Shown here: positions 1-64,000 of the stretch, one piece after another
Numbering within the stretch: position 1 is the first letter of the stretch
Layout: every line of letters starts with the position of its first letter
Assembly (NCBI GenBank): GCA_016927905.1
Contig: JAFGLW010000012.1
Span: 1 to 64,000, forward strand
Length of the DNA: 64,000 bases
Direction: 5' to 3'
Source of the DNA: a candidate division CSSED10-310 bacterium
GTDB taxonomy: Bacteria > CSSED10-310 > JAFGJC01
Notes under the pieces: generated by a model
The model's database searches: none
What the model saw: only the letters and a program-made list of their open reading frames with translations
Told to the model about the DNA's origin: nothing
Program-made: the position numbers and the translations under genes

Positions 1-183
1 GAAACGCCCACCGCCGCCCCCGCAACCGAAACGCCCACCATCGCGCCCCCAACCGAAACCCCGACTCCCGGCGGTCCGACATCCACTCCCGCACCGATCC
101 CCGCCACCGGTCCGGCCGGCCTGGGACTCCTTCTCCTGGGACTGGGCGCACTCCTGGGCACGCATTCGATCCGGAGGCGTTAA
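1..183 (+). CDS. C-terminal end of a P/T-rich surface protein (partial)
   Basis: Frame 1 is open from the window edge to the TAA at 181-183, giving 60 residues. It starts with a repetitive Thr/Pro/Ala/Glu linker (repeats of the type ETPTxAP). It then has an I-P-A-T-G-P motif, a hydrophobic glycine/leucine stretch ending GLGALLG, and a basic R-R-R end. The same tripartite tail closes the next gene (744-4688), so both products are probably anchored or processed in the same way. The body of the protein lies outside the window and its function is unknown. The tail resembles LPxTG and IPTL-CTERM type signals; which enzyme acts on it cannot be read here. Confidence 0.8.
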   Translation, partial: ETPTAAPATETPTIAPPTETPTPGGPTSTPAPIPATGPAGLGLLLLGLGALLGTHSIRRR

Positions 184-210
184 CCGGCGCGCGTCACTTG
201 CAACCGATCC

Positions 211-240
211 GCCCCTTCCGCTCCGGGAGGGGCTTTTTTT
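211..240 (+). terminator. Rho-independent terminator of the partial surface-protein gene
   Basis: A 9-bp stem (GCCCCTTCC pairing with GGGAGGGGC, one U-G pair) with a 5-nt loop is followed by seven T, then GGG and four more T. It lies 27 bp after the stop codon at 183. Confidence 0.85.
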
Positions 241-743
241 GGGTTTTACCGGAAATCAACCCCATATATAGTGTATATAAGCTCTTTATCCACATTATAT
301 ACAGATATTCCGAACAAGTGACATTTTCCGGCAGCCGCTGCAATTTGTGGCAAACCGGGAAATCTCTGTTAAATCCTTTACAATCAAGCGATTGGAGGCG
401 TTGATACAAAACGGCTTCTTCCCGGGCCGGCATTTTGTGACAAAAAAGGGCATCGGCGGGTTTCGGGAAGGTCGCCCCTATAATTTCTCGAAACCGCTTG
501 ACTTCACCGGTTTCGATGTGCTAAACACCGATAGAAAGCAAGCTGGCAATCTGAAGGCATGGAAATTGCAGAAAGGAATGGAGCTTTTCTGAAGTTTTTT
601 CGAGATTACCGGTCTTTCAATCACCGGTATGGAAAGGGGGAGCCATCGCTGTGATTGAATTGTTGTCTAAAGATTGTGCGGTTGTGTCCGCATTGAGTTT
701 CACGTTTCCGTTAACCTTAAACTGAAACAAGGGAGGAAAGTTT
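241..743. other. 500-bp intergenic region with DnaA-box-like sites
   Basis: No convincing gene is visible; the short open frames here lack family features. The first 70 bases are AT-rich with alternating TATATA runs (about 265-280). A perfect TTATCCACA lies at 286-294. One-mismatch boxes in the opposite orientation lie at 346-354 (TGTGGCAAA) and 436-444 (TGTGACAAA). A TATAAT hexamer sits at 479-484 without a clear -35. The segment ends in the promoter/leader of the 744 gene, whose ribosome binding site GGGAGGAAAG is at 731-740. Confidence 0.5.
286..294 (+). promoter_or_regulatory. Perfect consensus DnaA box
   Basis: TTATCCACA is identical to the E. coli high-affinity DnaA box and sits in an AT-rich stretch. 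A single match can arise by chance. It is about 19 kb from the main oriC candidate, so a role in titration or regulation is only a possibility. Confidence 0.4.
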
Positions 744-3700
744 ATGAGGAAATTTCTTTTATTCGCATTGGCCACATTGATGGTCACATCCGCAGGGTTT
801 GCTCAGACCTGCACAGTCGGTTCGACCACCGGAATAACCGACAACCGACTGCCGTTTTACCAGTTCTACACCTATTCGGAAGGCCAGTATTGTATTCCGG
901 CTTCCGAAATGGCGCTGTGCTTCCCGACCGGCGGGACGTTCTCGGAGATCGGCTGGCACTGGCGGAGCGGCGCGGCGGTGAGTTCGTCGTACACTTCCAT
1001 CGACATCTACCTGAAAAACATCCCGGATCCCTGTCCAAACCTCTGCACCGCACCCGATCCGAACCCCGGGACCCTGGTTTACAGCGGTCCCTGGAGCTGT
1101 ACTGCAGCCATCGGATGGAAGATGATCGCGATGAGCACGCCGTTCACCTACAACCCCGGCGACTGCCTGCTGGTGACCGTCTGCGACACGCTCGGTCCGG
1201 ATTACAACTACGGCAGCTCGGTCTACTGGTCAACGAATTCGCTGACCGGCTCGGGATTCATGCGCTATTCCGACTCCGTTGATCCGGTCGACTGCGACCT
1301 GACGACTGCGCTGTCATACTCAAGCTGCATTAACGAGTGGGTTTCCACCGGGTTCACGGATGCTTCCGTTCCCACGCCCACTCCGACCACTCCGCCCCCG
1401 GGCTGCGATCACCAGATCTGCCTGATCGACTCCTTCGGCGACGGATGGAACGGCGGAACGGTGGCGGTCACCGTCAACGGCAACCCGGTTCCGGGCAGCC
1501 CGTTCACGCTGGCTTCCGGCACGGGCCCGACCTGCTACACCTTCACTGCCGACACGGGCGATGCCATCTTCTGCGACTACACGCCGGGCAGCTGGAGCTA
1601 TGAGAACGAATATTATGTTCTCGACGGCTCCGGCCTCGAGCTGGGTCGGACCGGATCCGGCGGAACGGTCCCGGCCGACCTGACCCTGACCGGCAACTGC
1701 CCCTCGGGCATCGTCATCTCACCCGATCCCTCGGTCGTGAACTCCAGCGGGTGCGGCAATCAGACGCTGACCCACACCCTCCAGGTCGGCAACTTCACCG
1801 GCCAGAACGACACGTTCAACCTGTCCATCACGGGCAACACCTGGACCACCACTGTCACCAGCACCAACCCGGTCGCCATCAACGACAACCAGTTTGCGAC
1901 GGTGACCGTGGACGTGGTCGTTCCGGTCCTGACCGCCCCCGGGTCGGATACCTGCACGTTCAACGTGGCGGCCGTCACCGGCACCGACACCGCGACCTCC
2001 ACCCTCACCACCAACTACCTCCACATGGGCAGCGTGACCACACTGTTCGCCCAGAACAACGGCCAGTCGGGCAACATGTTCGACATCGACGTGGCCTATC
2101 CCACCACCATCACCGCGTTCGATATCAATGTTGATGCCATAGCGGTCAACATCGAAATCTACACCAAGAGCGGAACGTGCGTCGGTTTCGAAACCAATGC
2201 CAGCGCCTGGACCCTGCTGTATACCGTGACCGGTGTCGCGGGTGCGGGGCCGGACAATCCCACGTTCATCGATCTGTCCTCCATCGGCGGCTGGCTGGTC
2301 ACCGGCGGGACGTACGGCGTGTACATCACCTGTACGAACGGAACGTACATGAATTACACGACCGGCGGCCCGTGGACCTATTCGAGCGGTCCCCTGACCG
2401 TCACCACGCATTCCGGTAACGCCTACCCGTTCAGTTCCTTCTTCGCACCGCGGGCCTGGAACGGAACCGTCTACTACTCCTGCGATACCGTCCAGGGTGT
2501 TTATCTGACTCCGGCGATCTCGTTCGGAATGGATGTCCCCGGATCAACGGTTATCCACAACTTCCTGGTGCAGAACTTCAGCGGCGTGAGCGAGTTGTTC
2601 GATCTGAGCATCGGCGGCAGCCCGGCCTGGACCACCACGATCAACGGCCTGGCACCTCCGATCACCATCGGACCCATTCCCGACGGCGGAAACCAGACCT
2701 TCACGGTGGAAGTTGTGATTCCCGGTACTGCAACATATCCGGATACCGACACCTGTACCGTGACGGCCACGGGTCAGACGTCCGCCTACAGCGACACGTC
2801 CGACATCACCACCCAGGCGTTCCCGTCCCTCTTCTACGCTTACGGCCTGGATGTTTATCCGGGTACTGGCGATCTGAAAGGGTTCTTCGATCTGGGGGTT
2901 CCCGGCAACTGGTTCGACATCGGAGCGGGCGGCATTGATTTCCATCCCGCCGGCGACTTCCTGGGCAATGATTTCTCCCAGATCTACATGGTGGGATATT
3001 ATGACAATGTCCTGAAGTCTGTGAATACGGTTTCCGGCGTGGCGACCACCATCGGCGCTTGTGCTCCGACAAACGGTCAGTGGACCGGATTCTCCGGCGC
3101 TGCGGACGGCTCGGCCATGTACGCCATGAGCAGCTCCTGCGGCACGTCATCCACGCTGCACACCGTCGATGTCACCACCGGAGCGGTCACGGCAATCGGC
3201 ACCACAACCACCGCACCCTGCATCATCGACATTGCGGTCTCAGCCGACGGCTCGGCCATCTACGGCGTGGATCTGGTCGATGACAATCTGTACTCGATCG
3301 ATCCCACGACCGGCGCCGCCACCTCAATCGGCTCCACCGGCGCTGCTGCCAACTACGCGCAGGGTATGGATTTCGACTATGCGACGGGCGAGCTTTACTG
3401 GGCCGCCTACACCGCCCAGGGCGAACTCCGCACCCTCGACATCGGATCCGGCATGTCAACGCTGGTGGGTGCATTCCCGAGCGGCGCGGAAGTCGACTGC
3501 CTCAGTGTGGCTCAGGAAGCGGGCGCTGCTTACATCGCCCTGATCCCGGCCATGTCCAATCAGTCCGGTCCCGCAGGCTCGACGCTGACCCACACGTTGT
3601 CTCTGGAGAACCACACCGGTGCTCAGGACACCTTTGACCTGGCGATTTCCGGTTACACCTGGACAACGGTCATCACCAGCACCAATCCGGTGACGATCGA

Positions 3701-4688
3701 TGACGGCGCTGCGGCTGCCGTGACGGTCAACGTGACCATTCCGGCCGGTGCGGCCACTCTGGATTCGGATTCCTGTACGCTGACCGCCACCGGGCAGGTT
3801 TCAGGATTGTCCGATTCCTCGACGCTTAACACCACGGCCATGCCGCCGACGACGGAAGCTTACGGTATTGAACTTGTGAACGGCGAGCTGGAATACTGGC
3901 CCGACCTGCATCAGTTCGACACTTGGACCGTCATCGGAACCGGCGTCAGCGCATACTCCTTCTTCGCCGGCGACTTCCTCGGCACAGACCACACCCAGTT
4001 GTACTGCATCACTTACGACACCAACACGCTGTACAGCGTCGATGTGGCCACCAGCGTCGCAACCATGATCGGTTCGGTTGGCGCACCCACCGGAGGCGCT
4101 TCCTGGTCCGGCATGACCAGCACCTATGACGGCTCGGTGATGTATGCGATTTGCACAAACATTACGCAGTCCTATCTGTACACCGTCGATCTCACCACTC
4201 CGAGTGTCACGCTGGTCGGCCAGATCACGAACGCCGCCGGCGCCATCGACGTTGCCATCAACTCTCTCGGCGAAATGTACGTGCACGACATCGTGGCCGA
4301 TTCCATCTACAGCGTCGACACTGCAACCGGTGCCGGCACGCTGGTCGGAACCACCGGATTCTCGGCCAACTACGCGCAGGGCATGGACTGCGACCAGGGA
4401 TGCGATGCATTCTACCTGTCCGCATTCAATGCCGGCAACTACTTCACCGAACTCCGGCTGGTCAATACGACGACCGGTGCCTGCCCGCTGTTGTCCGCGA
4501 TGGGATACTTCCTGGAAGTCGACTCGTTCGGCATCCTGCCTGCTTCGATCCCGCCGACTCCGACTCCGACTCCGAGTGGCCCGACGCCCACTCCGGGCGA
4601 CATCCCGACCACCGGACCGGTTGGCCTGGGTATCCTGCTGCTGGGTCTGGGCGCCCTGCTGGGCATCAGCTCCTTCCGCAGGAAATAA
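744..4688 (+). CDS. Large secreted P/T-rich protein with duplicated Ig-like and propeller-like units and IPxTG-type tail
   Basis: 1314 residues. Residues 1-20 form a signal peptide (basic start, hydrophobic core, A-G-F-A-Q cleavage region). Residues about 221-320 hold a D-S-F-G-D-G-W-N-G-G module like those in secreted proteins of Bacteroidetes. Ig-like units with a THTL...N(F/H)TG-QDTF(N/D)L pattern occur near 325-425, 590-690 and 935-1030. The last two are each followed by a repeat-rich, propeller-like unit (about 695-925 and 1040-1265) with recurring V-D-x-x-T-G-x-x-T-x-I-G and a shared NYAQGMD. The end is a P/T linker, I-P-T-T-G-P, a hydrophobic segment and F-R-R-K. The start at 744 has GGGAGG 7 bases upstream. 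It is probably an abundant surface or adhesion-type protein; the ligand is unknown. Its C-ending codons look strongly biased, which would fit high expression. Confidence 0.9.
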   Translation: MRKFLLFALATLMVTSAGFAQTCTVGSTTGITDNRLPFYQFYTYSEGQYCIPASEMALCFPTGGTFSEIGWHWRSGAAVSSSYTSIDIYLKNIPDPCPNLCTAPDPNPGTLVYSGPWSCTAAIGWKMIAMSTPFTYNPGDCLLVTVCDTLGPDYNYGSSVYWSTNSLTGSGFMRYSDSVDPVDCDLTTALSYSSCINEWVSTGFTDASVPTPTPTTPPPGCDHQICLIDSFGDGWNGGTVAVTVNGNPVPGSPFTLASGTGPTCYTFTADTGDAIFCDYTPGSWSYENEYYVLDGSGLELGRTGSGGTVPADLTLTGNCPSGIVISPDPSVVNSSGCGNQTLTHTLQVGNFTGQNDTFNLSITGNTWTTTVTSTNPVAINDNQFATVTVDVVVPVLTAPGSDTCTFNVAAVTGTDTATSTLTTNYLHMGSVTTLFAQNNGQSGNMFDIDVAYPTTITAFDINVDAIAVNIEIYTKSGTCVGFETNASAWTLLYTVTGVAGAGPDNPTFIDLSSIGGWLVTGGTYGVYITCTNGTYMNYTTGGPWTYSSGPLTVTTHSGNAYPFSSFFAPRAWNGTVYYSCDTVQGVYLTPAISFGMDVPGSTVIHNFLVQNFSGVSELFDLSIGGSPAWTTTINGLAPPITIGPIPDGGNQTFTVEVVIPGTATYPDTDTCTVTATGQTSAYSDTSDITTQAFPSLFYAYGLDVYPGTGDLKGFFDLGVPGNWFDIGAGGIDFHPAGDFLGNDFSQIYMVGYYDNVLKSVNTVSGVATTIGACAPTNGQWTGFSGAADGSAMYAMSSSCGTSSTLHTVDVTTGAVTAIGTTTTAPCIIDIAVSADGSAIYGVDLVDDNLYSIDPTTGAATSIGSTGAAANYAQGMDFDYATGELYWAAYTAQGELRTLDIGSGMSTLVGAFPSGAEVDCLSVAQEAGAAYIALIPAMSNQSGPAGSTLTHTLSLENHTGAQDTFDLAISGYTWTTVITSTNPVTIDDGAAAAVTVNVTIPAGAATLDSDSCTLTATGQVSGLSDSSTLNTTAMPPTTEAYGIELVNGELEYWPDLHQFDTWTVIGTGVSAYSFFAGDFLGTDHTQLYCITYDTNTLYSVDVATSVATMIGSVGAPTGGASWSGMTSTYDGSVMYAICTNITQSYLYTVDLTTPSVTLVGQITNAAGAIDVAINSLGEMYVHDIVADSIYSVDTATGAGTLVGTTGFSANYAQGMDCDQGCDAFYLSAFNAGNYFTELRLVNTTTGACPLLSAMGYFLEVDSFGILPASIPPTPTPTPSGPTPTPGDIPTTGPVGLGILLLGLGALLGISSFRRK

Positions 4689-4705
4689 GTCTTAACTGAT
4701 TCAAA

Positions 4706-4736
4706 ACCCCTCCTTTCGGGGAGGGGTTTTTTATTG
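4706..4736. terminator. Rho-independent terminator between convergent genes
   Basis: A perfect 9-bp stem (AACCCCTCC / GGAGGGGTT) with a 6-nt loop is followed by a T-rich run on the + strand. It lies 17 bp after the 744-4688 gene. A short A-run on the other side means it may also serve the leftward gene ending at 4766. Confidence 0.85.
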
Positions 4737-4765
4737 GTTTTAAATTTGTTTTCCTGAAGGAATGC

Positions 4766-5845
4766 TTAATACCATTCGAAATGCTCCACATCCAGGTTGC
4801 TGAGCATTTCGGTCAGGTCCGGCGAGATCATGGCGGACAGGAACGAGGCATACCCGGATGACTGGACATCCGTCCAGGGAAAATCCAGGATAACGTAAGT
4901 GGCGGGTGTCGTCGATGTGGGATTCAACCCGGTTGAATAATAGGAAATCCCCTCGCTCCATTCCGGCCAGAACCAGTACATTCCATATACTTCCAGTATG
5001 ACAAACAGGTTCATGTCCAGAACGGTTTCCGTCCGGTTCCACAACAGATCCCACAGCGTGAACTGCTCACCCCCGTAGAAAACCTCGTGACTCAATACCA
5101 GGTCGACCTCATACTCGAAAGCCGGAGTGGGCGAAGCGGACGGTGTTGCCGTTTCGGTGGGCGGGACCGGAACCGTGGGGGTGGCGGTCGAGTGCTGGGG
5201 AGTATCCGTCATTCCCGGCGTCATCGTGGGCGCTGCCGGGGTATCGGTCGGCGCTGCCGGAGTGGTGGTGGGAGGCATCGGCGTCATGGTGACGGGCGCC
5301 GTCGGGGTGGTGCTGGGCGGGGTTGTCGGGGTCGGCAGCGGTGTCTCCGTACCCGGCGCTGTCGGCGTCGGGGTGGGCGAAACCCCGATGGTAAATTCGA
5401 ACGGGTTTCCCTGGGCGACGGGTTCATCCCCGGTGGTGAAGGAATGGTTGTCCTCCCCATAGACATAAGTTGTCAGATACTCCGGACCCCTGGCTTCAAG
5501 GTAGTATTCAACATATCCGACAGACGGGACCGTGAAAGATCCCACCCAGTAATCCGCCTCCTCGATGGTCGCGAAAAACACCATGGGGATCGACAGCCAT
5601 GCGCCCCCGTCAACCCGGTAATGCAGGTCGCCGGCATCCATGGCGCCCACGGGCTGGACGCCGAGATAGAAATCGACAGGCAATGATCCGCCGGGATACA
5701 GCGGATCCCGCATGGTCGGACCGGTGGGCGGCACGAGTTGAGCGGGAACATGAACCGCATCGATCAGGTCCTGGGCGTCAACGGGCACCAAATCTCCCAG
5801 GACAGGCAGAAACAGCAGGCCGATTATCCAGATTTTACCGCGCAT
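4766..5845 (-). CDS. Secreted protein: N-terminal beta-rich domain, P/T linker, conserved C-terminal domain
   Basis: 359 residues from the ATG at 5845, which has AAGGAGAG just upstream; an in-frame ATG six codons earlier has no such site. Signal peptide about 1-24 (ends V-D-A-Q). Residues about 45-153 form a beta-rich module (HYRVDGGAW, YYLEARG) that looks like a carbohydrate- or protein-binding fold, but I cannot name it. A Thr/Pro linker covers 156-241. Residues 243-359 align with the C-terminus of the gingipain-like protease at 50600-54367: G-(E/D)-x-F-x-L-xxx-L-x-N, then D-x-(N/D)-x-(F/Y)-(V/I)-(I/L)-L, then W-(F/C)-W-P-x-W, and an aromatic E-W-Y / E-Y-R end. The gene stands alone and is convergent with the 744 gene. 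Confidence 0.8.
   Translation of the reverse strand: MRGKIWIIGLLFLPVLGDLVPVDAQDLIDAVHVPAQLVPPTGPTMRDPLYPGGSLPVDFYLGVQPVGAMDAGDLHYRVDGGAWLSIPMVFFATIEEADYWVGSFTVPSVGYVEYYLEARGPEYLTTYVYGEDNHSFTTGDEPVAQGNPFEFTIGVSPTPTPTAPGTETPLPTPTTPPSTTPTAPVTMTPMPPTTTPAAPTDTPAAPTMTPGMTDTPQHSTATPTVPVPPTETATPSASPTPAFEYEVDLVLSHEVFYGGEQFTLWDLLWNRTETVLDMNLFVILEVYGMYWFWPEWSEGISYYSTGLNPTSTTPATYVILDFPWTDVQSSGYASFLSAMISPDLTEMLSNLDVEHFEWY
4769..5119 (-). other. Conserved C-terminal domain, copy 1
   Basis: This encodes residues 243-359 of the secreted protein above. It shares the WFWPEW-type motif, spacing and aromatic C-terminal end with copy 2 at 50603-50950, although the rest of the two proteins is unrelated. It sits directly after a P/T linker in both, as expected for a sorting, anchoring or binding module. 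I do not recognise it as a named domain. Confidence 0.65.
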
Positions 5846-6181
5846 GAAATCTCTCCTTTTCAACCCTTCTTATACCAGAACCGATCAGGGGCAACACGTC
5901 CATTCTTCCCCAAATTCCCTTGAGCAATTATCATACCACGGTCGTTTCCAGGCGATTCCCGGCCGATTCACGAAGATCCGTCTTATGAACGCAGGCAATC
6001 CATATTGTTTTTCATTGCATCTTCATATCAACATCTTGTGTGTATCCGAATGGTATCCATCCCGAAATGGACATGAAATACCGGTTGTTCATCCGGACCG
6101 AAACCCAATATCAGGTCATTCCGGGGATTCAGGATGACGCCGGCATGATTACATTCTGTGTAATCCCCTTTTCTCGCGGGG
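5846..6181. other. Intergenic region, no gene seen
   Basis: The first ~20 bases hold the ribosome binding site and leader of the leftward gene. The remainder is non-coding in all frames as far as I can judge, apart from the perfect palindrome at 6147-6165. Confidence 0.5.
6147..6165. repeat. Perfect 7-bp inverted repeat GATTACA-5-TGTAATC
   Basis: GATTACA and TGTAATC flank a 5-base spacer, 17 bp downstream of the leftward regulator gene's stop. It could be a weak transcription end signal or a regulator site. There is no T-run after it on either strand. Confidence 0.35.
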
Positions 6182-9100
6182 TCAGTTGAATCCGTGTTTT
6201 TTCAGGTAATAGGACAGGATTCTGGGTGTGATGCCCAGGATTCCGGCGGCTTCCTTTTTGACACCGTTTGCCTGTTCCAGCGCTTTCGACACGAGGTGTT
6301 TTTCGATTCGTTCCATATTCGATTTCAGGTTCATCCCGCTGATCAGCGCGTCGACCGCCGGTTCCGCCCCGCCGGAACGATCCGCTGCGCCGCCGATTTC
6401 CGCCGGAAGCGCTTCAAGGGAAATCTGATTTCCTGTTTCCAGAATGGTGGCTCTCTGGATGGCATTCTCCAGTTCCCGGACGTTCCCGGGCCAGGAATAT
6501 TCCACCATGGCGGCCATGGCCTCCCGGTTGAAATCATCGAACTTGCGTTTGATCTCCCGGCTGTATTGTTCAAGAAAATGACGGGCCAGCGGCAGAATGT
6601 CCTCCTTCCGCTGCCTGAGGGGCGGCAGGTCGATATGGATCACGTTCAGCCGGTAGTACAGGTCTTCCCTGAATGTGCCGTCCCGAATCCTTTTTTTCAG
6701 ATCCTGATTGGTTGCGGAGATGATCCGGACATCGACTTTCCGGGGCGTTCTCCCGCCGATGGGTGTAACCTCCCGTTCCTGGAGGACCCTGAGAATTTTA
6801 GCCTGTGTGGCGGGATTCATGTCGGCGATTTCATCCAGGAACAGGGTTCCCCTGTCGGCTTTCTGGACCAACCCGATCCGGGCATTCACGCCGGTTGCCA
6901 CACCCTTCTCGATCCCGAAAAGTTCGGCTTCGAGCAGGTTTTCGGGCAGGGCGGCGCAGTTGATTCCGATGAAGGAGCATTGTTTTCGGGGGCTGTTGAA
7001 ATGAATGGTTTTCGCCACGATTTCTTTCCCGGTACCGGTATCGCCGCTGATGAGAACGGAGGCGTTCGATGCCGCCACCCGGCCGGCGATCCCGATGACC
7101 TTGTCCATGGCGCTACTCCGCCCGATCAGCATTCCCATCCGGTAGCGTTTACCCAATTCTTCTTTCAGGCGGAGGTTTTCCTCGTTGAGAGCCAGTCGGG
7201 TGGCTTCCAGGGCTTCACGGTTCTTGACGTTTTCCAGAGCCACCGAAGCCAGTTCCGCCACGATTTCCACCAGCAGTCTGTCGGTGAAGCTGAACAATCC
7301 TTGTTCCAGTGTGTTGTCCAGGTAGATCAATCCCTTGACCTGATCCGACGGCTGGTTACCGGGAATGGGGACACATAAAATGGATCGCAGCCCCAGGATC
7401 TGGATGCTGCGCCGTTCGCGGAACGCGGTATCCGCGCCCACATCGCCGCTCAAATAGGTCCGTTTCGTTTCCACGACATGATTGATGATCGTCCGGGAAG
7501 TCTCGAACTCCGGCTCTGAAATGTCCTCCTGCCGTATGTTCCGGCTGATACTGAAATGAAGATCTCCTTCGGGTCCCCGGGTCATCAGGAATCCTCTTTC
7601 TCCGCCGGTCGCTTCCACAACCTGGTCCAGCACGGATGTCAGCAGGCGGTTCAAATCCGTGGCGGTGAAGAATTCTCTGGTGCTGTGCAGCAGAAACTGG
7701 ATTGGTGCCGAATCCGACGTTTTCATCTTCTTTGTTCCCTCCTGGGGGATTGACCCGGTTTTTTCTGTTTCCGTTTGACCGGGCGCAGGGCTCAGCAGCC
7801 GGATTGCGCTGTCGATCCGCTCGGCTGCCGGACGCATTTTGAACCGCTTTGCCAGGGATTCCGCCTTCCGGTAGAGGTCCAGGGATTTTTCCGGGGAATC
7901 GACGGAAGCGGCGATTGTGCTCAGAGCGAACACCGACACCGGCGAATCTTTGAAAATCGAGGACCGGACGATATGGCCCGCAAGCCGGGCGCCCATGTCG
8001 CCCAGCGGAGATCGGACGGTGGGAAGATCGACCCGGAAGAACAGGTGGGGAATGGCGCTGTGGTCATCGATATCCTGCATCAATGCCTGAAGTTTCCCGG
8101 CTGCCTCCATCTGTCCGGCGGCATCCTTCATCCGGACCGACAACTCAACCAGGCCTCTCAGGACACGAAGCATCCCGCCGGTGATCCCCAGCGGATCCAG
8201 GATCTGCCTGGAACGCTCGAAAAGCTTTGCCGCTTCAGCGAGATTCCCGGCATCCAGCCGGACAAACCCCAGCTCAACCAGGACCCTGCCTTCCCGGTGC
8301 CGCCGGTTGAACGAGCGGTTCAGTTTACCGGCAGCCCGGAGATATCGCACGCCAGAAGAAGTGTTTCCCGTCAGGATGTTCACTTTCGCCAGAAGATCAT
8401 AAGCTTCCGCCGCCAGCAAGGGGTCCGGGATTTCCCGTGCAATGGCCCGAACCGATTCCCCGAAGGTCTTCGCCTGTTTCAACTGTCCCTGATTCAGCCG
8501 TGTTTTCCCCATCGAAACCAGGCAGTCCGCTTCCCCCCGTTTATCTCCCTGGTTTCGATAGATCTCCAACGCCCGCTGGTATTCCTGTTCCGCCCGGCTG
8601 ATATCTCCGACGATTTCACATGCCACCGCCAGTTTTTTCCGGCCGTCGGCCACGGTTTTTGGAAAGCCGATCCGGTCCAGGATTTCCAGCGCCTTGTCCA
8701 GTTCCCGGACCGCTTTCCACGGTTCGCCCTTTTCGATCAGCGCGCCCGCCAGGTTCACCCGTGTGATATTTTCAATCATGAAATGCCGGGCGTTTTCCGC
8801 TATTTTCATGGCCTGCAAAAACAGCTGTTCCGCCTGACCGATGCGTCCCTGCTCCATCAGTGTCCTGCCGATGCTCATCAGGCAGGCTGCGCTGTGTTCG
8901 ACCTGACCGCTGTCCTGAAAAATCCGCAGCGCTTCCTCGTTGATTTCCCTGGCCTGGGGAAACCGCCCGGTTTCATGGTAAATGTCACCCATGAGCTGCA
9001 GGCTGCGCGCCACACTCATGGGTGAATTCAGCCGGTTGAAAATTTCCCGTGCCCTGACGGCCTCCTCCAGCGCCGTGTCATAGTCCCCCAGCGCCAGATT

Positions 9101-11509
9101 GCATACTCCCGCTCCCAGGCGGCACCGGGCCTCCAGCGTGAGGTTGCCGTTTTGCACGCACAACGCCGCCGCCTGGTTGAACCGGTCCAGCGCCGGTCCG
9201 GTTTTGCCGGTCGAATAGAGGATCCCCGCCAAACCGAACAAAGCCTCCATCTGAAGATCGATCACGCCGGTCCGGCCCGCGGCATCGTTCAGTTTCCGGT
9301 ATGCGTCCTGAGCCTCCTGAAGGTTCCCCAGCGCCCGTTGTGCAATCCCCATGTGCCGCAGCACGCCCAGAACCGCCGGCTCCGTGTCCTGCATCCTGAT
9401 CCGCAGCGCATCTTTTGCCAGTTCGGTCACCGCAGCATACTGGGCATGTTCCTGCAACCGCTCGATCGCCTTCAGATAATACGGCAATGCCGTTTCGGGG
9501 TGATACCCGCGGGACAGATGCCGGGCGATTTCCGACTGATCCGGCGCTGCATGGGATATCAGATATTCTGCAACCGTATCATGCAGGTCGCGCCGGCGCC
9601 GGGCCGGCATCCGATTGTATATGAGTTCCAGAAAAGCCCAGTGTCGAACCGTCAATTCACTCCTGAACCGGCGCAACAGGCCGCTCTTTCCCAATTCGTC
9701 CAGAACATCCAGAAACCGCTGGGGATTCATGCCGGCAACGCCGCAAACCGGGGAGATCTCCCGTATGGGATCCGACACGGCCAGCGCTTCCATCACGGTC
9801 AAAGCTTCGTGCGACAGATTTCTCAACCGCGCCAGCATATTGGATCTGTAACTGCCCGCCCGGTACCGCCACTTTTTTGGCGCTAAATGCCATCGATTCT
9901 CCCGGTAGGCGAGCGCGCCGCTTTGGAACGCATTCATCACGAGTTCCTGGGCAAGCCCGGGATTGCCTCCGGATCTCTTGATAATCCTGTCCAGTAAGGG
10001 TTCCGGAAGTTCCATGGTTCCCAACATAGACCGGACGAGCGCAGCCATGTGATCGACAGGCAATCCATCCAACCGGATGGTCTGCCCGGATGACCGGATC
10101 TCCGATATCCACTCGGCTGTTTCCGAAGCTTCCGTTTTCGCGGCCTCGTCCATCGACATCACCACTGCGATACGTTTCAGGCCGCTCAATGCGGAACGGA
10201 AAAACCGTATTCTGGACGCCGACATCCGATCCACATCATCAATCCAGATCAACACCGGGCGCATTTCGGCCAGATTGCCGATCAACCGACCGAACGCCTT
10301 CGGCGGCGTGCCGATTTCCGCGCCGGGATCCTGGAACGATTCCCATCCCGGAAACGCCGAAAGTGATCGACCGACCCCTTCATTCAATCTTTTTGCATCC
10401 TCCGGTGTCATCCGGCCCCGATATTGTTCCATTCTGCCGAGTACCGGCTGGAGTTCCACATCCAAGGGAAGGCCGTGCCCCGCACCAGCGAATACCGGCA
10501 GGACAGCCACGCCTTCCCACCCTTTCAAAAGCTCAAACTCCTCCAGCAACCGGCTCTTGCCGATCCCGGCCTCCCCCTTCAGAAAACAGACCTTCCGGCC
10601 TGAACCGTCTTCCGGCGCAAGAATATCACCCAGCCGCTTCAATTCGTCACCGCGCCCCATGAAAGCCGGTCGAAACAGTTCCGCCGGAGCTTCCCAGTCG
10701 GGCACCTTCCCGGACCGCTCACAATCCGGCTTTTTCTCGGTCAGGACCGACCAGATCTCCCTGGCGGACGGCAACCGGTCGGCGGGATCTTTTTCCAGCA
10801 GCCACAGGATCACCCGCTCAAGCGATGATTCCTGCTTAATCAGCATCAGGGACCGGGGCCGCTCCTTGACCTGTTTCAAAAGAAGCTCATAAAACGTCCG
10901 GCCTTCAAACGGCAGGATTCCAGACACCGCTTCATACAATACGACACCCAGCGAATACAGGTCCGAACGGATATCCGGAACGGCACCCCTGCATTGCTCC
11001 GGTGACGCATACTGGACCGTCCCGGCGAAAACCTTTCCCTCCGATCCGGAATGCGGGCCGATACGGGACAGGCCGAAATCGGTTATTTTTACCTTGCCTG
11101 ACCGGTCGACCAGGATATTCTGCGGTTTGATATCGCCATGAACCACTCCCCGCCCGTGAAGATAATCCATCGCCTGCAGAACCTGGGGAATGATGTTCCA
11201 GAGCACACGACTGCGCCGCTCGGAACCGGGACACCCGCTCTCCTCGAGACAAGTCCGCAAATGCACGCCATCAACCAGCTCCATGACCAGATAACTCTTC
11301 TCCCGATCGATGAACCAATCGTACAGCCGGACAATATTGGGATGCCTTAACCGCGCCAGAGCCTGAACTTCAAGCGAAACAGACGCCGCCGCATGAATCT
11401 CCTTGATCGCAACCGGGTTCCCGGCATCATTCCGACAGGCATATACAACCCCGCCGCCTCCGGTTCCCAGGATTTTCTCAACGTGATATTTCCCTGCAAT
11501 GACGTTCAC
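6182..11509 (-). CDS. Giant regulator: Ser/Thr kinase, signalling ATPase, TPR, GAF, sigma-54-type AAA+ and Fis helix-turn-helix
   Basis: About 1775 residues. Kinase (about 7-260): glycine loop GTGGGG, V-A-I-K lysine, H-G-D-I-K-P-Q-N in place of the usual HRD, and D-F-G. Signalling ATPase (about 285-700): Walker A GEAGIGKS. TPR-like helical repeats (about 700-1160). GAF (about 1290-1415). AAA+ of the sigma-54 activator family (about 1465-1690): Walker A GDTGTGKE. A Fis-type helix-turn-helix closes the protein. The loop that should read GAFTGA reads GVATGV, so sigma-54 contact is doubtful. I chose GTG at 11509 because AGGAAGTGG precedes it and a TTGACA-17-TAATGT promoter overlaps the more upstream ATG (11542), which has no ribosome binding site. 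It probably couples a signal to transcription; neither signal nor target can be read. Confidence 0.88.
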   Translation of the reverse strand: MNVIAGKYHVEKILGTGGGGVVYACRNDAGNPVAIKEIHAAASVSLEVQALARLRHPNIVRLYDWFIDREKSYLVMELVDGVHLRTCLEESGCPGSERRSRVLWNIIPQVLQAMDYLHGRGVVHGDIKPQNILVDRSGKVKITDFGLSRIGPHSGSEGKVFAGTVQYASPEQCRGAVPDIRSDLYSLGVVLYEAVSGILPFEGRTFYELLLKQVKERPRSLMLIKQESSLERVILWLLEKDPADRLPSAREIWSVLTEKKPDCERSGKVPDWEAPAELFRPAFMGRGDELKRLGDILAPEDGSGRKVCFLKGEAGIGKSRLLEEFELLKGWEGVAVLPVFAGAGHGLPLDVELQPVLGRMEQYRGRMTPEDAKRLNEGVGRSLSAFPGWESFQDPGAEIGTPPKAFGRLIGNLAEMRPVLIWIDDVDRMSASRIRFFRSALSGLKRIAVVMSMDEAAKTEASETAEWISEIRSSGQTIRLDGLPVDHMAALVRSMLGTMELPEPLLDRIIKRSGGNPGLAQELVMNAFQSGALAYRENRWHLAPKKWRYRAGSYRSNMLARLRNLSHEALTVMEALAVSDPIREISPVCGVAGMNPQRFLDVLDELGKSGLLRRFRSELTVRHWAFLELIYNRMPARRRRDLHDTVAEYLISHAAPDQSEIARHLSRGYHPETALPYYLKAIERLQEHAQYAAVTELAKDALRIRMQDTEPAVLGVLRHMGIAQRALGNLQEAQDAYRKLNDAAGRTGVIDLQMEALFGLAGILYSTGKTGPALDRFNQAAALCVQNGNLTLEARCRLGAGVCNLALGDYDTALEEAVRAREIFNRLNSPMSVARSLQLMGDIYHETGRFPQAREINEEALRIFQDSGQVEHSAACLMSIGRTLMEQGRIGQAEQLFLQAMKIAENARHFMIENITRVNLAGALIEKGEPWKAVRELDKALEILDRIGFPKTVADGRKKLAVACEIVGDISRAEQEYQRALEIYRNQGDKRGEADCLVSMGKTRLNQGQLKQAKTFGESVRAIAREIPDPLLAAEAYDLLAKVNILTGNTSSGVRYLRAAGKLNRSFNRRHREGRVLVELGFVRLDAGNLAEAAKLFERSRQILDPLGITGGMLRVLRGLVELSVRMKDAAGQMEAAGKLQALMQDIDDHSAIPHLFFRVDLPTVRSPLGDMGARLAGHIVRSSIFKDSPVSVFALSTIAASVDSPEKSLDLYRKAESLAKRFKMRPAAERIDSAIRLLSPAPGQTETEKTGSIPQEGTKKMKTSDSAPIQFLLHSTREFFTATDLNRLLTSVLDQVVEATGGERGFLMTRGPEGDLHFSISRNIRQEDISEPEFETSRTIINHVVETKRTYLSGDVGADTAFRERRSIQILGLRSILCVPIPGNQPSDQVKGLIYLDNTLEQGLFSFTDRLLVEIVAELASVALENVKNREALEATRLALNEENLRLKEELGKRYRMGMLIGRSSAMDKVIGIAGRVAASNASVLISGDTGTGKEIVAKTIHFNSPRKQCSFIGINCAALPENLLEAELFGIEKGVATGVNARIGLVQKADRGTLFLDEIADMNPATQAKILRVLQEREVTPIGGRTPRKVDVRIISATNQDLKKRIRDGTFREDLYYRLNVIHIDLPPLRQRKEDILPLARHFLEQYSREIKRKFDDFNREAMAAMVEYSWPGNVRELENAIQRATILETGNQISLEALPAEIGGAADRSGGAEPAVDALISGMNLKSNMERIEKHLVSKALEQANGVKKEAAGILGITPRILSYYLKKHGFN

Positions 11510-11532
11510 ATATTCCACTTCCTGAAACCCGA

Positions 11533-11561
11533 ACATTACCATATATGTAACCGGTTGTCAA
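11533..11561 (-). promoter_or_regulatory. Sigma-70-type promoter of the giant kinase regulator
   Basis: On the minus strand, TTGACA (11556-11561) and TAATGT (11533-11538) are separated by exactly 17 bp. The expected transcript start falls just before the AGGAAGTGG and GTG at 11509. This supports the shorter start for the gene. Confidence 0.55.
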
Positions 11562-11608
11562 TAATTGTAATTTTTCGGATGTTGCCGCCGTCTTGAACTT
11601 GTCGGATT

Positions 11609-14146
11609 TCAGTCGCCGGGTGGTTCTCCGGTATTGATCCCTTCCGATTCCGGATCGGGGGATTGGTCCGGTTCCGGAAAATATTCTTCCAGGCCGTTTT
11701 CCGGCTGGTCGGTTTCCTTTTCAACCACCCGGGCGACGGCCAGGACTTTCCCGCCGTCCTTGCCGATATCCTGGAGTTGAACGCCCTGGGTGGAGCGGCC
11801 GATTGACCGGAGACTTTCCATGTCGACGTGGATCCGGATGAGTTTCCCGGCGCTGGTAACCATCAGGAATTCATCATCTCCGAATGATTGGATAACGCCG
11901 ATGACCGGGCCGTTTTTCTGGGTGACCCGGATATTGATCAACCCCTTTCCGCCGCGTTTCTGGCTTCGGTATTCCTCGATATCGGTCCGTTTCCCGTAGC
12001 CGTTTTCGGTCACGGTCAGCATCAGGGCACCTTCCCGGAGAACCTCCATTCCCACGACGCTATCTTCCGGAACCAGCCGGATCCCGATCACGCCCTGGGT
12101 GACCCGTCCCATAGCCCGCACATCTTTTTCTCCGAACCGGATACTCATCCCGTTCCGGGTGGCCATGAAGACGTGCTGGTTGCCGTCTGTGAGCCGGACG
12201 GCGATCAGGCGGTCATCCTCATCCAGTTTGATCGCCCGGATCCCGTTGGTACGGATATTCGAATATTCTCTGAGTGCCGTCTTTTTGACGATTCCCTTCC
12301 GGGTTCCCATCAGGATGAATTGGTTGCTGTCGAACGATTGAATTGGGAGAATGGCGGAAACGTTTTCGTCGGGCATCATGGACAGGAGATTTTTCAGGGA
12401 GTTGCCCTTGGCCGAACGCCCGGCCTGGGGCAGCTGGTAGACTTTCAGTTTGTAGACGATTCCCCTGTCGGTGAAAATGAGAATGATGTCGTGTGTGCTG
12501 GCCACAAAGAGATGCTCCAGGAAATCTCCTTCTTTGGGGATGATTCCGGTGGCGCCCTGCCCCCGCCGTTTCTGGGCTCTGTATAGAGACAGGGCGTTTC
12601 GCTTGGCGTAATTGTCGTGAGTGATGAACACCACCATGTCTTCCTCGACAATCATGTCCTCGAGTTCGATTTCGCTGGTGGCTTCCAGTATTTCCGTCCG
12701 GCGCTCATCCCCGTATTTCGCCTTTATTTCCAGCAGTTCGTCCTTGATCACATTCAGCAGCAGCGCTTCCGAGCCCAGAATGGCCTTCAACCGGCTGATT
12801 TCCTTCAAAAGATCCAGGTATTCGGTCCGGATTTTTTCCCGTTCCAGGCCGGTCAACCGCTGCAGCCGCATATCCAGAACGGCCTGAGCCTGTTCCGCGC
12901 TCATGCCGAACTTCGCGATCAGGCCCGACTTGGCCTCTTCAGCATTCCCGCTGGCTCGTATCAGATCGATAACCGCGTCCAGGTTATCCAGAGCGATAAT
13001 CAATCCTTCGATGATGTGCGCTCTCGCTTCGGCCTTCTGAAGAAGGAATCTGGTTCTCCTGAACACGACTTCCCGGCGGTGCTGGATGAATTTTTCAAGG
13101 ATTTGTTTCAGGGTCAGTTGTTCGGGTCGGCCGTCGACCAGGGCCACCATATTGACGCCGAAATTCTGCTGCAGCTGGGTTTTCTTATAGAGCTGATTCA
13201 GAACGGCTTTGGCGATCTGATCTTTCTTAAGCTCCACCACAATCCGCAACCCGTCCCGATCCGATTCGTCCCTGAGATCCGCGATTCCTTCCAGTTTCTT
13301 TGTTTTGACCAGTTCGGCGATTTTCTCCAGCAAAGCGGCCTTGTTCACCTGATAGGGAAGCTCGGTAATGATGATGTCTTCGCGCCCGGCCCGTTCGCGT
13401 TTTTCAATCACGGCCTGCGCCCGCATCACGATGGAACCTCTCCCGGTCTCATATGCCGAGACGATCCCTTCCCGGCCGTAGATGAACGCTCCGGTGGGGA
13501 AATCCGGTCCTCTGACGATGGTCATCAGGTGATTCGTGTCGGTTTCGGGATGGTCGATCAGGGTGATGGTTGCGTCGATGATCTCGATCAGGTTGTGGGG
13601 CGGGATGTTTGTCGCCATACCCACGGCGATGCCGCTGGAACCGTTTACCAGGAGATTGGGTACGGAAGCCGGCAGAACGACCGGTTCACTCGTGGATTCA
13701 TCATAGTTGGGAATGAAATCCACCGTATTCTTTTCGATGTCACGGATCATTTCCTCCGATACCCGTGCCAGTCGCGATTCGGTATAGCGCATCGCCGCCG
13801 GCGGATCGCCGTCCACGGACCCGAAGTTGCCCTGCCCGTCGACGAGCATGTACCGCATGGAAAAATCCTGCGCCATCCGAACCAGCGAATCGTATATCGC
13901 CTGATCGCCGTGGGGGTGATAATTCCCCATCACCTCACCCACCACCTTGGCCGATTTCCGGTACGGCCGGTTGTAATGGAGACCCATTTCATGCATGCCG
14001 TACAGAATTCGCCGGTGCACCGGTTTCAATCCGTCCCGCACATCCGGCAGGGCTCTTCCCACAATGACGCTCATGGCATAGTCAATAAACGACGTCTTCA
14101 TCTGGTCTTCGACATTGACCCGCACTCTCTGTTCCTGTGTGAGCAT
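11609..14146 (-). CDS. gyrA: DNA gyrase subunit A
   Basis: 845 residues. GyrA cuts and reseals DNA within the A2B2 gyrase to introduce negative supercoils. The N-terminal winged-helix/tower region is intact, with the catalytic tyrosine in AMRYTE (Y121). The C-terminal beta-pinwheel carries the GyrA box Q-K-R-G-G-K-G, which separates it from topoisomerase IV ParC. The end is an acidic tail (about 25 residues rich in E, D, P). In the quinolone-determining region the residue equivalent to E. coli Ser83 is Gln82, while Asp86 is kept. The start ATG has AAGGAGTAGG upstream. It is last in the leftward dnaN-recF-gyrB-gyrA series, 45 bp after gyrB. Confidence 0.97.
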
Positions 14147-14191
14147 TTTCCTACTCCTTCATCCCATGTTCCGACACCTGCATGTCACCAC

Positions 14192-17721
<3,530 letters not shown>

Positions 17722-17753
17722 CCGGGGTTACCATACTCCCCGTTCTATTCGGT

Positions 17754-18857
17754 TTAAATGATCATGGGCATCACGACAGAAAAATATTTATATTCAGATG
17801 GTTCCGACGGTTCAAAAACCACCGGTCCCGACATGTCTCCGATCCTCATAACCACCAGCTCCGAATCGATCGATCTCAGAAGATCCAGCAGATAATTCAC
17901 GTTGAAACCAATGGAAAACGGTTCGCCGTCATATTGAATATCCAATCTGTCCTTTGCTTCACCATATTCCGGAGTGCTGGCCGATATCTGTATCCCACCT
18001 GCCGATACATCAAATTTGACTCCCCGGACCTTCAGATCCGAAAACAGTGAAACCCTTCGGAGCGAATTGTATAAACCATCCTTGTCAATCTTGATCTCAT
18101 TCTCGGCGTTTTTCGGAACCACCTTTGTGTAATCCGGGAATTTACCGTCCACAAGACGTGTCAACACCGTTTCATTCCCCACCCTAAATACTACCTGATT
18201 CTCCATTATTCCAAACTTCATTTCCTCCATACCGGAACTGATCATTCGCTGTATTTCGCGGATACCTTTTTGGGGAATGATGATCTCCATCTCGGGCAAA
18301 TCCGTTATGTTTTGAGATTCAACATAGGCCAGGCGATGTCCATCCGTCGCCACCATTCTCAAGGTTTCCTTTGAAACATGAAACAAGGTTCCATTCAAAA
18401 CACGCCGGTTTTCATCATGACTGACCGCAAATGATGATTTCCGCGTCAAGATATCCATGACTTCGGAACCGACCGGCACAAAACCGGTGTCGTCGAAATC
18501 CGCCAGCCTCGGATAATCCTCATCCGACATCCCCACCAACTTGAAATTGGACAACCCGCACGAAATCGATATCCAGTTGTTTTCCTCCACCTTGAACCGG
18601 ATCTTTTCCTCCGGCAACTCCTTCAAAACCTCATATAGCTTCTTTGCGGAAACAGTGATGCTTCCGCCTTCGGACTCATTGACATCAATCCGGTCCCGGA
18701 TCCCCACTTCCAGATCCGTTGCGTTGATCTCGATCTGGTTTTCTGTTGTTACGATCCGAACATTACTCAGAAGCGGCAAAGCATTCTTTCGCTCCACAAC
18801 CGCCTGCACCTTCTGAATACTCCTCAAAAAATCACTTTTTTCAATTTCAAATTCCAT
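17754..18857 (-). CDS. dnaN: DNA polymerase III beta subunit (sliding clamp)
   Basis: 367 residues, the usual length. The dimeric ring tethers DNA polymerase III and other partners to DNA. The family is clear from the N-terminal KSDFLRSIQKVQAVVERK, the ATDLEVG motif, the central GTLFHVSKETLRMVATDGHR region and the C-terminal V-M-P-M. The ATG is preceded by GGGGGTTAAA. It is the first gene of the leftward replication cluster. The usual partner dnaA is not upstream; the adjacent 564 bp are AT-rich with DnaA boxes. Confidence 0.97.
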   Translation of the reverse strand: MEFEIEKSDFLRSIQKVQAVVERKNALPLLSNVRIVTTENQIEINATDLEVGIRDRIDVNESEGGSITVSAKKLYEVLKELPEEKIRFKVEENNWISISCGLSNFKLVGMSDEDYPRLADFDDTGFVPVGSEVMDILTRKSSFAVSHDENRRVLNGTLFHVSKETLRMVATDGHRLAYVESQNITDLPEMEIIIPQKGIREIQRMISSGMEEMKFGIMENQVVFRVGNETVLTRLVDGKFPDYTKVVPKNAENEIKIDKDGLYNSLRRVSLFSDLKVRGVKFDVSAGGIQISASTPEYGEAKDRLDIQYDGEPFSIGFNVNYLLDLLRSIDSELVVMRIGDMSGPVVFEPSEPSEYKYFSVVMPMII

Positions 18858-18884
18858 TTTAACCCCCAGTTGAGAGATGAATTC

Positions 18885-18913
18885 AAACTAACAGATTTTC
18901 TTTTAAATGTAAA
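18885..18913 (-). promoter_or_regulatory. Possible promoter of dnaN operon
   Basis: On the minus strand TTTACA (18908-18913) and TAGTTT (18885-18890) are 17 bp apart, 28 bp before the dnaN ATG. The -10 is weak; the assignment rests on position. Confidence 0.35.
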
Positions 18914-19273
18914 TAGTTTTATGAAAAATAAGTTCGCACGAGCCCGCTACTGTGAACATCATTTTAATAAAACAGATGGATAGAAGAAGTCGTCGTAGCG
19001 GTATATAAGTCTAAAAGGCTGTTAATTGATTACATTTATTAATAAAACAGCGACAGGAAACCATGTTTGGTGATGTGTGGGCACCCTCGCATGCCTGTGT
19101 AGGACATCATGAAAAAAAAATTCAGTGTCGCTTGAACATCCTGTAAACGATTTCACTCCGGTTTATTGTTCAAACATTGCGTAATTATTTCAATTAAAAT
19201 AGGATTGAATGAGAGCGAGGTCGATGGAAAAAAAAGCTTGACATGGATGAAAATTCAATTTGCGAACCAATGA

Positions 19274-19294
19274 TTTTACACAGATTTATACACA
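19274..19294 (+). promoter_or_regulatory. Two tandem DnaA boxes
   Basis: TTTTACACA (19274-19282) and TTATACACA (19286-19294) both fit the TTWTNCACA consensus, share an orientation and are separated by GAT. The AT-rich putative unwinding element begins about 25 bp downstream. Tandem same-strand boxes beside such an element are the typical core of a bacterial origin. Confidence 0.65.
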
Positions 19295-19421
19295 GATGTT
19301 TAAATTGGACATAACCTGTTGAATATTAAAAATATTTTATTAAATATTACCCCGGAGTAAAACGGTTTTTTATCATGATTTTACGAGTTATTTTACCGGT
19401 TGCGGGCGTTATCCGATTGAC

Positions 19422-20597
19422 ATGAATAAGCACTGCTGCAGGATCGGCATTTTATCTCGTGTTCTGCCATGTCAAAATAAACCGTTCGGATCCCAGACAT
19501 TATTTCTGCAGACTTGTTTTTCATCTGCGGAAAGAATATCGGTTGAACTGGCGGTTCACGATCCATGGAAAATATTGAACCGGGAGGAAGAGGAAGTTGA
19601 GGGGATCGTATTTTCAAGAGGAAAATGGATCGCGAAAATGGTGCCGTTCCCACTGGTTCTTTATGATCGGTACTATTCGGAAATATCCGGATTCGATCAG
19701 AGGCTGGAAAGGATAAGGGATGAGCTGGGACGAAAATGCATGTTCGTCAATCCGCCTGAGTTTTCTCGGATTGTAACCAATAAGGTGGAATTTTCGGTGA
19801 AAATGCAAAGGTATGGATTTCATTCACCTGTAATATATGCGGATCGCATCGTGAATGAAAAGGAACTGGCTTGCCTGCTGACGCGTCATCAAGCGGTCGT
19901 CGCAAAACCGGTTTATGGAAGGATGGGAAGGGGAATTGTACGGATAGAGCAGGACAGAATCGGAACCCGAAACGAGTATCGTGTGCGGACAGAGAATCGG
20001 GAAATACGGTGTTCCCGTCCAATGGAAGTGGCTGGAATATTGAGACATCTGGCAAGGGAGCAGGTGATGGCCGTGAAGGATTTCATGATTCAGGAATCCA
20101 TTGACATCGAGCGGATCAGGAACCGGTGGTATGATGTTCGGGTATTGATGCAGCGGACCCGGCCGGGATCTCCGGATCTGACCGGAATGGTGATCCGGGT
20201 GAGCAATGGAACTGTCACGGTGCCGAACCTGGATCAGGGCGGACTGGTAATGGATCCTGAGTTTTGTTTCGGTGCGATGACGGAGAACAAATCCGGTATG
20301 GAGCGGATGGAGAAATGCAGACGGATCTGCAATGCTTTATACCTAAGGTTTGAAGAAGAGTACGGCGATATTGGCGAGATCGGGTTCGATCTTCTGATCG
20401 ACAGGAAAGATAAGATATGGATTCTGGAGATCAATTCGAAACCGGGTAGATGGGCATTCTGGAGGTTGGCGTCGGGTTTCGGGTTGGACGGGGATCGAAG
20501 GCGAATGTATGCGGAAACCAGGATGATATCCATCGAAAAGGTTATGCAGTATGGAAGATGGTTGTGTGAGAAAAGCTTGAATGAGAAGGAGAACTGA
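19422..20597 (+). CDS. YheC/YheD-type ATP-grasp protein
   Basis: 391 residues. The ATP-grasp signature is clear in the second half: AKPVYGRMGRG as the nucleotide-binding loop, D-V-R-V-L-M-Q, and the magnesium-binding end EIGFDLLID followed by L-E-I-N-S-K-P-G-R. These are hallmarks of the YheC/YheD family, known in Bacillus as spore-coat-associated proteins but found more widely. The substrate is unknown; ATP-grasp enzymes generally join a carboxylate to an amine or thiol. The stop codon is immediately followed by the gpmI ATG, so translation is probably coupled. It is the first rightward gene after the origin candidate. The ribosome binding site is weak. Confidence 0.8.
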   Translation: MNKHCCRIGILSRVLPCQNKPFGSQTLFLQTCFSSAERISVELAVHDPWKILNREEEEVEGIVFSRGKWIAKMVPFPLVLYDRYYSEISGFDQRLERIRDELGRKCMFVNPPEFSRIVTNKVEFSVKMQRYGFHSPVIYADRIVNEKELACLLTRHQAVVAKPVYGRMGRGIVRIEQDRIGTRNEYRVRTENREIRCSRPMEVAGILRHLAREQVMAVKDFMIQESIDIERIRNRWYDVRVLMQRTRPGSPDLTGMVIRVSNGTVTVPNLDQGGLVMDPEFCFGAMTENKSGMERMEKCRRICNALYLRFEEEYGDIGEIGFDLLIDRKDKIWILEINSKPGRWAFWRLASGFGLDGDRRRMYAETRMISIEKVMQYGRWLCEKSLNEKEN

Positions 20598-22247
20598 ATG
20601 AGCAATGTGATGTTGGTGGTGCGGGACGGCTGGGGATACAGCGAAAAAACGGAAGGGAATGCGATATATCATGCGAATAAACCGTTCGATGATTATTTGT
20701 TGAATCACACCCGGCAAGCGCTGTTGTCATGCCATGGGGAAAATGTCGGTCTTCCGCCCGGATTTCAGGGTTCGAGCGAGGTCGGGCACATGAATATGGG
20801 CGCGGGAAGAATTGTGGAGCAGGAAGTTACGCGGATATTCCGGGCGATTCAGGAAGGATCGATATTTAAAACGCGTACGTTCCAGGCCATTGAAATGTTT
20901 TTGAGCATGGACGCACCCGCTCTGCATTTTTTCGGATTGCTGCAGGATGAAGGCGTCCACGCCCACCAGGAACATCTGTTCCAACTGCTCCGGCATTTCC
21001 GGCCGAAGTTCAAGGGGATAAAAATCTGGATCCATCCGATTGCGGACGGCAGAGATACGCCTCCCCGAAGCTTCAATAAGTTTCTGGATCGTCTTCTACG
21101 GGAGATCCGGTCGTATGAAGATATCGAGATCGGAACGGTATGGGGCAGGTATTACGGTATGGACAGGGGAAAGAACTGGAATCTCATCGATATCGCGTAT
21201 CGGGCGATGGTCCACGGGGAAGGTGAAAAAACGGATGATTTCAAGACGGCGGTTTCGAGGGCATATGCGGAGGATCAAACGCCGGACGGCGTGCCGATGT
21301 TCGATGAATATATCAAACCGCTGGTGAATTCAGGATATCCGGGCATGCATCCCGGCGACATCATTATCAACTTCAATTACCGCCAGGACCGGGCCATTCA
21401 GATTTCCAGGGCGTTTGTTGATTCCACCTGTCCTGTTTACCGGGATATTTCGTCGTTGGTACATTATTACGGATTGACACGATATTACAACGAATTCGAT
21501 CGCAACATCATCCCGCCCATCGAAGAAGGTGGGTCCATGCAGCGGATTCTGGGAGAAGTTCTATCGGATTCGGGGCACAGCCAGTTGAGAATATCCGAAA
21601 CCCAGAAATTCCGGCATATCACCTCGTTTTTCAACGGGAAATTGACCGAGCCTTTCCCCGGGGAGGAACAGGTGGAAATCCCGAGCCGGTATGATCCATC
21701 GAGTTTCGCATCTCACCCGGAGATGAATGCCCGGGAGGTAACCGAGGAGCTGCTCGAGCGGCTGAATCGCGGATACCGGTTCATATTGGTTAATTACGCC
21801 AACTGCGACATGGTCGGACATACGGGAGATTTCGATGCGGCCCGCCGGGCTGCGGGTATTGTGGACGAGAATGTTCGGATTGTTTCGGATAGAGCGCTGG
21901 AACTGGGGTATACGGTTCTGGTCACGGCGGATCATGGCAACGCCGAACAGATGCTGGATGAAAACGGAGAACCCAAAACATCCCACACCGTGAACCCAGT
22001 CAAGCTGCATCTGTTGTCCCGTCCCGGAGCGTATCGGTTCGGTGCTCGAGAGGGCATCCTGTCCGACGTGGCCCCGCTGATTCTGAAAATCATGGGTCTT
22101 CCAATACCTGCAGAAATGACGTCGGACCGGTTGGCCAGACAATTGGTCCCGGAACGTGACCGATCTCAATCGCCAAAGATTTTCTCAGGCCGGAGATTGA
22201 AATCCGGGAAAAACGGATCCGGATTTTCCGGGCCGGCGAAATCCTGA
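20598..22247 (+). CDS. gpmI: 2,3-bisphosphoglycerate-independent phosphoglycerate mutase
   Basis: 549 residues. It interconverts 3- and 2-phosphoglycerate in glycolysis/gluconeogenesis using two Mn ions and a phosphoserine. Conserved features: VVRDGWG near the start, catalytic S60 in G-S-S-E-V-G-H (most family members have N before this serine), H-x-x-x-D-G-R-D-T-P-P region, and the metal ligands in TADHGNAEQM. The last ~27 codons overlap the leftward radical SAM gene by 82 bp. This C-terminal tail (rich in K, R, S, G) has no counterpart I recognise in the family. Confidence 0.95.
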   Translation: MSNVMLVVRDGWGYSEKTEGNAIYHANKPFDDYLLNHTRQALLSCHGENVGLPPGFQGSSEVGHMNMGAGRIVEQEVTRIFRAIQEGSIFKTRTFQAIEMFLSMDAPALHFFGLLQDEGVHAHQEHLFQLLRHFRPKFKGIKIWIHPIADGRDTPPRSFNKFLDRLLREIRSYEDIEIGTVWGRYYGMDRGKNWNLIDIAYRAMVHGEGEKTDDFKTAVSRAYAEDQTPDGVPMFDEYIKPLVNSGYPGMHPGDIIINFNYRQDRAIQISRAFVDSTCPVYRDISSLVHYYGLTRYYNEFDRNIIPPIEEGGSMQRILGEVLSDSGHSQLRISETQKFRHITSFFNGKLTEPFPGEEQVEIPSRYDPSSFASHPEMNAREVTEELLERLNRGYRFILVNYANCDMVGHTGDFDAARRAAGIVDENVRIVSDRALELGYTVLVTADHGNAEQMLDENGEPKTSHTVNPVKLHLLSRPGAYRFGAREGILSDVAPLILKIMGLPIPAEMTSDRLARQLVPERDRSQSPKIFSGRRLKSGKNGSGFSGPAKS

Positions 22248-23125
22248 AAATAGCCGTTTTTCAGTGCGGATTCCCGGAACGATTCAACCGCCTGGTCATA
22301 TTCCTCACAAGACAGCGGTTCATTGATCATGGAATGATCGGCTGCGCGGAACAGAGGTCGGTACTGCGCCATGACACTGACCGGAATTTCCGGATCGATA
22401 CCGGCCAATATCCTGAAGACCTTCCGGGTTCCGGATAATCCGTTGGGCAAAACGAGGTGCCGGACCAGCAACCCGGATACTGCCTTGTCGTTTTCGATCT
22501 TAAGCGGTCCGACCTGATCGGCCATGATACGGATGGCGGTTTCGGCAGTATCGACATACCCGGGAAGCCCGGAAAGAGACTCCGCCCACAGATCTTCCCC
22601 GTACTTGAAATCCGGCAGATAGATATCGACGATGCCGTCCAGGACGCTGAGTGTGTCGGGGGGGATGTACCCGTTGGTGTTGTAGACGAGCGGCAGATCG
22701 AGACCCAGTTCAAGTGCGCCCGCCAGAGCATCGAGCGCGAAAGGCAACTGAGGTGTCGGCGTCACCCAGTTGATATTGCATGCGCCCTGCCGTTGCAGGG
22801 CGAGCATCTTCTCGGACAGGTCCCGCGGGCGCATAACGGTGCCGCAGCGCAACTGGCTGATCTGGTAATTCTGGCAAAAAACACACCGGGCGTTACATCC
22901 GGAAAAGAAAACGGCCCCGGAACCCGCGCCGCAGTTCAGCGGCGGTTCCTCTCCCTTGTGAAGCAGAACCGGTCCGAGCGTCAGGGTACCGCCCAGGCCG
23001 CACCGCCCCGTCAATCCGGTACGACGGGAAACTCCGCATCGGAACGGGCACAGGGTGCAGGAATCGAGCTGTTGTTCCAGTATCCGGGCCCGATGCCGGA
23101 TTTCTGAGGATGCGAGAACGGGCAG
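22166..23125 (-). CDS. PflA-like radical SAM Fe-S protein (COG1313/PflX type)
   Basis: About 319 residues if translation starts at CTG 23125. The radical SAM cluster motif CNARCVFC is followed by QNYQISQ, as in the PflX/COG1313 group of glycyl-radical-activase homologues. The TTG at 23014 would cut off an N-terminal cysteine region C-x-L-C-P-x-R-C-G-V-x-R that belongs to the family, so the true start lies upstream. No ATG, GTG or TTG exists between the in-frame TAG at 23135 and that motif. AGGA overlapping this TAG stands 7 bases before the CTG, which makes coupled CTG initiation plausible. The start is an inference; the family call is firm. The target protein is unknown; no glycyl radical enzyme is visible nearby. 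Confidence 0.82.
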   Translation of the reverse strand: MPVLASSEIRHRARILEQQLDSCTLCPFRCGVSRRTGLTGRCGLGGTLTLGPVLLHKGEEPPLNCGAGSGAVFFSGCNARCVFCQNYQISQLRCGTVMRPRDLSEKMLALQRQGACNINWVTPTPQLPFALDALAGALELGLDLPLVYNTNGYIPPDTLSVLDGIVDIYLPDFKYGEDLWAESLSGLPGYVDTAETAIRIMADQVGPLKIENDKAVSGLLVRHLVLPNGLSGTRKVFRILAGIDPEIPVSVMAQYRPLFRAADHSMINEPLSCEEYDQAVESFRESALKNGYFQDFAGPENPDPFFPDFNLRPEKIFGD

Positions 23126-23134
23126 GGCAGGGTC

Positions 23135-23305
23135 CTATTCTTCTTTTTTCTTCTTTTTGGGTGTCTTTACGACGGCGGGTTCCGGGGGATGAATGGGAAA
23201 CGGCGGTGTTGTGCCCTGATTTCTCTCCCGCCTCTTCCGCTCTTTCCCCGCATTTCGCTTTCTCTGTTCCCGCTTGATTTTGAGTTTATGGGTGTTCGAA
23301 GCCAC
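23135..23305 (-). CDS. Small basic protein, 56 residues
   Basis: GTG at 23305 with a strong AAAGGAG nine bases upstream opens a 56-codon frame ending TAG at 23135. The product is highly charged: NTHKLKIKREQRKRNAGKER, then R-R-E-R-N-Q-G-T-T-P-P-F-P-I-H-P, and a lysine-rich end (K-K-K-K-K-E-E). The combination of a basic helix and a short TTPxFPIHP segment looks conserved rather than random, and suggests nucleic-acid or ribosome binding, but I know no function. It is just upstream of, and in the same frame as, the radical SAM gene. Confidence 0.7.
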   Translation of the reverse strand: MASNTHKLKIKREQRKRNAGKERKRRERNQGTTPPFPIHPPEPAVVKTPKKKKKEE

Positions 23306-23483
23306 GGCGTTGTTCTCCTTTGGAATTGAAAAAATTAACCGGTAACCGTTCGACTGCGGAAGATAACATGATTCTGTATTGGTTTACAATCACCGGGAGT
23401 CAAGAAAACGAGATGGATTGAGATTATGAAGTGCGGAAAGAAGGGAGTTTTTCAGAAGGCGGATATCGGCGATGCGGGGGAAT
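23306..23483. other. Short intergenic region
   Basis: 178 bp between the small basic protein gene and the end of hutI. It contains the ribosome binding site of the small gene near 23315-23321. No hairpin terminator for hutI was found. Confidence 0.4.
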
Positions 23484-24761
23484 TCAAGGGAAGGATTGAA
23501 AACAGAAGTTTCGGACGACCGGAATTCCTCCGCAAAAGACATGACGGACATGGTTGTGCCCGAAATGATAGGGAATCATTGAATAAGCGGGGGTGTCCAG
23601 TATGATCAGATCAGCGCGTTTGCCCGGTTCGATGCTTCCGCACACCGTTCCCCGTCCGGCTGCAAAGGCGGCATTCAGAGTGCACGCACTGATGGCTTCC
23701 TGGATGGTCATCCGGCATTGTGTGCAGGCAATGGTCATGATCAGCGGAAGATTTTGGGACATGCAGGATCCGGGGTTGAAATCGGTGGACAGTGCGATGG
23801 TCATTCCGCTGTCTATCATTTTTCTTGCCGGGGCATAGCGGTTCAATCCCAGAAAGAACACTGCGCCGGGCAGAAGCACTCCGATCGTACCACTCCGTAT
23901 CAGGGCATGGATGCCGTCATCGTCGATGTAATCGAGATGATCGGCGGATACCGCATTCAATTCAGCAGCCAGAACGGTTCCGCCGCTGTTGCTCAACTGT
24001 TCCGCATGTATTTTCGGGGAAAGACCGTGAAGCAGACCGGTATTCAAAACCCGCCGGGCTTCTTCGACAGAAAATACACCCTTTTCGCAGAACACATCAC
24101 AGAATTCCGCCAACCCTTCCCGGGCAACCCGGGGTATCATCTCCTCGCACACCAGGTCCAGGTATTCCCTGCGGCCGGTTTTCGGAGGAATTTCGTGAGC
24201 GCCCAGGAATGTTCGGGGCAGTTCCATGTTCATTTCGGACCGCAGATCCCGGGCTGCCCGGAGAATCTTCAATTCCGATTCGGTATCCAGGCCATATCCG
24301 CTTTTGATTTCATGCGCGGTGACTCCAAAGGAAAAACCTTCCCGGATACGCTGCCTGCCGGCAGCGACAAGATCGGCGACGGATGCCGCGCGGGTTGCCC
24401 GGACCGTGCTCTTGATGCCCCCGCCCGCAGCCGCGATTTCCATGTAGGGAACGCCGGCGATTTTCTGCGCGAATTCGTTTTCACGGGAACCGGCGAAGAT
24501 CAAATGAGTATGGCAATCCACCAGGCCCGGCAGAATCGCGCCGTTTTCGGCATCGACATGAACGGCATCCGGTTCAATCGAAACATAACGATCCATATCT
24601 GTTTCGGGTCCGACCCAGACGATTCTGCCCCGGTTGCATGCCACCGCTCCCCGGGGGATGATTTCCAGATTCGACATCTCCTTCCCGCGCTTGGGCCGCC
24701 CGTTGCCGGATACCGTTATGATTTCCGCTGTATTGGTGATTACCAGGTCCGCTTGTTTCAT
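23484..24761 (-). CDS. hutI: Imidazolonepropionase
   Basis: 425 residues from the ATG at 24761, preceded by GAGGAGGTATTC; the longer open frame upstream crosses into the divergent promoter region. It hydrolyses imidazolone-5-propionate to formiminoglutamate in histidine breakdown. Amidohydrolase features: metal ligands in D-C-H-T-H-L, the H-E-I-K-S-G-Y-G-L region, L-G-A-H-E, and S-T-D-F-N-P-G-S-C with the catalytic aspartate. The N-terminus has a slight extension relative to the compact family. No hutU, hutH or hutG is adjacent, so the pathway partners must be elsewhere or absent. Confidence 0.95.
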   Translation of the reverse strand: MKQADLVITNTAEIITVSGNGRPKRGKEMSNLEIIPRGAVACNRGRIVWVGPETDMDRYVSIEPDAVHVDAENGAILPGLVDCHTHLIFAGSRENEFAQKIAGVPYMEIAAAGGGIKSTVRATRAASVADLVAAGRQRIREGFSFGVTAHEIKSGYGLDTESELKILRAARDLRSEMNMELPRTFLGAHEIPPKTGRREYLDLVCEEMIPRVAREGLAEFCDVFCEKGVFSVEEARRVLNTGLLHGLSPKIHAEQLSNSGGTVLAAELNAVSADHLDYIDDDGIHALIRSGTIGVLLPGAVFFLGLNRYAPARKMIDSGMTIALSTDFNPGSCMSQNLPLIMTIACTQCRMTIQEAISACTLNAAFAAGRGTVCGSIEPGKRADLIILDTPAYSMIPYHFGHNHVRHVFCGGIPVVRNFCFQSFP

Positions 24762-24825
24762 GAATACCTCCTCACCGGACATTTTAAATCTTCCACCCGG
24801 AATGTTAAAGGTGGCGGGCATTCGA

Positions 24826-24854
24826 TTGACCGGCAGGAAACGCTCTGCTAAGTT
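24826..24854 (+). promoter_or_regulatory. Possible promoter of the UDP-xylose synthase operon
   Basis: TTGACC (24826-24831) and TAAGTT (24849-24854) are 17 bp apart, 46 bp before the ATG. The same TAAGTT hexamer at the same spacing occurs before the DtxR/FeoA gene (62631-62636). Confidence 0.4.
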
Positions 24855-24899
24855 GGCATAAAATCCGGTGTTTGGAAAAGAAGGCAAAGGAGGTTGGAG

Positions 24900-25838
24900 A
24901 TGCGCATTCTGGTCACGGGAGGAGCGGGTTTTCTGGGTTCCCATCTGTGCGAGCGTCTTCTTGCCGAAGGGCATGAAGTGATCGCCATGGACAACCTCAT
25001 CACCGGCGATGTGGCGAATATCGAACAGATCCGGAACGACGGATTTCTCTTTATAAAACAGGATGTGACCAATTATATCTATATTGACGGCCCGCTGGAC
25101 GCCATCCTGCATTTCGCCTCCCCGGCAAGCCCCGTCGATTACCTGGAACTGCCCATCCAGACGCTGAAAGTGGGTTCCCTGGGAACCCACAAGGCGCTGG
25201 GATTGGCCAAAGCGAAAAAGGCACGATTTCTGTTGGCGTCAACGTCAGAAGTGTACGGGGACCCGCTGATTCATCCCCAGAAGGAAAGTTACTGGGGAAA
25301 TGTCAATCCGGTGGGTCCCAGGGGTGTTTACGACGAGGCCAAACGGTTTGCCGAGGCATTGACCATGGCCTATCACCGGTACCATGGCGTGGACACCCGC
25401 ATCGTCAGGATTTTCAACACCTACGGACCCCGGATGAGAATCAACGATGGGCGGGTCGTTCCCACATTTATCGCCCAGGCTCTGGAAGGCAATCCGCTGA
25501 CCGTTTTCGGCGATGGGACTCAGACCCGCAGCTTCTGCTATGTTGATGACCTGATCGAAGGGATCTATCGGCTCCTGATGTCGGATTGCCACGATCCGGT
25601 CAATATCGGGAATCCTTCCGAAATGACCATTCTGGATTTTGCCGGTATAATCCTGAAACTGGTCGGGCGGCCGGAAGAGATCCTTTTCAAACCACTTCCG
25701 GTCGACGATCCAAAGGTGCGCCAGCCCGATATCTCCAGGGCGAAAGAACTGCTTTCTTGGGAACCGGTCATTTCCCTCGAAACGGGATTGAAACGGACAA
25801 TCGAGTATTTTTCAGCCAGAGCCAGACATCGTGAATGA
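24900..25838 (+). CDS. UDP-glucuronate decarboxylase (UDP-xylose synthase) type SDR
   Basis: 312 residues from ATG 24900, preceded by AAAGGAGG; a TTG two codons earlier is less likely. It converts UDP-glucuronate to UDP-xylose with bound NAD. Extended SDR features: [10 protein letters not shown] for [12 protein letters not shown], catalytic Y-D-E-A-K, and the family blocks [14 protein letters not shown] and [16 protein letters not shown]. These favour the decarboxylase over dTDP-glucose 4,6-dehydratase. The stop overlaps the start of a polytopic glycosyltransferase-like gene by 4 bp (ATGA), so the pair probably serves cell-surface glycan synthesis. Confidence 0.88.
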
Positions 25839-27355
25839 CGACAGGCAGCCGGTTCCGGCAGTTTAGCCTTCTTCTGGCTCTCGCCATTCTTTCGGCGGGC
25901 TGGGGTTTATATCTTGCGGTCAATCTGCCGGAAAAACCGTACCTGGATTATGACGAAGCGATTCACGGGGGCGCCGGCATCATTGTTCACGATTTTATTT
26001 TCGATCGGATTCACGGTACCCGTTACGCCGACCGTTCCTATCATTATTTCAATGCAGGTCTCATCTACTGGCCGTTCGTGCACGGAGTTTTCCTGGGCAT
26101 CTGGTACTGCCTGTTCGGACTGGGCATCCATTCCGCCCAGGTGTTTTCCATCGCCGTTTCCGCTTTGGCTCTGATCGTCCTGTTCCGGCTGGGAATGCGG
26201 CATTTCGGGTTGTTTCCCGCTGCGACCGGAACGGTTGTCCTTTCGTTATACGGTCCGTTCATCGTTTTATCCCGGACCATCATGCTGGATACGATGCAGT
26301 TTTTATGGTTGACAGTTGTTCTGGGGATCATTCTTGATCATCTGCCAGAAGGCTTTCCGGCTCCAGCCCGCAGAGCGCGTATCCCCCTGATCGGACTGTT
26401 CGGTGCCGTTTTTCTGCTTTCGTTCACCCGAATCACGGGATGGGTGCTCGGCTGGGGTGGAGCTGCAACCTATTGTCTGTATTTGGCAATCCGCCGGAAA
26501 TCACTCGGAGTGTTTCGCGGCTGCCCGGGGAATCGGATCTGGTCGGTGTTCATTCTTGTTCTGGCAATCGTGGCGGGATTCTATCTCTTCGTCCATATCG
26601 CGCTGGATTACGACATTATCGCGGCTTATGGGGAGCAGCAAAAACAGGCGCGGCCGGAGACGCGGGCTGAGGGATTGATCCGGTATCCCGGACTCATAGT
26701 GGAATCGTTCAACGGCTTCTGGATGGTTTTAGGATTCATGGTGCTGATACACATCGGTGGGTTGGTATCACGAAACCGAAAACTCAATTTCCTGTCCTGT
26801 CATATGATCTTCTGCTGGATATTGTTCCAGTTCATCCACTTGAAAAAATTGAGATTTCTGCTTCCGTGGTTCGGTTTCATGGGTTTGTTGACTGCAGCGG
26901 TGATTGTTGAATGGCTGCCGGCGGGCAGGCGGAAGTGGGTGCATGCGGTTTCGTCCGTGCTGGTGATCGCAGGGTTTGGAGCGATGCACATCCGCCATGG
27001 GTATGCATGCCGGACCCGGAACACTTCCGGGATGGGGCAGGCCGTTCAATGCGTATTGCGGAACAGGTTGTACGGACAAAGCGTGATGGTGCGGTCATAC
27101 GCCGCCGAATACCATGTTCTCATCCTGGACCGGCCGCCAAGCATTGCCCATTTGAACAATTTTCAGGTCAGCAAGGCCAATCCTTTCGCCCCGGAGTTCA
27201 TTATAGCCGAAAAAAACAGCCAGCTCGATTTCAGCGAAGAGTTCATAGAATATCTGGAAACGTCCGGGGACTGGCGGTTGATCGGAGAATTTCACGGGGA
27301 TGAAACCTGCCGGGTCTTCAGGAAAAACACACCCAAAACGGTGACGTTCGAATAA
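25835..27355 (+). CDS. GT39/ArnT-like polytopic glycosyltransferase
   Basis: 506 residues with about ten hydrophobic segments. After the first membrane segment the periplasmic loop carries [10 protein letters not shown], the acidic D-E motif of the PMT/ArnT (GT-C) fold that uses lipid-linked sugar donors. The C-terminal part (from about 410) is soluble and ends in an aromatic-rich domain. It starts within the uxs stop codon and is therefore translationally coupled. It may transfer a pentose or hexose from a polyprenyl carrier to a surface acceptor; donor and acceptor cannot be read. Confidence 0.75.
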
Positions 27356-27356
27356 T

Positions 27357-28838
27357 CTAGGAATTCAAAAGGAGAACCTGGGTGTTCAGGTATAAATCCA
27401 TGTCCAGCCCGTCGAATCCCAGCCGCCTCGCGACCTCGTCCGCACGGGGTTTCCGACCTTTGCGGTAAAGGGGTATCAAAAACCGGCCGGTACGGGAATT
27501 CCGCCACCAGTCCTGCCCGAAAGTCCGGATACAATATGTTCTCAGTTGAACCTCGAACAACCTGGCCCGGACATAACCTGCAGAATAGAATTCAAGATCG
27601 AAATTCAGATATCCTCCGGTTTCGAACTGGACCGAATGGGCCCGTTCCATGTGGGTTTTATACACCCGGTCCATCCCGGCGGTGGATGCCATGTCGAACA
27701 GCTCGTACTGATACCGGAACTGGGCGATGAGCCTCCTAAGGCGGAGGATGCTCATGAAAGCATTGAACGCCAGGAATTCATCCGGTTCGGTCATTCCGAC
27801 GATATCGTGCAGCCAGTCCATGTTCAGCGTGATGTTCTGGAACAGATAGGCGGTTCCTTCCGTAAATCCGCGGTCTCCCCAGAATTTGAACTCGAAATCA
27901 AGCTCCGGGTGCTCGTGAGTGAAATGAACCGCATGTCCGGTTTCATGGAGAAGGCCGGAATAATCTTCATATCCGCCCAGAGGATACACCGTCAGTCGGA
28001 CATCGGAAGGCGGGTTGACCGCACTGACACAGGCGCGCGGCTTCTTTTTGGGGCGATCCTCCATATCAAACTGTATCTTGTCAAGGTCGAATCCCATGGG
28101 GGATATCGTGTTTTTCAGGGCCGGGATCAATCCGCCGGGCGGGAAATGCCCGTCGAAAACGGAGCACCGGAACAGGGCGGTCAGGTCGGCTTCGTGAGTC
28201 CGGCCGGTCAGGTGTTGTCCGGTAAGGCGGACGAGAAACCGGTCCAGGCTGCGCCGGAACACGTCCTCGGATCGATCAAGAAACCGTTCAGTTTCCAGGT
28301 AAAAGGAGTGAAAATCCCGGTTCTGTGTTTCCCGGCACAGGTCGATGTAATTTTTATAACCGAGGTCGCCGATGGAGCGGAAGAGATCTTCGGTCCATTC
28401 AATTCGTACCGGATTGATCTTCTCATGAATCGCGCGTTCTTTCTTGAATATCATCTCCATGCGCGTGTCACGATCCGGTTCGTTGAGAATTTTGACGCCG
28501 AAACTTCGCAGGGGGATGTCCCGGCCGTCCCAGTTCACGGTTGTTTCGGCTTCCAGTTTCAGTATCTTCTGCTGATGTGCACTGGCCCGGTATTCGAGAA
28601 AACCCAGCGTCAGCGCGCCGTACAGGGCCTGCAGCCGATGTTTTTCTGATGGATTCCGGCTGTTTCTCATTGCGGATTGAACGGTGGTCAGGTTGTTCAG
28701 AGACAGTATTTCAGAATATTTTTCATATAATGACTTGATGTCGATTTCATCCTGAACTCCGATCCAGTTCAGCCAATACAGATCTTCCGATTCGATCAGG
28801 AAAGAATGCAACCGGGTTCTGATTTCCTGTAGATTCAA
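27357..28838 (-). CDS. M3-family-like zinc peptidase
   Basis: 493 residues from TTG 28838 with GGAGG six bases upstream; longer in-frame starts reach into poorly conserved sequence. The zinc motif H-E-T-G-H is near residue 297 with a downstream E-G-T-A-Y that can supply the third ligand. Y-S-G-L-L-H-E-T-G-H-A-V-H fits oligoendopeptidase F/M3-like enzymes. It is probably a cytoplasmic oligopeptidase, as no signal peptide is seen. It converges with the glycosyltransferase gene with 1 bp between the stops. Confidence 0.82.
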   Translation of the reverse strand: MNLQEIRTRLHSFLIESEDLYWLNWIGVQDEIDIKSLYEKYSEILSLNNLTTVQSAMRNSRNPSEKHRLQALYGALTLGFLEYRASAHQQKILKLEAETTVNWDGRDIPLRSFGVKILNEPDRDTRMEMIFKKERAIHEKINPVRIEWTEDLFRSIGDLGYKNYIDLCRETQNRDFHSFYLETERFLDRSEDVFRRSLDRFLVRLTGQHLTGRTHEADLTALFRCSVFDGHFPPGGLIPALKNTISPMGFDLDKIQFDMEDRPKKKPRACVSAVNPPSDVRLTVYPLGGYEDYSGLLHETGHAVHFTHEHPELDFEFKFWGDRGFTEGTAYLFQNITLNMDWLHDIVGMTEPDEFLAFNAFMSILRLRRLIAQFRYQYELFDMASTAGMDRVYKTHMERAHSVQFETGGYLNFDLEFYSAGYVRARLFEVQLRTYCIRTFGQDWWRNSRTGRFLIPLYRKGRKPRADEVARRLGFDGLDMDLYLNTQVLLLNS

Positions 28839-28915
28839 CAGACACCTCCAACCGATGGTTCCAATCAATGAATCAGATGCCGGCCCGAAATCGGACGATA
28901 CCGGGCGGACTGCAT

Positions 28916-29554
28916 CTAGAAAAAGGTCGGCACCCTCTCGTCGCTGATGACAAACGAATATGGTTCCCCGTTTGTTTTTGCATCCAGAAACACCTGATGA
29001 TCCCGCCATCCCGGGAAATCGCGGAGGAGATGATCCAGGACGAAGGAAGCGCATTCGGTCGCATCGGATTTCGGGAAATCGGCATCTTCTTTCACGGTGA
29101 GAACACATTTGTTCCAGCGTTCCTCGATGCCGATATGGATAACCGGCCAGCTCTGTTCCATGAAGATCTTGTTTTTAAAGATTTTTTCCGCTACTTTCCG
29201 GGCGGTGTCCGTATCTCCGGACCACCATTTCGTCTTGCTTTCGATCTGGATGAAGCTGTTGTTCAGCCATCCGATCTGTCCGCTCAGGACATGTTGAACT
29301 TTCGACCAGTCGCCCTGGGTTTCCAATGTCGTGATCTGATCTCCCTGGTTGACCATCCGGAGCGCTTCAGGTTTTTCCATCATTGTTCTGGGTCGATGCT
29401 GGAGGAGATTCGCGTTGATACGGGCAACGGTTACGTTGTTGTCCACGGCATGCGGACCCGGATACGACACTTCGACATCCGGTTTTTCGCTGCATCCCCA
29501 TGAAAACAGGAACAACAGGACGATGAAGATGCCGATATTTACTGCTCTGTTCAT
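28916..29554 (-). CDS. Lipoprotein with bacterial SH3-like domain
   Basis: 212 residues from ATG 29554 (GGGGAG upstream). The N-terminus is a lipoprotein signal with C21 in F-S-W-G-C, slightly off the usual lipobox. Residues about 40-105 look like an SH3b domain (VARINANLLQHRP, V-N-Q-G-D-Q, G-D-W-S-K-V, GQIGWLNNSFI), usual in cell-wall-binding proteins. The C-terminal half is of unknown type. It is divergent from the hydrolase gene at 29689. Confidence 0.75.
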   Translation of the reverse strand: MNRAVNIGIFIVLLFLFSWGCSEKPDVEVSYPGPHAVDNNVTVARINANLLQHRPRTMMEKPEALRMVNQGDQITTLETQGDWSKVQHVLSGQIGWLNNSFIQIESKTKWWSGDTDTARKVAEKIFKNKIFMEQSWPVIHIGIEERWNKCVLTVKEDADFPKSDATECASFVLDHLLRDFPGWRDHQVFLDAKTNGEPYSFVISDERVPTFF

Positions 29555-29688
29555 AGTAAACTCCCCGGGGAAGAGGGTTCCGTTTTCTTGAGGGTAACGG
29601 TTCCGTGTCGGAAGTGTCAAGCGGGGGAGATTGGCGTTGCGTTTGATGCCCGGGAACGATATCATTCGGCGGTTGGTTCCGACTCACT

Positions 29689-30531
29689 ATGGCAAGAATG
29701 GTCCGGATTATCACATGGGGTTTTATTTTTTTGAGCGCCGTTGTGTTCGGAGCCGGACTGGTGACCCTCACCACGACATTCGAAAAGTTTGTGCATCCGG
29801 TCAAGCTGGAGCGGGTTCCGGAGAATTTCGGGATCGATATTCCAATGGAGCAGGTCAAGATAAACTGCCGGAAATTGAAACTGGACGGGCAATACCTTAA
29901 ATTAAACGGATCCCGTTTCGTTGTGCTGTTCGCGCACAGCGGGTGGGGCAATCTGTACGACCACGGCCCGCTTTATGCCGGATTCAAAGACCTGGGACTG
30001 TCGGTTCTGGCTTTTGATTATCAGGGATTTGGATTGTCTGATGACGGGGAATTGACAGAGGAAAACCTGACTGAAAATGCCATGTATGCCTTTCACTGGC
30101 TGAAGACAATGAAGTGGGAACCATCCCGGATCATTTTATATGGGCAGGGATTTGGAGCCACCATTCTGGCCGATGTGGGCAAACAGCGAAACGGGGCGGG
30201 GTGGATCGCGGAAAATGCGATTTCTTCCATCAGCGATCTGGTTGAAGGACGATTCAGGAAAATCGTTCTGGAAGGCCAGTTTGATCTGAATCGGTTCATC
30301 GATGAAACGCCGAGCCCGCATTATTTCCTTCAGGGGAGCGGCGTTTCGGGTTTTCCTTTGGATCCGATCCGGGAAATGGTCAAGCGGGACAGCTCCGGCA
30401 GCCGCCTGTTGATGTTTGAAAGTGAAGATGAGCGCAGTCTGATCGAGTCACATCCGGTGAAATGGCGGGAGGCGGTGGAGGGGTTTTTGGGAGAGCTGGA
30501 AAGCAGGGAACCGCACCTGGGAGAAAATTGA
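29689..30531 (+). CDS. Membrane-anchored alpha/beta hydrolase-fold protein lacking the nucleophile serine
   Basis: 280 residues with one N-terminal membrane segment (about 8-28). The alpha/beta hydrolase fold is seen in LFAHSGWGNLYDHGPLY (oxyanion region), LAFDYQGFGLSD and a nucleophile elbow Y-G-Q-G-F-G-A. The elbow should read G-x-S-x-G; here the serine position (residue 154) is glycine. A possible late acidic residue and histidine are present (F-E-S-E-D-E, E-S-H-P-V-K). It may be a non-catalytic member or use another residue. The adjacent 30583 gene follows on the same strand. Confidence 0.75.
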   Translation: MARMVRIITWGFIFLSAVVFGAGLVTLTTTFEKFVHPVKLERVPENFGIDIPMEQVKINCRKLKLDGQYLKLNGSRFVVLFAHSGWGNLYDHGPLYAGFKDLGLSVLAFDYQGFGLSDDGELTEENLTENAMYAFHWLKTMKWEPSRIILYGQGFGATILADVGKQRNGAGWIAENAISSISDLVEGRFRKIVLEGQFDLNRFIDETPSPHYFLQGSGVSGFPLDPIREMVKRDSSGSRLLMFESEDERSLIESHPVKWREAVEGFLGELESREPHLGEN

Positions 30532-30582
30532 CTTGTGCCGGGAGGACATGAAACATAAAATGGTACCTACGGGAATGGATCA

Positions 30583-31026
30583 GTGACGCAAAGAGATTCA
30601 GTGAAATCGAAAACAGCGTGGATCGTTCTGACCGTGATCATCACCGTCGGGTTGATCTGGATAAATACGTATCGCCGGAGTGTCCGGTATTTCAACGAAG
30701 CCCAGGATTTGATGGCGGACGGCAAGATTCTGGATGCAGTGACCAGCTATGAAATTGCGGCCCATGCATATACGCCCTGGAATACCTATGTGCAAAGATC
30801 GATGGAGCGTCTGTGGGAGATCGGGCAGCGGCTGGAGAAGGAGAAAGAGGATCCGGCATATGCGCTGATAGCGTACCGGAGTCTACGCTCCTCGGTATTT
30901 GCCATCCGGAGCTTCTACATGCCTTACAGGGAATGGATTCCCAGGTGTGACGAGAAAATCCGCCTGCTTGTTCTGAAACAGAAACAACAGATGGCAGCAC
31001 AAGCCGCACCCACTCCGGAAATCTGA
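30583..31026 (+). CDS. Small single-pass membrane protein of unknown function
   Basis: 147 residues from GTG 30583 with GGGAATGGATCA upstream. One membrane segment (about 10-30, V-L-T-V-I-I-T-V-G-L-I-W) is followed by a helical, charged soluble part containing a TPR-like A-x-x-L-M-A-D-G-K-I-L-D-A. It ends Q-A-A-P-T-P-E-I. I do not recognise a family. Its stop is 2 bp from the convergent DUF4388 gene. Confidence 0.6.
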   Translation: MTQRDSVKSKTAWIVLTVIITVGLIWINTYRRSVRYFNEAQDLMADGKILDAVTSYEIAAHAYTPWNTYVQRSMERLWEIGQRLEKEKEDPAYALIAYRSLRSSVFAIRSFYMPYREWIPRCDEKIRLLVLKQKQQMAAQAAPTPEI

Positions 31027-31028
31027 AA

Positions 31029-33218
31029 TTATTTTTTCTTTTTGAATTTTAACTTGCCCAGCCAGGACGAGGACGCTTCGCGGAATTCCGTCAGCAGTTT
31101 CTTCGCTTCGACATTCGTTGGATCCCAAGCCAGTGCCGTCTTGGTATATCGTTCCGCTTCAGACAGGTTTCCCTTTCCGTATTGAATTCGTGCGAGATGG
31201 CAGAAATAAGTCGGGTTTTCCCGATCCAGAACCAGGGCTCTTTTCACATTTTCTTCCGCTTTTTCAAGCCCCGGTTTTCCCTGTTTGTATTGTGCCACGG
31301 ACAACCGGTAATAAAGCAGCGGATTTTTCGCATTGTACTTGATTGCGGAGTCAAAAGACTGGATGGCCTGGGTCAGTTTGTTCTCTTTCAGAAGTTTGGT
31401 GCCCTCCTCCAGCAGGCTTTCCCATCTGGCCTGGGGTTGAGCGGTTTTGCCCGGTTTGGACTCGGCGGATTTCCCGCTCCAGTCCATGCGGGAGACGATC
31501 GGGATCTCCTGCGTCTGCTCGTCGGCTTTCTTTGTCTCCGGCTTCTTGGGTGAATTCGGTTTTTTCAGAAGGTCTTCTTTGATGGACACCACCGGCATGG
31601 GTTTCGGTGTCTGGATCAGAACAGACAGGTCGTCCAGATTCTTTTCGCTCAAGCGCTCGTTCGCCCAGACTTCCTCGTCGTAGCGCTTCCGGGAGATGGG
31701 ATTGGAAAGGACGCTGTAAGCGTGGTTGACGATGCTGAACAATTCCTCCAGCCGATCCTGAACCGGTTTGGGCAATTTCACGGTATGCATGTCGGGATGG
31801 TATCTTTTGGACAGGGACACGAACGCGTCCCGGATCTTTGCCGGGGAAGCCTGCCGGCTGATCCCCAGAATCTGGTAGTTGTTCATTTTCAGGTATTTGC
31901 TGTATATGCGGCTGAGTTCCTTCAAGTCCGGCGGGGTCTTTTCGGAATCTTTTCTGTTGTTTTCCGCCGAGGCTGATTTCCTGAGATACCGGTCGGGAAT
32001 CATATACTCGCCCGTTTTTTCCCGGCTGTCTGCTTCGCCGCGCGCACCGATGATGTCTTTCAGCTGGAGCTTGGGCGTGGGGGTTCGGGTTTGCCGGAAT
32101 GAACGTCCCGGTTGTTTTATTCCCACGGCGCCGATCTTGATCAACATGTATACGATACGCTGGGTGGCTTCTTTTCCCAGGCCCGATATCCGGTAGAGAT
32201 TCTTCATGGAGGTCTGGCCGTTGATCTGGGAGTAGACGAACCATTCCTGGGATTTGAAATGGAGTTTCTGCAGAAGCTTGGCGTCGAAATCGGGCATCAG
32301 ATTCGGCTTGATGTCTTCCGAGGGAAACAGTTTGGTGATGTCCTGCTTGAGCAGCATGTAGCTTTTCTTCAAAAGGGTATCGATTTCGGCGCGGCCGGGG
32401 AAATTCGCTTTCTCGGATTCCAGTATCTGGGTTGCCTGGAGGTATCGCTTCTGTTCCAGGAGAATGGAGGCCTGCCATAATTTCTCCTGCAGGATGACAT
32501 TTTCCGGAGGGATGGCCTCGGTGGATTTGTGAAGCCATTTATCTTCCAGCAGATGGGCCAGGGTGCTGCAGATTTCAAAATCGCTCCGATCGATCCGGGC
32601 GCAGATGTCCGTGACGGGATTGGTGCCGTTGCACATGGTGAGAATGGACTGCTCGAATTCCGAAAGGGTTGAAACCGGTTTGGGTGGCGCCGAGGCCGGT
32701 TTCAACACGGTATCCAGCCGGCCCAGGAGATTGTGGATTCGAAGCCATTCGTTTCGCTTGGCCGCGGAATCGAAAAACAGTTGATGCATCAAGATTGAAA
32801 TGGGAACGACTTCCTGGTCGGGCAGTTCATTCTCATCGAAGACAAACTCCCCTTCCTTCCGGTGAAAAAGACTCTCGATGATGCGTTCGGTCTGTTTCTG
32901 GAGCATGGTTTTGACTTCCGATTCCGTGATGATATTTTTTTCCACGCAGAGCGCTCCGAGCAGTTTGTTTTTTGCTTTGCCTTCTTCAAGGAGATTCAGG
33001 AGTTGTTCCTGGGTTACGTATCCTTCTTTCACGATCAATACGCCGAATCGGTCTTTGTCCAGAGTGGATGAGGCGGAGACGATCATGCCGTCCTTTAAAA
33101 AGATCTTTTTCTGCTCCGATTGACAGGTGACCTTGAGGGTTCCTGTTTTGTTTGAGTCGGCAAGCCATTGAAGGATGTCCGGTATTGACATTGTCTCCAA
33201 GTTGCCAGTCAGTTCCAT
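31029..33218 (-). CDS. DUF4388 (PATAN) - J domain - TPR protein
   Basis: 729 residues. The N-terminal ~100 residues match DUF4388 (MELTGNLETMSIPDILQWL, TGTLKV, F-L-K-D-G-M-I-V-S-A), found in signalling proteins of Deltaproteobacteria and relatives. A further winged-helix-like helical region follows. A J domain lies near 445-515, with H-P-D in KRYHPDM at about 472-474, so it can stimulate an Hsp70. TPR repeats occupy about 630-710. It starts 12 bp after atpC, so it is probably co-transcribed with the ATP synthase operon. Its role there is unknown; assembly or quality control would be a guess. Confidence 0.85.
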   Translation of the reverse strand: MELTGNLETMSIPDILQWLADSNKTGTLKVTCQSEQKKIFLKDGMIVSASSTLDKDRFGVLIVKEGYVTQEQLLNLLEEGKAKNKLLGALCVEKNIITESEVKTMLQKQTERIIESLFHRKEGEFVFDENELPDQEVVPISILMHQLFFDSAAKRNEWLRIHNLLGRLDTVLKPASAPPKPVSTLSEFEQSILTMCNGTNPVTDICARIDRSDFEICSTLAHLLEDKWLHKSTEAIPPENVILQEKLWQASILLEQKRYLQATQILESEKANFPGRAEIDTLLKKSYMLLKQDITKLFPSEDIKPNLMPDFDAKLLQKLHFKSQEWFVYSQINGQTSMKNLYRISGLGKEATQRIVYMLIKIGAVGIKQPGRSFRQTRTPTPKLQLKDIIGARGEADSREKTGEYMIPDRYLRKSASAENNRKDSEKTPPDLKELSRIYSKYLKMNNYQILGISRQASPAKIRDAFVSLSKRYHPDMHTVKLPKPVQDRLEELFSIVNHAYSVLSNPISRKRYDEEVWANERLSEKNLDDLSVLIQTPKPMPVVSIKEDLLKKPNSPKKPETKKADEQTQEIPIVSRMDWSGKSAESKPGKTAQPQARWESLLEEGTKLLKENKLTQAIQSFDSAIKYNAKNPLLYYRLSVAQYKQGKPGLEKAEENVKRALVLDRENPTYFCHLARIQYGKGNLSEAERYTKTALAWDPTNVEAKKLLTEFREASSSWLGKLKFKKKK

Positions 33219-33230
33219 CGCATTGTGTCC

Positions 33231-33662
33231 TCAGTTCTTTCGTCCCGGAAGAATTCCGCAGTTTTGACAGGCGCCGATGCGGTTGAGCGCTCTGAGCAGG
33301 GCGGCATGAGCCCGATCGATATCCCAGTCTCCGGGCAGCGTTCCCCGGATCCGGTCCAGAGCTCTCTGCCTTGCTTTTTCCGCCCGTTCCAAATCAATCG
33401 ATTCAACGTGTTCCGCAACATCCGCCATTACGGTCATGCGGTTGAGGTGTATTTCAAAGTATCCGCCGGACATGGTGAATATTTTTTCCTTCCCTCCCTC
33501 CATGCGGCACGTTATCATACCTGTTCCGGCCAGAGAAACCAAGGGTGCATGCCCGGGCAGAAACCCCATATACCCGTCCCGGGCGGGGACCTGAACCCAG
33601 GAAACATTCCCCGCGAACAGCTTTTTGCCGGGGGTTACGAGCGTGAATTCAATAGCCGGCAT
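33231..33662 (-). CDS. atpC: ATP synthase F1 epsilon subunit
   Basis: 143 residues. It is the central-stalk subunit that couples and regulates the motor. The N-terminal beta sandwich is clear: F-T-L-V-T-P-G-K-K-L-F, V-P-A-R-D-G-Y-M-G-F-L-P-G-H-A-P, and the S-G-G-Y-F-E-I motif. The C-terminal helical hairpin follows, ending in a short Cys-containing tail (A-C-Q-N-C-G). The start ATG lies in TGAGATG right after the atpD stop, so translation is coupled. Confidence 0.93.
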   Translation of the reverse strand: MPAIEFTLVTPGKKLFAGNVSWVQVPARDGYMGFLPGHAPLVSLAGTGMITCRMEGGKEKIFTMSGGYFEIHLNRMTVMADVAEHVESIDLERAEKARQRALDRIRGTLPGDWDIDRAHAALLRALNRIGACQNCGILPGRKN

Positions 33663-33663
33663 C

Positions 33664-35982
<2,319 letters not shown>

Positions 35983-35983
<1 letters not shown>

Positions 35984-37695
35984 CAGGTTCCCGCCGCCTT
36001 CCCGGCAGCGGTCACTTCTTCCGCCGCCTCCGATACGGTCCGGAGGAACCGGGTCTTGAATGTCCGGATCGATTCCTCCAGCGTGGCGATCATTTCATCG
36101 TCGAGAACACCCTTTTCCTTCAATGTCGATGCGAATTCCGGGAAAGTCTCTTTCAGATAAGCCTGAAGCGCCGCTTCGAAAGCCCGTATCTGACGGATGG
36201 GCAGGTCATCCAGAAACCCTTTGGTGGCTGCATAGATGATGGCAATCTGATCTTCCACGGGCAGCGGCTTGTACTGATCCTGTTTCAAAATTTCAGTCAG
36301 TCGTTCTCCCCGGGCCAGCTGTTTCTGGGTTGCCGGATCCAGATCGCTGCCGAACTGGGCAAATGCAGCCAGTTCCCGGTACGATGCCAGGTCCAGGCGG
36401 AGCAGCCCGGCGATTTTTCGGTACATCCTGATCTGGGCGGCGCCGCCGACCCTGGAGACGGAGATTCCGGGATTGACCGCCGGTTTGACGCCCGAATAGA
36501 ACAGATCCTTTTCAAGGTAGATCTGACCATCGGTAATGGAAATCACGTTGGTGGGGATGTAAGCGGAGACATCGCCGGCCTGGGTTTCGATGATGGGCAG
36601 CGCGGTCAGGGATCCACCACTCTCCGGAATATGCCGGATCTCATGGGAATCCCCGGCCGCCTCAAGCGCTTCCTGCAATTCCTTCTTCTCGTCATCGTCC
36701 CGATCCCTGTAGCGTTTTCCATCGAAGCCCTCCCGGACGTCTTCCGGAGCGTCTTTTCTGACGATGATAAAATCATCGGCCAGTTTGACCGCCCGTTCCA
36801 GCAGGCGGGAATGAAGGTAGAAAACATCTCCGGGGAACGCTTCGCGGCCGGGAGGTCGGCGCAGAAGCAATGACAGTTGACGATAAGCCGCCGCATGTTT
36901 GGATAAGTCATCGTAGATCAGCAAAGCGTGTTTTCCCTTGTGCAGGAAAAATTCGCCCATCGCACATCCTGAGAATGGCGCGATATAGAGCATGGGAGCC
37001 GGTTCCGAAGCACAGGCTTGAACGATAATGGTATAATCCATTGAACCGTATTCTTCCAAAACTTTCACCAATCGGGCCACCGTGGATTGTTTCTGCCCGA
37101 CTGCGACATAGATGCATACCACATCGCCGCCTTTTTGGTTGATGATCGTGTCGATGGCAATGGCGGTTTTGCCGGTCTGCCGGTCTCCGATAATCAGTTC
37201 GCGCTGGCCTCTGCCGATGGGAATCATGGCGTCAATGGCTTTCAGTCCCGTCTGGAGCGACTGATGGACCGGTCTCCGGTCCACCACGCCGGGTGCCAGA
37301 TGTTCAATCGGGCGGAATTGCTCGGTTTCAATGGGGGATTTCCCGTCAACCGGCTCCCCAAGAGCATTCACCACCCTGCCGGTCATCTGCTCCCCCACCG
37401 GAACCGACAGGATCCGGTTCGTTCTGCGAACGGTCTGACCCTCCTTGATCTTGAGATAATCCCCCAGAACAACCACTCCGACATTGTCCTCTTCCAGGTT
37501 GAACGCAACGCCGTATACGTTATCGGGGAATTCCAGCAGTTCGTTGTACATGCATTGTTCAAGACCGAAAACCCGGGCGATTCCGTCCCCGGCCTCCACA
37601 ACGATTCCGGTTTCGGCAAACGCCAGTCTGGACTCGAAATTTTCCAGCTGCCGCTTGATGAACTGGGTGATTTCCGCCGCCGAGATCTTGTTCAT
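35983..37695 (-). CDS. atpA: ATP synthase F1 alpha subunit with extra loop
   Basis: 570 residues, about 60 more than E. coli AtpA. It is the non-catalytic nucleotide-binding subunit. Walker A is GDRQTGKT (170-177) and the conserved [20 protein letters not shown] follows at about 361. Between K304-L-A-D-D and this block there is a charged insertion (about 308-358: [20 protein letters not shown] and a helix) of roughly 40 residues. Insertions at this place occur in some other phyla, as far as I recall. The C-terminus also has an Ala/Glu-rich tail. The start is preceded by GGGAGATTCTC. Confidence 0.96.
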
Positions 37696-37706
37696 GAGAA
37701 TCTCCC

Positions 37707-38246
37707 TCAGTAATTCAGCATGTGCCCCTTCAATCGATTCAACTGTGCCGCCAACGTGCCGTCAATCACACGATCTCCCATCCGGATCATGATACCACCC
37801 ATCAGGGAGGGATCTTGGTTCCATTCAATTTCAACCTTTTGCCCGGTGATGCGGTGAAGACGCTCCCGGATCCGATCGCATTCGTCCCGGTCGAGATTTC
37901 GGACCGATGTCACACGGGCGCTGATCAGGCCGGCCTGCCGCCGGCACTCCTTTAGAAAAGCCCGGGCGATTTCAGGCAGAAGTCCCAGTCGCTTTCGCTG
38001 GGCAAGCATCCGAATGAGATTGCCCATCGGCCGGGAAACCTCCAGCGTTTCGATCAGATACCGCGCCACCGCTGCTCCGGATTCCGGGATACTCGATATC
38101 CGGTTCAGCAGGTGGGGCAGTTCGGGACGTTCTTTGAACACTGCGTCGAAATACTGTATTTCGGCATCGGTCTGCTGGCGGGTTTTCAACGTTTCGGCGG
38201 CTTCAATCAGCGCCTTGGCATACCGATGGGCCGGAGAGCTATGCAT
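37707..38246 (-). CDS. atpH: ATP synthase F1 delta subunit
   Basis: 179 residues from ATG 38246 (CGGGAG upstream), which overlaps the end of the b'-b gene by 8 bp; a more upstream TTG/ATG would lie deep in that gene. It is the peripheral-stalk cap on F1. The N-terminal R-Y-A-K-A-L and the C-terminal D-P-S-L-M-G-G-I-x-I-R-x-G and D-G-T-L-A-A-Q-L are conserved. Confidence 0.92.
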
Positions 38247-39207
38247 GGAACGATTCTCCCGGTTCCGAAGCCATGGCATCCATCCGGTCCAGGAAATCCG
38301 CGACCAGTTTCCGGTCGGTCTGGAGCGGGATGCCTTCCCGAAGATGTTCCTGTACCTGCTGAATCGTTTCGGATACCGCGGACCGGAGCAGTCCCTGGCG
38401 GGCGTTCAGCTGCTCTCTGCGTTTCAATTGCTCGGATTTTTCCCGGATTTTCCGGGTCTCTTCCCGGATTTCCAGGGCCAGCCGTTCCCGGATTTTCCGG
38501 ATTTCATCTTCACCCTGGCTGACGATTGCTTGTTCCTGATCGGGAATCCGTTCCTTCTCAAAGGCGGCGGCGCGCATCCCATCCAGGGCGGTTTTCAGCC
38601 GGGCGGCGGAGTTCTCGAACTGGTTCCGGATGGAGCGGGTGCGGTTTTTCAAAGCACCGGACAGTGGTTTTCTGAGCAGAAAAACCAAAATGGCCACCAT
38701 GATGACGAAATCAACGGTTCGGGCGACTTCGCTGATCCCCCCGCCGCCGGAAGCCTGGACGGACGTTTCCCATAAAAACAGCCCCAACAGCAGCGGGAGC
38801 AGTTTTTTGAGAACCGATTCGGTCAGGTCACCGAACCGGGTAACAAGATCCACTCTGGTTTGTTCGACGGACCGGTTGATTTCCGCCCGAAACCACTCCA
38901 TTTCGGTTTCCGAATGTTGTTCTTCGTCCTGGATCAGCGCGTTTTTCTTCTTTTCCTGTTCGGCGGCGGCGGACAGGATCTTTTCCCTGACGGATTTCCG
39001 GGTTTGATTCAGCGCATCTTCCGCCTCTGATTGCAGTTCGGCGGCGGATTTTTCCAATTTTTCGGAATCTTCCCGTTCCCCGATCAGCTTCTGCCTGCGC
39101 TTGGCCATGATTCCGAGAACCGGGCGGAAAAGAAGGATATTCAGAACCAGGACCAGTAAGATGAACAGGGCAATTTCCACGAATACGGTGGCGTCGATGT
39201 TAACCAC
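38239..39207 (-). CDS. Fused ATP synthase b'-b peripheral-stalk subunits
   Basis: 322 residues from GTG 39207 (GGAG nine bases upstream); TTG 39231 is an alternative. The first half (to about 130) is a complete b'-type subunit: N-terminal membrane helix (NIDATVFVEIALFILLVLVL), F-R-P-V-L-G and a charged coiled coil. In the same frame a second b subunit follows: a signal-like hydrophobic segment (about 133-149), V-Q-A then S-G-G-G-G, a second membrane helix (about 165-179, V-F-L-L-R-K-P-L) and another coiled coil. No start codon or stop separates them. The extra hydrophobic segment keeps the membrane topology consistent, and V-Q-A looks like a signal peptidase site. The a and c subunit genes are not in this window. 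Confidence 0.88.
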   Translation of the reverse strand: MVNIDATVFVEIALFILLVLVLNILLFRPVLGIMAKRRQKLIGEREDSEKLEKSAAELQSEAEDALNQTRKSVREKILSAAAEQEKKKNALIQDEEQHSETEMEWFRAEINRSVEQTRVDLVTRFGDLTESVLKKLLPLLLGLFLWETSVQASGGGGISEVARTVDFVIMVAILVFLLRKPLSGALKNRTRSIRNQFENSAARLKTALDGMRAAAFEKERIPDQEQAIVSQGEDEIRKIRERLALEIREETRKIREKSEQLKRREQLNARQGLLRSAVSETIQQVQEHLREGIPLQTDRKLVADFLDRMDAMASEPGESFHA

Positions 39208-40060
39208 GACCGGAAGCTCCAAGCAGGTCAAGGATCCGGATCAGGTCATCCTCGGAATAGTATTCCAGTATGATTTTCCCGCCTCCCGAGTTTTGGCGCG
39301 TGACCGATATTTTGGTGGCGAGCATCCGCCGGATGGAATCGACCGCTTCCTGCAGAATGGGATCGACGGGGTTGGCTGAAATTCGGCTGCGTGCGGTTCC
39401 GGCGTTCAACCGGCTGATTTTTTCTTCCAGTGCCCGGACGGACCATCCGTTTTGGACCGACAGTGCCGCGAATTTGAGAACAAGACCGGTTGATTTGAGA
39501 GACAGCAGTACCTTGGCATGACCGGTGCTCAACCGGCCGGAGCGGATCAGATCCTGAACGGGGGCCGGGAGATTGAGCAGGCGGAGCGTATTCGCGATGG
39601 TGGCCCGGTCTCTGGCGATTTCCCTTGCGAGGTCTTCCTGGGTCAGATGCTGTTCCTCCAGCAGAAAGCGGTAGCCGGTTGCCAGTTCGATGGGATTCAA
39701 ATCCTCACGCTGCAGGTTTTCGATCAGAGCCAGCACCGCCGAATCCCGGTCTTTGGTCTTTCTGATCAGCGCGGGAATGGTTTTGAGTCCCGCCAGCCTG
39801 GCTGCTCGCCATCGTCTCTCCCCGGCGACCAATTCAAACGAATTGCCGCCCTTCGGACGGACCACAACCGGGGAGATTACGCCCCTGGCCTTGATCGACT
39901 CGGCCAGCCTCTGCAACGATGCGGCATCGAAATTCCGGCGGGGTTGATGCGGGGAGGATTGAATCCGGTCCAGATCGATGGACTGAACATGTTCGGTCAA
40001 TCCCCGGGATCCTTCCGGAATCAGGGCGCTCAGGCCTTTCCCCAGAGCCTTACGGGTCAC
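39200..40060 (-). CDS. parB: Chromosome partition protein ParB
   Basis: 286 residues from GTG 40060, overlapping the parA end. It is a CTP-dependent clamp loaded at parS. The CTPase motif reads AGERRWRAARLAGL, followed by ENLQREDLNPIE and the helix-turn-helix T-Q-E-D-L-A-R-E-I-A-R-D-R-A-T-I-A-N. The N-terminal K-A-L-G-K-G-L-S-A-L-I is the ParA-stimulating segment. It overlaps the b'-b gene start by 8 bp, so parAB and atp are probably one transcript. Confidence 0.95.
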   Translation of the reverse strand: MTRKALGKGLSALIPEGSRGLTEHVQSIDLDRIQSSPHQPRRNFDAASLQRLAESIKARGVISPVVVRPKGGNSFELVAGERRWRAARLAGLKTIPALIRKTKDRDSAVLALIENLQREDLNPIELATGYRFLLEEQHLTQEDLAREIARDRATIANTLRLLNLPAPVQDLIRSGRLSTGHAKVLLSLKSTGLVLKFAALSVQNGWSVRALEEKISRLNAGTARSRISANPVDPILQEAVDSIRRMLATKISVTRQNSGGGKIILEYYSEDDLIRILDLLGASGRG

Positions 40061-40817
40061 GCCCGATAATCTCCTTCGCCAGATCGCCGTAAGCCTGGGA
40101 TCCCCGGCAGAACCGGTCGTACAAAATGACCGGCAGCCCGTGACTCGGAGCTTCGCTTAAGCGCACATTCCGGGGGATGATCGTCTTGAAAACCCGATCA
40201 CCGAAAAACAGGCGGACTTCGTGAGCCACCTGGTCCGACAGGTTCGTCCTGACATCATGCATGGTCAGCAAGACCCCTTCCAGCTCCAGAACAGGATTGA
40301 GACAGGCTCTGACCAGGTCGATGGTTTCCATCAGGGAGGAAATCCCCTCCATGGCATAATACTCACATTGGACCGGAATAATGACGGAGTCCGCGGCGCC
40401 CAGCGCGTTCACCGTCAAGAGGCTCAGGGATGGCGGGCAGTCGATAATAACGTAATCGTAGTCGTCTTTAAGCGATTCGACTGCACGCTTCAAGATCAGA
40501 TCCCGGTCCGGCGTGGTGACCAGCTCCACTTCAGCGCCGGCGAGTTTTTTGGTTGACGGAGCAACGGATAGTTTCTCCAGAAATCCGTCCGTGAGGATGT
40601 CGGCCAGAGATATGGATCCCAGCAGGACTTCATACAGACTGTGATTGTTCAACCCGCTCCGGTCAATCCCGAATCCGCTCGTCGCGTTTCCCTGGGGATC
40701 CGCATCGATCAGAAGGGTGCGCCGCCCGATCTGTGCAAGGCAGGCGGACAGATTGACGGCCGTTGTGGTTTTGCCAACGCCCCCCTTCTGATTCGCCAAG
40801 GCAATAATCCTGGCCAA
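40050..40817 (-). CDS. parA: Chromosome partition ATPase ParA/Soj
   Basis: 255 residues from TTG 40817 with GGGGAGG six bases upstream; GTG 40823 lies directly against that site and is less likely. Deviant Walker A K-G-G-V-G-K-T-T-T with the N-terminal lysine, the D-A-D-P-Q-G-N-A-T box and Y-V-I-I-D-C-P-P-S are the MinD/ParA hallmarks. It positions origins with ParB. Coding order parA-parB-atp resembles that in Geobacter as I recall it. Confidence 0.95.
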   Translation of the reverse strand: MARIIALANQKGGVGKTTTAVNLSACLAQIGRRTLLIDADPQGNATSGFGIDRSGLNNHSLYEVLLGSISLADILTDGFLEKLSVAPSTKKLAGAEVELVTTPDRDLILKRAVESLKDDYDYVIIDCPPSLSLLTVNALGAADSVIIPVQCEYYAMEGISSLMETIDLVRACLNPVLELEGVLLTMHDVRTNLSDQVAHEVRLFFGDRVFKTIIPRNVRLSEAPSHGLPVILYDRFCRGSQAYGDLAKEIIGRDP

Positions 40818-40866
40818 ACTCACCCTCCCCGTGCAGGAACTGAATCCGAATCCGGATAAAGAAGGA

Positions 40867-40894
40867 ATGGTAGCAAATGATCGATCAGAGTCAA
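40867..40894 (-). promoter_or_regulatory. Likely promoter of the parAB-atp operon
   Basis: On the minus strand TTGACT (40889-40894) and TACCAT (40867-40872) are 16 bp apart, about 50 bp upstream of parA. It is the only upstream region for parA through the DUF4388 gene, since all the internal junctions overlap or are short. Confidence 0.45.
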
Positions 40895-40922
40895 GATTGC
40901 ATCGGTGAAAATATCGTGGTAA

Positions 40923-42167
40923 CTAATCGCCGTATTTGGCAATTATTTCCTTTTTATCCAAACCCAGAATTCCGTATTTCTCTCCGATTTTGGTGAATGC
41001 TGCGATGGCTTTGTCCAGGTGTTCCCTGTCATGGTCGGCGGACAGCTGGATTCGAATGCGCGCCTGGCCTTTCGGGACAACCGGAAAGAAGAAACCGACG
41101 GCATAGATCCCTTCGTAATAGAGATCTTTTGAGAAATCCTGGGTGAGTTGGGCGTTGAAAAGCATGACCGGAACGATGGGGGTTTCACCGCGCACGATCA
41201 ATCCGGCCTGCTCTATTTTGTCCCTGAAATACCGGGTATTCCATTCCAGTTTGTCGCGTCGTTTCGTGGAGTGTGACAGGATGTCCAGGACCTTGATGGC
41301 GGCGGACACGATGACCGGCGGCATGGTGTTGGAAAAAAGGTAGGGTCGGGCTTTCTGGCGGCACAGCTCCACAATTTCCTTCCTGCCGCTGACACATCCG
41401 CCCGATGCACCTCCCAAAGCCTTGCCCAGTGTGGTCGTGATGACGTCCACCCGGTCCATGCAGTTCTTCAGTTCATGAACTCCCCGGCCCGTTCTGCCCA
41501 TGAATCCGGAGGCGTGACTGTCGTCCACGGCCACCATGGCATCATATTTGTCCGCAAGCGCGCAGATCTCGTCCAGGGGAGCGACATCCCCGTCCATGGA
41601 AAATACCCCGTCGGTGATGATCATCTTGTGCCGGCAGTCCTGGGAAGCTTCGATCAGTTTCGATTCCAGATGGTCCATGTTCAGATGCTTGTATATGTAT
41701 TGCTGAGCCTTGCAAAGGCGCATGCCGTCGACGATGGAGGCATGAACGAGTTTGTCGGCGATGATCGCGTCCTCGGATTCGAGCACCGCTTCGAACAGGC
41801 CGCCGTTGGCATCCAGGCAAGACGGGAAGAGAATGGTGTCTTCCATTCCCAGAAATTCCGACAGTTTACGTTCCAGGATTTTATGGATATCCTGGGTTCC
41901 GCAAATGAACCGGACGGAACTCATCCCATACCCCCGCTCATCCAGGCCGGCATGGGCCGCAGCCACGACATCGGGATGACTGGACAGACCCAGGTAGTTG
42001 TTGGCACAGAAATTCACGACGTTTGCCAGAGGCGAACTGGGGGGATACTCGACGGCAATGTCCGCTTTCTGGGGGGAGTGTATGAACCGCTCCTGCTTAT
42101 ACAAACCCGCTTCCTTTATACCCTTCAATTCCTGCCGGTAATGATCCTTGACCGTTCCGTATGCCAT
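40923..42167 (-). CDS. AONS-family PLP enzyme, Kbl-like (glycine C-acetyltransferase type)
   Basis: 414 residues. The alpha-oxoamine synthase family condenses an amino acid with an acyl-CoA (or acyl-ACP). PLP lysine is K249 in TTTLGKALGG; D-G-V-F-S-M-D-G-D and D-D-S-H-A-S-G-F-M-G-R are the conserved cofactor-binding blocks. The N-terminus (S-P-Q-K-A, F-C-A-N-N-Y-L-G-L) is close to 2-amino-3-ketobutyrate ligase. It lies downstream of an acyl carrier protein gene and an acetyl-CoA synthetase gene in one unit, which suggests acetyl-ACP or a related acyl-ACP as donor rather than free CoA; threonine dehydrogenase, the usual Kbl partner, is not here. Confidence 0.85.
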   Translation of the reverse strand: MAYGTVKDHYRQELKGIKEAGLYKQERFIHSPQKADIAVEYPPSSPLANVVNFCANNYLGLSSHPDVVAAAHAGLDERGYGMSSVRFICGTQDIHKILERKLSEFLGMEDTILFPSCLDANGGLFEAVLESEDAIIADKLVHASIVDGMRLCKAQQYIYKHLNMDHLESKLIEASQDCRHKMIITDGVFSMDGDVAPLDEICALADKYDAMVAVDDSHASGFMGRTGRGVHELKNCMDRVDVITTTLGKALGGASGGCVSGRKEIVELCRQKARPYLFSNTMPPVIVSAAIKVLDILSHSTKRRDKLEWNTRYFRDKIEQAGLIVRGETPIVPVMLFNAQLTQDFSKDLYYEGIYAVGFFFPVVPKGQARIRIQLSADHDREHLDKAIAAFTKIGEKYGILGLDKKEIIAKYGD

Positions 42168-42186
42168 GAATAAATCCTCCCGCGTT

Positions 42187-42447
42187 TCAGATGAAGGTTT
42201 CGAGCAGGTGAATGATGTTGTTCACCGAGTCGAAAGCTTCGGGTGTCGCCTGGGCATCGGGAATGGAAATGCGGTATTTCTTCTCAAGAAAACGTTTCAA
42301 TGAAACCATCGAGAAGGAATCGACAATTCCGCCGGATATCAACGGGGTGTCCGGAACCAGATCGATGTCGTCATCGTCTTCCAGGAATTCCATCGCAACA
42401 TATTCCAAAATCTCTTTCTCCAGTTGCTGTCGAATCGTTTCATTCAT
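42187..42447 (-). CDS. Acyl carrier protein
   Basis: 86 residues from ATG 42447 with AAAGGAGG upstream (a longer start at 42468 lacks it). The phosphopantetheine serine is S44 in I-V-D-S-F-S, followed by the L-x-x-F-L-E-K-K-Y helix. An acidic run (E-D-D-D-D-I-D) is typical of ACPs. It sits between the acetyl-CoA synthetase and the Kbl-like enzyme, so it is probably a dedicated carrier for that pair rather than the fatty-acid ACP. Confidence 0.9.
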   Translation of the reverse strand: MNETIRQQLEKEILEYVAMEFLEDDDDIDLVPDTPLISGGIVDSFSMVSLKRFLEKKYRISIPDAQATPEAFDSVNNIIHLLETFI

Positions 42448-42474
42448 GAGAAGCCTCCTTTTAAGCAAAAGTAT

Positions 42475-44175
42475 CTAGTCATTTTCAAGTGTTGACAAAT
42501 CGCCAATGGGTTCTCCCGTTTCCTGAGCCCGGAGCACCCGTCTCATGATTTTGCCGCTGCGGGTTTTCGGGAGAGAATCCACAAACTCGATCTCCTGTGG
42601 CATGGCCAGAGGAGATAATTTTTTCCGGATGAAATTCATGATTTTCAAACTGAGGTCATCACTCGGGTCAAAGGCCGGTTTGAGCGCGACAAAAGCCTTC
42701 ACGACCTCCATGTTGATCGGATCGGGAATCCCGATCGCGGCGGATTCGGCGACCGCTTCATGTTCCAGCAGCGCTGATTCGATTTCGAAGGGACTGACCA
42801 GGTGTCCCGCGGTATTGATGACATCGTCATCCCGTCCCACAAACCAGAAATATCCTTCCCTGTCAATTCGGCTGCGGTCCCCGGTGATGTACCAGCCGTT
42901 GCGGAACTTGTCTTCATAAACCAGGGGATTCCGCCGGTAGGAACGAAACATGGAGGGCCATCCCGGTTTCAGGGCCAGCAGGCCGGTTTCACCTTCCGGG
43001 ACTTCGGTGTATGTGGCGGGATCGAGAACCGCAGCCGTAATGCCCGGTATCGGTTTACCCATGGATCCGGGTTTGATCTTGATACCCGGGTAATTCGCTA
43101 TCATGATGCTTCCGGTTTCAGTCTGCCACCAGGTGTCGTGATATGCTTTTTTGAACACTTTTTCGGACCAGATGACGGCTTCCGCGTTCAGAGGTTCCCC
43201 AACCGAACACAGATGCCGGAGTTTGGACAGGTCGAATTCCCTGACAATCTCATCGCCTTCCCGCATCAGCATGCGGATGGCGGTGGGAGCGGTATACCAG
43301 ACGGTAACGCCGTATTTTTCAAGGATTTCATACCAGGCGCGCGGTCTGAATCCCGCCTCGAAGACAACCTGGGTCACACCGGTGCACCATGGTCCGATAA
43401 TCCCGTAGGACGTTCCGGTTACCCAACCGGGATCGGCCGTACACCAGTAGACATCGTCCGGGCGCAGGTCCAGAATCCACTTTGTGGTGAGATACTGGGA
43501 AAGCACGGAGTCGTGGACGTGCTGTGCGCCTTTGGGTTTACCGGTCGTCCCGGAAGTGTAATGCAGGATGGACGGCGTTTCGGGATCCGCCTGGAAACTT
43601 TCGAAATGCGCGACATGGACACGGTCGACCTGATGGACGATCTCCTTTTCCTGGGGCGAATACCCGGTCAGATCATTGGTGACAACGATGTGTTTTATAT
43701 AAGGCATCCTGGGGAGCAGTTTCCGGATGCGCTTGACGAATTTGGGTGTTGTGATGACAGCGGAAGCTTCCCCGTCGGACAGCCGGGTCAGAAGCGAGTC
43801 TTCCTGAAAGGCCGAAAACAGAGGGGAGACAATGCATCCGGCTTTCAGAATTCCCAAAAATGCGAAGTACAGCTCCGGCATCTTGTCCATGAAGACATAG
43901 ACTCTTTCCCCGGGCTGGATATCCAGTGTGTTGCGCAACAGATGAGCGAATCCATTGGAATGGATTCTCAGCTCATCGAAAGTATAAGTTGCGGTCTTTC
44001 CGCCGTGACCCTCCCAATACATGGCAACCCTGGATCCGTGACCCATCCGGCAGATTCTGTCCGAACAGAGTTCGCCGATATTCCAGGTCGACCGGTCCAG
44101 AATACCCAGGTCTTTTTTGGCGATGTTCCAGTCGAAATTTTTAAGACGTTCTTCATAGCTGCCGATGTTGTACAT
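42475..44175 (-). CDS. AcsA-like acetyl-CoA synthetase / AMP-forming acyl-acid ligase
   Basis: 566 residues. ANL-superfamily enzyme that adenylates acetate or another short acid and transfers it to a thiol. The P-loop reads YTSGTTGKPKGAQHVHDS; the DVYWCTADPGWVTGTSYGI block is close to Bacillus AcsA; later motifs W-W-Q-T-E-T-G, Y-I-T-G-D and the catalytic lysine in K-T-R-S-G-K-I-M-R-R-V-L-R are present. It is the first gene of the acs-acp-kbl unit. It could load the neighbouring ACP directly; this is an inference from context. Confidence 0.88.
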   Translation of the reverse strand: MYNIGSYEERLKNFDWNIAKKDLGILDRSTWNIGELCSDRICRMGHGSRVAMYWEGHGGKTATYTFDELRIHSNGFAHLLRNTLDIQPGERVYVFMDKMPELYFAFLGILKAGCIVSPLFSAFQEDSLLTRLSDGEASAVITTPKFVKRIRKLLPRMPYIKHIVVTNDLTGYSPQEKEIVHQVDRVHVAHFESFQADPETPSILHYTSGTTGKPKGAQHVHDSVLSQYLTTKWILDLRPDDVYWCTADPGWVTGTSYGIIGPWCTGVTQVVFEAGFRPRAWYEILEKYGVTVWYTAPTAIRMLMREGDEIVREFDLSKLRHLCSVGEPLNAEAVIWSEKVFKKAYHDTWWQTETGSIMIANYPGIKIKPGSMGKPIPGITAAVLDPATYTEVPEGETGLLALKPGWPSMFRSYRRNPLVYEDKFRNGWYITGDRSRIDREGYFWFVGRDDDVINTAGHLVSPFEIESALLEHEAVAESAAIGIPDPINMEVVKAFVALKPAFDPSDDLSLKIMNFIRKKLSPLAMPQEIEFVDSLPKTRSGKIMRRVLRAQETGEPIGDLSTLEND

Positions 44176-44253
44176 ATATTCCCGCTTTCCTTCGCAATCA
44201 GCCCGCCGATACCCTGCGCCGGCTCGGCGGGGACAGTGTTAATCCGGGAAGGG

Positions 44254-44282
44254 AGCCTATCATCCGGACGGGCATCTGTCAA
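44254..44282 (-). promoter_or_regulatory. Promoter of the acs-acp-kbl operon
   Basis: On the minus strand TTGACA (44277-44282) and TAGGCT (44254-44259) are 17 bp apart in the gap before the ligase gene. The -10 is weak, the -35 perfect. Confidence 0.45.
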
Positions 44283-44303
44283 AACATTCAAGGAGGATTC
44301 AGG

Positions 44304-45182
44304 TCAGAATGTTCCACATGGAACATTCCATTTTCGCAGGCTTATTTTCCCCCCGTTTCCGCAGTGGACCCTCAGGGATCCGTCGCGGTCTGACCGGATA
44401 ATTTTCGCTCCGGTCTGCCCGAGTATTTCCAGCGTTTCAGGGGCGGGATTGCCATAGGGATTAACGCCAACCGATATCACTGCGATGTCCGGGCGAACAG
44501 ACCGGATGAAATCCGGATCCGACACGCCGCCGTGATGCGGGCATTTCAATATCCCGCTTCTGAGCCCGTCTCCGAATACGCGGAGAAGATCCCGCTGGGC
44601 GGCCGGGCCGATATCCGCCGCGAACAAAATGTTCCCGGTGCAAAATTCCATCAGGGTCACCATTGAGGAATCGTTGAGATCGGGACCGGGCATATCGGGA
44701 TGAAGAACCCGAAACGTCAGGACTCCCCCGACATCGATCCGATCCCCGCGCCGGCACTGAATGTATTCGTGTTCACCCGATTCAAAAAGCTTCCGGAATC
44801 CGGGTGGGTTTTCCGGATGTTCGAGGGGGAAGGCTCCGTAGATCCTGATGCAGGGAAAACCGGACGCCATCACGCCGTAAACGCCACCAAGATGGTCCGG
44901 ATGGGGATGGGTGACGATCACGGCGTCCAGCCGGTCGATATGCAAAGCGCGAAATGTGTCCAGAAGGCATGACGTCCATACGGAATATCCGCCATCGATC
45001 AAAACCGATACCGGCGGCCGCGATACGATGGCGGCATCGCCGTACCCGACATCCAGGAATAAAACGTCCCACCCCCCGGATTCCCGCTGAAAGGCCGGCT
45101 GGCATCCGGTTAAGATCAGAACCGCGGCAAATGCCCCGAAAAACCGGCGGCGGACCAGGATCTTCCCGTCTCGAAAGAACAT
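44304..45182 (-). CDS. Lipoprotein with ComEC-like metallo-beta-lactamase fold
   Basis: 292 residues from ATG 45182 with AGAGGGTGAA upstream. Lipobox L-T-G-C puts the lipid on C27. The metal site T-H-P-H-P-D-H-L-G-G (H92-H97) and later A-A-D-I and C-P-H-H-G-G are those of the ComEC/Rec2 C-terminal hydrolase group. As a free lipoprotein without the ComEC membrane channel it may be a secreted nuclease or other hydrolase. Four bases separate it from the coiled-coil gene upstream (TGAAATG). The last codons overlap a parS-like site. Confidence 0.8.
   Translation of the reverse strand: MFFRDGKILVRRRFFGAFAAVLILTGCQPAFQRESGGWDVLFLDVGYGDAAIVSRPPVSVLIDGGYSVWTSCLLDTFRALHIDRLDAVIVTHPHPDHLGGVYGVMASGFPCIRIYGAFPLEHPENPPGFRKLFESGEHEYIQCRRGDRIDVGGVLTFRVLHPDMPGPDLNDSSMVTLMEFCTGNILFAADIGPAAQRDLLRVFGDGLRSGILKCPHHGGVSDPDFIRSVRPDIAVISVGVNPYGNPAPETLEILGQTGAKIIRSDRDGSLRVHCGNGGKISLRKWNVPCGTF
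44310..44325. promoter_or_regulatory. parS-like ParB binding site
   Basis: TGTTCCACATGGAACA is a 16-bp near-palindrome. The left half TGTTCCAC matches the usual parS half-site exactly; the centre has CATG in place of CGTG. It lies 3.5 kb from parAB and in the coding end of the MBL lipoprotein gene; native parS sites are often inside genes. Confidence 0.55.
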
Positions 45183-45183
45183 T

Positions 45184-45840
45184 TCACCCTCTGGGGAACT
45201 TTGAATCGCGGAGTTCTTCCGCAATCTTCTCCAGCATTCGGATGCCGGTTGAACCGACATCCTTCCCGGGGCGTTCCTTTTGTTTGAGTTTCTCGGTGCT
45301 CTGGGAGGTTCGAACAGGCGGCAGCATATCACCGGGCATCTTCTGCGGCGGTTTATCACCCCGGACAGGAGAATGCTCCAGAAGCGTGATCCGGTCTTTC
45401 ATCTCGGCGATTTTCCCACGCAGGGATTCCTTCTCTTTTTCAAGAAGCCTGACGAGCTGGGCCGTTCTTGCCTTTTCCGAGTCCGCATCGGCCAGCTGCT
45501 TGAGAATGATTTCCCGGTTTTTACCCGCCTCCGCAAGCTTGGCTTTCAGATGCTGATTTTCATCTCGGCCTTTCTGCAAAGCTTCCCGGATGGAACGCTC
45601 CTTTTCCTGCGCCCCGACCAGGTCGCGTCTGAGATCCTCAATCTCCCGGCTTTCCTGTCTCAACAGCGACAGCTCGTTCTGCAGATTCAGATGCATGGAT
45701 TCATTCTCCTCCAGCCTGACCCGCAGATGGGATATCTGCCGCTGCATCACCTTGTTCCGGATAAACCAGCCGGAGATTCCGGATCCCAACATCAATAAGG
45801 TGGCGATCAAGTAGCTCATCGTTGATATCCCGTCTTTCAT
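45184..45840 (-). CDS. Single-pass membrane protein with long coiled coil
   Basis: 218 residues. One membrane helix near the start (SYLIATLLMLGSGISGW) is followed by about 130 residues of heptad-rich charged helix (L, E, R, K, Q) and a basic C-terminal tail (residues about 155-218) with M-P-G-D-M and K-Q-K-E-R-P. No family recognised. Translation start could also be the ATG at 45819. The unit with the MBL lipoprotein suggests a linked envelope function. Confidence 0.65.
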   Translation of the reverse strand: MKDGISTMSYLIATLLMLGSGISGWFIRNKVMQRQISHLRVRLEENESMHLNLQNELSLLRQESREIEDLRRDLVGAQEKERSIREALQKGRDENQHLKAKLAEAGKNREIILKQLADADSEKARTAQLVRLLEKEKESLRGKIAEMKDRITLLEHSPVRGDKPPQKMPGDMLPPVRTSQSTEKLKQKERPGKDVGSTGIRMLEKIAEELRDSKFPRG

Positions 45841-45994
45841 TCCATACCGGCAGTTTCCGGCTGCTCGAAAACATCCCGGCCGTTCCTGAAACCCGAGCCA
45901 TCATCTTACCGCAATTCGACCGCGCAAGCCAGGATGAATTTACCAATCAGCCGGGTGTTCCGGCGGCGGTGCGGTTTCGACGGGCAGAATCATG

Positions 45995-48900
45995 TCAGGA
46001 GATTGGTCCGCGAATTCCGTCGGATATCGAGTGCTGTTTCAGCAGGTCTTTGACCTGCCGGGTCAGGTAAGGGTACTTCCCGGCCCGGCCGAAACACTCC
46101 AGACTCTTTTTCAGCAGGGGCCCGGGATCATCCGAACCCCCCGATTTCTCATGGATTGCAATGACCAGTTCTCCCTGAAACCAATAATAATATGCCCGGG
46201 TCAGAGGATCTTTCAGGCTGCCGACATCGATCGAGGCCATACATGCCGCCGCATCGTCAAGCCGGTTCTGTCTTGTTTTCAGCCGTGCCGTGAAAAGTGT
46301 ACATTCGTTCAAGCCGGGCGCCGGCCCGGTTTGGGTGTAGAGTTCCCGGGCCTTGTCCAGGTAAAGCTGTGCCTGGTCAGGCAAATCCAGATCCAGCGAA
46401 ACGGCTCCAAGGTTGACCAGGACCGCGGCGCAGGAGACGTGGAATCCCTGGCTGTGGAACATGTCGTAAGCCTGTTTCAAAACATGGTAGGCATCCCGGG
46501 CGTTGCCGGATTCGTACAGTGCATTGCCGAGGTTGTTGGAACACACGGCCACCTGATCCAGACAGCCCATTTCGTCAAATACCGCCAGCGCTCTGCGAAA
46601 GTTCCGAACGGCCTCGTCCGTCCGACCCAGCCGCATCTGAATCATGGCCTGGTTCTGGAGATACAGAGGCCAGTGAGCGTGATCGCCCAGCGCTTCAGCG
46701 GTGTGGACAGCCGCTTGATACATCGATAAGGCTTCGGCATATTGTCCTGTTTTTTTAAGTATATTACCCAGATTGACCTTCAATGCCGCCGAATCCAGTT
46801 CGTTTCCCATGGAAGCGGTCAGTTTCAATGCAAGATTGTAATGGTTCCGGGCCTTTTCGAACTCGGATTTCAGATAAAAAATGTTCCCGATGTTGTGATG
46901 ACACCGGGCAGCAACATCGATCAAAGACTCCTTTTCGGAAACGGCCAGAGCTTTGTTCAGGCTGTCCAGAGCGCGATCGAGAAATCCCTGATCGGTGGCC
47001 ACTGCCCCCAGAAGCGTCATGCTCATGACGAACGCCCGCTTTTCGCCGTATCGTTGAGCCTTCTGCATCACCACTTTCAATACCCGCTTGACACCCGTCA
47101 AATCCGATTCGAGTTTCCGGATCTGGGCCAGACCGAGCAGCGACTGACAATGGTGACCGGCCAGGTCTGCCGGGGGCGGTTCATCCGGGGTAAACCGCCG
47201 CAGGGCACGGGAGGTGCGAGCGATCCCGTCCCGGAAAATGCCGGCCGCTTCCTTCGGGCGACCCAGGTGCAGCAGGCACTGCGCCCGTATCAGATCCAGC
47301 CCGCTCACCGATTCCGATGGATCTCCGGCGGAAAAGTTTAATGTCAGATTGGCAAAATGCAACGCATGTTCCACGTTCCCCCGGTTGAAATGATATTCTG
47401 CGACCTGGCGGCAGGTTTGAACCGCCCGGTTCCGATCCGTTGTCTGACTGAAATGGTGGGCCAGGACGCTGAGCACATCGATGGTCGGCCGGGGATGCTT
47501 CTGCTCCAGGAACATCGCGGCCCGGAGATGCAAGCGCTCGGACAGCTCCACATCCAGATCCTCCCGAACGACGTCCCGGAGATGCAGAGAACAGAATCCG
47601 TAGGTTTCATCATCCGTCGATCTTTCCTCCATAAAACCGGATTTGATCAACCGATCCAGTGCGTCCAGCAGTGTGTCTTCATCGCAGTCACAGACGAACA
47701 GCAGTTGATCGAAGGGGAGTGGATCTTCCAGAACGGAAGCGGCCCGGAGCACCGATTGCGGCGTTTCTTCCAGGGAAAGAAATCGGCGGCGGATACTCTC
47801 CTTGATGGATATCGGAAGAGTTCTGGTGACGCTGCCGGAATCGCCGGTTGATTCACCGGAAGAGGTGGCGCCCACCCAGACACCACCCCGGCGCCGCAGC
47901 TGTCCTTCTTCGACCAGGGTGGAGACGATGTTTTCGATAAACAAAGGATTGCCTCTCGTTTTTTGATGGATGCGTTCGCTGAAAGACGGCGATGCATGAT
48001 CGACTCCGAGCATGGAAACGATCATTTCCCGGGTTTGATTGAAGGTGAGCGGTAAAAGCGGGAGGAGATGGAACTTTTCCAGGGATGTGAACGCCTGACT
48101 GAATCGCAGCGCGGGATGACCCGGAACAAGTTCCTCCGGACGATATGATGCCAGCAGCATCAACTGGCCGCTTGTTTCGGCGGAGAGACTCTGTTCGGTC
48201 GGGAAGACAATTCGGCGGGCCAGAAATTGAAGCAGTTCCGCCGCGGCGGTGGAAGAACGGTGAAAATCATCCAGATGAACGATGACCGGGATCTGGTTGC
48301 TGAACGCGGAAATCAGGCGCAAGGCCGCATCGAAGAATTTATATTTGAGCGCTTCCCTTGAAAACCCCGGGGCGGAGTTGTCCGGAACGGTTTCGAACCC
48401 GGCCAGAAGATCAGTGAACAGCGTCCTGGCACGGGTCAGGCTGTCGGAACGGATATTCCGTTTTTCAAAATCCTGAGTCAGCGATTCGAACAGGGTCGTC
48501 CAGGGATGGAATTCCCATGCGCCGTCCTCCTGGCATGAACAAAAATGAAACGGAATGCCGTAGAAGGATGCGACGGTCCGGATCTCATCGACCAGCCGGG
48601 TTTTTCCAATACCGGCCTCCCCCTGGATGAGAAACAGAGAGGATGCCCCGTTTTTCCGCAGCGCATCGAACGCGCCTTGAAGAGCCTGAAGTTCGGTTTC
48701 CCTGCCGACGCACGCCGGAGACAGAAGAAGGCTGGCGGGCGCTTCGACCGTCAGGGAGGATGTGGATTCTGTATCGCCGAACAGTTCATCCTGCAGTCGG
48801 AGCAGTTCGTCGCGCAGGATCTGGACATCGGGATAACGCTCGCCGGGATGCCTTCGAAGCATTTGGCAGAGGATTCTGCAGATGCGTTTGTCCAGCTTCG

Positions 48901-49633
48901 GATTGGGAGCGGCCGGGTCCGGCACCTCATCCTTCACCCGGGCCATGAGCTGCTGCATCAATCCGCCGGTGAACGGCAGCGATCCGGTGAACGCCTTGTA
49001 CAGCATTACTCCCAGGGAATATATGTCCGAGCGGGTGTCCACTTTGGCGGTAACCGTCTGTTCGGGACTCATGTATTCAATCGTTCCGATAATGGCGCCG
49101 CTGTGGGTCAACTGGGAGGATCCCATGTCCCGGACCAGGCCGAAATCCGCCAGCTTGATATCCCCTTTCCGGGACACCAGAACATTTCCCGGTTTGATAT
49201 CGCGGTGCACATACCGGTTCACATGAAGATAGGCCAGCGCATCGGTGATCTGTATGGCCAGTTCCAGAATATGCCGGGTCCGCCTGGCCGAATGGAAAGC
49301 GTCTTCACCCAGCGATTCCGTATACCGATTCAAATGATCCTCGAAATCGCTCCCGTCCACATACTCCATGGTGTAAAATTCCTGCCCGTCGGAAATTCCG
49401 GTTTCATAAACCCGTACCAGATGCGGATGTTCCATCCTGGAAGCCGCCCGGAATTCTCTGCGGAACCGGAGACGGGAGGTGGTGTCCTCGTCCGATTCGG
49501 CCGGCCGGAACACTTTCAGTGCCAGCATCCGATCCGTATCCGGATCAGTCACCCGGTACACCCGCCCCGATCCGCCGATTCCCAGCAGGTCCGTGATGAT
49601 GTATTTATTGAATTTTTTTGGTACCTGATTCAT
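45995..49633 (-). CDS. Second large regulator: Ser/Thr kinase, signalling ATPase, TPR
   Basis: 1212 residues from ATG 49633, 22 bp after the aldolase gene stop. Kinase: G-I-G-G-S-G-R-V-Y, A-L-K-V-F, canonical H-R-D-I-K-P-G-N and D-F-G. A signalling ATPase follows with Walker A GEAGIGKTRL, then ~600 residues of TPR-like helical repeats. The architecture matches the N-terminal two-thirds of the regulator at 6182-11509 but lacks the GAF, AAA+ and Fis parts. It is probably a signalling hub; target unknown. Confidence 0.87.
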   Translation of the reverse strand: MNQVPKKFNKYIITDLLGIGGSGRVYRVTDPDTDRMLALKVFRPAESDEDTTSRLRFRREFRAASRMEHPHLVRVYETGISDGQEFYTMEYVDGSDFEDHLNRYTESLGEDAFHSARRTRHILELAIQITDALAYLHVNRYVHRDIKPGNVLVSRKGDIKLADFGLVRDMGSSQLTHSGAIIGTIEYMSPEQTVTAKVDTRSDIYSLGVMLYKAFTGSLPFTGGLMQQLMARVKDEVPDPAAPNPKLDKRICRILCQMLRRHPGERYPDVQILRDELLRLQDELFGDTESTSSLTVEAPASLLLSPACVGRETELQALQGAFDALRKNGASSLFLIQGEAGIGKTRLVDEIRTVASFYGIPFHFCSCQEDGAWEFHPWTTLFESLTQDFEKRNIRSDSLTRARTLFTDLLAGFETVPDNSAPGFSREALKYKFFDAALRLISAFSNQIPVIVHLDDFHRSSTAAAELLQFLARRIVFPTEQSLSAETSGQLMLLASYRPEELVPGHPALRFSQAFTSLEKFHLLPLLPLTFNQTREMIVSMLGVDHASPSFSERIHQKTRGNPLFIENIVSTLVEEGQLRRRGGVWVGATSSGESTGDSGSVTRTLPISIKESIRRRFLSLEETPQSVLRAASVLEDPLPFDQLLFVCDCDEDTLLDALDRLIKSGFMEERSTDDETYGFCSLHLRDVVREDLDVELSERLHLRAAMFLEQKHPRPTIDVLSVLAHHFSQTTDRNRAVQTCRQVAEYHFNRGNVEHALHFANLTLNFSAGDPSESVSGLDLIRAQCLLHLGRPKEAAGIFRDGIARTSRALRRFTPDEPPPADLAGHHCQSLLGLAQIRKLESDLTGVKRVLKVVMQKAQRYGEKRAFVMSMTLLGAVATDQGFLDRALDSLNKALAVSEKESLIDVAARCHHNIGNIFYLKSEFEKARNHYNLALKLTASMGNELDSAALKVNLGNILKKTGQYAEALSMYQAAVHTAEALGDHAHWPLYLQNQAMIQMRLGRTDEAVRNFRRALAVFDEMGCLDQVAVCSNNLGNALYESGNARDAYHVLKQAYDMFHSQGFHVSCAAVLVNLGAVSLDLDLPDQAQLYLDKARELYTQTGPAPGLNECTLFTARLKTRQNRLDDAAACMASIDVGSLKDPLTRAYYYWFQGELVIAIHEKSGGSDDPGPLLKKSLECFGRAGKYPYLTRQVKDLLKQHSISDGIRGPIS

Positions 49634-49655
49634 TCCGTCGGCCTGCAGGAACTGA

Positions 49656-50474
49656 TCAGGAAAGTTCGCGAAGCAGTTTCCGGACAAGTTCCGCAATGAA
49701 ATGCTCGGATATTTCCTGCGGTTTCGGGCCGGAAGCTCCGGTGATGGCGGATTCAACGACGGTTTCGCCGGTTTCCAGTATGGCGCAGGCATCCGCAGCG
49801 GCGCTGTTGCAGGCGGTAGGGTGGAAAACACCGGTTCCGCCCTGTTTGCGGCGGATATCCAGCAGCTTGCTGACTTCCGGACCCGGAAGGGTGTGAATTT
49901 TGCCCAGAAGATGGGAAATGAACGCGATGTGGGCAAAATGCTCCAGAGTCTCCATCCGGTAGTAGGCCGTGGACAAATCGTTTCCGATGGTCAATGCGCC
50001 GTGGTTCTGCATCAGGAAAGCATCGTGATCCTTGATATACGGGATCAGAGGTCTGGATAACGCATCCGTTCCCGGCGTTCCGTATTCGACCAGCGGGATA
50101 CCACCCAGCGTCATGATGACTTCCGGCAGCATGGCCTGAGTCAGCGGGATCCCGGTTATTCCGAATGCCGTGGCGTATGGGGGATGTGCATGAACGACGC
50201 TCTGGATTTCCGGCCGGTTCGCATAGACGGTCAGATGCATCTTGATTTCGGATGACGGACAGGCGTTCCGGGTCAGTGATTTCCCCTCCAGACTGCATAT
50301 CACCATCGAGTCCGGATCCATGAATCCCTTGGAGACGCCGGTCGGCGTGATGACGATACGCTCGGAATCCAGCCGGACACTGATGTTCCCGTCATTTGCG
50401 GCGGCATACCCGCGGTTGTATATCCGCCTTCCGATTTCGACGATTTCCTTTTTGATCGCATGCAGACCGGTCAT
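49656..50474 (-). CDS. Class II aldolase / adducin-type protein
   Basis: 272 residues. Zinc ligands are in V-V-H-A-H-P-P-Y and Q-N-H-G-A-L, with N-D-G-N-I-S, T-P-T-G-V-S-K-G and S-S-E-I-K-M-H as further family blocks. Relatives include L-fuculose-phosphate aldolase, so a sugar-phosphate cleaving reaction is likely but the substrate is not known. It heads the same leftward unit as the kinase-TPR regulator. Confidence 0.83.
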   Translation of the reverse strand: MTGLHAIKKEIVEIGRRIYNRGYAAANDGNISVRLDSERIVITPTGVSKGFMDPDSMVICSLEGKSLTRNACPSSEIKMHLTVYANRPEIQSVVHAHPPYATAFGITGIPLTQAMLPEVIMTLGGIPLVEYGTPGTDALSRPLIPYIKDHDAFLMQNHGALTIGNDLSTAYYRMETLEHFAHIAFISHLLGKIHTLPGPEVSKLLDIRRKQGGTGVFHPTACNSAAADACAILETGETVVESAITGASGPKPQEISEHFIAELVRKLLRELS

Positions 50475-50530
50475 TGGTACACCCGCTTACCCAGGTAAAA
50501 AAAACAGTCTATCAGAACCGAAAGACTTTT

Positions 50531-50570
50531 CAAAAGAAAAGCGGATCTTCCCGCCCGGGAGAAGATCCGC
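50531..50570 (-). terminator. Rho-independent terminator of the gingipain-like gene
   Basis: A perfect 10-bp inverted repeat (GCGGATCTTC / GAAGATCCGC) with a 10-nt loop is followed on the minus strand by TTTTCTTTT. It lies 30 bp after the stop of the leftward gene. Confidence 0.85.
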
Positions 50571-50599
50571 CATCGATCATTTCTGAATAGCGGGATCCG

Positions 50600-53500
50600 T
50601 CAGCGGTATTCCCAGTTGAGGACCTGGATATCGCCGATCAGGTTCCAGGTCTCGGGCTCAAAAGCGGCTCCGATGAACGTGCAGCCTGCGGACGCGCCCA
50701 CGCCGGCGGGCCAGGTAAAGCGCAAAATGTCTTCATGGTATGAGAATGCCGCCGGGACGGTATATCGAACCGAATCGATACCCTGGTAAACGTCAATCCA
50801 GCTCGGCCAGCACCAGAAATTGCCGAACAGCCCGAGCAGGATGTAGGCATCGCAGTCATAGGATCCGGAATCCGGGTTGTGAAGATACATATGAAGATAA
50901 AACGCGTCTCCCGCTTCCAGCACCAAATCCGCCATCATCAGCTCCATGCCCGTTTCGGGATTGGGCGATTGCGTGGCTGTCGGGTCGACCGGAGTGGCCG
51001 TGGGAGGGGCCGGAGTGGCCGTGGGAGGGGCCGGAGTGGCCGTGGGGGGCGGAGATGTGAATGTTGGGATGGGCGTGGCTGTCGGGTCGACCGGAGTGGC
51101 CGTGGGAGGGGCCGGAGTGGCCGTGGGGGGCGGAGATGTGAATGTTGGGATGGGCGTGTTGGTCGGGTCGACCGGAGTGGCTGTGGGAATCACGGTCGGG
51201 GTGTGTGTGGGAGCCTGCGTGGGGGTTGGTTCTGTGCATTCCGTGACATAATCAACGATTACATCATCAATGTTCCAGCCGCAGTAGGTCCAGCCGGAGT
51301 CCGTGGGTCCGATACCCCAACGGATCCGGACATCCGAATACCCGGTGGCGAAGGTCGAGATATCGAATTCCCACAATTCCCAGGTTCCGCCGTCCCGTGT
51401 TTCGCTGTTCGACCAGACGGTCTGCCAGGTACTGCCGCCATTGTTACTGATTTCGATATTCGCGTGATCGTAAATCGACCGCTCCACTCCCAGCCAGCAC
51501 CAGAATCTCAGGTTGACCTCGGTCGCGTCAGTGCAATCGAACGATTCGGTTGTCAGATACGCCGTGGTGCTCATGTTGTTGGGATAGTCGCCGTTCAGAT
51601 TATACCCGACGACGTTGTTCCCGGTGTATCCGGTGTCCGGATCGGGATTCCCGTACTGACCGCCCTGGCCCGTGGGATCACCCCAGGCCCATTGGTTCTG
51701 GACCGACCATCCCGGATCGGTGTCCATATTTTCTTCGAGCATGATAACCTGTTCATGGGTCATGAAAAAGTAGTAACTTCCGCCGTTGTCGTCCACGGCC
51801 GTGTTTCCACCCTCATCGGTACTGGTCACCATGAAAAAATACCCGGTGCACTGAGCCAATCCGTCGAGCGTGATCTCATGCTCCGTGGTCAGTGTCTCGT
51901 CGGAAACCTCGTTGCCCGGTGGCGGTGTTTCTCCCCAGACAACCGCACTGTCCGCATGTTCATCCGTCGTCCAGGTGATGACGGCGGTGTCGGGACTGAG
52001 ATGAGCGATGGTCACGCTTGAAATGACCGGGCTCTGACAGTCCGCCGACGCCGTATCATAAACATCCTCCATCTCGCCGTTGCAGTCCGCGTCCTGGTAG
52101 TGGGCCGTTATGATGTCACCGTGAGACAGCAGAAGGAATCCCGGACCCGGATCGGTGTCGGATGTCAGGATGGTTCCAATGAAAATACTGGAGTCCGGGC
52201 CGGTTTCGGTCAGGATTACGGTCTCGGGAACCGTCTCGCTGTCGGAGGCGATATCGGCCAGTGCCGTATCCAAGGCCCCGGGATTGAGATTCAGGTCGGA
52301 GTCCGACACCATGATGGATACGATGTCGCTGCAGTTGTATTGGGCTCGGTCAAGCACGATCACGCCACAACCCGCCGGAGCGATGGTTACCAGGGCCTGG
52401 TACGGCATGAGATTCTGACCTGAAACGGTGATGATCATGTCGCCGATCGATGTCGGCGATAGATCCAGAATCGCGCCGCCCGAAGCGTCGGTTGTTTCCA
52501 CGACCTGGAAATCCCCCGTCTTGTATGCGCAGACTACGGCGTCGGCAACCGGATTGCCGCCGCTACTGACCTGGACCGGGAACGGCATGGGGGCCATTGG
52601 AGCGGTCAACATGTGCGTGACGGTGGGTGTAATGGCCGCATCGGACCGCATGAAACTGGAGCAGTCGCCGAAAAGAACGTACTGCTGCATCACTTCCTGT
52701 GCATCACTTCCGGAACCGATTTCCTGGACCAGGTACATCATGCCGTCAAACGTCATTTCACCCAGCCGGAACCGTCCGCCGGGCATGGTTCCGGCCGCAT
52801 CGCCGCAAACGGCAAAACACACGCCCCATCCCAGTATCGCCGATGGATCCCAGGAGGTCGAGGTCGAGGAGCTGTACATCGCCACGGCACCGTGCGGATC
52901 GGTTCCATAACCGCCTTTCATCCAGTGTTCGGCAAAGCAGTCCGAACTGCCGGCAAACCCGCCGTTGTCGCAGGAAACGTCCATGACGAACGGAGTGCGG
53001 TGTCCGTTGACCAGGGCATCCACATGGGAGTTGTTGAAATAGGGACTGCTCCAGGAACTCCCGCTGCCATGTCCGTAATAAGAAATCCAGAACCGACCGT
53101 CGTTGACGGCGCTGGAAATATTGGCGGTCGTGCCCTGGCCGTTGGAATCGTAAAGCCGGTCGACCAGGCAATCGGGATTGTGCGTCTGCCAGCGGTCTGC
53201 AATCTCATCCAGCCGCTCATCGTCGTTGATGCCCATGGGGCCGCTGTCGCTGGACGATATTCCGGTGATGTGATCCAGCCACCCGCCGGCTTCCGGGTTC
53301 GTTTCATACGTCAGGATCTTGTCCAGCTGGGGACCCAGTTGTGTGCTGTTCTGGGCTGAAATCCGCGAGATGAAGACATCCGGTACGATGTCACTTCCGG
53401 CCAGCAGTGTGAATTTGTAATCCGAAGCGCAGGAGCCGATTCCATAAAGGGGGTTGATCTGCGGGGAATCGCCTACCAGCAGGATGTAAACCGGCTTGGG

Positions 53501-54367
53501 ATTCCAGGTGTCGTAGACGTTTTGAATATAGGCAAAAACATTGGCGGACGACGTCCCGGTTTCCGAGGTGGGAGCAACCGTGACGGCCAGTCCGCGCCGG
53601 ACCTTCCAGTCCACAAGGGAATTCAGCTCCGCCAGGGCGGCATCGTAAGCGATGAGCAGCATCGGTTCCGGGTCGCTCCGCTTTTGAATGTTCAGGGATC
53701 GATAGTTGAGGATGTTGCGGTTGTAAACCGCATGGAAGGACGGAAATACGAACCCCGGCCCGAAACCCGTTCCGCCGGATGTCGTCAGTTCAATCTCGAT
53801 CCGGGTGGCCACATGAATTGTCCGAGCGGCGGGATCGAAACGGACGGGAGTGATTTCGAGTAGAATGACTCTGAAATCCCGCATGACCATGTCATCGGTT
53901 ATCCGGGCGATTTGGGCGGGATACCAGCCGGATTCCGAATAAAGCATCTCGTTCATTGTGAAAGGCGGCCGGGGATCTCCACGCTTGTATTGGGGCTGGG
54001 CGGGCCAAAGATTGTACTCGTCCAGCGTCGATGCATCCCGGACCCGGACCGTCAGTTCCACCGAAGCGCCGTGCGGGACGGCAACGAACTTTCTCAGGGC
54101 GGGCACCAGCGGGTTTCCAGGTTCGGCCAGAATGCCGCTCCCTGGAATGGAAACGATATCGAATTCCCGGTCGTCCTGTTTCTGCAAGGACACATTCATT
54201 CCCGGTATGGTCACGGTCAATGACGTTCCGGCCAGATTCGACGACCGGACGTCCACCGCGGCATCCATCCCCGGGACAGCTCCGGAGTTGAACGGAATCC
54301 ACTTGGACGAAACGGTGGGAGAAACAAGCAGCAGAATAACGCTTAATACGATCAATCTGAACCTCAT
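50600..54367 (-). CDS. Gingipain-like C25 cysteine protease with P/T linker and conserved C-terminal domain
   Basis: 1255 residues from ATG 54367, preceded by AAGGAGGATCC; the longer frame has no such site. Signal peptide 1-21. A propeptide-like beta region (about 25-235) precedes a C25 catalytic domain (about 235-570) with H433 in Y-Y-G-H-G-S and C466 in D-V-S-C-D-N-G. Ig-like (about 590-660) and fibronectin-III-like (about 780-860) domains, and a MAM/jelly-roll-like domain (about 875-1043), follow. The linker (1045-1139) contains the 27-residue repeat described at 50971. Residues 1140-1255 match the C-terminal domain of the 4766-5845 protein. It is a secreted protease; substrate unknown. 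Classic gingipains use the T9SS C-terminal domain; the one here is different. Confidence 0.9.
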   Translation of the reverse strand: MRFRLIVLSVILLLVSPTVSSKWIPFNSGAVPGMDAAVDVRSSNLAGTSLTVTIPGMNVSLQKQDDREFDIVSIPGSGILAEPGNPLVPALRKFVAVPHGASVELTVRVRDASTLDEYNLWPAQPQYKRGDPRPPFTMNEMLYSESGWYPAQIARITDDMVMRDFRVILLEITPVRFDPAARTIHVATRIEIELTTSGGTGFGPGFVFPSFHAVYNRNILNYRSLNIQKRSDPEPMLLIAYDAALAELNSLVDWKVRRGLAVTVAPTSETGTSSANVFAYIQNVYDTWNPKPVYILLVGDSPQINPLYGIGSCASDYKFTLLAGSDIVPDVFISRISAQNSTQLGPQLDKILTYETNPEAGGWLDHITGISSSDSGPMGINDDERLDEIADRWQTHNPDCLVDRLYDSNGQGTTANISSAVNDGRFWISYYGHGSGSSWSSPYFNNSHVDALVNGHRTPFVMDVSCDNGGFAGSSDCFAEHWMKGGYGTDPHGAVAMYSSSTSTSWDPSAILGWGVCFAVCGDAAGTMPGGRFRLGEMTFDGMMYLVQEIGSGSDAQEVMQQYVLFGDCSSFMRSDAAITPTVTHMLTAPMAPMPFPVQVSSGGNPVADAVVCAYKTGDFQVVETTDASGGAILDLSPTSIGDMIITVSGQNLMPYQALVTIAPAGCGVIVLDRAQYNCSDIVSIMVSDSDLNLNPGALDTALADIASDSETVPETVILTETGPDSSIFIGTILTSDTDPGPGFLLLSHGDIITAHYQDADCNGEMEDVYDTASADCQSPVISSVTIAHLSPDTAVITWTTDEHADSAVVWGETPPPGNEVSDETLTTEHEITLDGLAQCTGYFFMVTSTDEGGNTAVDDNGGSYYFFMTHEQVIMLEENMDTDPGWSVQNQWAWGDPTGQGGQYGNPDPDTGYTGNNVVGYNLNGDYPNNMSTTAYLTTESFDCTDATEVNLRFWCWLGVERSIYDHANIEISNNGGSTWQTVWSNSETRDGGTWELWEFDISTFATGYSDVRIRWGIGPTDSGWTYCGWNIDDVIVDYVTECTEPTPTQAPTHTPTVIPTATPVDPTNTPIPTFTSPPPTATPAPPTATPVDPTATPIPTFTSPPPTATPAPPTATPAPPTATPVDPTATQSPNPETGMELMMADLVLEAGDAFYLHMYLHNPDSGSYDCDAYILLGLFGNFWCWPSWIDVYQGIDSVRYTVPAAFSYHEDILRFTWPAGVGASAGCTFIGAAFEPETWNLIGDIQVLNWEYR
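50603..50950 (-). other. Conserved C-terminal domain, copy 2
   Basis: This encodes residues 1140-1255 of the protease. The core pattern G-D-x-F-x-L, L-H-N, D-C-D-A-Y-I-L-L, W-C-W-P-S-W, I-L-R-F-T-W and the end V-L-N-W-E-Y-R aligns with copy 1 at 4769-5119, in a protein unrelated elsewhere. Confidence 0.65.
50971..51180. repeat. In-frame tandem repeat (81 bp with nested 21-bp units) in the protease linker
   Basis: Near-identical copies start at 50971, 51073 and 51154, the second being 81 bp from the third. The first copy is 102 bp because the 21-bp block coding T-A-T-P-A-P-P is duplicated inside it. All unit lengths are multiples of three, so copy number can change without frameshift. Confidence 0.85.
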
Positions 54368-54482
54368 GAACGGATCCTCCTTTTTTCTCTCTGAACAGAC
54401 AGGCCGGATCGTGAATCCGGCATCCTCCGGATTTCTGCAAGAAATAAGCCAATATGTCATGTCCGTCCAGTCCCGACAGATA

Positions 54483-55415
54483 TTATATCGATATTCCGGG
54501 ATCCTGCAGCAGAATCGGCGCGATCCCCCTGTTTTCAATCTGCAGCGCAACATGCCGGCCGGACAATTCCGAAATGTCCCATTTGACCGGGATCCACCGG
54601 TCGGCTTCCCTGAAAGAAACTTCGGTTCGAAACCGGTCTTTCCGGCCGAATTTTCCGGCGGCAGTGGCCTCTATGGCCAGATCCAGATCGGTTTTCCCGT
54701 CTGCATATACCGAAAAACAAAGATGGGCTCCGGCCCGGGGCAGCCGAACCGGAAATGTAAGCGACGATCCGGAAGCCAGGAAGATGCCCTTCTGCCAGTC
54801 ATTCCGGAGCGGATAGACCGCCAGCCCCGTATAGATGTTTCCGGTCTGGAGTGCCTGGAGATCCTTCGATTCCGCTGTCAGGAGCCACAGATTGTTCACC
54901 CGGGCTTCATAGGCACCCCGGGGCAGGTGGGCCGTTATCCGGTTGATTTCAGTATTCCACAGGTTGTCCCGCACTCGGAATTGCTTTCGGATCGGGACCC
55001 CGGAGACCGCGATGAATCCCAGATCTTCCTCGTTAAGCAGGATCCGGACGTATCCGCTGTCTCGGGGAGACTGCACCGGCTGGATCTCCAATGCCAGAAA
55101 TTCTGGCCGGACCGGGGAAAACGGGATGGTGATCTCCACGTCTTCCCCTTCCGATACAATGTTGCTCTTGAACGGATCCATTCCGAACCCGGTGAGAAAG
55201 GGAATCATCAGCGGAGTGTTCAGGTCGAAAGAGAAATCCGGAAGCGAACTGCGGCAGTCGGACAACCGTTCCATCAGATCGACGGATGTCGTTTCCGGGC
55301 CCTGGTAAACGCATCCGAATATCAGAGTCATGATCAGCGCACACGGCAAACTCCACCCGGCAAATTCCCGCGTCCACTTCCCGGCCGACCGATACGGCAT
55401 TGCGTCGCGACTCAC
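54483..55415 (-). CDS. Predicted lipoprotein of unknown function
   Basis: 310 residues from GTG 55415 (AGGA just upstream), overlapping the radical SAM gene stop (GTGA); ATG 55400 is a possible alternative. Lipobox L-I-F-G-C. The remainder is beta-rich with no family I recognise. It may be an envelope component in the same unit as the radical SAM gene and the protease, 115 bp upstream of the latter. Confidence 0.7.
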   Translation of the reverse strand: MSRDAMPYRSAGKWTREFAGWSLPCALIMTLIFGCVYQGPETTSVDLMERLSDCRSSLPDFSFDLNTPLMIPFLTGFGMDPFKSNIVSEGEDVEITIPFSPVRPEFLALEIQPVQSPRDSGYVRILLNEEDLGFIAVSGVPIRKQFRVRDNLWNTEINRITAHLPRGAYEARVNNLWLLTAESKDLQALQTGNIYTGLAVYPLRNDWQKGIFLASGSSLTFPVRLPRAGAHLCFSVYADGKTDLDLAIEATAAGKFGRKDRFRTEVSFREADRWIPVKWDISELSGRHVALQIENRGIAPILLQDPGISI

Positions 55416-56854
55416 AGGATTTCCTGCGATTCAACGTCGATTTTCCGGGTGAATCCGGACGTTTTCAGAGCCTCCCTGACCGCCCGTCCCAGGGTGATGT
55501 TCCAGCGTTTTGTATAAATGAAAAGGAAACTGATTCTGTGAATCAGCAAAAATATCGGGTTGGTCGGAAGCCGGGTCAATGGTTTGATGAACAGCAGGAG
55601 CCGGGGATGGTTGAAAACGACATAAAAGAACTTGTGCAGATTGACGCACCGGTGAATGTCCGGTTGCTTCAGGAGACTTCCGGAGTGGTAATTCGGTTCG
55701 ATATCGTCAACATTCAGGGCGTCCACGAGACCTTTTTCGATGACATAAGATCCCAGTTCCGTGCGGGGATACGGCTGGAAAACCGAACACCAGGTGAACG
55801 CCGGTTTCATGTCCAGCGTGAATTGAACCGTTTTCAGCGCATCCTGGAACCGCTCGCCGGGCAGTCCCAGGATATTGGTGGTGCAGAAATTGATGCCGTT
55901 TTCATGCAGAAGCGCTGCGGCACGTTTCAGCTGGTCATCGGTGATCCGTTTCTTGAGAAGCGCATTGCGGATCCTTTCATCACCGGATTCCACTCCAATG
56001 ACGACATTGAAGCACCCGGCCCCTTTCAGTGCGCGTGCGATTTCATCATCGATGGCATCCGCTCTCATGGAACTGATAAACGGAATCGTGAAGCGCCCGG
56101 GGTATTTTTCACAAAAATCGAGCAGCCAGGCACGGTCAACGCCGAACAGATCATCTTCGAACCGGATGGTTTGAACAGGGTAGGCGTGCTGCAGCCGGTC
56201 GATTTCCTCCAGGACGTGTTCCACGGATCTTTTCCGGACATATTGGCCTTTTCCCCGGTAGAGTTTCATCGCGGAATGGTTGAAACAGAAGGAACAGGCA
56301 TTGGGACATCCCCGGCCGGTAATCATCCGCTTGACGGGATTGCCCCGGAGCATTTTGTATTGGTAGGGGAGTTCCCGATTCATGAATGGCAGGGTGTCGA
56401 GATCCGGGATGAGGGGCCGCACCGGATTTTCGTAAACCTGTCTGCCGGTCCGCACATGGAGATTTTCAACCGCCGTAACCGCTTCGGGATCGCCACCGGC
56501 CCGAAGCAGATCGATGACCGCGCCCTCGCCTTCGCCAAGACAGATATAATCCAGCACCGGATGTTCCCGGAGAATTTCGGGAAAGAAGGTCGGATGCGGG
56601 CCGCCCATGAGAATCCGGATTCCGGGATCGATATCGTGTTTGATGCTGCGGGCCAGCCCCAGCGCCCAACCCTGAATTCCGGTCACGCAGCTGAATGCCA
56701 CAATGCGGGGACGATGCCGGGAGACATCGGCCATGAGTTTCCGGGTGGACCCGATGGACAGCCCCGGAGCGAAACCGGCTTCCTGGATCGAGCTCAATAG
56801 AGACATCGTTCCCAAAAATTCAAACCAGATGTTCTGAAGGAACAGAATATCCAT
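55412..56854 (-). CDS. B12-binding-domain-type radical SAM enzyme
   Basis: 480 residues from ATG 56854. The N-terminal ~135 residues form a Rossmann-like domain of the B12-binding group (M-D-I-L-F-L-Q, V-A-F-S-C-V-T-G, LMGGPHPTFFPEIL, CLGEGEGAV) without a D-x-H-x-x-G motif. The radical SAM cluster is C-P-N-A-C-S-F-C, with G-V-E-S-G-D-E-R and L-G-L-P-G-E behind. The C-terminal 90 residues are hydrophobic. Relatives catalyse methylation or ring rearrangements; the substrate here is unknown. Confidence 0.85.
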   Translation of the reverse strand: MDILFLQNIWFEFLGTMSLLSSIQEAGFAPGLSIGSTRKLMADVSRHRPRIVAFSCVTGIQGWALGLARSIKHDIDPGIRILMGGPHPTFFPEILREHPVLDYICLGEGEGAVIDLLRAGGDPEAVTAVENLHVRTGRQVYENPVRPLIPDLDTLPFMNRELPYQYKMLRGNPVKRMITGRGCPNACSFCFNHSAMKLYRGKGQYVRKRSVEHVLEEIDRLQHAYPVQTIRFEDDLFGVDRAWLLDFCEKYPGRFTIPFISSMRADAIDDEIARALKGAGCFNVVIGVESGDERIRNALLKKRITDDQLKRAAALLHENGINFCTTNILGLPGERFQDALKTVQFTLDMKPAFTWCSVFQPYPRTELGSYVIEKGLVDALNVDDIEPNYHSGSLLKQPDIHRCVNLHKFFYVVFNHPRLLLFIKPLTRLPTNPIFLLIHRISFLFIYTKRWNITLGRAVREALKTSGFTRKIDVESQEIL

Positions 56855-57087
56855 GGGAAACCATCTATCTCGAGAGCCCGGAATCGTCAAGGGGCGTGCC
56901 GCCGATGTGGAGGGCGATGGATGTCACGGTCGATCGGAAATGCGGTTGCATGCTTCAAAGCCGGTCCCTTTTCCATTCAATTGTACCATCGGATTCCGCG
57001 CCGGATCAAATCCTCGGGTCCATCTTCCCCTTCATTTGAGTGAGGTGACTGCCGGTGATACATTCGTTCCCAGGGGTCGGAAGAATC

Positions 57088-58215
57088 ATGACACATCCCG
57101 CGAATCGGATCATTCTCGCTTTCATCTCCGCCGGATTGTGTTTGCTGATTCTGGAGTTTTGCATCATCCGTCCTTGGGGATTCGGAACCGCCGCATTCTC
57201 CTGGCAACGCATGAACAGTTTGAAATCTCTGGGCCACACCGATTTCATCCGCAGATCCGATATTCCGGGGCTGCTCTACGAACTCAAACCCGATTTGAAC
57301 ACCTGGTATCAGATGGTTCCGTTCAGTACCAATTCCCGCGGGATGGCGGATGATGAATATTCGGTGTCCAAACCACCGGGCACATACCGTGTGGCGGTCC
57401 TGGGGGATTCGGTTTCGATGGCCTACGGCGTGCCGCATAAAGACAATTATCATTCCCTTCTGGAACAGCGCCTGAACAGCCCGGATTCGGCGTTGGTTTT
57501 CGAGTTTCTGAACTTCGCCGTCGGCGGATACGGGCTGCCGCAATACGTGGCGATGCTCGAACACAAAGCCCTGCCTTTCGATCCCGATATGATCATGGTC
57601 GGGGTCTATCTCAATGATTTCCTGGCGCTGGCCCTGCAAACCGAGGGGAAAGAAAACAGTAAATCCTTTCTGCGCATCCCGCCGATGCTTCAATGTTATC
57701 TTTGGAAATTCCTGGCATCTCGCACGTTCTCCCGCGACCGGCTCGGGGGATCCGGCAGGTTATCCGGCGATCCGGAACAGCAAATACACTCGATCATGAT
57801 CATGGCGGAACGCTATTTCCATCGGATCAGCGAAACCGGAATCCGGCGGCGCATTCCCGTCGCTGTTCTGCTATTGAGCCACATGGCGACGGAAGAAACA
57901 CTAAATTATTTCAAGGCGGCCGGACGGATCCATCTGCCGGGAGTGAACATCATTCCGGCCTGGAAACCGTTCATCGGTCATTCCGCACAGGAATTCCGGA
58001 TCCATCCTTTTGATTCCCATCCGAATGCGGAGGCGCACAGGATGTTTGCTTCGGCGGTTTATGAAGGGATGGAAAAGGCGGGGTTATGGCCCCGGGAAGC
58101 CTATGTTCAGGAACGCGAGCCGCCGGATCAGCTCCTGAAGGCTGCGCCGACATTCCCGCCGCTGAAAAGTCTCGTAGATCAGGCTGTCAAGGGTGACGGT
58201 CGAACCACCCGATGA
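57088..58215 (+). CDS. Membrane-anchored SGNH/GDSL-type hydrolase
   Basis: About 375 residues from ATG 57088 (GGTCGGAAG upstream); GTG 57055 is a possible earlier start. An N-terminal membrane segment is followed by the SGNH nucleophile motif V-L-G-D-S-V-S, a glycine block N-F-A-V-G-G-Y-G, N-D-F for the asparagine and D-S-H-P-N-A-E-A-H with the catalytic Asp and His. Such proteins deacetylate or deacylate surface polysaccharides or lipids. It overlaps the convergent S9 peptidase gene by 29 bp. Confidence 0.83.
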   Translation: MTHPANRIILAFISAGLCLLILEFCIIRPWGFGTAAFSWQRMNSLKSLGHTDFIRRSDIPGLLYELKPDLNTWYQMVPFSTNSRGMADDEYSVSKPPGTYRVAVLGDSVSMAYGVPHKDNYHSLLEQRLNSPDSALVFEFLNFAVGGYGLPQYVAMLEHKALPFDPDMIMVGVYLNDFLALALQTEGKENSKSFLRIPPMLQCYLWKFLASRTFSRDRLGGSGRLSGDPEQQIHSIMIMAERYFHRISETGIRRRIPVAVLLLSHMATEETLNYFKAAGRIHLPGVNIIPAWKPFIGHSAQEFRIHPFDSHPNAEAHRMFASAVYEGMEKAGLWPREAYVQEREPPDQLLKAAPTFPPLKSLVDQAVKGDGRTTR

Positions 58216-60187
58216 TCCGATTGATGCGGTCCACCCGGTGCCTGGGTTCTCCCGATCGGGACAGTTCGTGACCCTCGCGGGGATACCGGACCAGTTCGGC
58301 TTCTTTCCCCAACCTGCGCAGGGCGACATACAGTTCCTCCGCCTGGGAAATCCCAACGCGGTAATCCTGTTCGGAGTGCAGGATCATCAAGGGCGTCCGG
58401 ATGTTTTCCACGTATTTCAACGGAGAATATTTCCACAGCAGCTCCGGTTCCTTCCATGGAAAAGTCTGGAATTCCCATTCGATCAGCGTGTTGGCATCGG
58501 AAACACCGTACATGCTGATGAAATTATACACCCCTCTCTGGGCCGCCGCCGCCCTGAACCGGTGATCCCGAGTCACGATCCAGGCCGTCATGAATCCCCC
58601 GAACGAGCCACCCGTGAGATACAATCTCTCAGGATCGGCCAGCCCCCGTTTCACCACCAGGTCCGCACCGGCCAGGATATCTTCTGAATCCTCCTGCCCC
58701 CAGTTCCGGCGGATGGCCTTCTTGAAATCGCCTCCGTACCCGTCGGACCCTCTCGGATTGGAAAAATATACGCCATATCCCTTCCCGCACAGGCTCTGGA
58801 ATTCATGCCACCAGGAGTATCCCCACATGATATGCGGGCCGCCGTGGACCTGAATCACCCAGGGGAATGTCTTCCCCTTCCGATATCCGCATGGAAGCAT
58901 GATCCAGCCCTGGATTTTCAGTCCGTCCGGGCGGGTCAGCCATACCGTCTTAGGTGCCGAGAGCGCTTTCCCGGACAGAAACCGCCGGTTTATGCTCGTC
59001 AGCCGTTTCGGCTTTAAATCCTCGGTGTCCGAACAGAATATGTCTCCCGGAATGTCGGGAGATTCCAGGCGATAGGCCAGCGTTCGTCCGGACACATGAA
59101 ACGGTCCGGACATGTAATCGCCGCAAACCGCGGATTCCGCTTTTCCCCCGCCCGCGGAAATACGCCATATCTGATCCCGTCCTTCCCGGCTGATTGTGAA
59201 ATAAATCCGCGAGCCGTCTGAATTCAACTGGAATTCTCCCGGATCGTAATCCAGCTCCCCGGTAACCGGTTCGACGGCCCCGCCTTCGAACGGGATCCTG
59301 TTGATCAGCATTCTCTGGCGGGGAAGATCCTCCGCCTGGAACGACAGGAAATAAATCCATTTCCCGTCCGGCGAAAATTGAGCGCCGAAATTGGCGTTGG
59401 GATCATCGGTTAGAAACACCGGGGCTTCCTTGTTCAAGGACAACCGGACCAGGTCCGTCCGGATCTCGATATCGATATCGCCATGCTGCTTGGTGGATGA
59501 CACCAGGTACCGACCGCCCGGGTGCCAGGCGGGGGAGAAATAATCATAAGGTCCGTCCGTGATGCGCCGGGGTCTGCCGCCGCCGGTTTTCTGGATGTAG
59601 ATGTGGCTGTTCCGGTCATCCTTGAAAGCGGTTCCCAGTTTGAACAGCGTCCGCGTGTAAATGCGGGGATCGATCCGTTGCTGTTCGTCATATTCGCGGT
59701 CTTCCTCCATCCGTTTCGTCATGCGTTCGTCGATGAATCTCTTCCGTTCCGCTCGGTCCTCCTCCCGGCGCTCCGATTCTCTCGTTCTGGACACAAACGC
59801 GATCCATTTGCCGTCCAAAGACCAGACCGGTGAAGACACTCCGTTGGGCATGGACGTGAACTGACGGGCTTCCCCGCCGTCGACGGGAATCAGGAAAATC
59901 TGCGGTTTGCCGTTCCGGTGGGAGATGAAAGCAAGCTGGCCGCCGTCAGGCGACCATCGGGGATGATAATCCCCGTCTTTCCCTCCCGCGGTGAACCGCC
60001 GGGGTTTCCCTTTTCTTCTGTCCACAATCCATATCGACCGGATATAGGATTTACCCTCCTGCTGCGGGGTGACATGAACATAGGCGATCCGGTTTCCATC
60101 GGGATGAACCTGTGGATCGGTTGCTTCGCTGATCCGGTAAAAATCCTCCGCTGTAACCGGATTCCGTTTTTTTCGTTTCGCTGCCAT
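58187..60187 (-). CDS. S9-family prolyl oligopeptidase
   Basis: 666 residues from ATG 60187, with AGGAAAGGAACG upstream. The N-terminal half is a WD-like beta propeller (repeats with S-P-D-G and W-S-P-D-G-x-x-L-A-F). The C-terminal alpha/beta hydrolase domain holds the nucleophile in G-G-S-F-G-G (about 527), D in S-E-Q-D-Y-R-V and H in R-E-G-H-E. No signal peptide is seen. It cleaves short peptides; whether it acts on the secreted proteins here is unknown. Confidence 0.92.
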   Translation of the reverse strand: MAAKRKKRNPVTAEDFYRISEATDPQVHPDGNRIAYVHVTPQQEGKSYIRSIWIVDRRKGKPRRFTAGGKDGDYHPRWSPDGGQLAFISHRNGKPQIFLIPVDGGEARQFTSMPNGVSSPVWSLDGKWIAFVSRTRESERREEDRAERKRFIDERMTKRMEEDREYDEQQRIDPRIYTRTLFKLGTAFKDDRNSHIYIQKTGGGRPRRITDGPYDYFSPAWHPGGRYLVSSTKQHGDIDIEIRTDLVRLSLNKEAPVFLTDDPNANFGAQFSPDGKWIYFLSFQAEDLPRQRMLINRIPFEGGAVEPVTGELDYDPGEFQLNSDGSRIYFTISREGRDQIWRISAGGGKAESAVCGDYMSGPFHVSGRTLAYRLESPDIPGDIFCSDTEDLKPKRLTSINRRFLSGKALSAPKTVWLTRPDGLKIQGWIMLPCGYRKGKTFPWVIQVHGGPHIMWGYSWWHEFQSLCGKGYGVYFSNPRGSDGYGGDFKKAIRRNWGQEDSEDILAGADLVVKRGLADPERLYLTGGSFGGFMTAWIVTRDHRFRAAAAQRGVYNFISMYGVSDANTLIEWEFQTFPWKEPELLWKYSPLKYVENIRTPLMILHSEQDYRVGISQAEELYVALRRLGKEAELVRYPREGHELSRSGEPRHRVDRINRIIGWFDRHP

Positions 60188-60353
60188 CTTTCGTTCCTTT
60201 CCTGTTCGTCCGCCCGGGTTCCGTTCCGGCACGGAAGAAAGTGACAATAACAAAACCGGCCGGTTTTTTCGATGAAAAATCCGGTTCAAATATTGGTTTG
60301 ATATTGGCTATCGAATGGAAGGCATGGGATAATCCCTCCGGGAGGAAAACCGT

Positions 60354-61835
60354 TTGAAACGCGCCGGATGGATATCGCTGCTTTTGATAATCATCCTCCC
60401 GCGGCTGATCCGGATGACTTGTCCGCTGGTTCAGATCGAAGATCCGAACTATATATACGGCGCGTACCTGATCACCCTGGGGCAGCAGCCGTTTTTTGAT
60501 TTTGCCCAGCCCAATCCGCCGCTTCTGGAAGGATTGCTGTCCGGGTTGTACCTGTTGTTCACCGTTTCTCACCGGGTTCCGGAAGCGCTTTCGAACATCG
60601 CCTATATCCTGACGGCACTGCTGATTTATAAGCTCGGAGAACAATGGTTCTCCACGGCTGCCGGATGGTGGAGCGGGGTTCTGTACAGCACGCACTATCT
60701 GTTGTTCCGATATCACCTTTTTGAACGGGAAATATATGCCACCCTGGCCATCGCGGCCGGACTGGTTCTGTTGTCAACCCGCGGGGGAAAAGCCTCCGTT
60801 TCAATTCCAGCCGGCCTGGCATTCGGACTGGGATTCGCCTGCAAACAGACGGCCCTGGTCCCGTTCCTGGCTGTTCTGGCCGTGATCGTCGTTTTCCGGC
60901 GTGACGTTAAAACGGGGTTGAGATTTGCATTCGGATTCGCCGGCTCCGTCGGCATCCTGACCGGCCTGTACAGCGCGCTTTACGGCCCCGCCTATCTCCG
61001 GCAGACATTCTGGTTCCATTTCATCAAGGGCGCAGTCGCGCCATGGCAGGTCAAAACCGGTTGGACAATGGCGGGATTGGGATACCTGGGCCTCCTGGCG
61101 GCATCTTCAGTCGCCCTGTTCCGGCCGAAACTCAAGTCCGGTGAATGGATCGCGGCGGCGATGATTTCAGCGGATATCGTATTTTTCTGGTTCGTTTCGG
61201 GTGCATTCTGGCCGCATTATCTCCTGTCAACCCTTCTGCCGGTTTCCCTGCTGGCCGGATGGACCGTGACCTCCTTCCGGATACAGCATCGGATCTCGAA
61301 TCCGGGCCGCGCGGCAGCCGCTTTGGTTGTCCTCGGTCTTTTGGTCTCCCTGACCGCATGGCACCATCCGGGATATTTGTGGGGAGAAGGCGCCGCCGAT
61401 CGGTTCGGCTTTTCGGGAACATCACGGAAAACAGTGGCTGCATGTGCGGCGTTCATCGGCCGGCATACCGCCCCCGACGACCTGATTATCTCCGACCCGT
61501 TCATCGCGCTGGAAGCCCGTCGGCGCAAGGTGGTGAAATTCAAAGACAACTGGGGCCTGATCCTCTGGATGAACGACCTGTTCCGGGAAGGCCGGTACCG
61601 GGATGGATTGAAACAAATGGGAAACACAGCCTTCGCCCGGATCCGCCAGGAATCCCAGAAATACTGGGTTCCCACGGTCAAAGACGCGCTTGAAAAAGGA
61701 ACCGTCGGCGCCGTTCAACCGAATTATGAATTTCCCGTCCGACCGGAAACACTGAGACAATACGGATTCAAGGAAGGGATCCGTCTGGATGGATATGAGA
61801 TCTGGATCCGAGATTCATCGATCAAAATCCCGTGA
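60354..61835 (+). CDS. Second polytopic GT39/GT83-like glycosyltransferase
   Basis: 493 residues from TTG 60354 with GGGAGGAAAACC upstream. About ten membrane segments. The loop after the first helix reads Q-I-E-D-P-N-Y-I-Y-G, with an acidic pair at the position of the GT-C catalytic Asp/Glu. The C-terminal 110 residues are soluble. It resembles the gene at 25835 in plan but not closely in sequence. A lipid-linked donor is likely, the acceptor unknown. Confidence 0.7.
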   Translation: MKRAGWISLLLIIILPRLIRMTCPLVQIEDPNYIYGAYLITLGQQPFFDFAQPNPPLLEGLLSGLYLLFTVSHRVPEALSNIAYILTALLIYKLGEQWFSTAAGWWSGVLYSTHYLLFRYHLFEREIYATLAIAAGLVLLSTRGGKASVSIPAGLAFGLGFACKQTALVPFLAVLAVIVVFRRDVKTGLRFAFGFAGSVGILTGLYSALYGPAYLRQTFWFHFIKGAVAPWQVKTGWTMAGLGYLGLLAASSVALFRPKLKSGEWIAAAMISADIVFFWFVSGAFWPHYLLSTLLPVSLLAGWTVTSFRIQHRISNPGRAAAALVVLGLLVSLTAWHHPGYLWGEGAADRFGFSGTSRKTVAACAAFIGRHTAPDDLIISDPFIALEARRRKVVKFKDNWGLILWMNDLFREGRYRDGLKQMGNTAFARIRQESQKYWVPTVKDALEKGTVGAVQPNYEFPVRPETLRQYGFKEGIRLDGYEIWIRDSSIKIP

Positions 61836-61842
61836 ACAACCG

Positions 61843-62577
61843 TCAGTCGGGATAATACGGCAATCGACAGCACGAACATTTCCAATCGGTTTCATCGGAG
61901 GATTTACTGCCGCCCGGGTCGACGAGCAGCCTCTGGATAACCGGCCGACCGGTTTCCCCATCAATGTAGATCTCCGTCACCCTGCCGGGAACCGACGGGT
62001 TCCGCATCCGGATGCGAAGACAGGGGCGCTCGACACCGGCCAGGAACAGGCGTCCGCCCGAATCGGCCTGTTCCTCGAACACATCCACCGCTTCCCGGTA
62101 TCCCCGGTGATAGTGATCCTCGGTCCGGCGGGCATACCCCCGGGAGATCGATCTCGGGGAAGAAAGAAAAACCGAATCGAAAAAAGGCGTCCCGCCGCCG
62201 GGACGAACTTCCCGCAATCGCAAAACCATAATCCCCGTATCCGCTCCGGGATCAAGCCAATGAACGGTTTCAAACGCCCCGCTTTCTTCCGCTTCCCCGT
62301 TCCAGTATATCCGGGTTAAATCCCGACCTTCAAAAAGAACCGGACCGTCGCTTCGAACGGAAAAAATCCGGCTCAGAATGCCGCCGGGGAAACGGTATTC
62401 CCCAATCACCAACTTTATTCCAGGATCGATCGGATCCAAAGTCGCCGGGAAAACGGTCAACTCAACCGGCCCGACCGGGTCGGCCCGGGATTCGAACCGA
62501 AATTCCGGAATCGTTCCGGGAATCTCCAAGGTGCCAGGATTCGTCATGCCCCGTTCATAGAACCATGATGAAGGCAT
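61843..62577 (-). CDS. Hypothetical protein, beta-rich, Cys at the C-terminus
   Basis: 244 residues from ATG 62577, or 234 from ATG 62547; neither has a strong ribosome binding site. The sequence is Pro/Gly/Asp-rich without a clear signal peptide. The end W-K-C-S-C-C-R-L-P-Y-Y is unusual. I recognise no family. It converges with the 60354 glycosyltransferase gene and shares a promoter region with the iron regulator. Confidence 0.55.
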   Translation of the reverse strand: MPSSWFYERGMTNPGTLEIPGTIPEFRFESRADPVGPVELTVFPATLDPIDPGIKLVIGEYRFPGGILSRIFSVRSDGPVLFEGRDLTRIYWNGEAEESGAFETVHWLDPGADTGIMVLRLREVRPGGGTPFFDSVFLSSPRSISRGYARRTEDHYHRGYREAVDVFEEQADSGGRLFLAGVERPCLRIRMRNPSVPGRVTEIYIDGETGRPVIQRLLVDPGGSKSSDETDWKCSCCRLPYYPD

Positions 62578-62607
62578 TCTGTCAACGTTCGTGCGTCGGG
62601 ATTTAGG

Positions 62608-62636
62608 TTGACAAGCGTATTTTTTCGCTTTAAGTT
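62608..62636 (+). promoter_or_regulatory. Promoter of the DtxR/FeoA-feoB operon
   Basis: TTGACA (62608-62613) and TAAGTT (62631-62636) are 17 bp apart. The -10 touches the first operator half at 62635. Confidence 0.5.
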
Positions 62637-62662
62637 AGACGGATCTAATTAGATGCGTCTAA
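62635..62662. promoter_or_regulatory. Double palindromic operator, probable DtxR-type metal-regulator site
   Basis: Two adjacent 14-bp near-palindromes, TTAGACGGATCTAA (62635-62648) and TTAGATGCGTCTAA (62649-62662), share the pattern TTAGAY-NN-RTCTAA. Together they form a 28-bp near-perfect palindrome with only one mismatched pair. They cover the transcription start region, 22 bp before the gene of a DtxR-family regulator. Confidence 0.75.
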
Positions 62663-62684
62663 TTGGACCGGAAGGCAGGATGCA

Positions 62685-63476
62685 ATGCGAATCGGAATGA
62701 TATCGGAGAGCCTGGAAGATTATCTGGAAATCATCTATAACCTGATTGACGAAGGAAATATCGCCCGGGTGAAGGATATCGCCGCCCGGAAAAATGTGTC
62801 CATGTCGTCGGTTACCCCGGCGCTCCGGCGGTTGGCGAAAGAGGGCCTGATCAAATATACCCTGCGCAGCGACGTGGAACTCACCGGAGAAGGAAAAAAA
62901 CTGGCGGCCCGCATTGTTGACCGGCATGAATTCGTCAAGCATTTCCTGGTGTCGTTGATGAAGGTGCCGGAAGCGATTGCGGAACGGGATGCCTGTATTT
63001 TCGAACATTACATGAGTCCGGAGACATTCCGCCGGCTGGTGGTGTTTTTTGAGTTTGTCGATACATGCGGAATGGACATAAGGGACAGGTTCGAACAGTA
63101 CCGGAGGAACATGGAATCGACGGGGGCATCCGATCCCTGTACTTCACCCGACTGCCGGAACACCGAGATGGGATCCCGGCACCGGAGAAGATGGGGGCAG
63201 GTCAAAACACTGCTCATGCTGAAACCGGGTGAAAAGGGCCGGATTGCCCGGATTCAGGCTCCCGGTGCAATCCGCCAGCGGTTGATCGATATGGGCGTTC
63301 TACCCAATGTCGAAATCGAAATGAAACGCGCCGCTCCGCTGGGGGATCCGATCGAGATCAAGTTGAGAGGCTACCATCTGAGTCTTCGCAAGGAAGAAGC
63401 GGAATCAATCATCATCTTCCCGGCTCAAATCGAAATCCGGGAGCCCGATTCCGGCAGCGGTGAGTATTACGGGTAA
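62685..63476 (+). CDS. DtxR/MntR-family metal regulator fused to FeoA
   Basis: 263 residues; ribosome binding site GGAAGGCAGG upstream. The N-terminal winged helix (about 1-65: S-L-E-D-Y-L-E-I-I-Y, V-K-D-I-A-A, S-S-V-T-P-A-L-R-R-L) and the metal/dimer region (D-R-H-E-F-V-K-H-F-L) are of DtxR/MntR type. A short segment with C-T-S-P-D-C follows. The last ~80 residues are an SH3-like FeoA domain (M-G-V-L-P-N, P-I-E-I-K-L-R-G). It starts an operon with feoB, 9 bp downstream, so it should sense Fe (or Mn) and control ferrous iron import. Confidence 0.9.
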   Translation: MRIGMISESLEDYLEIIYNLIDEGNIARVKDIAARKNVSMSSVTPALRRLAKEGLIKYTLRSDVELTGEGKKLAARIVDRHEFVKHFLVSLMKVPEAIAERDACIFEHYMSPETFRRLVVFFEFVDTCGMDIRDRFEQYRRNMESTGASDPCTSPDCRNTEMGSRHRRRWGQVKTLLMLKPGEKGRIARIQAPGAIRQRLIDMGVLPNVEIEMKRAAPLGDPIEIKLRGYHLSLRKEEAESIIIFPAQIEIREPDSGSGEYYG

Positions 63477-63485
63477 CGGAGATTG

Positions 63486-64000
63486 ATGAGCCAGCGGAAA
63501 ACCATATCGGTTGCCCTTGCCGGCAACCCGAACTCCGGTAAAACATCCATTTTCAATGCCCTGACTGGTGCGCATCAACACGTGGGTAACTACCCGGGCG
63601 TCACGGTTGAGAAAAAGGAGGGGGTTTGCCGGTTTGGAGAACAGGAATACCGGGTGGTGGACCTGCCGGGGATATACAGCATGACATCATATTCCGTTGA
63701 GGAGGTTGTTGCCCGGAGATTTCTTGTGGAGGAGAAACCCTCGGTTGTGATCAATGTCGTGGATGCCACCAACCTGGAACGCAATTTGTATCTTACCATC
63801 CAGCTGCTGGAGATGGGATTGAATCTGGTGATGGCGCTGAACATGATGGATGAACTCGATAAAACCGGTGTGGTGCTGGATGTGGATATGATCGGGCGCC
63901 GCCTTGGTTGTCCGGTTGTGCGAACGGTCGGGATTCGAAACGAGGGGATCGAAGACCTGAAACAAACCGTATTCGATGCTCATGTCAGAGGGCAGACCGA
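63486..64000 (+). CDS. feoB: Ferrous iron transporter FeoB, N-terminal part (cut by window end)
   Basis: The first 171 codons of FeoB, open to the edge. G1 is G-N-P-N-S-G-K-T-S, G2/switch T-V-E-K-K-E-G, G3 D-L-P-G-I-Y-S and G4 N-M-M-D. This is the GTPase domain that controls the membrane pore of the iron importer, which would be encoded beyond 64000. A ribosome binding site CGGAGATTG precedes the ATG. Confidence 0.95.
   Translation, partial: MSQRKTISVALAGNPNSGKTSIFNALTGAHQHVGNYPGVTVEKKEGVCRFGEQEYRVVDLPGIYSMTSYSVEEVVARRFLVEEKPSVVINVVDATNLERNLYLTIQLLEMGLNLVMALNMMDELDKTGVVLDVDMIGRRLGCPVVRTVGIRNEGIEDLKQTVFDAHVRGQT

Follow-up and report, generated by a model that had tools for sequence, protein, structure and literature searches.

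What kind of signal closes two neighbouring secreted-type proteins of CSSED10-310, and which enzyme would read it? The question arises at the left end of the window, by which we mean the whole stretch of 64,000 nucleotides analysed here. Its first base is also base 1 of contig C20, part of an assembly (G000; 31 contigs, 3.12 Mb, 86.5% complete) assigned to the rare phylum CSSED10-310. A first-pass annotation had described both proteins, which end at positions 183 and 4688, as closing with I-P-(A/T)-T-G-P, a hydrophobic Gly/Leu segment and basic final residues, and these elements are seen in the sequence (Table 1). It had also placed them in a Gram-negative-type organism, in agreement with three Omp85 matches in the genome, which indicate a diderm envelope. 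As readers of the tail it had named a sortase as first option and, by layout, an IPTL-CTERM type of system.

The two tails of the window

The tails are PIPATGPAGLGLLLLGLGALLGTHSIRRR (94-180, stop to 183) and DIPTTGPVGLGILLLGLGALLGISSFRRK (4599-4685, stop to 4688). The first protein is incomplete because the window starts at the first base of its contig. The second contains DUF4394, DUF6923 and FixG_C (Ig-like) stretches, all above the Pfam cut-offs.

Table 1. Positions of the tail-bearing proteins, their parts and two neighbouring frames in the window
Feature	Position	Strand	Basis or remark
Tail-1 protein, C-terminal fragment, Pro/Thr-rich linker then tail	1..183	+	open at window left edge; ends ...PAPIPATGPAGLGLLLLGLGALLGTHSIRRR
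IPATGPAG motif of tail 1	97..120	+	sequence
Hydrophobic part of tail 1 with its basic end, IRRR	118..180	+	sequence
Tail-2 protein, secreted-type, 1314 aa, open frame	744..4688	+	translation; ends ...PTPTPGDIPTTGPVGLGILLLGLGALLGISSFRRK
Signal-peptide-like N-terminal segment of the 1314-aa protein, MRKFLLFALATLMVTSAGFAQ	744..806	+	heuristic; no predicted cleavage site
Pro/Thr-rich linker ahead of tail 2	4551..4598	+	sequence
IPTTGPVG motif of tail 2	4602..4625	+	sequence, profile
Hydrophobic segment (Gly/Leu) in tail 2, GLGILLLGLGALLGIS	4623..4670	+	sequence
Basic end RRK of tail 2	4677..4685	+	sequence
Secreted-looking protein that has a long run rich in Pro and Thr but no sorting tail; gene convergent to the tail gene	4766-5863	-	ends VEHFEWY
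1786-aa frame, Ser/Thr kinase-like with AAA, TPR, GAF and sigma-54 activator regions	6182-11542	-	by eye

Two tail proteins of this genome are cut at contig ends, the one at position 1 of the window and another at the start of G000:C15 (L023). Repetitive Pro/Thr linkers may have caused the assembly to break at these two ends.

Distribution of the tail

A DNA pattern for IPxTGPxG gave 10 matches in the 3.12 Mb genome and 0 with the reversed control. After translation, five of the 10 were C-terminal tails and the other five lay in short frames or in the wrong context. With a profile of the five tails, the same genome yielded seven matches at E <= 1, namely those five, a clear one (1.3e-7) and a weak one (0.066). 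Further tails, for which the first-pass annotation had proposed to look, were also found in 4/4 other genomes of the order (G001-G004): at E <= 1e-5 there were 20 matches (6, 2, 8 and 4), all independent of the training set. The records of the order include JAFGJC01, JAFGEQ01, PWNJ01 and JAFGMN01. Seventeen genomes were scanned in this way, and at E <= 1e-5 none of the 12 outside the order gave a match; these were G005-G007, which represent three other families of the phylum (JAFGSJ01, JAJRTK01 and JACPHN01; the sister genomes below), and nine genomes of other phyla.

A wider profile, trained on 34 tails, was run over 386 genomes. It gave 67 matches at E <= 0.01, 60 of them from the five genomes of the order and the remaining seven from as many other genomes. 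The 39 matches at E <= 1e-5 were all in the five order genomes, a count to be read with the 34 training tails in mind. Five of the seven outside matches were membrane segments without the motif. The remaining two were a VPALGPIG tail in G005, a member of the same phylum, and a lone VPTTGPIG C-terminal tail in a different lineage (L148, G103:C461:4494-4550, minus strand).

For the description of the tail we used a list of 61, made up of the 60 order-genome matches of the wider profile (E <= 0.01) and the own-genome match of the five-tail profile with an E value of 0.066. Three entries are doubtful (L077, L079 and L178, the last without an IP motif). Six order-genome rows that the wider profile did not recover (L075, L082, L083, L089, L090 and L092) are outside the list, and some of them look tail-like; the order-genome rows of the five-tail profile at E >= 0.29 are mostly outside it as well. 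L077 and L079 (in G002 and G004) are proteins of ~100 aa in which VPATGFAGAGLLL or VPATGFTGAGLLL is followed by a second hydrophobic stretch, with 49 residues to the end, unlike the other tails.

Anatomy of the tail and its carrier proteins

Sixty of the 61 tails could be aligned on the Pro residue (Pro in 60). Position 3 is Ala in 47 of them, position 4 Thr in 48, position 5 Gly in 47, position 6 Pro in 41 and position 8 Gly in 54. The class is nevertheless loose, because the strict form [IVLF]P[AT]TGPxG occurs in only 29/61. The tail lies at most 35 residues from the C-terminus in 58/61, Lys or Arg is found near the end in 58/61, and a Pro/Thr-rich run precedes the tail in 42/61. By a home-made, lenient heuristic, a signal-peptide-like start was present in 51 of the 55 complete frames (those with an upstream stop) versus 11 of 28 control frames, the controls being the large frames of the window with the 1314-aa tail protein among them.

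The 55 bodies of tailed proteins fell into 31 clusters (largest, 16) and have little in common beyond the tail. A Pfam scan of ten of the 61 proteins found a papain-like protease, a trypsin-like protease with MAM and Cleaved_Adhesin domains, and GEVED, LTD, Laminin_G_3 and Ig-like domains; two of the ten had no match. One tail sits on an 88-aa frame without export start (L052, 1327-1590, G000:C6) whose end resembles a larger protein in G004 (L102), and this frame may be a gene remnant.

Dozens of exported proteins that are otherwise unrelated share the tail within one order of CSSED10-310. Motif, hydrophobic helix and basic C-terminus recur on several unrelated exported proteins, as in tripartite C-terminal sorting signals, and this part of the first-pass annotation is borne out. 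No NCBIfam model covers the tail: at E <= 0.0006, one of 34 tails matched IPTL_CTERM and one an NPXTG model.

An exosortase encoded elsewhere in the genome

The window contains no processing enzyme, as had been noted, and the likely enzyme is encoded on another contig. This candidate is the single PF09721 exosortase of the genome (G000:C28:358650-359207, minus strand; 33.1 bits, cut-off 25.7). Its gene has no linkage to the tail genes of the window. Its TIGR04178 score (49.4 bits, cut-off 23) places it in the exosortase/archaeosortase superfamily. The first-pass annotation had set a lack of more tails, or of any candidate enzyme, as refuting outcomes; neither was seen, and both checks speak for a genuine system. 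An orthologue was present in 8/8 phylum genomes examined, with identities to the own enzyme of 59-69% for order members and 46-47% for those of the three remaining families. C86, G88, N124, R127 and H146 are invariant in the alignment of all eight; the enzyme thus has the CxG, NxxR and His motifs described for exosortases (PMC1569441, excerpt). The HxxxG of EpsH reads HxxxW in the orthologues of the phylum.

Among NCBIfam models, exosortase H (XrtH, TIGR04177) fits the own enzyme best, with 79.6 bits under a cut-off of 86, followed by archaeosortase B (72.0, cut-off 150) and XrtX (69.4, cut-off 170); the Comamonas XrtH scores 236.5 bits on the XrtH model. The five order members score 64.0-80.2 on XrtH, and all of them miss the cut-offs of both XrtH and archaeosortase B. 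Two sister enzymes pass it (G006, 89.9; G007, 87.6), and that of G005 scores 79.6. In three of the eight orthologues (G002, G004 and G005) archaeosortase B outscores XrtH. The order enzymes form one group (99/97) in a tree of 27 rows, in which several long branches meet and the deeper joins are unsure. A PDB fold search with an AlphaFold2 model of the enzyme (mean pLDDT 83.7) gave 0 matches at E <= 0.001 and is silent on function. G006 encodes a second, divergent exosortase (L021, G006:C517), and the gene that follows it gives a weak match of its own to the XrtH model (24.5 bits).

Downstream lies a membrane-protein gene; with the ATG at residue 25 of the longest frame as its start, it begins two bases past the exosortase stop. 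Similar genes lie downstream in six of the eight phylum loci (own, G001, G002, G003, G005 and G006); none was seen in G007, and in G004 the contig ends before the position. The cut-off of the model for exosortase H-associated membrane proteins (XrtH_assoc, NF041730, 35 bits) was missed in 6/6 phylum members scanned (own, 10.7; best, 20.8 in G005). Weak matches were obtained for the own protein (E 0.31), G001 (0.34) and G005 (2.5e-4), and none for G002, G003 and G006. A profile-profile comparison with partners beside related enzymes of other phyla reached a probability of 93.7; the comparison side consisted of six rows, of which three were scanned, L130 and L133 lying over the XrtH_assoc cut-off and L138 not (21.9 bits).

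Relation to IPTL-CTERM and other known systems

The cut-off of IPTL-CTERM (TIGR04174, 20.5 bits) was missed by both window tails (13.8 for the 60-aa fragment and 19.0 for tail 2 alone; the full 1314-aa protein was not matched), and one order tail, in G002, passes it with 23.2 bits. With hhalign, the tail profile aligned from its first position with an IPTL-type profile (probability 81), two of whose eight rows came from the order genome G002 itself. The resemblance to IPTL-CTERM that had been remarked on from the layout is in keeping with this alignment.

Sister genomes carry IPTL-CTERM tails above the cut-off, VPTLSGWA and VPTLQPYA in G005 and VPTMNEWG in G007. G006 has the exosortase and a recognised tail of neither type. 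Intermediate forms were also found: IPATNQWG (G002), LPAVGGWG (G004), VPALGPIG (G005) and IPATGAW in G283, a genome of another phylum that has a related exosortase. Outside the phylum, IPTL-CTERM over cut-off occurred in 9/15 genomes with a related exosortase versus 0/18 without, the latter being the first ones on the list and not a random sample. The three outside genomes whose exosortases are closest, namely G158, G065 and G361, are among the 6/15 without an IPTL tail. Eleven columns of the enzyme alignment are fixed in the order and different in the sisters (5 versus 3 sequences), and seven of these (A87, G91, G119, Y121, I123, T125 and M128) lie near the catalytic Cys and Arg.

The IPTL-CTERM/exosortase H system shares with the one described here a tripartite tail that begins with [IV]P and has Gly at motif position 8, an enzyme of ~180 aa and a membrane partner gene after it, and enzymes related to ours co-occur with IPTL-CTERM. 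It differs in that the order tails have ATGPx or TTGPx in place of LSEW, and in that our tails, enzyme and partner all remain below the curated cut-offs. We therefore rejected plain IPTL-CTERM/XrtH membership and kept it as the closest kind. The VPXXXP-CTERM/archaeosortase B system (TIGR04143, TIGR04144) is archaeal. The letters VPxxxP would fit [IV]PATGP, and the archaeosortase B model is the second best on the own enzyme; however, the score is far under the cut-off, and VPxxxP_CTERM gave weak matches in 2/34 tails (best E 0.069). PEP-CTERM with EpsH-type enzymes is alike in the many-to-one relation of tails to enzyme, the signal peptide and the exosortase superfamily, but the order tails have no Pro-Glu-Pro (PEP_CTERM weak matches in 7/34 tails, best E 0.01) and the own enzyme is a short form of ~186 aa.

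Which enzyme would read the tail?

A true sortase would cut I-P-x-T-G between Thr and Gly and attach the protein to peptidoglycan. Pentapeptide (I-P-A-T-G), helix and basic end are as in LPXTG proteins, the LPXTG_anchor model gave weak matches in 11/34 tails (best E 0.01), and dedicated sortases of Gram-negative bacteria have been described (PMC3237569, excerpt). However, PF04203 gave no match in the five genomes with the tail, the own one included, in a search that detects sortases in G006 and G007; these two sortase-bearing genomes lack the tail at E <= 0.01. Completeness of the assemblies is 60-90%, and a gap at this gene in all five is unlikely. We thus rejected membership in a sortase system, the first option of the first-pass annotation, and regard a sortase as the reader of these tails as very improbable. 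The Cys, His and Arg residues in which sortases and exosortases are alike belong to non-homologous enzymes (PMC1569441, excerpt).

Two other readings have a small chance of being right, of about equal size and slightly above that of a sortase. An intramembrane protease of the rhomboid or CPBP type, as for GlyGly-CTERM and MYXO-CTERM, might cut within the Gly-rich membrane segment. The hydrophobic segment is indeed rich in Gly, MYXO-CTERM matched 12/34 tails weakly (best E 0.0074), and 7/8 phylum genomes have matches to the rhombosortase model under its cut-off. The cut-off itself (84 bits) was reached in 0/8, so that a rhombosortase was rejected; generic rhomboids are possible. MYXO-CTERM, which has an invariant Cys (PMC11980579, excerpt), was rejected because only 1/61 tails has Cys among its first 12 residues. 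Alternatively, the tail might be a mere C-terminal membrane anchor that is not processed, with the motif forming a turn before the helix. The unlinked position of the exosortase gene would suit such an anchor, and cleavage of the tail is something that we infer. Against it, the motif positions Pro, Gly 8, Thr 4 and Gly 5 are kept more strictly than an anchor needs (see the counts above), and the motif is held across the 31 body clusters and nearly only in one order.

We consider it likely, from the sequence comparisons, that an exosortase system of a divergent exosortase H/IPTL-CTERM lineage uses the tails as its C-terminal sorting signals, and that the signal has drifted to [IV]P[AT]TGPxG. 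Observations that speak against it include the VPTTGPIG tail of G103, a genome in which no related exosortase reached E <= 1e-5, the missed cut-offs of enzyme and partner, the archaeosortase B scores near or above those of XrtH, the HxxxW in place of the HxxxG of EpsH, the presence of the enzyme in G006 without a recognised tail of either type, and the rhomboid-family matches in 7/8 phylum genomes. The co-distribution of the tail and the exosortase group is not made up of independent cases, since all evidence for the pairing comes from one clade and perhaps from a single event.

Proposed course and significance

According to this exosortase model, the tailed proteins would leave the cytoplasm by the Sec pathway and be retained in the inner membrane by the hydrophobic segment and basic end, with [IV]P[AT]TGPxG facing the periplasm. 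The one XrtH-like exosortase, with Cys86, Arg127 and His146 as expected catalytic residues, would cut at or near the motif and either release the protein or hand it to another carrier. The end point would be on or outside the cell surface. We infer the enzyme-tail pairing, the cut site, the attachment and the final location alike. PEP-CTERM/EpsH serves as the analogue for the course (PMC1569441, excerpt). Archaeosortase A has been proposed to link its substrates to lipid via a Cys intermediate (PMC7157517, excerpt), and loss of cyanoexosortase B affects motility and biofilm formation (PMC12188702, excerpt). IPTL-CTERM has been reported on an S-layer protein of Methylomirabilis lanthanidiphila (PMC8671808, excerpt), which agrees with a surface end point.

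More tentatively, and with somewhat less than an even chance in our judgement, the exosortase of one phylum may have switched its signal from VPTLxxWG to the sortase-like I-P-(A/T)-T-G-P-x-G. A non-homologous Cys enzyme would then read a near-LPXTG pentapeptide, with the Thr-Gly bond perhaps scissile. The evidence for this apparent switch of tail type among families with a common enzyme comes from one lineage and a few sister tails. What seems to be new here is an exosortase-sorting tail with sortase-like wording and a tail type that changes between families with one enzyme. In the literature on sorting signals, exosortases, IPTL-CTERM and CSSED10-310, none of the matches listed names this tail, and the words sortase, exosortase and outer membrane are absent from PMC8248873, which covers five CSSED10-310 MAGs.

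Since classical tails accompany the same enzyme in two sister families, the order and the sister pair offer a natural comparison for residues that choose the signal. If our reading is true, the differences between order and sisters beside the Cys and Arg would make exosortase specificity testable. It would also caution against annotating diderm I-P-x-T-G tails as sortase substrates, and dozens of exported proteins of an uncultured phylum would be clients of one processing enzyme.

Follow-up and report, generated by a model that had tools for sequence, protein, structure and literature searches.

The C-terminal domain (CTD) shared by two proteins encoded in the window, i.e. the whole stretch of 64,000 nucleotides analysed, represents a new family of folded modules that mostly lie at the C-terminus and are found on about a hundred exported proteins of its CSSED10-310 host. 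We consider it reasonably likely that the CTD serves to sort proteins exported by the Sec pathway to the surface or to anchor them there, possibly with export by type II secretion (T2SS). A typical bearer would comprise a Sec signal peptide, a catalytic or β-rich body, often a proline/threonine-rich (P/T) spacer and, at the end of the chain, the CTD sandwich. Envelope machinery would read the folded CTD, and the cargo would be kept on the cell surface. The preliminary description had proposed a sorting or anchoring module of a new type, a proposal supported by the further C-terminal copies, by their signal peptides and linkers, and by exosortase-type tags in the same position.

The first gene (4766–5845, minus strand) encodes a protein of 359 aa according to ORF translation. 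Its product starts with a predicted Sec signal peptide, MRGKIWIIGLLFLPVLGDLVPVDA (5774–5845, minus strand; translation and a heuristic score of 4.3), followed by an N-terminal region without significant match in Pfam or NCBIfam, a P/T-rich linker visible in the translation (5117–5383, minus strand) and a CTD of 116 aa (4769–5116, minus strand), which was identified by a single-query genome search and by an HMM (E 5e-28) and ends with the last residue of the protein. The second gene (50600–54367, minus strand; mechanical ORF to 54553) encodes a C25 protease of 1255 aa from its likely start. It contains a Peptidase_C25 (gingipain-type) catalytic domain (52664–53662, minus strand; family-model match), a MAM-like domain (51242–51727, minus strand; alignment with a protease of another phylum member, G005), a P/T-rich linker (50951–51241, minus strand; translation) and a CTD of 116 aa (50603–50950, minus strand; genome search and HMM; AlphaFold pLDDT 96.6). 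In pairwise BLASTP, the two tails aligned over 112 of 116 residues with 26% identity (E 2e-11). They are homologous, so that the common tail of ~115 residues, as originally described, was upheld both in its positions and in its near-full-length alignment. The window also encodes a 1786-aa protein (6182–11542, minus strand) with Ser/Thr kinase, AAA, TPR, GAF and sigma-54 activator domains.

A search of the host's own genome (G000, 86.5% complete) that started from the first tail alone gave 101 matches. About 90 of these had E < 2e-4, and the tail of the protease was recovered at E 3.6e-7. A profile of the two tails, a search suggested at the outset, returned ~100 good copies in this genome, chiefly C-terminal. 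An HMM iterated over three rounds (115 positions) retrieved 98 full-length copies at E < 1e-20, and a profile of 48 diverse tails gave 111 matches in the whole genome at E ≤ 0.001. These copy numbers and E values place the similarity far above chance; ~4% of genes carry the domain. Profile searches detected 59–111 copies per genome in all five sequenced genomes of the host's order, which represent five separate genera, and none in the three other genomes of phylum CSSED10-310 (eight phylum genomes searched) or, at E 0.001, in 33 outgroup genomes from elsewhere in Bacteria or Archaea. Scanning 84,980 species genomes with peptide patterns, whose reach is limited, yielded CSSED10-310 records only. 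The family is highly diverse in sequence, at about 25% identity. A phage or plasmid origin was rejected, with no relatives among viral contigs or plasmids; the CTD fold matched no viral fold at E 0.001.

The CTD ended 0–3 residues from the stop codon, mostly directly at it, in 94/98 copies. Signal-peptide-like starts, as scored by a simple home-made script (threshold score ≥ 3.0), were found in 83 of the 91 CTD ORFs uncut at a sequence edge, compared to none of 17 window genes for cytosolic proteins. This figure is slightly low because the script overlooked at least one clear signal peptide (C26:15761) among the eight failing ORFs. Over the 40 residues preceding the CTD, a P+T content of at least 40% was reached in 60/98 copies and in 11/450 background segments of the same proteins. 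Signal peptides, which had been noted for the two initial proteins, thus proved general (at least 83/91), whereas the linker, though frequent, does not occur throughout. Likewise, C-terminal placement, named at the outset as a point to check, applied to 94/98 copies of the own genome but not without exception: at least four copies, in this and other genomes, are N-terminal or internal. G000:C24:3915–5459 encodes, in this order, a signal peptide, the CTD, a P/T linker and propeller-like repeats, and in G000:C21:33416–35191 the CTD comes directly after the signal peptide and a second, damaged copy lies downstream. The gene at the latter locus appears to be frameshifted (G000:C21:33416–35478), the copy having an internal deletion. 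G000:C26:15761–16360 consists of a signal peptide and the CTD and nothing else, a related N-terminal or internal copy is present in another genus (L116:3–1196), and one protein of G002 has P/T linkers on both sides of the domain. Since a small number of copies lie elsewhere than at the C-terminus, the CTD is probably a retained docking module rather than a cleaved tail. Counting against a sorting or anchoring role, neither a cleavage site conserved in sequence nor a membrane segment was seen in it.

AlphaFold (37 sequences) predicted an eight-stranded Ig/FnIII-like sandwich (pLDDT 96.6, pTM 0.86). The nearest solved folds are Ig/FnIII-like as well (factor XIII, RhoGDI, V. cholerae RbmA), none of them close, and no T9SS tail was among the top 50 solved-fold matches. 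At E 0.01, none of 48 CTD members matched Pfam-A, which places the domain in neither a carbohydrate-binding nor a known adhesion family; a match of the latter kind had been named beforehand as something that would refute the idea. NCBIfam and PADLOC gave no match for any of the 48 members at the same threshold, and no PDB sequence matched. A single PHROG match of one member (E 0.006) was taken as chance.

In the own genome, the cargo includes 11 C25, 9 S8 and 5 C1 proteases, in addition to M14, M6 and M1 peptidases. Other bearers are GH18 proteins, a PAD_porph homologue (Porphyromonas-type deiminase), FG-GAP and Kelch propellers and β-helices. A CTD subtype beginning with x-G-M was found on 6/11 C25 proteins and on 4/87 others (Fisher P 8e-5), so that domain and cargo partly evolve together. 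At G000:C22:185318–189536, an apparent frameshift places a C25 part and its CTD in different frames.

The strongest evidence that the CTD sorts or anchors its cargo comes from an exchange with exosortase-type tags. The neighbouring gene (744–4688, plus strand) encodes a secreted protein of 1314 aa with DUF4394 and DUF6923. After a P/T linker, this protein bears the exosortase-type tail GDIPTTGPVGLGILLLGLGALLGISSFRRK (4596–4685, plus strand; tail comparison), its end reading P/T linker, then IPTTGPVGLGILLLGLGALLGISSFRRK. About 8–17 matches to this tail, many being weak, were found in each genome of the order. Genes 744–4688 and 4766–5845 are convergent, with a terminator-like site (4703–4730) between them. 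Conversely, in G005, which belongs to another order of the phylum, C25 proteases occur without a CTD, and several of these terminate in a motif that includes proline, a hydrophobic segment and basic residues. In the genome search, one of these proteases scored above the curated cut-off for IPTL-CTERM; scanned at the protein level, it reached 19.7 bits, the cut-off being 20.5. This protease shares 31% identity with the window protease in the catalytic region and 41% over 173 aa of the MAM-like domain, and homology ends where the tails diverge. Taken together, the tails of the window neighbours and of these homologues show one cell using two kinds of tail in the same design, and relatives bearing either. 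In bacteria without the SprA translocon, the CTD apparently takes the place of established surface-sorting tags. PEP-CTERM and IPTL-CTERM tags, served by exosortase (XrtH), resemble it in their position in homologues, often after a linker, and in the large number of cargo proteins per genome. However, they are short, combine a motif with a transmembrane helix and a basic end, and are cut off by an intramembrane enzyme, whereas the CTD is a large, soluble, folded sandwich of 115 residues without a hydrophobic helix. An XrtH-like exosortase of 186 aa is encoded in the own genome (L178:6151–6708, minus strand, G000:C28; TIGR04177 E 2.5e-22, 79.6 bits, just under the cut-off of 86). Loss of exosortase as the cause of the switch to the CTD was rejected because an exosortase-like protein persists in all five CTD genomes.

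The most likely exporter of CTD proteins would be the T2SS, judging from two complete GspD clusters with a CTD gene at each. Two GspD secretins of the host score above the curated threshold, with GspE, GspF and pseudopilins alongside. The C19 cluster encodes, in one direction, GspE, GspF, pseudopilins, GspK, L and M, GspD, a Big_1 lipoprotein and a CTD protein. In the C11 cluster, a gene for a GspC-like protein with a PDZ domain, then GspD and the remaining genes, directly follow a CTD subtilase gene. The order GspD, lipoprotein, CTD gene, in one direction, recurs in G002, and in G004 a CTD gene adjoins the T2SS cluster. In a simple estimate, a CTD gene would lie within two genes of both own-genome clusters by chance in about 3% of cases, so the linkage is suggestive only. 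Sec signal-peptide-like starts (83/91), combined with a complete T2SS in the same genome, are what is required of T2SS cargo. G005 and G007, which are devoid of the CTD, have both cluster types too; the T2SS is therefore not specific to the domain and probably predates it. In the five CTD genomes, the Big_1 lipoprotein (L179:11770–12909, plus strand; homologues in L182–L185, L199 and L202) carries a conserved SPDPTGPAA-like stretch beyond its lipid cysteine, and the start of the adjoining GspD itself resembles a lipoprotein signal. The lipoprotein is a possible T2SS accessory. A role as CTD-specific receptor was weakened because homologues adjoin GspD in the CTD-less G005 and G007. No dedicated CTD receptor or translocon was found among the loci examined. 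MYXO-CTERM and GlyGly-CTERM proteins (myxosortase, rhombosortase) carry C-terminal surface-sorting tags and cross the outer membrane to the surface by the T2SS as the last step (PMC11980579); those tags are short, membrane-spanning and cleaved, whereas the CTD is a folded domain. In the pectate lyases PelI/Pel3, an Fn3 β-sandwich is part of the T2SS recognition signal (PMC7949064), but it is N-terminal and limited to one enzyme family, whereas the CTD is found on unrelated cargo.

Since gingipains are T9SS substrates, the resemblance to T9SS type A CTDs (TIGR04183, Por_Secre_tail) had to be considered. These are likewise folded Ig-like end domains (PMC5445135), occur in tens of copies per genome and are borne by many Sec-exported proteins, including gingipains. 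An Ig-like sandwich at the C-terminus (94/98 at the stop codon) is the T9SS hallmark that the CTD does possess, and the gingipain-like cargo, the peptidylarginine deiminase homologue and a PorU-like C25 peptidase without CTD would also suit a divergent T9SS CTD served by a T9SS beyond detection. This peptidase (L142:1854–4904, minus strand, G000:C27; NF033707 226 bits against a cut-off of 420) could serve in processing, in a genome devoid of a T9SS. However, SprA (TIGR04189) was absent from the own genome, at 86.5% completeness, and from the seven other phylum genomes, and PorV (NF033709) did not exceed the cut-off in any of the eight. TIGR04183 tails numbered zero in the own genome and 82 in G008, an unplanned positive control in which the same search detected SprA and many PorV proteins exceeded the cut-off. 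Moreover, comparison of the CTD profile with 29 T9SS tails of G008 covered 12 columns at a probability of 9%, whereas two halves of the CTD family gave 100%. T9SS tails also differ in length (about 70–80 residues versus 115), and some CTD copies are not C-terminal. Membership in the T9SS family was ruled out on the basis of the missing SprA, PorV (over cut-off) and TIGR04183 and of the profile comparison, in agreement with the initial suggestion of an export module other than a T9SS CTD, and a divergent, hidden T9SS is disfavoured as very improbable. Eight TIGR04183 tails in G001 and one in G004, where SprA was not found, perhaps reflect contamination or transfer.

A different role altogether would be that of a substrate-binding module, similar to carbohydrate-binding modules, which glues secreted enzymes to food particles or extracellular polymer and has no part in sorting. 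Such modules commonly have P/T linkers, a β-sandwich and a conserved W-x-W-P-x-W stretch, some CTD copies lie N-terminally or internally, and among solved folds the biofilm scaffold RbmA has the best TM-score (TM 0.67); at the sequence level, ligand binding would moreover resemble sorting. We nevertheless regard this role as unlikely, given that the cargo includes many non-enzymes as well as enzymes of differing substrates, that the chain nearly always ends exactly with the CTD and that sorting tags hold the same position in sister proteins. The sequence diversity of the family, and a subtype that partly tracks cargo class, could also be explained by an Ig-like fold multiplied through domain duplication without any common function. 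The conserved position at the stop codon, the conserved motifs and the high copy number in five genera argue against such a history, which appears quite improbable. Sorting or anchoring at the cell surface thus remains the preferred function of the CTD. A bolder version, in which the CTD is the portable folded recognition and anchoring signal of most T2SS surface cargo, and hence the first common T2SS export domain, having arisen in one CSSED10-310 order and superseded exosortase tags, is tentative and rather doubtful.

The CTD is the likely destination signal for roughly 4% of the genes in an uncultured lineage, whose products are currently annotated by their front ends alone or not at all, and its profile should be of use to annotators. 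If the sorting function is correct, the domain would establish a third principle of C-terminal surface sorting beside T9SS domains and short sortase tags. The selection of T2SS cargo has been called elusive (PMC7949064); if the T2SS reads the CTD, this choice would become testable with one transplantable domain.
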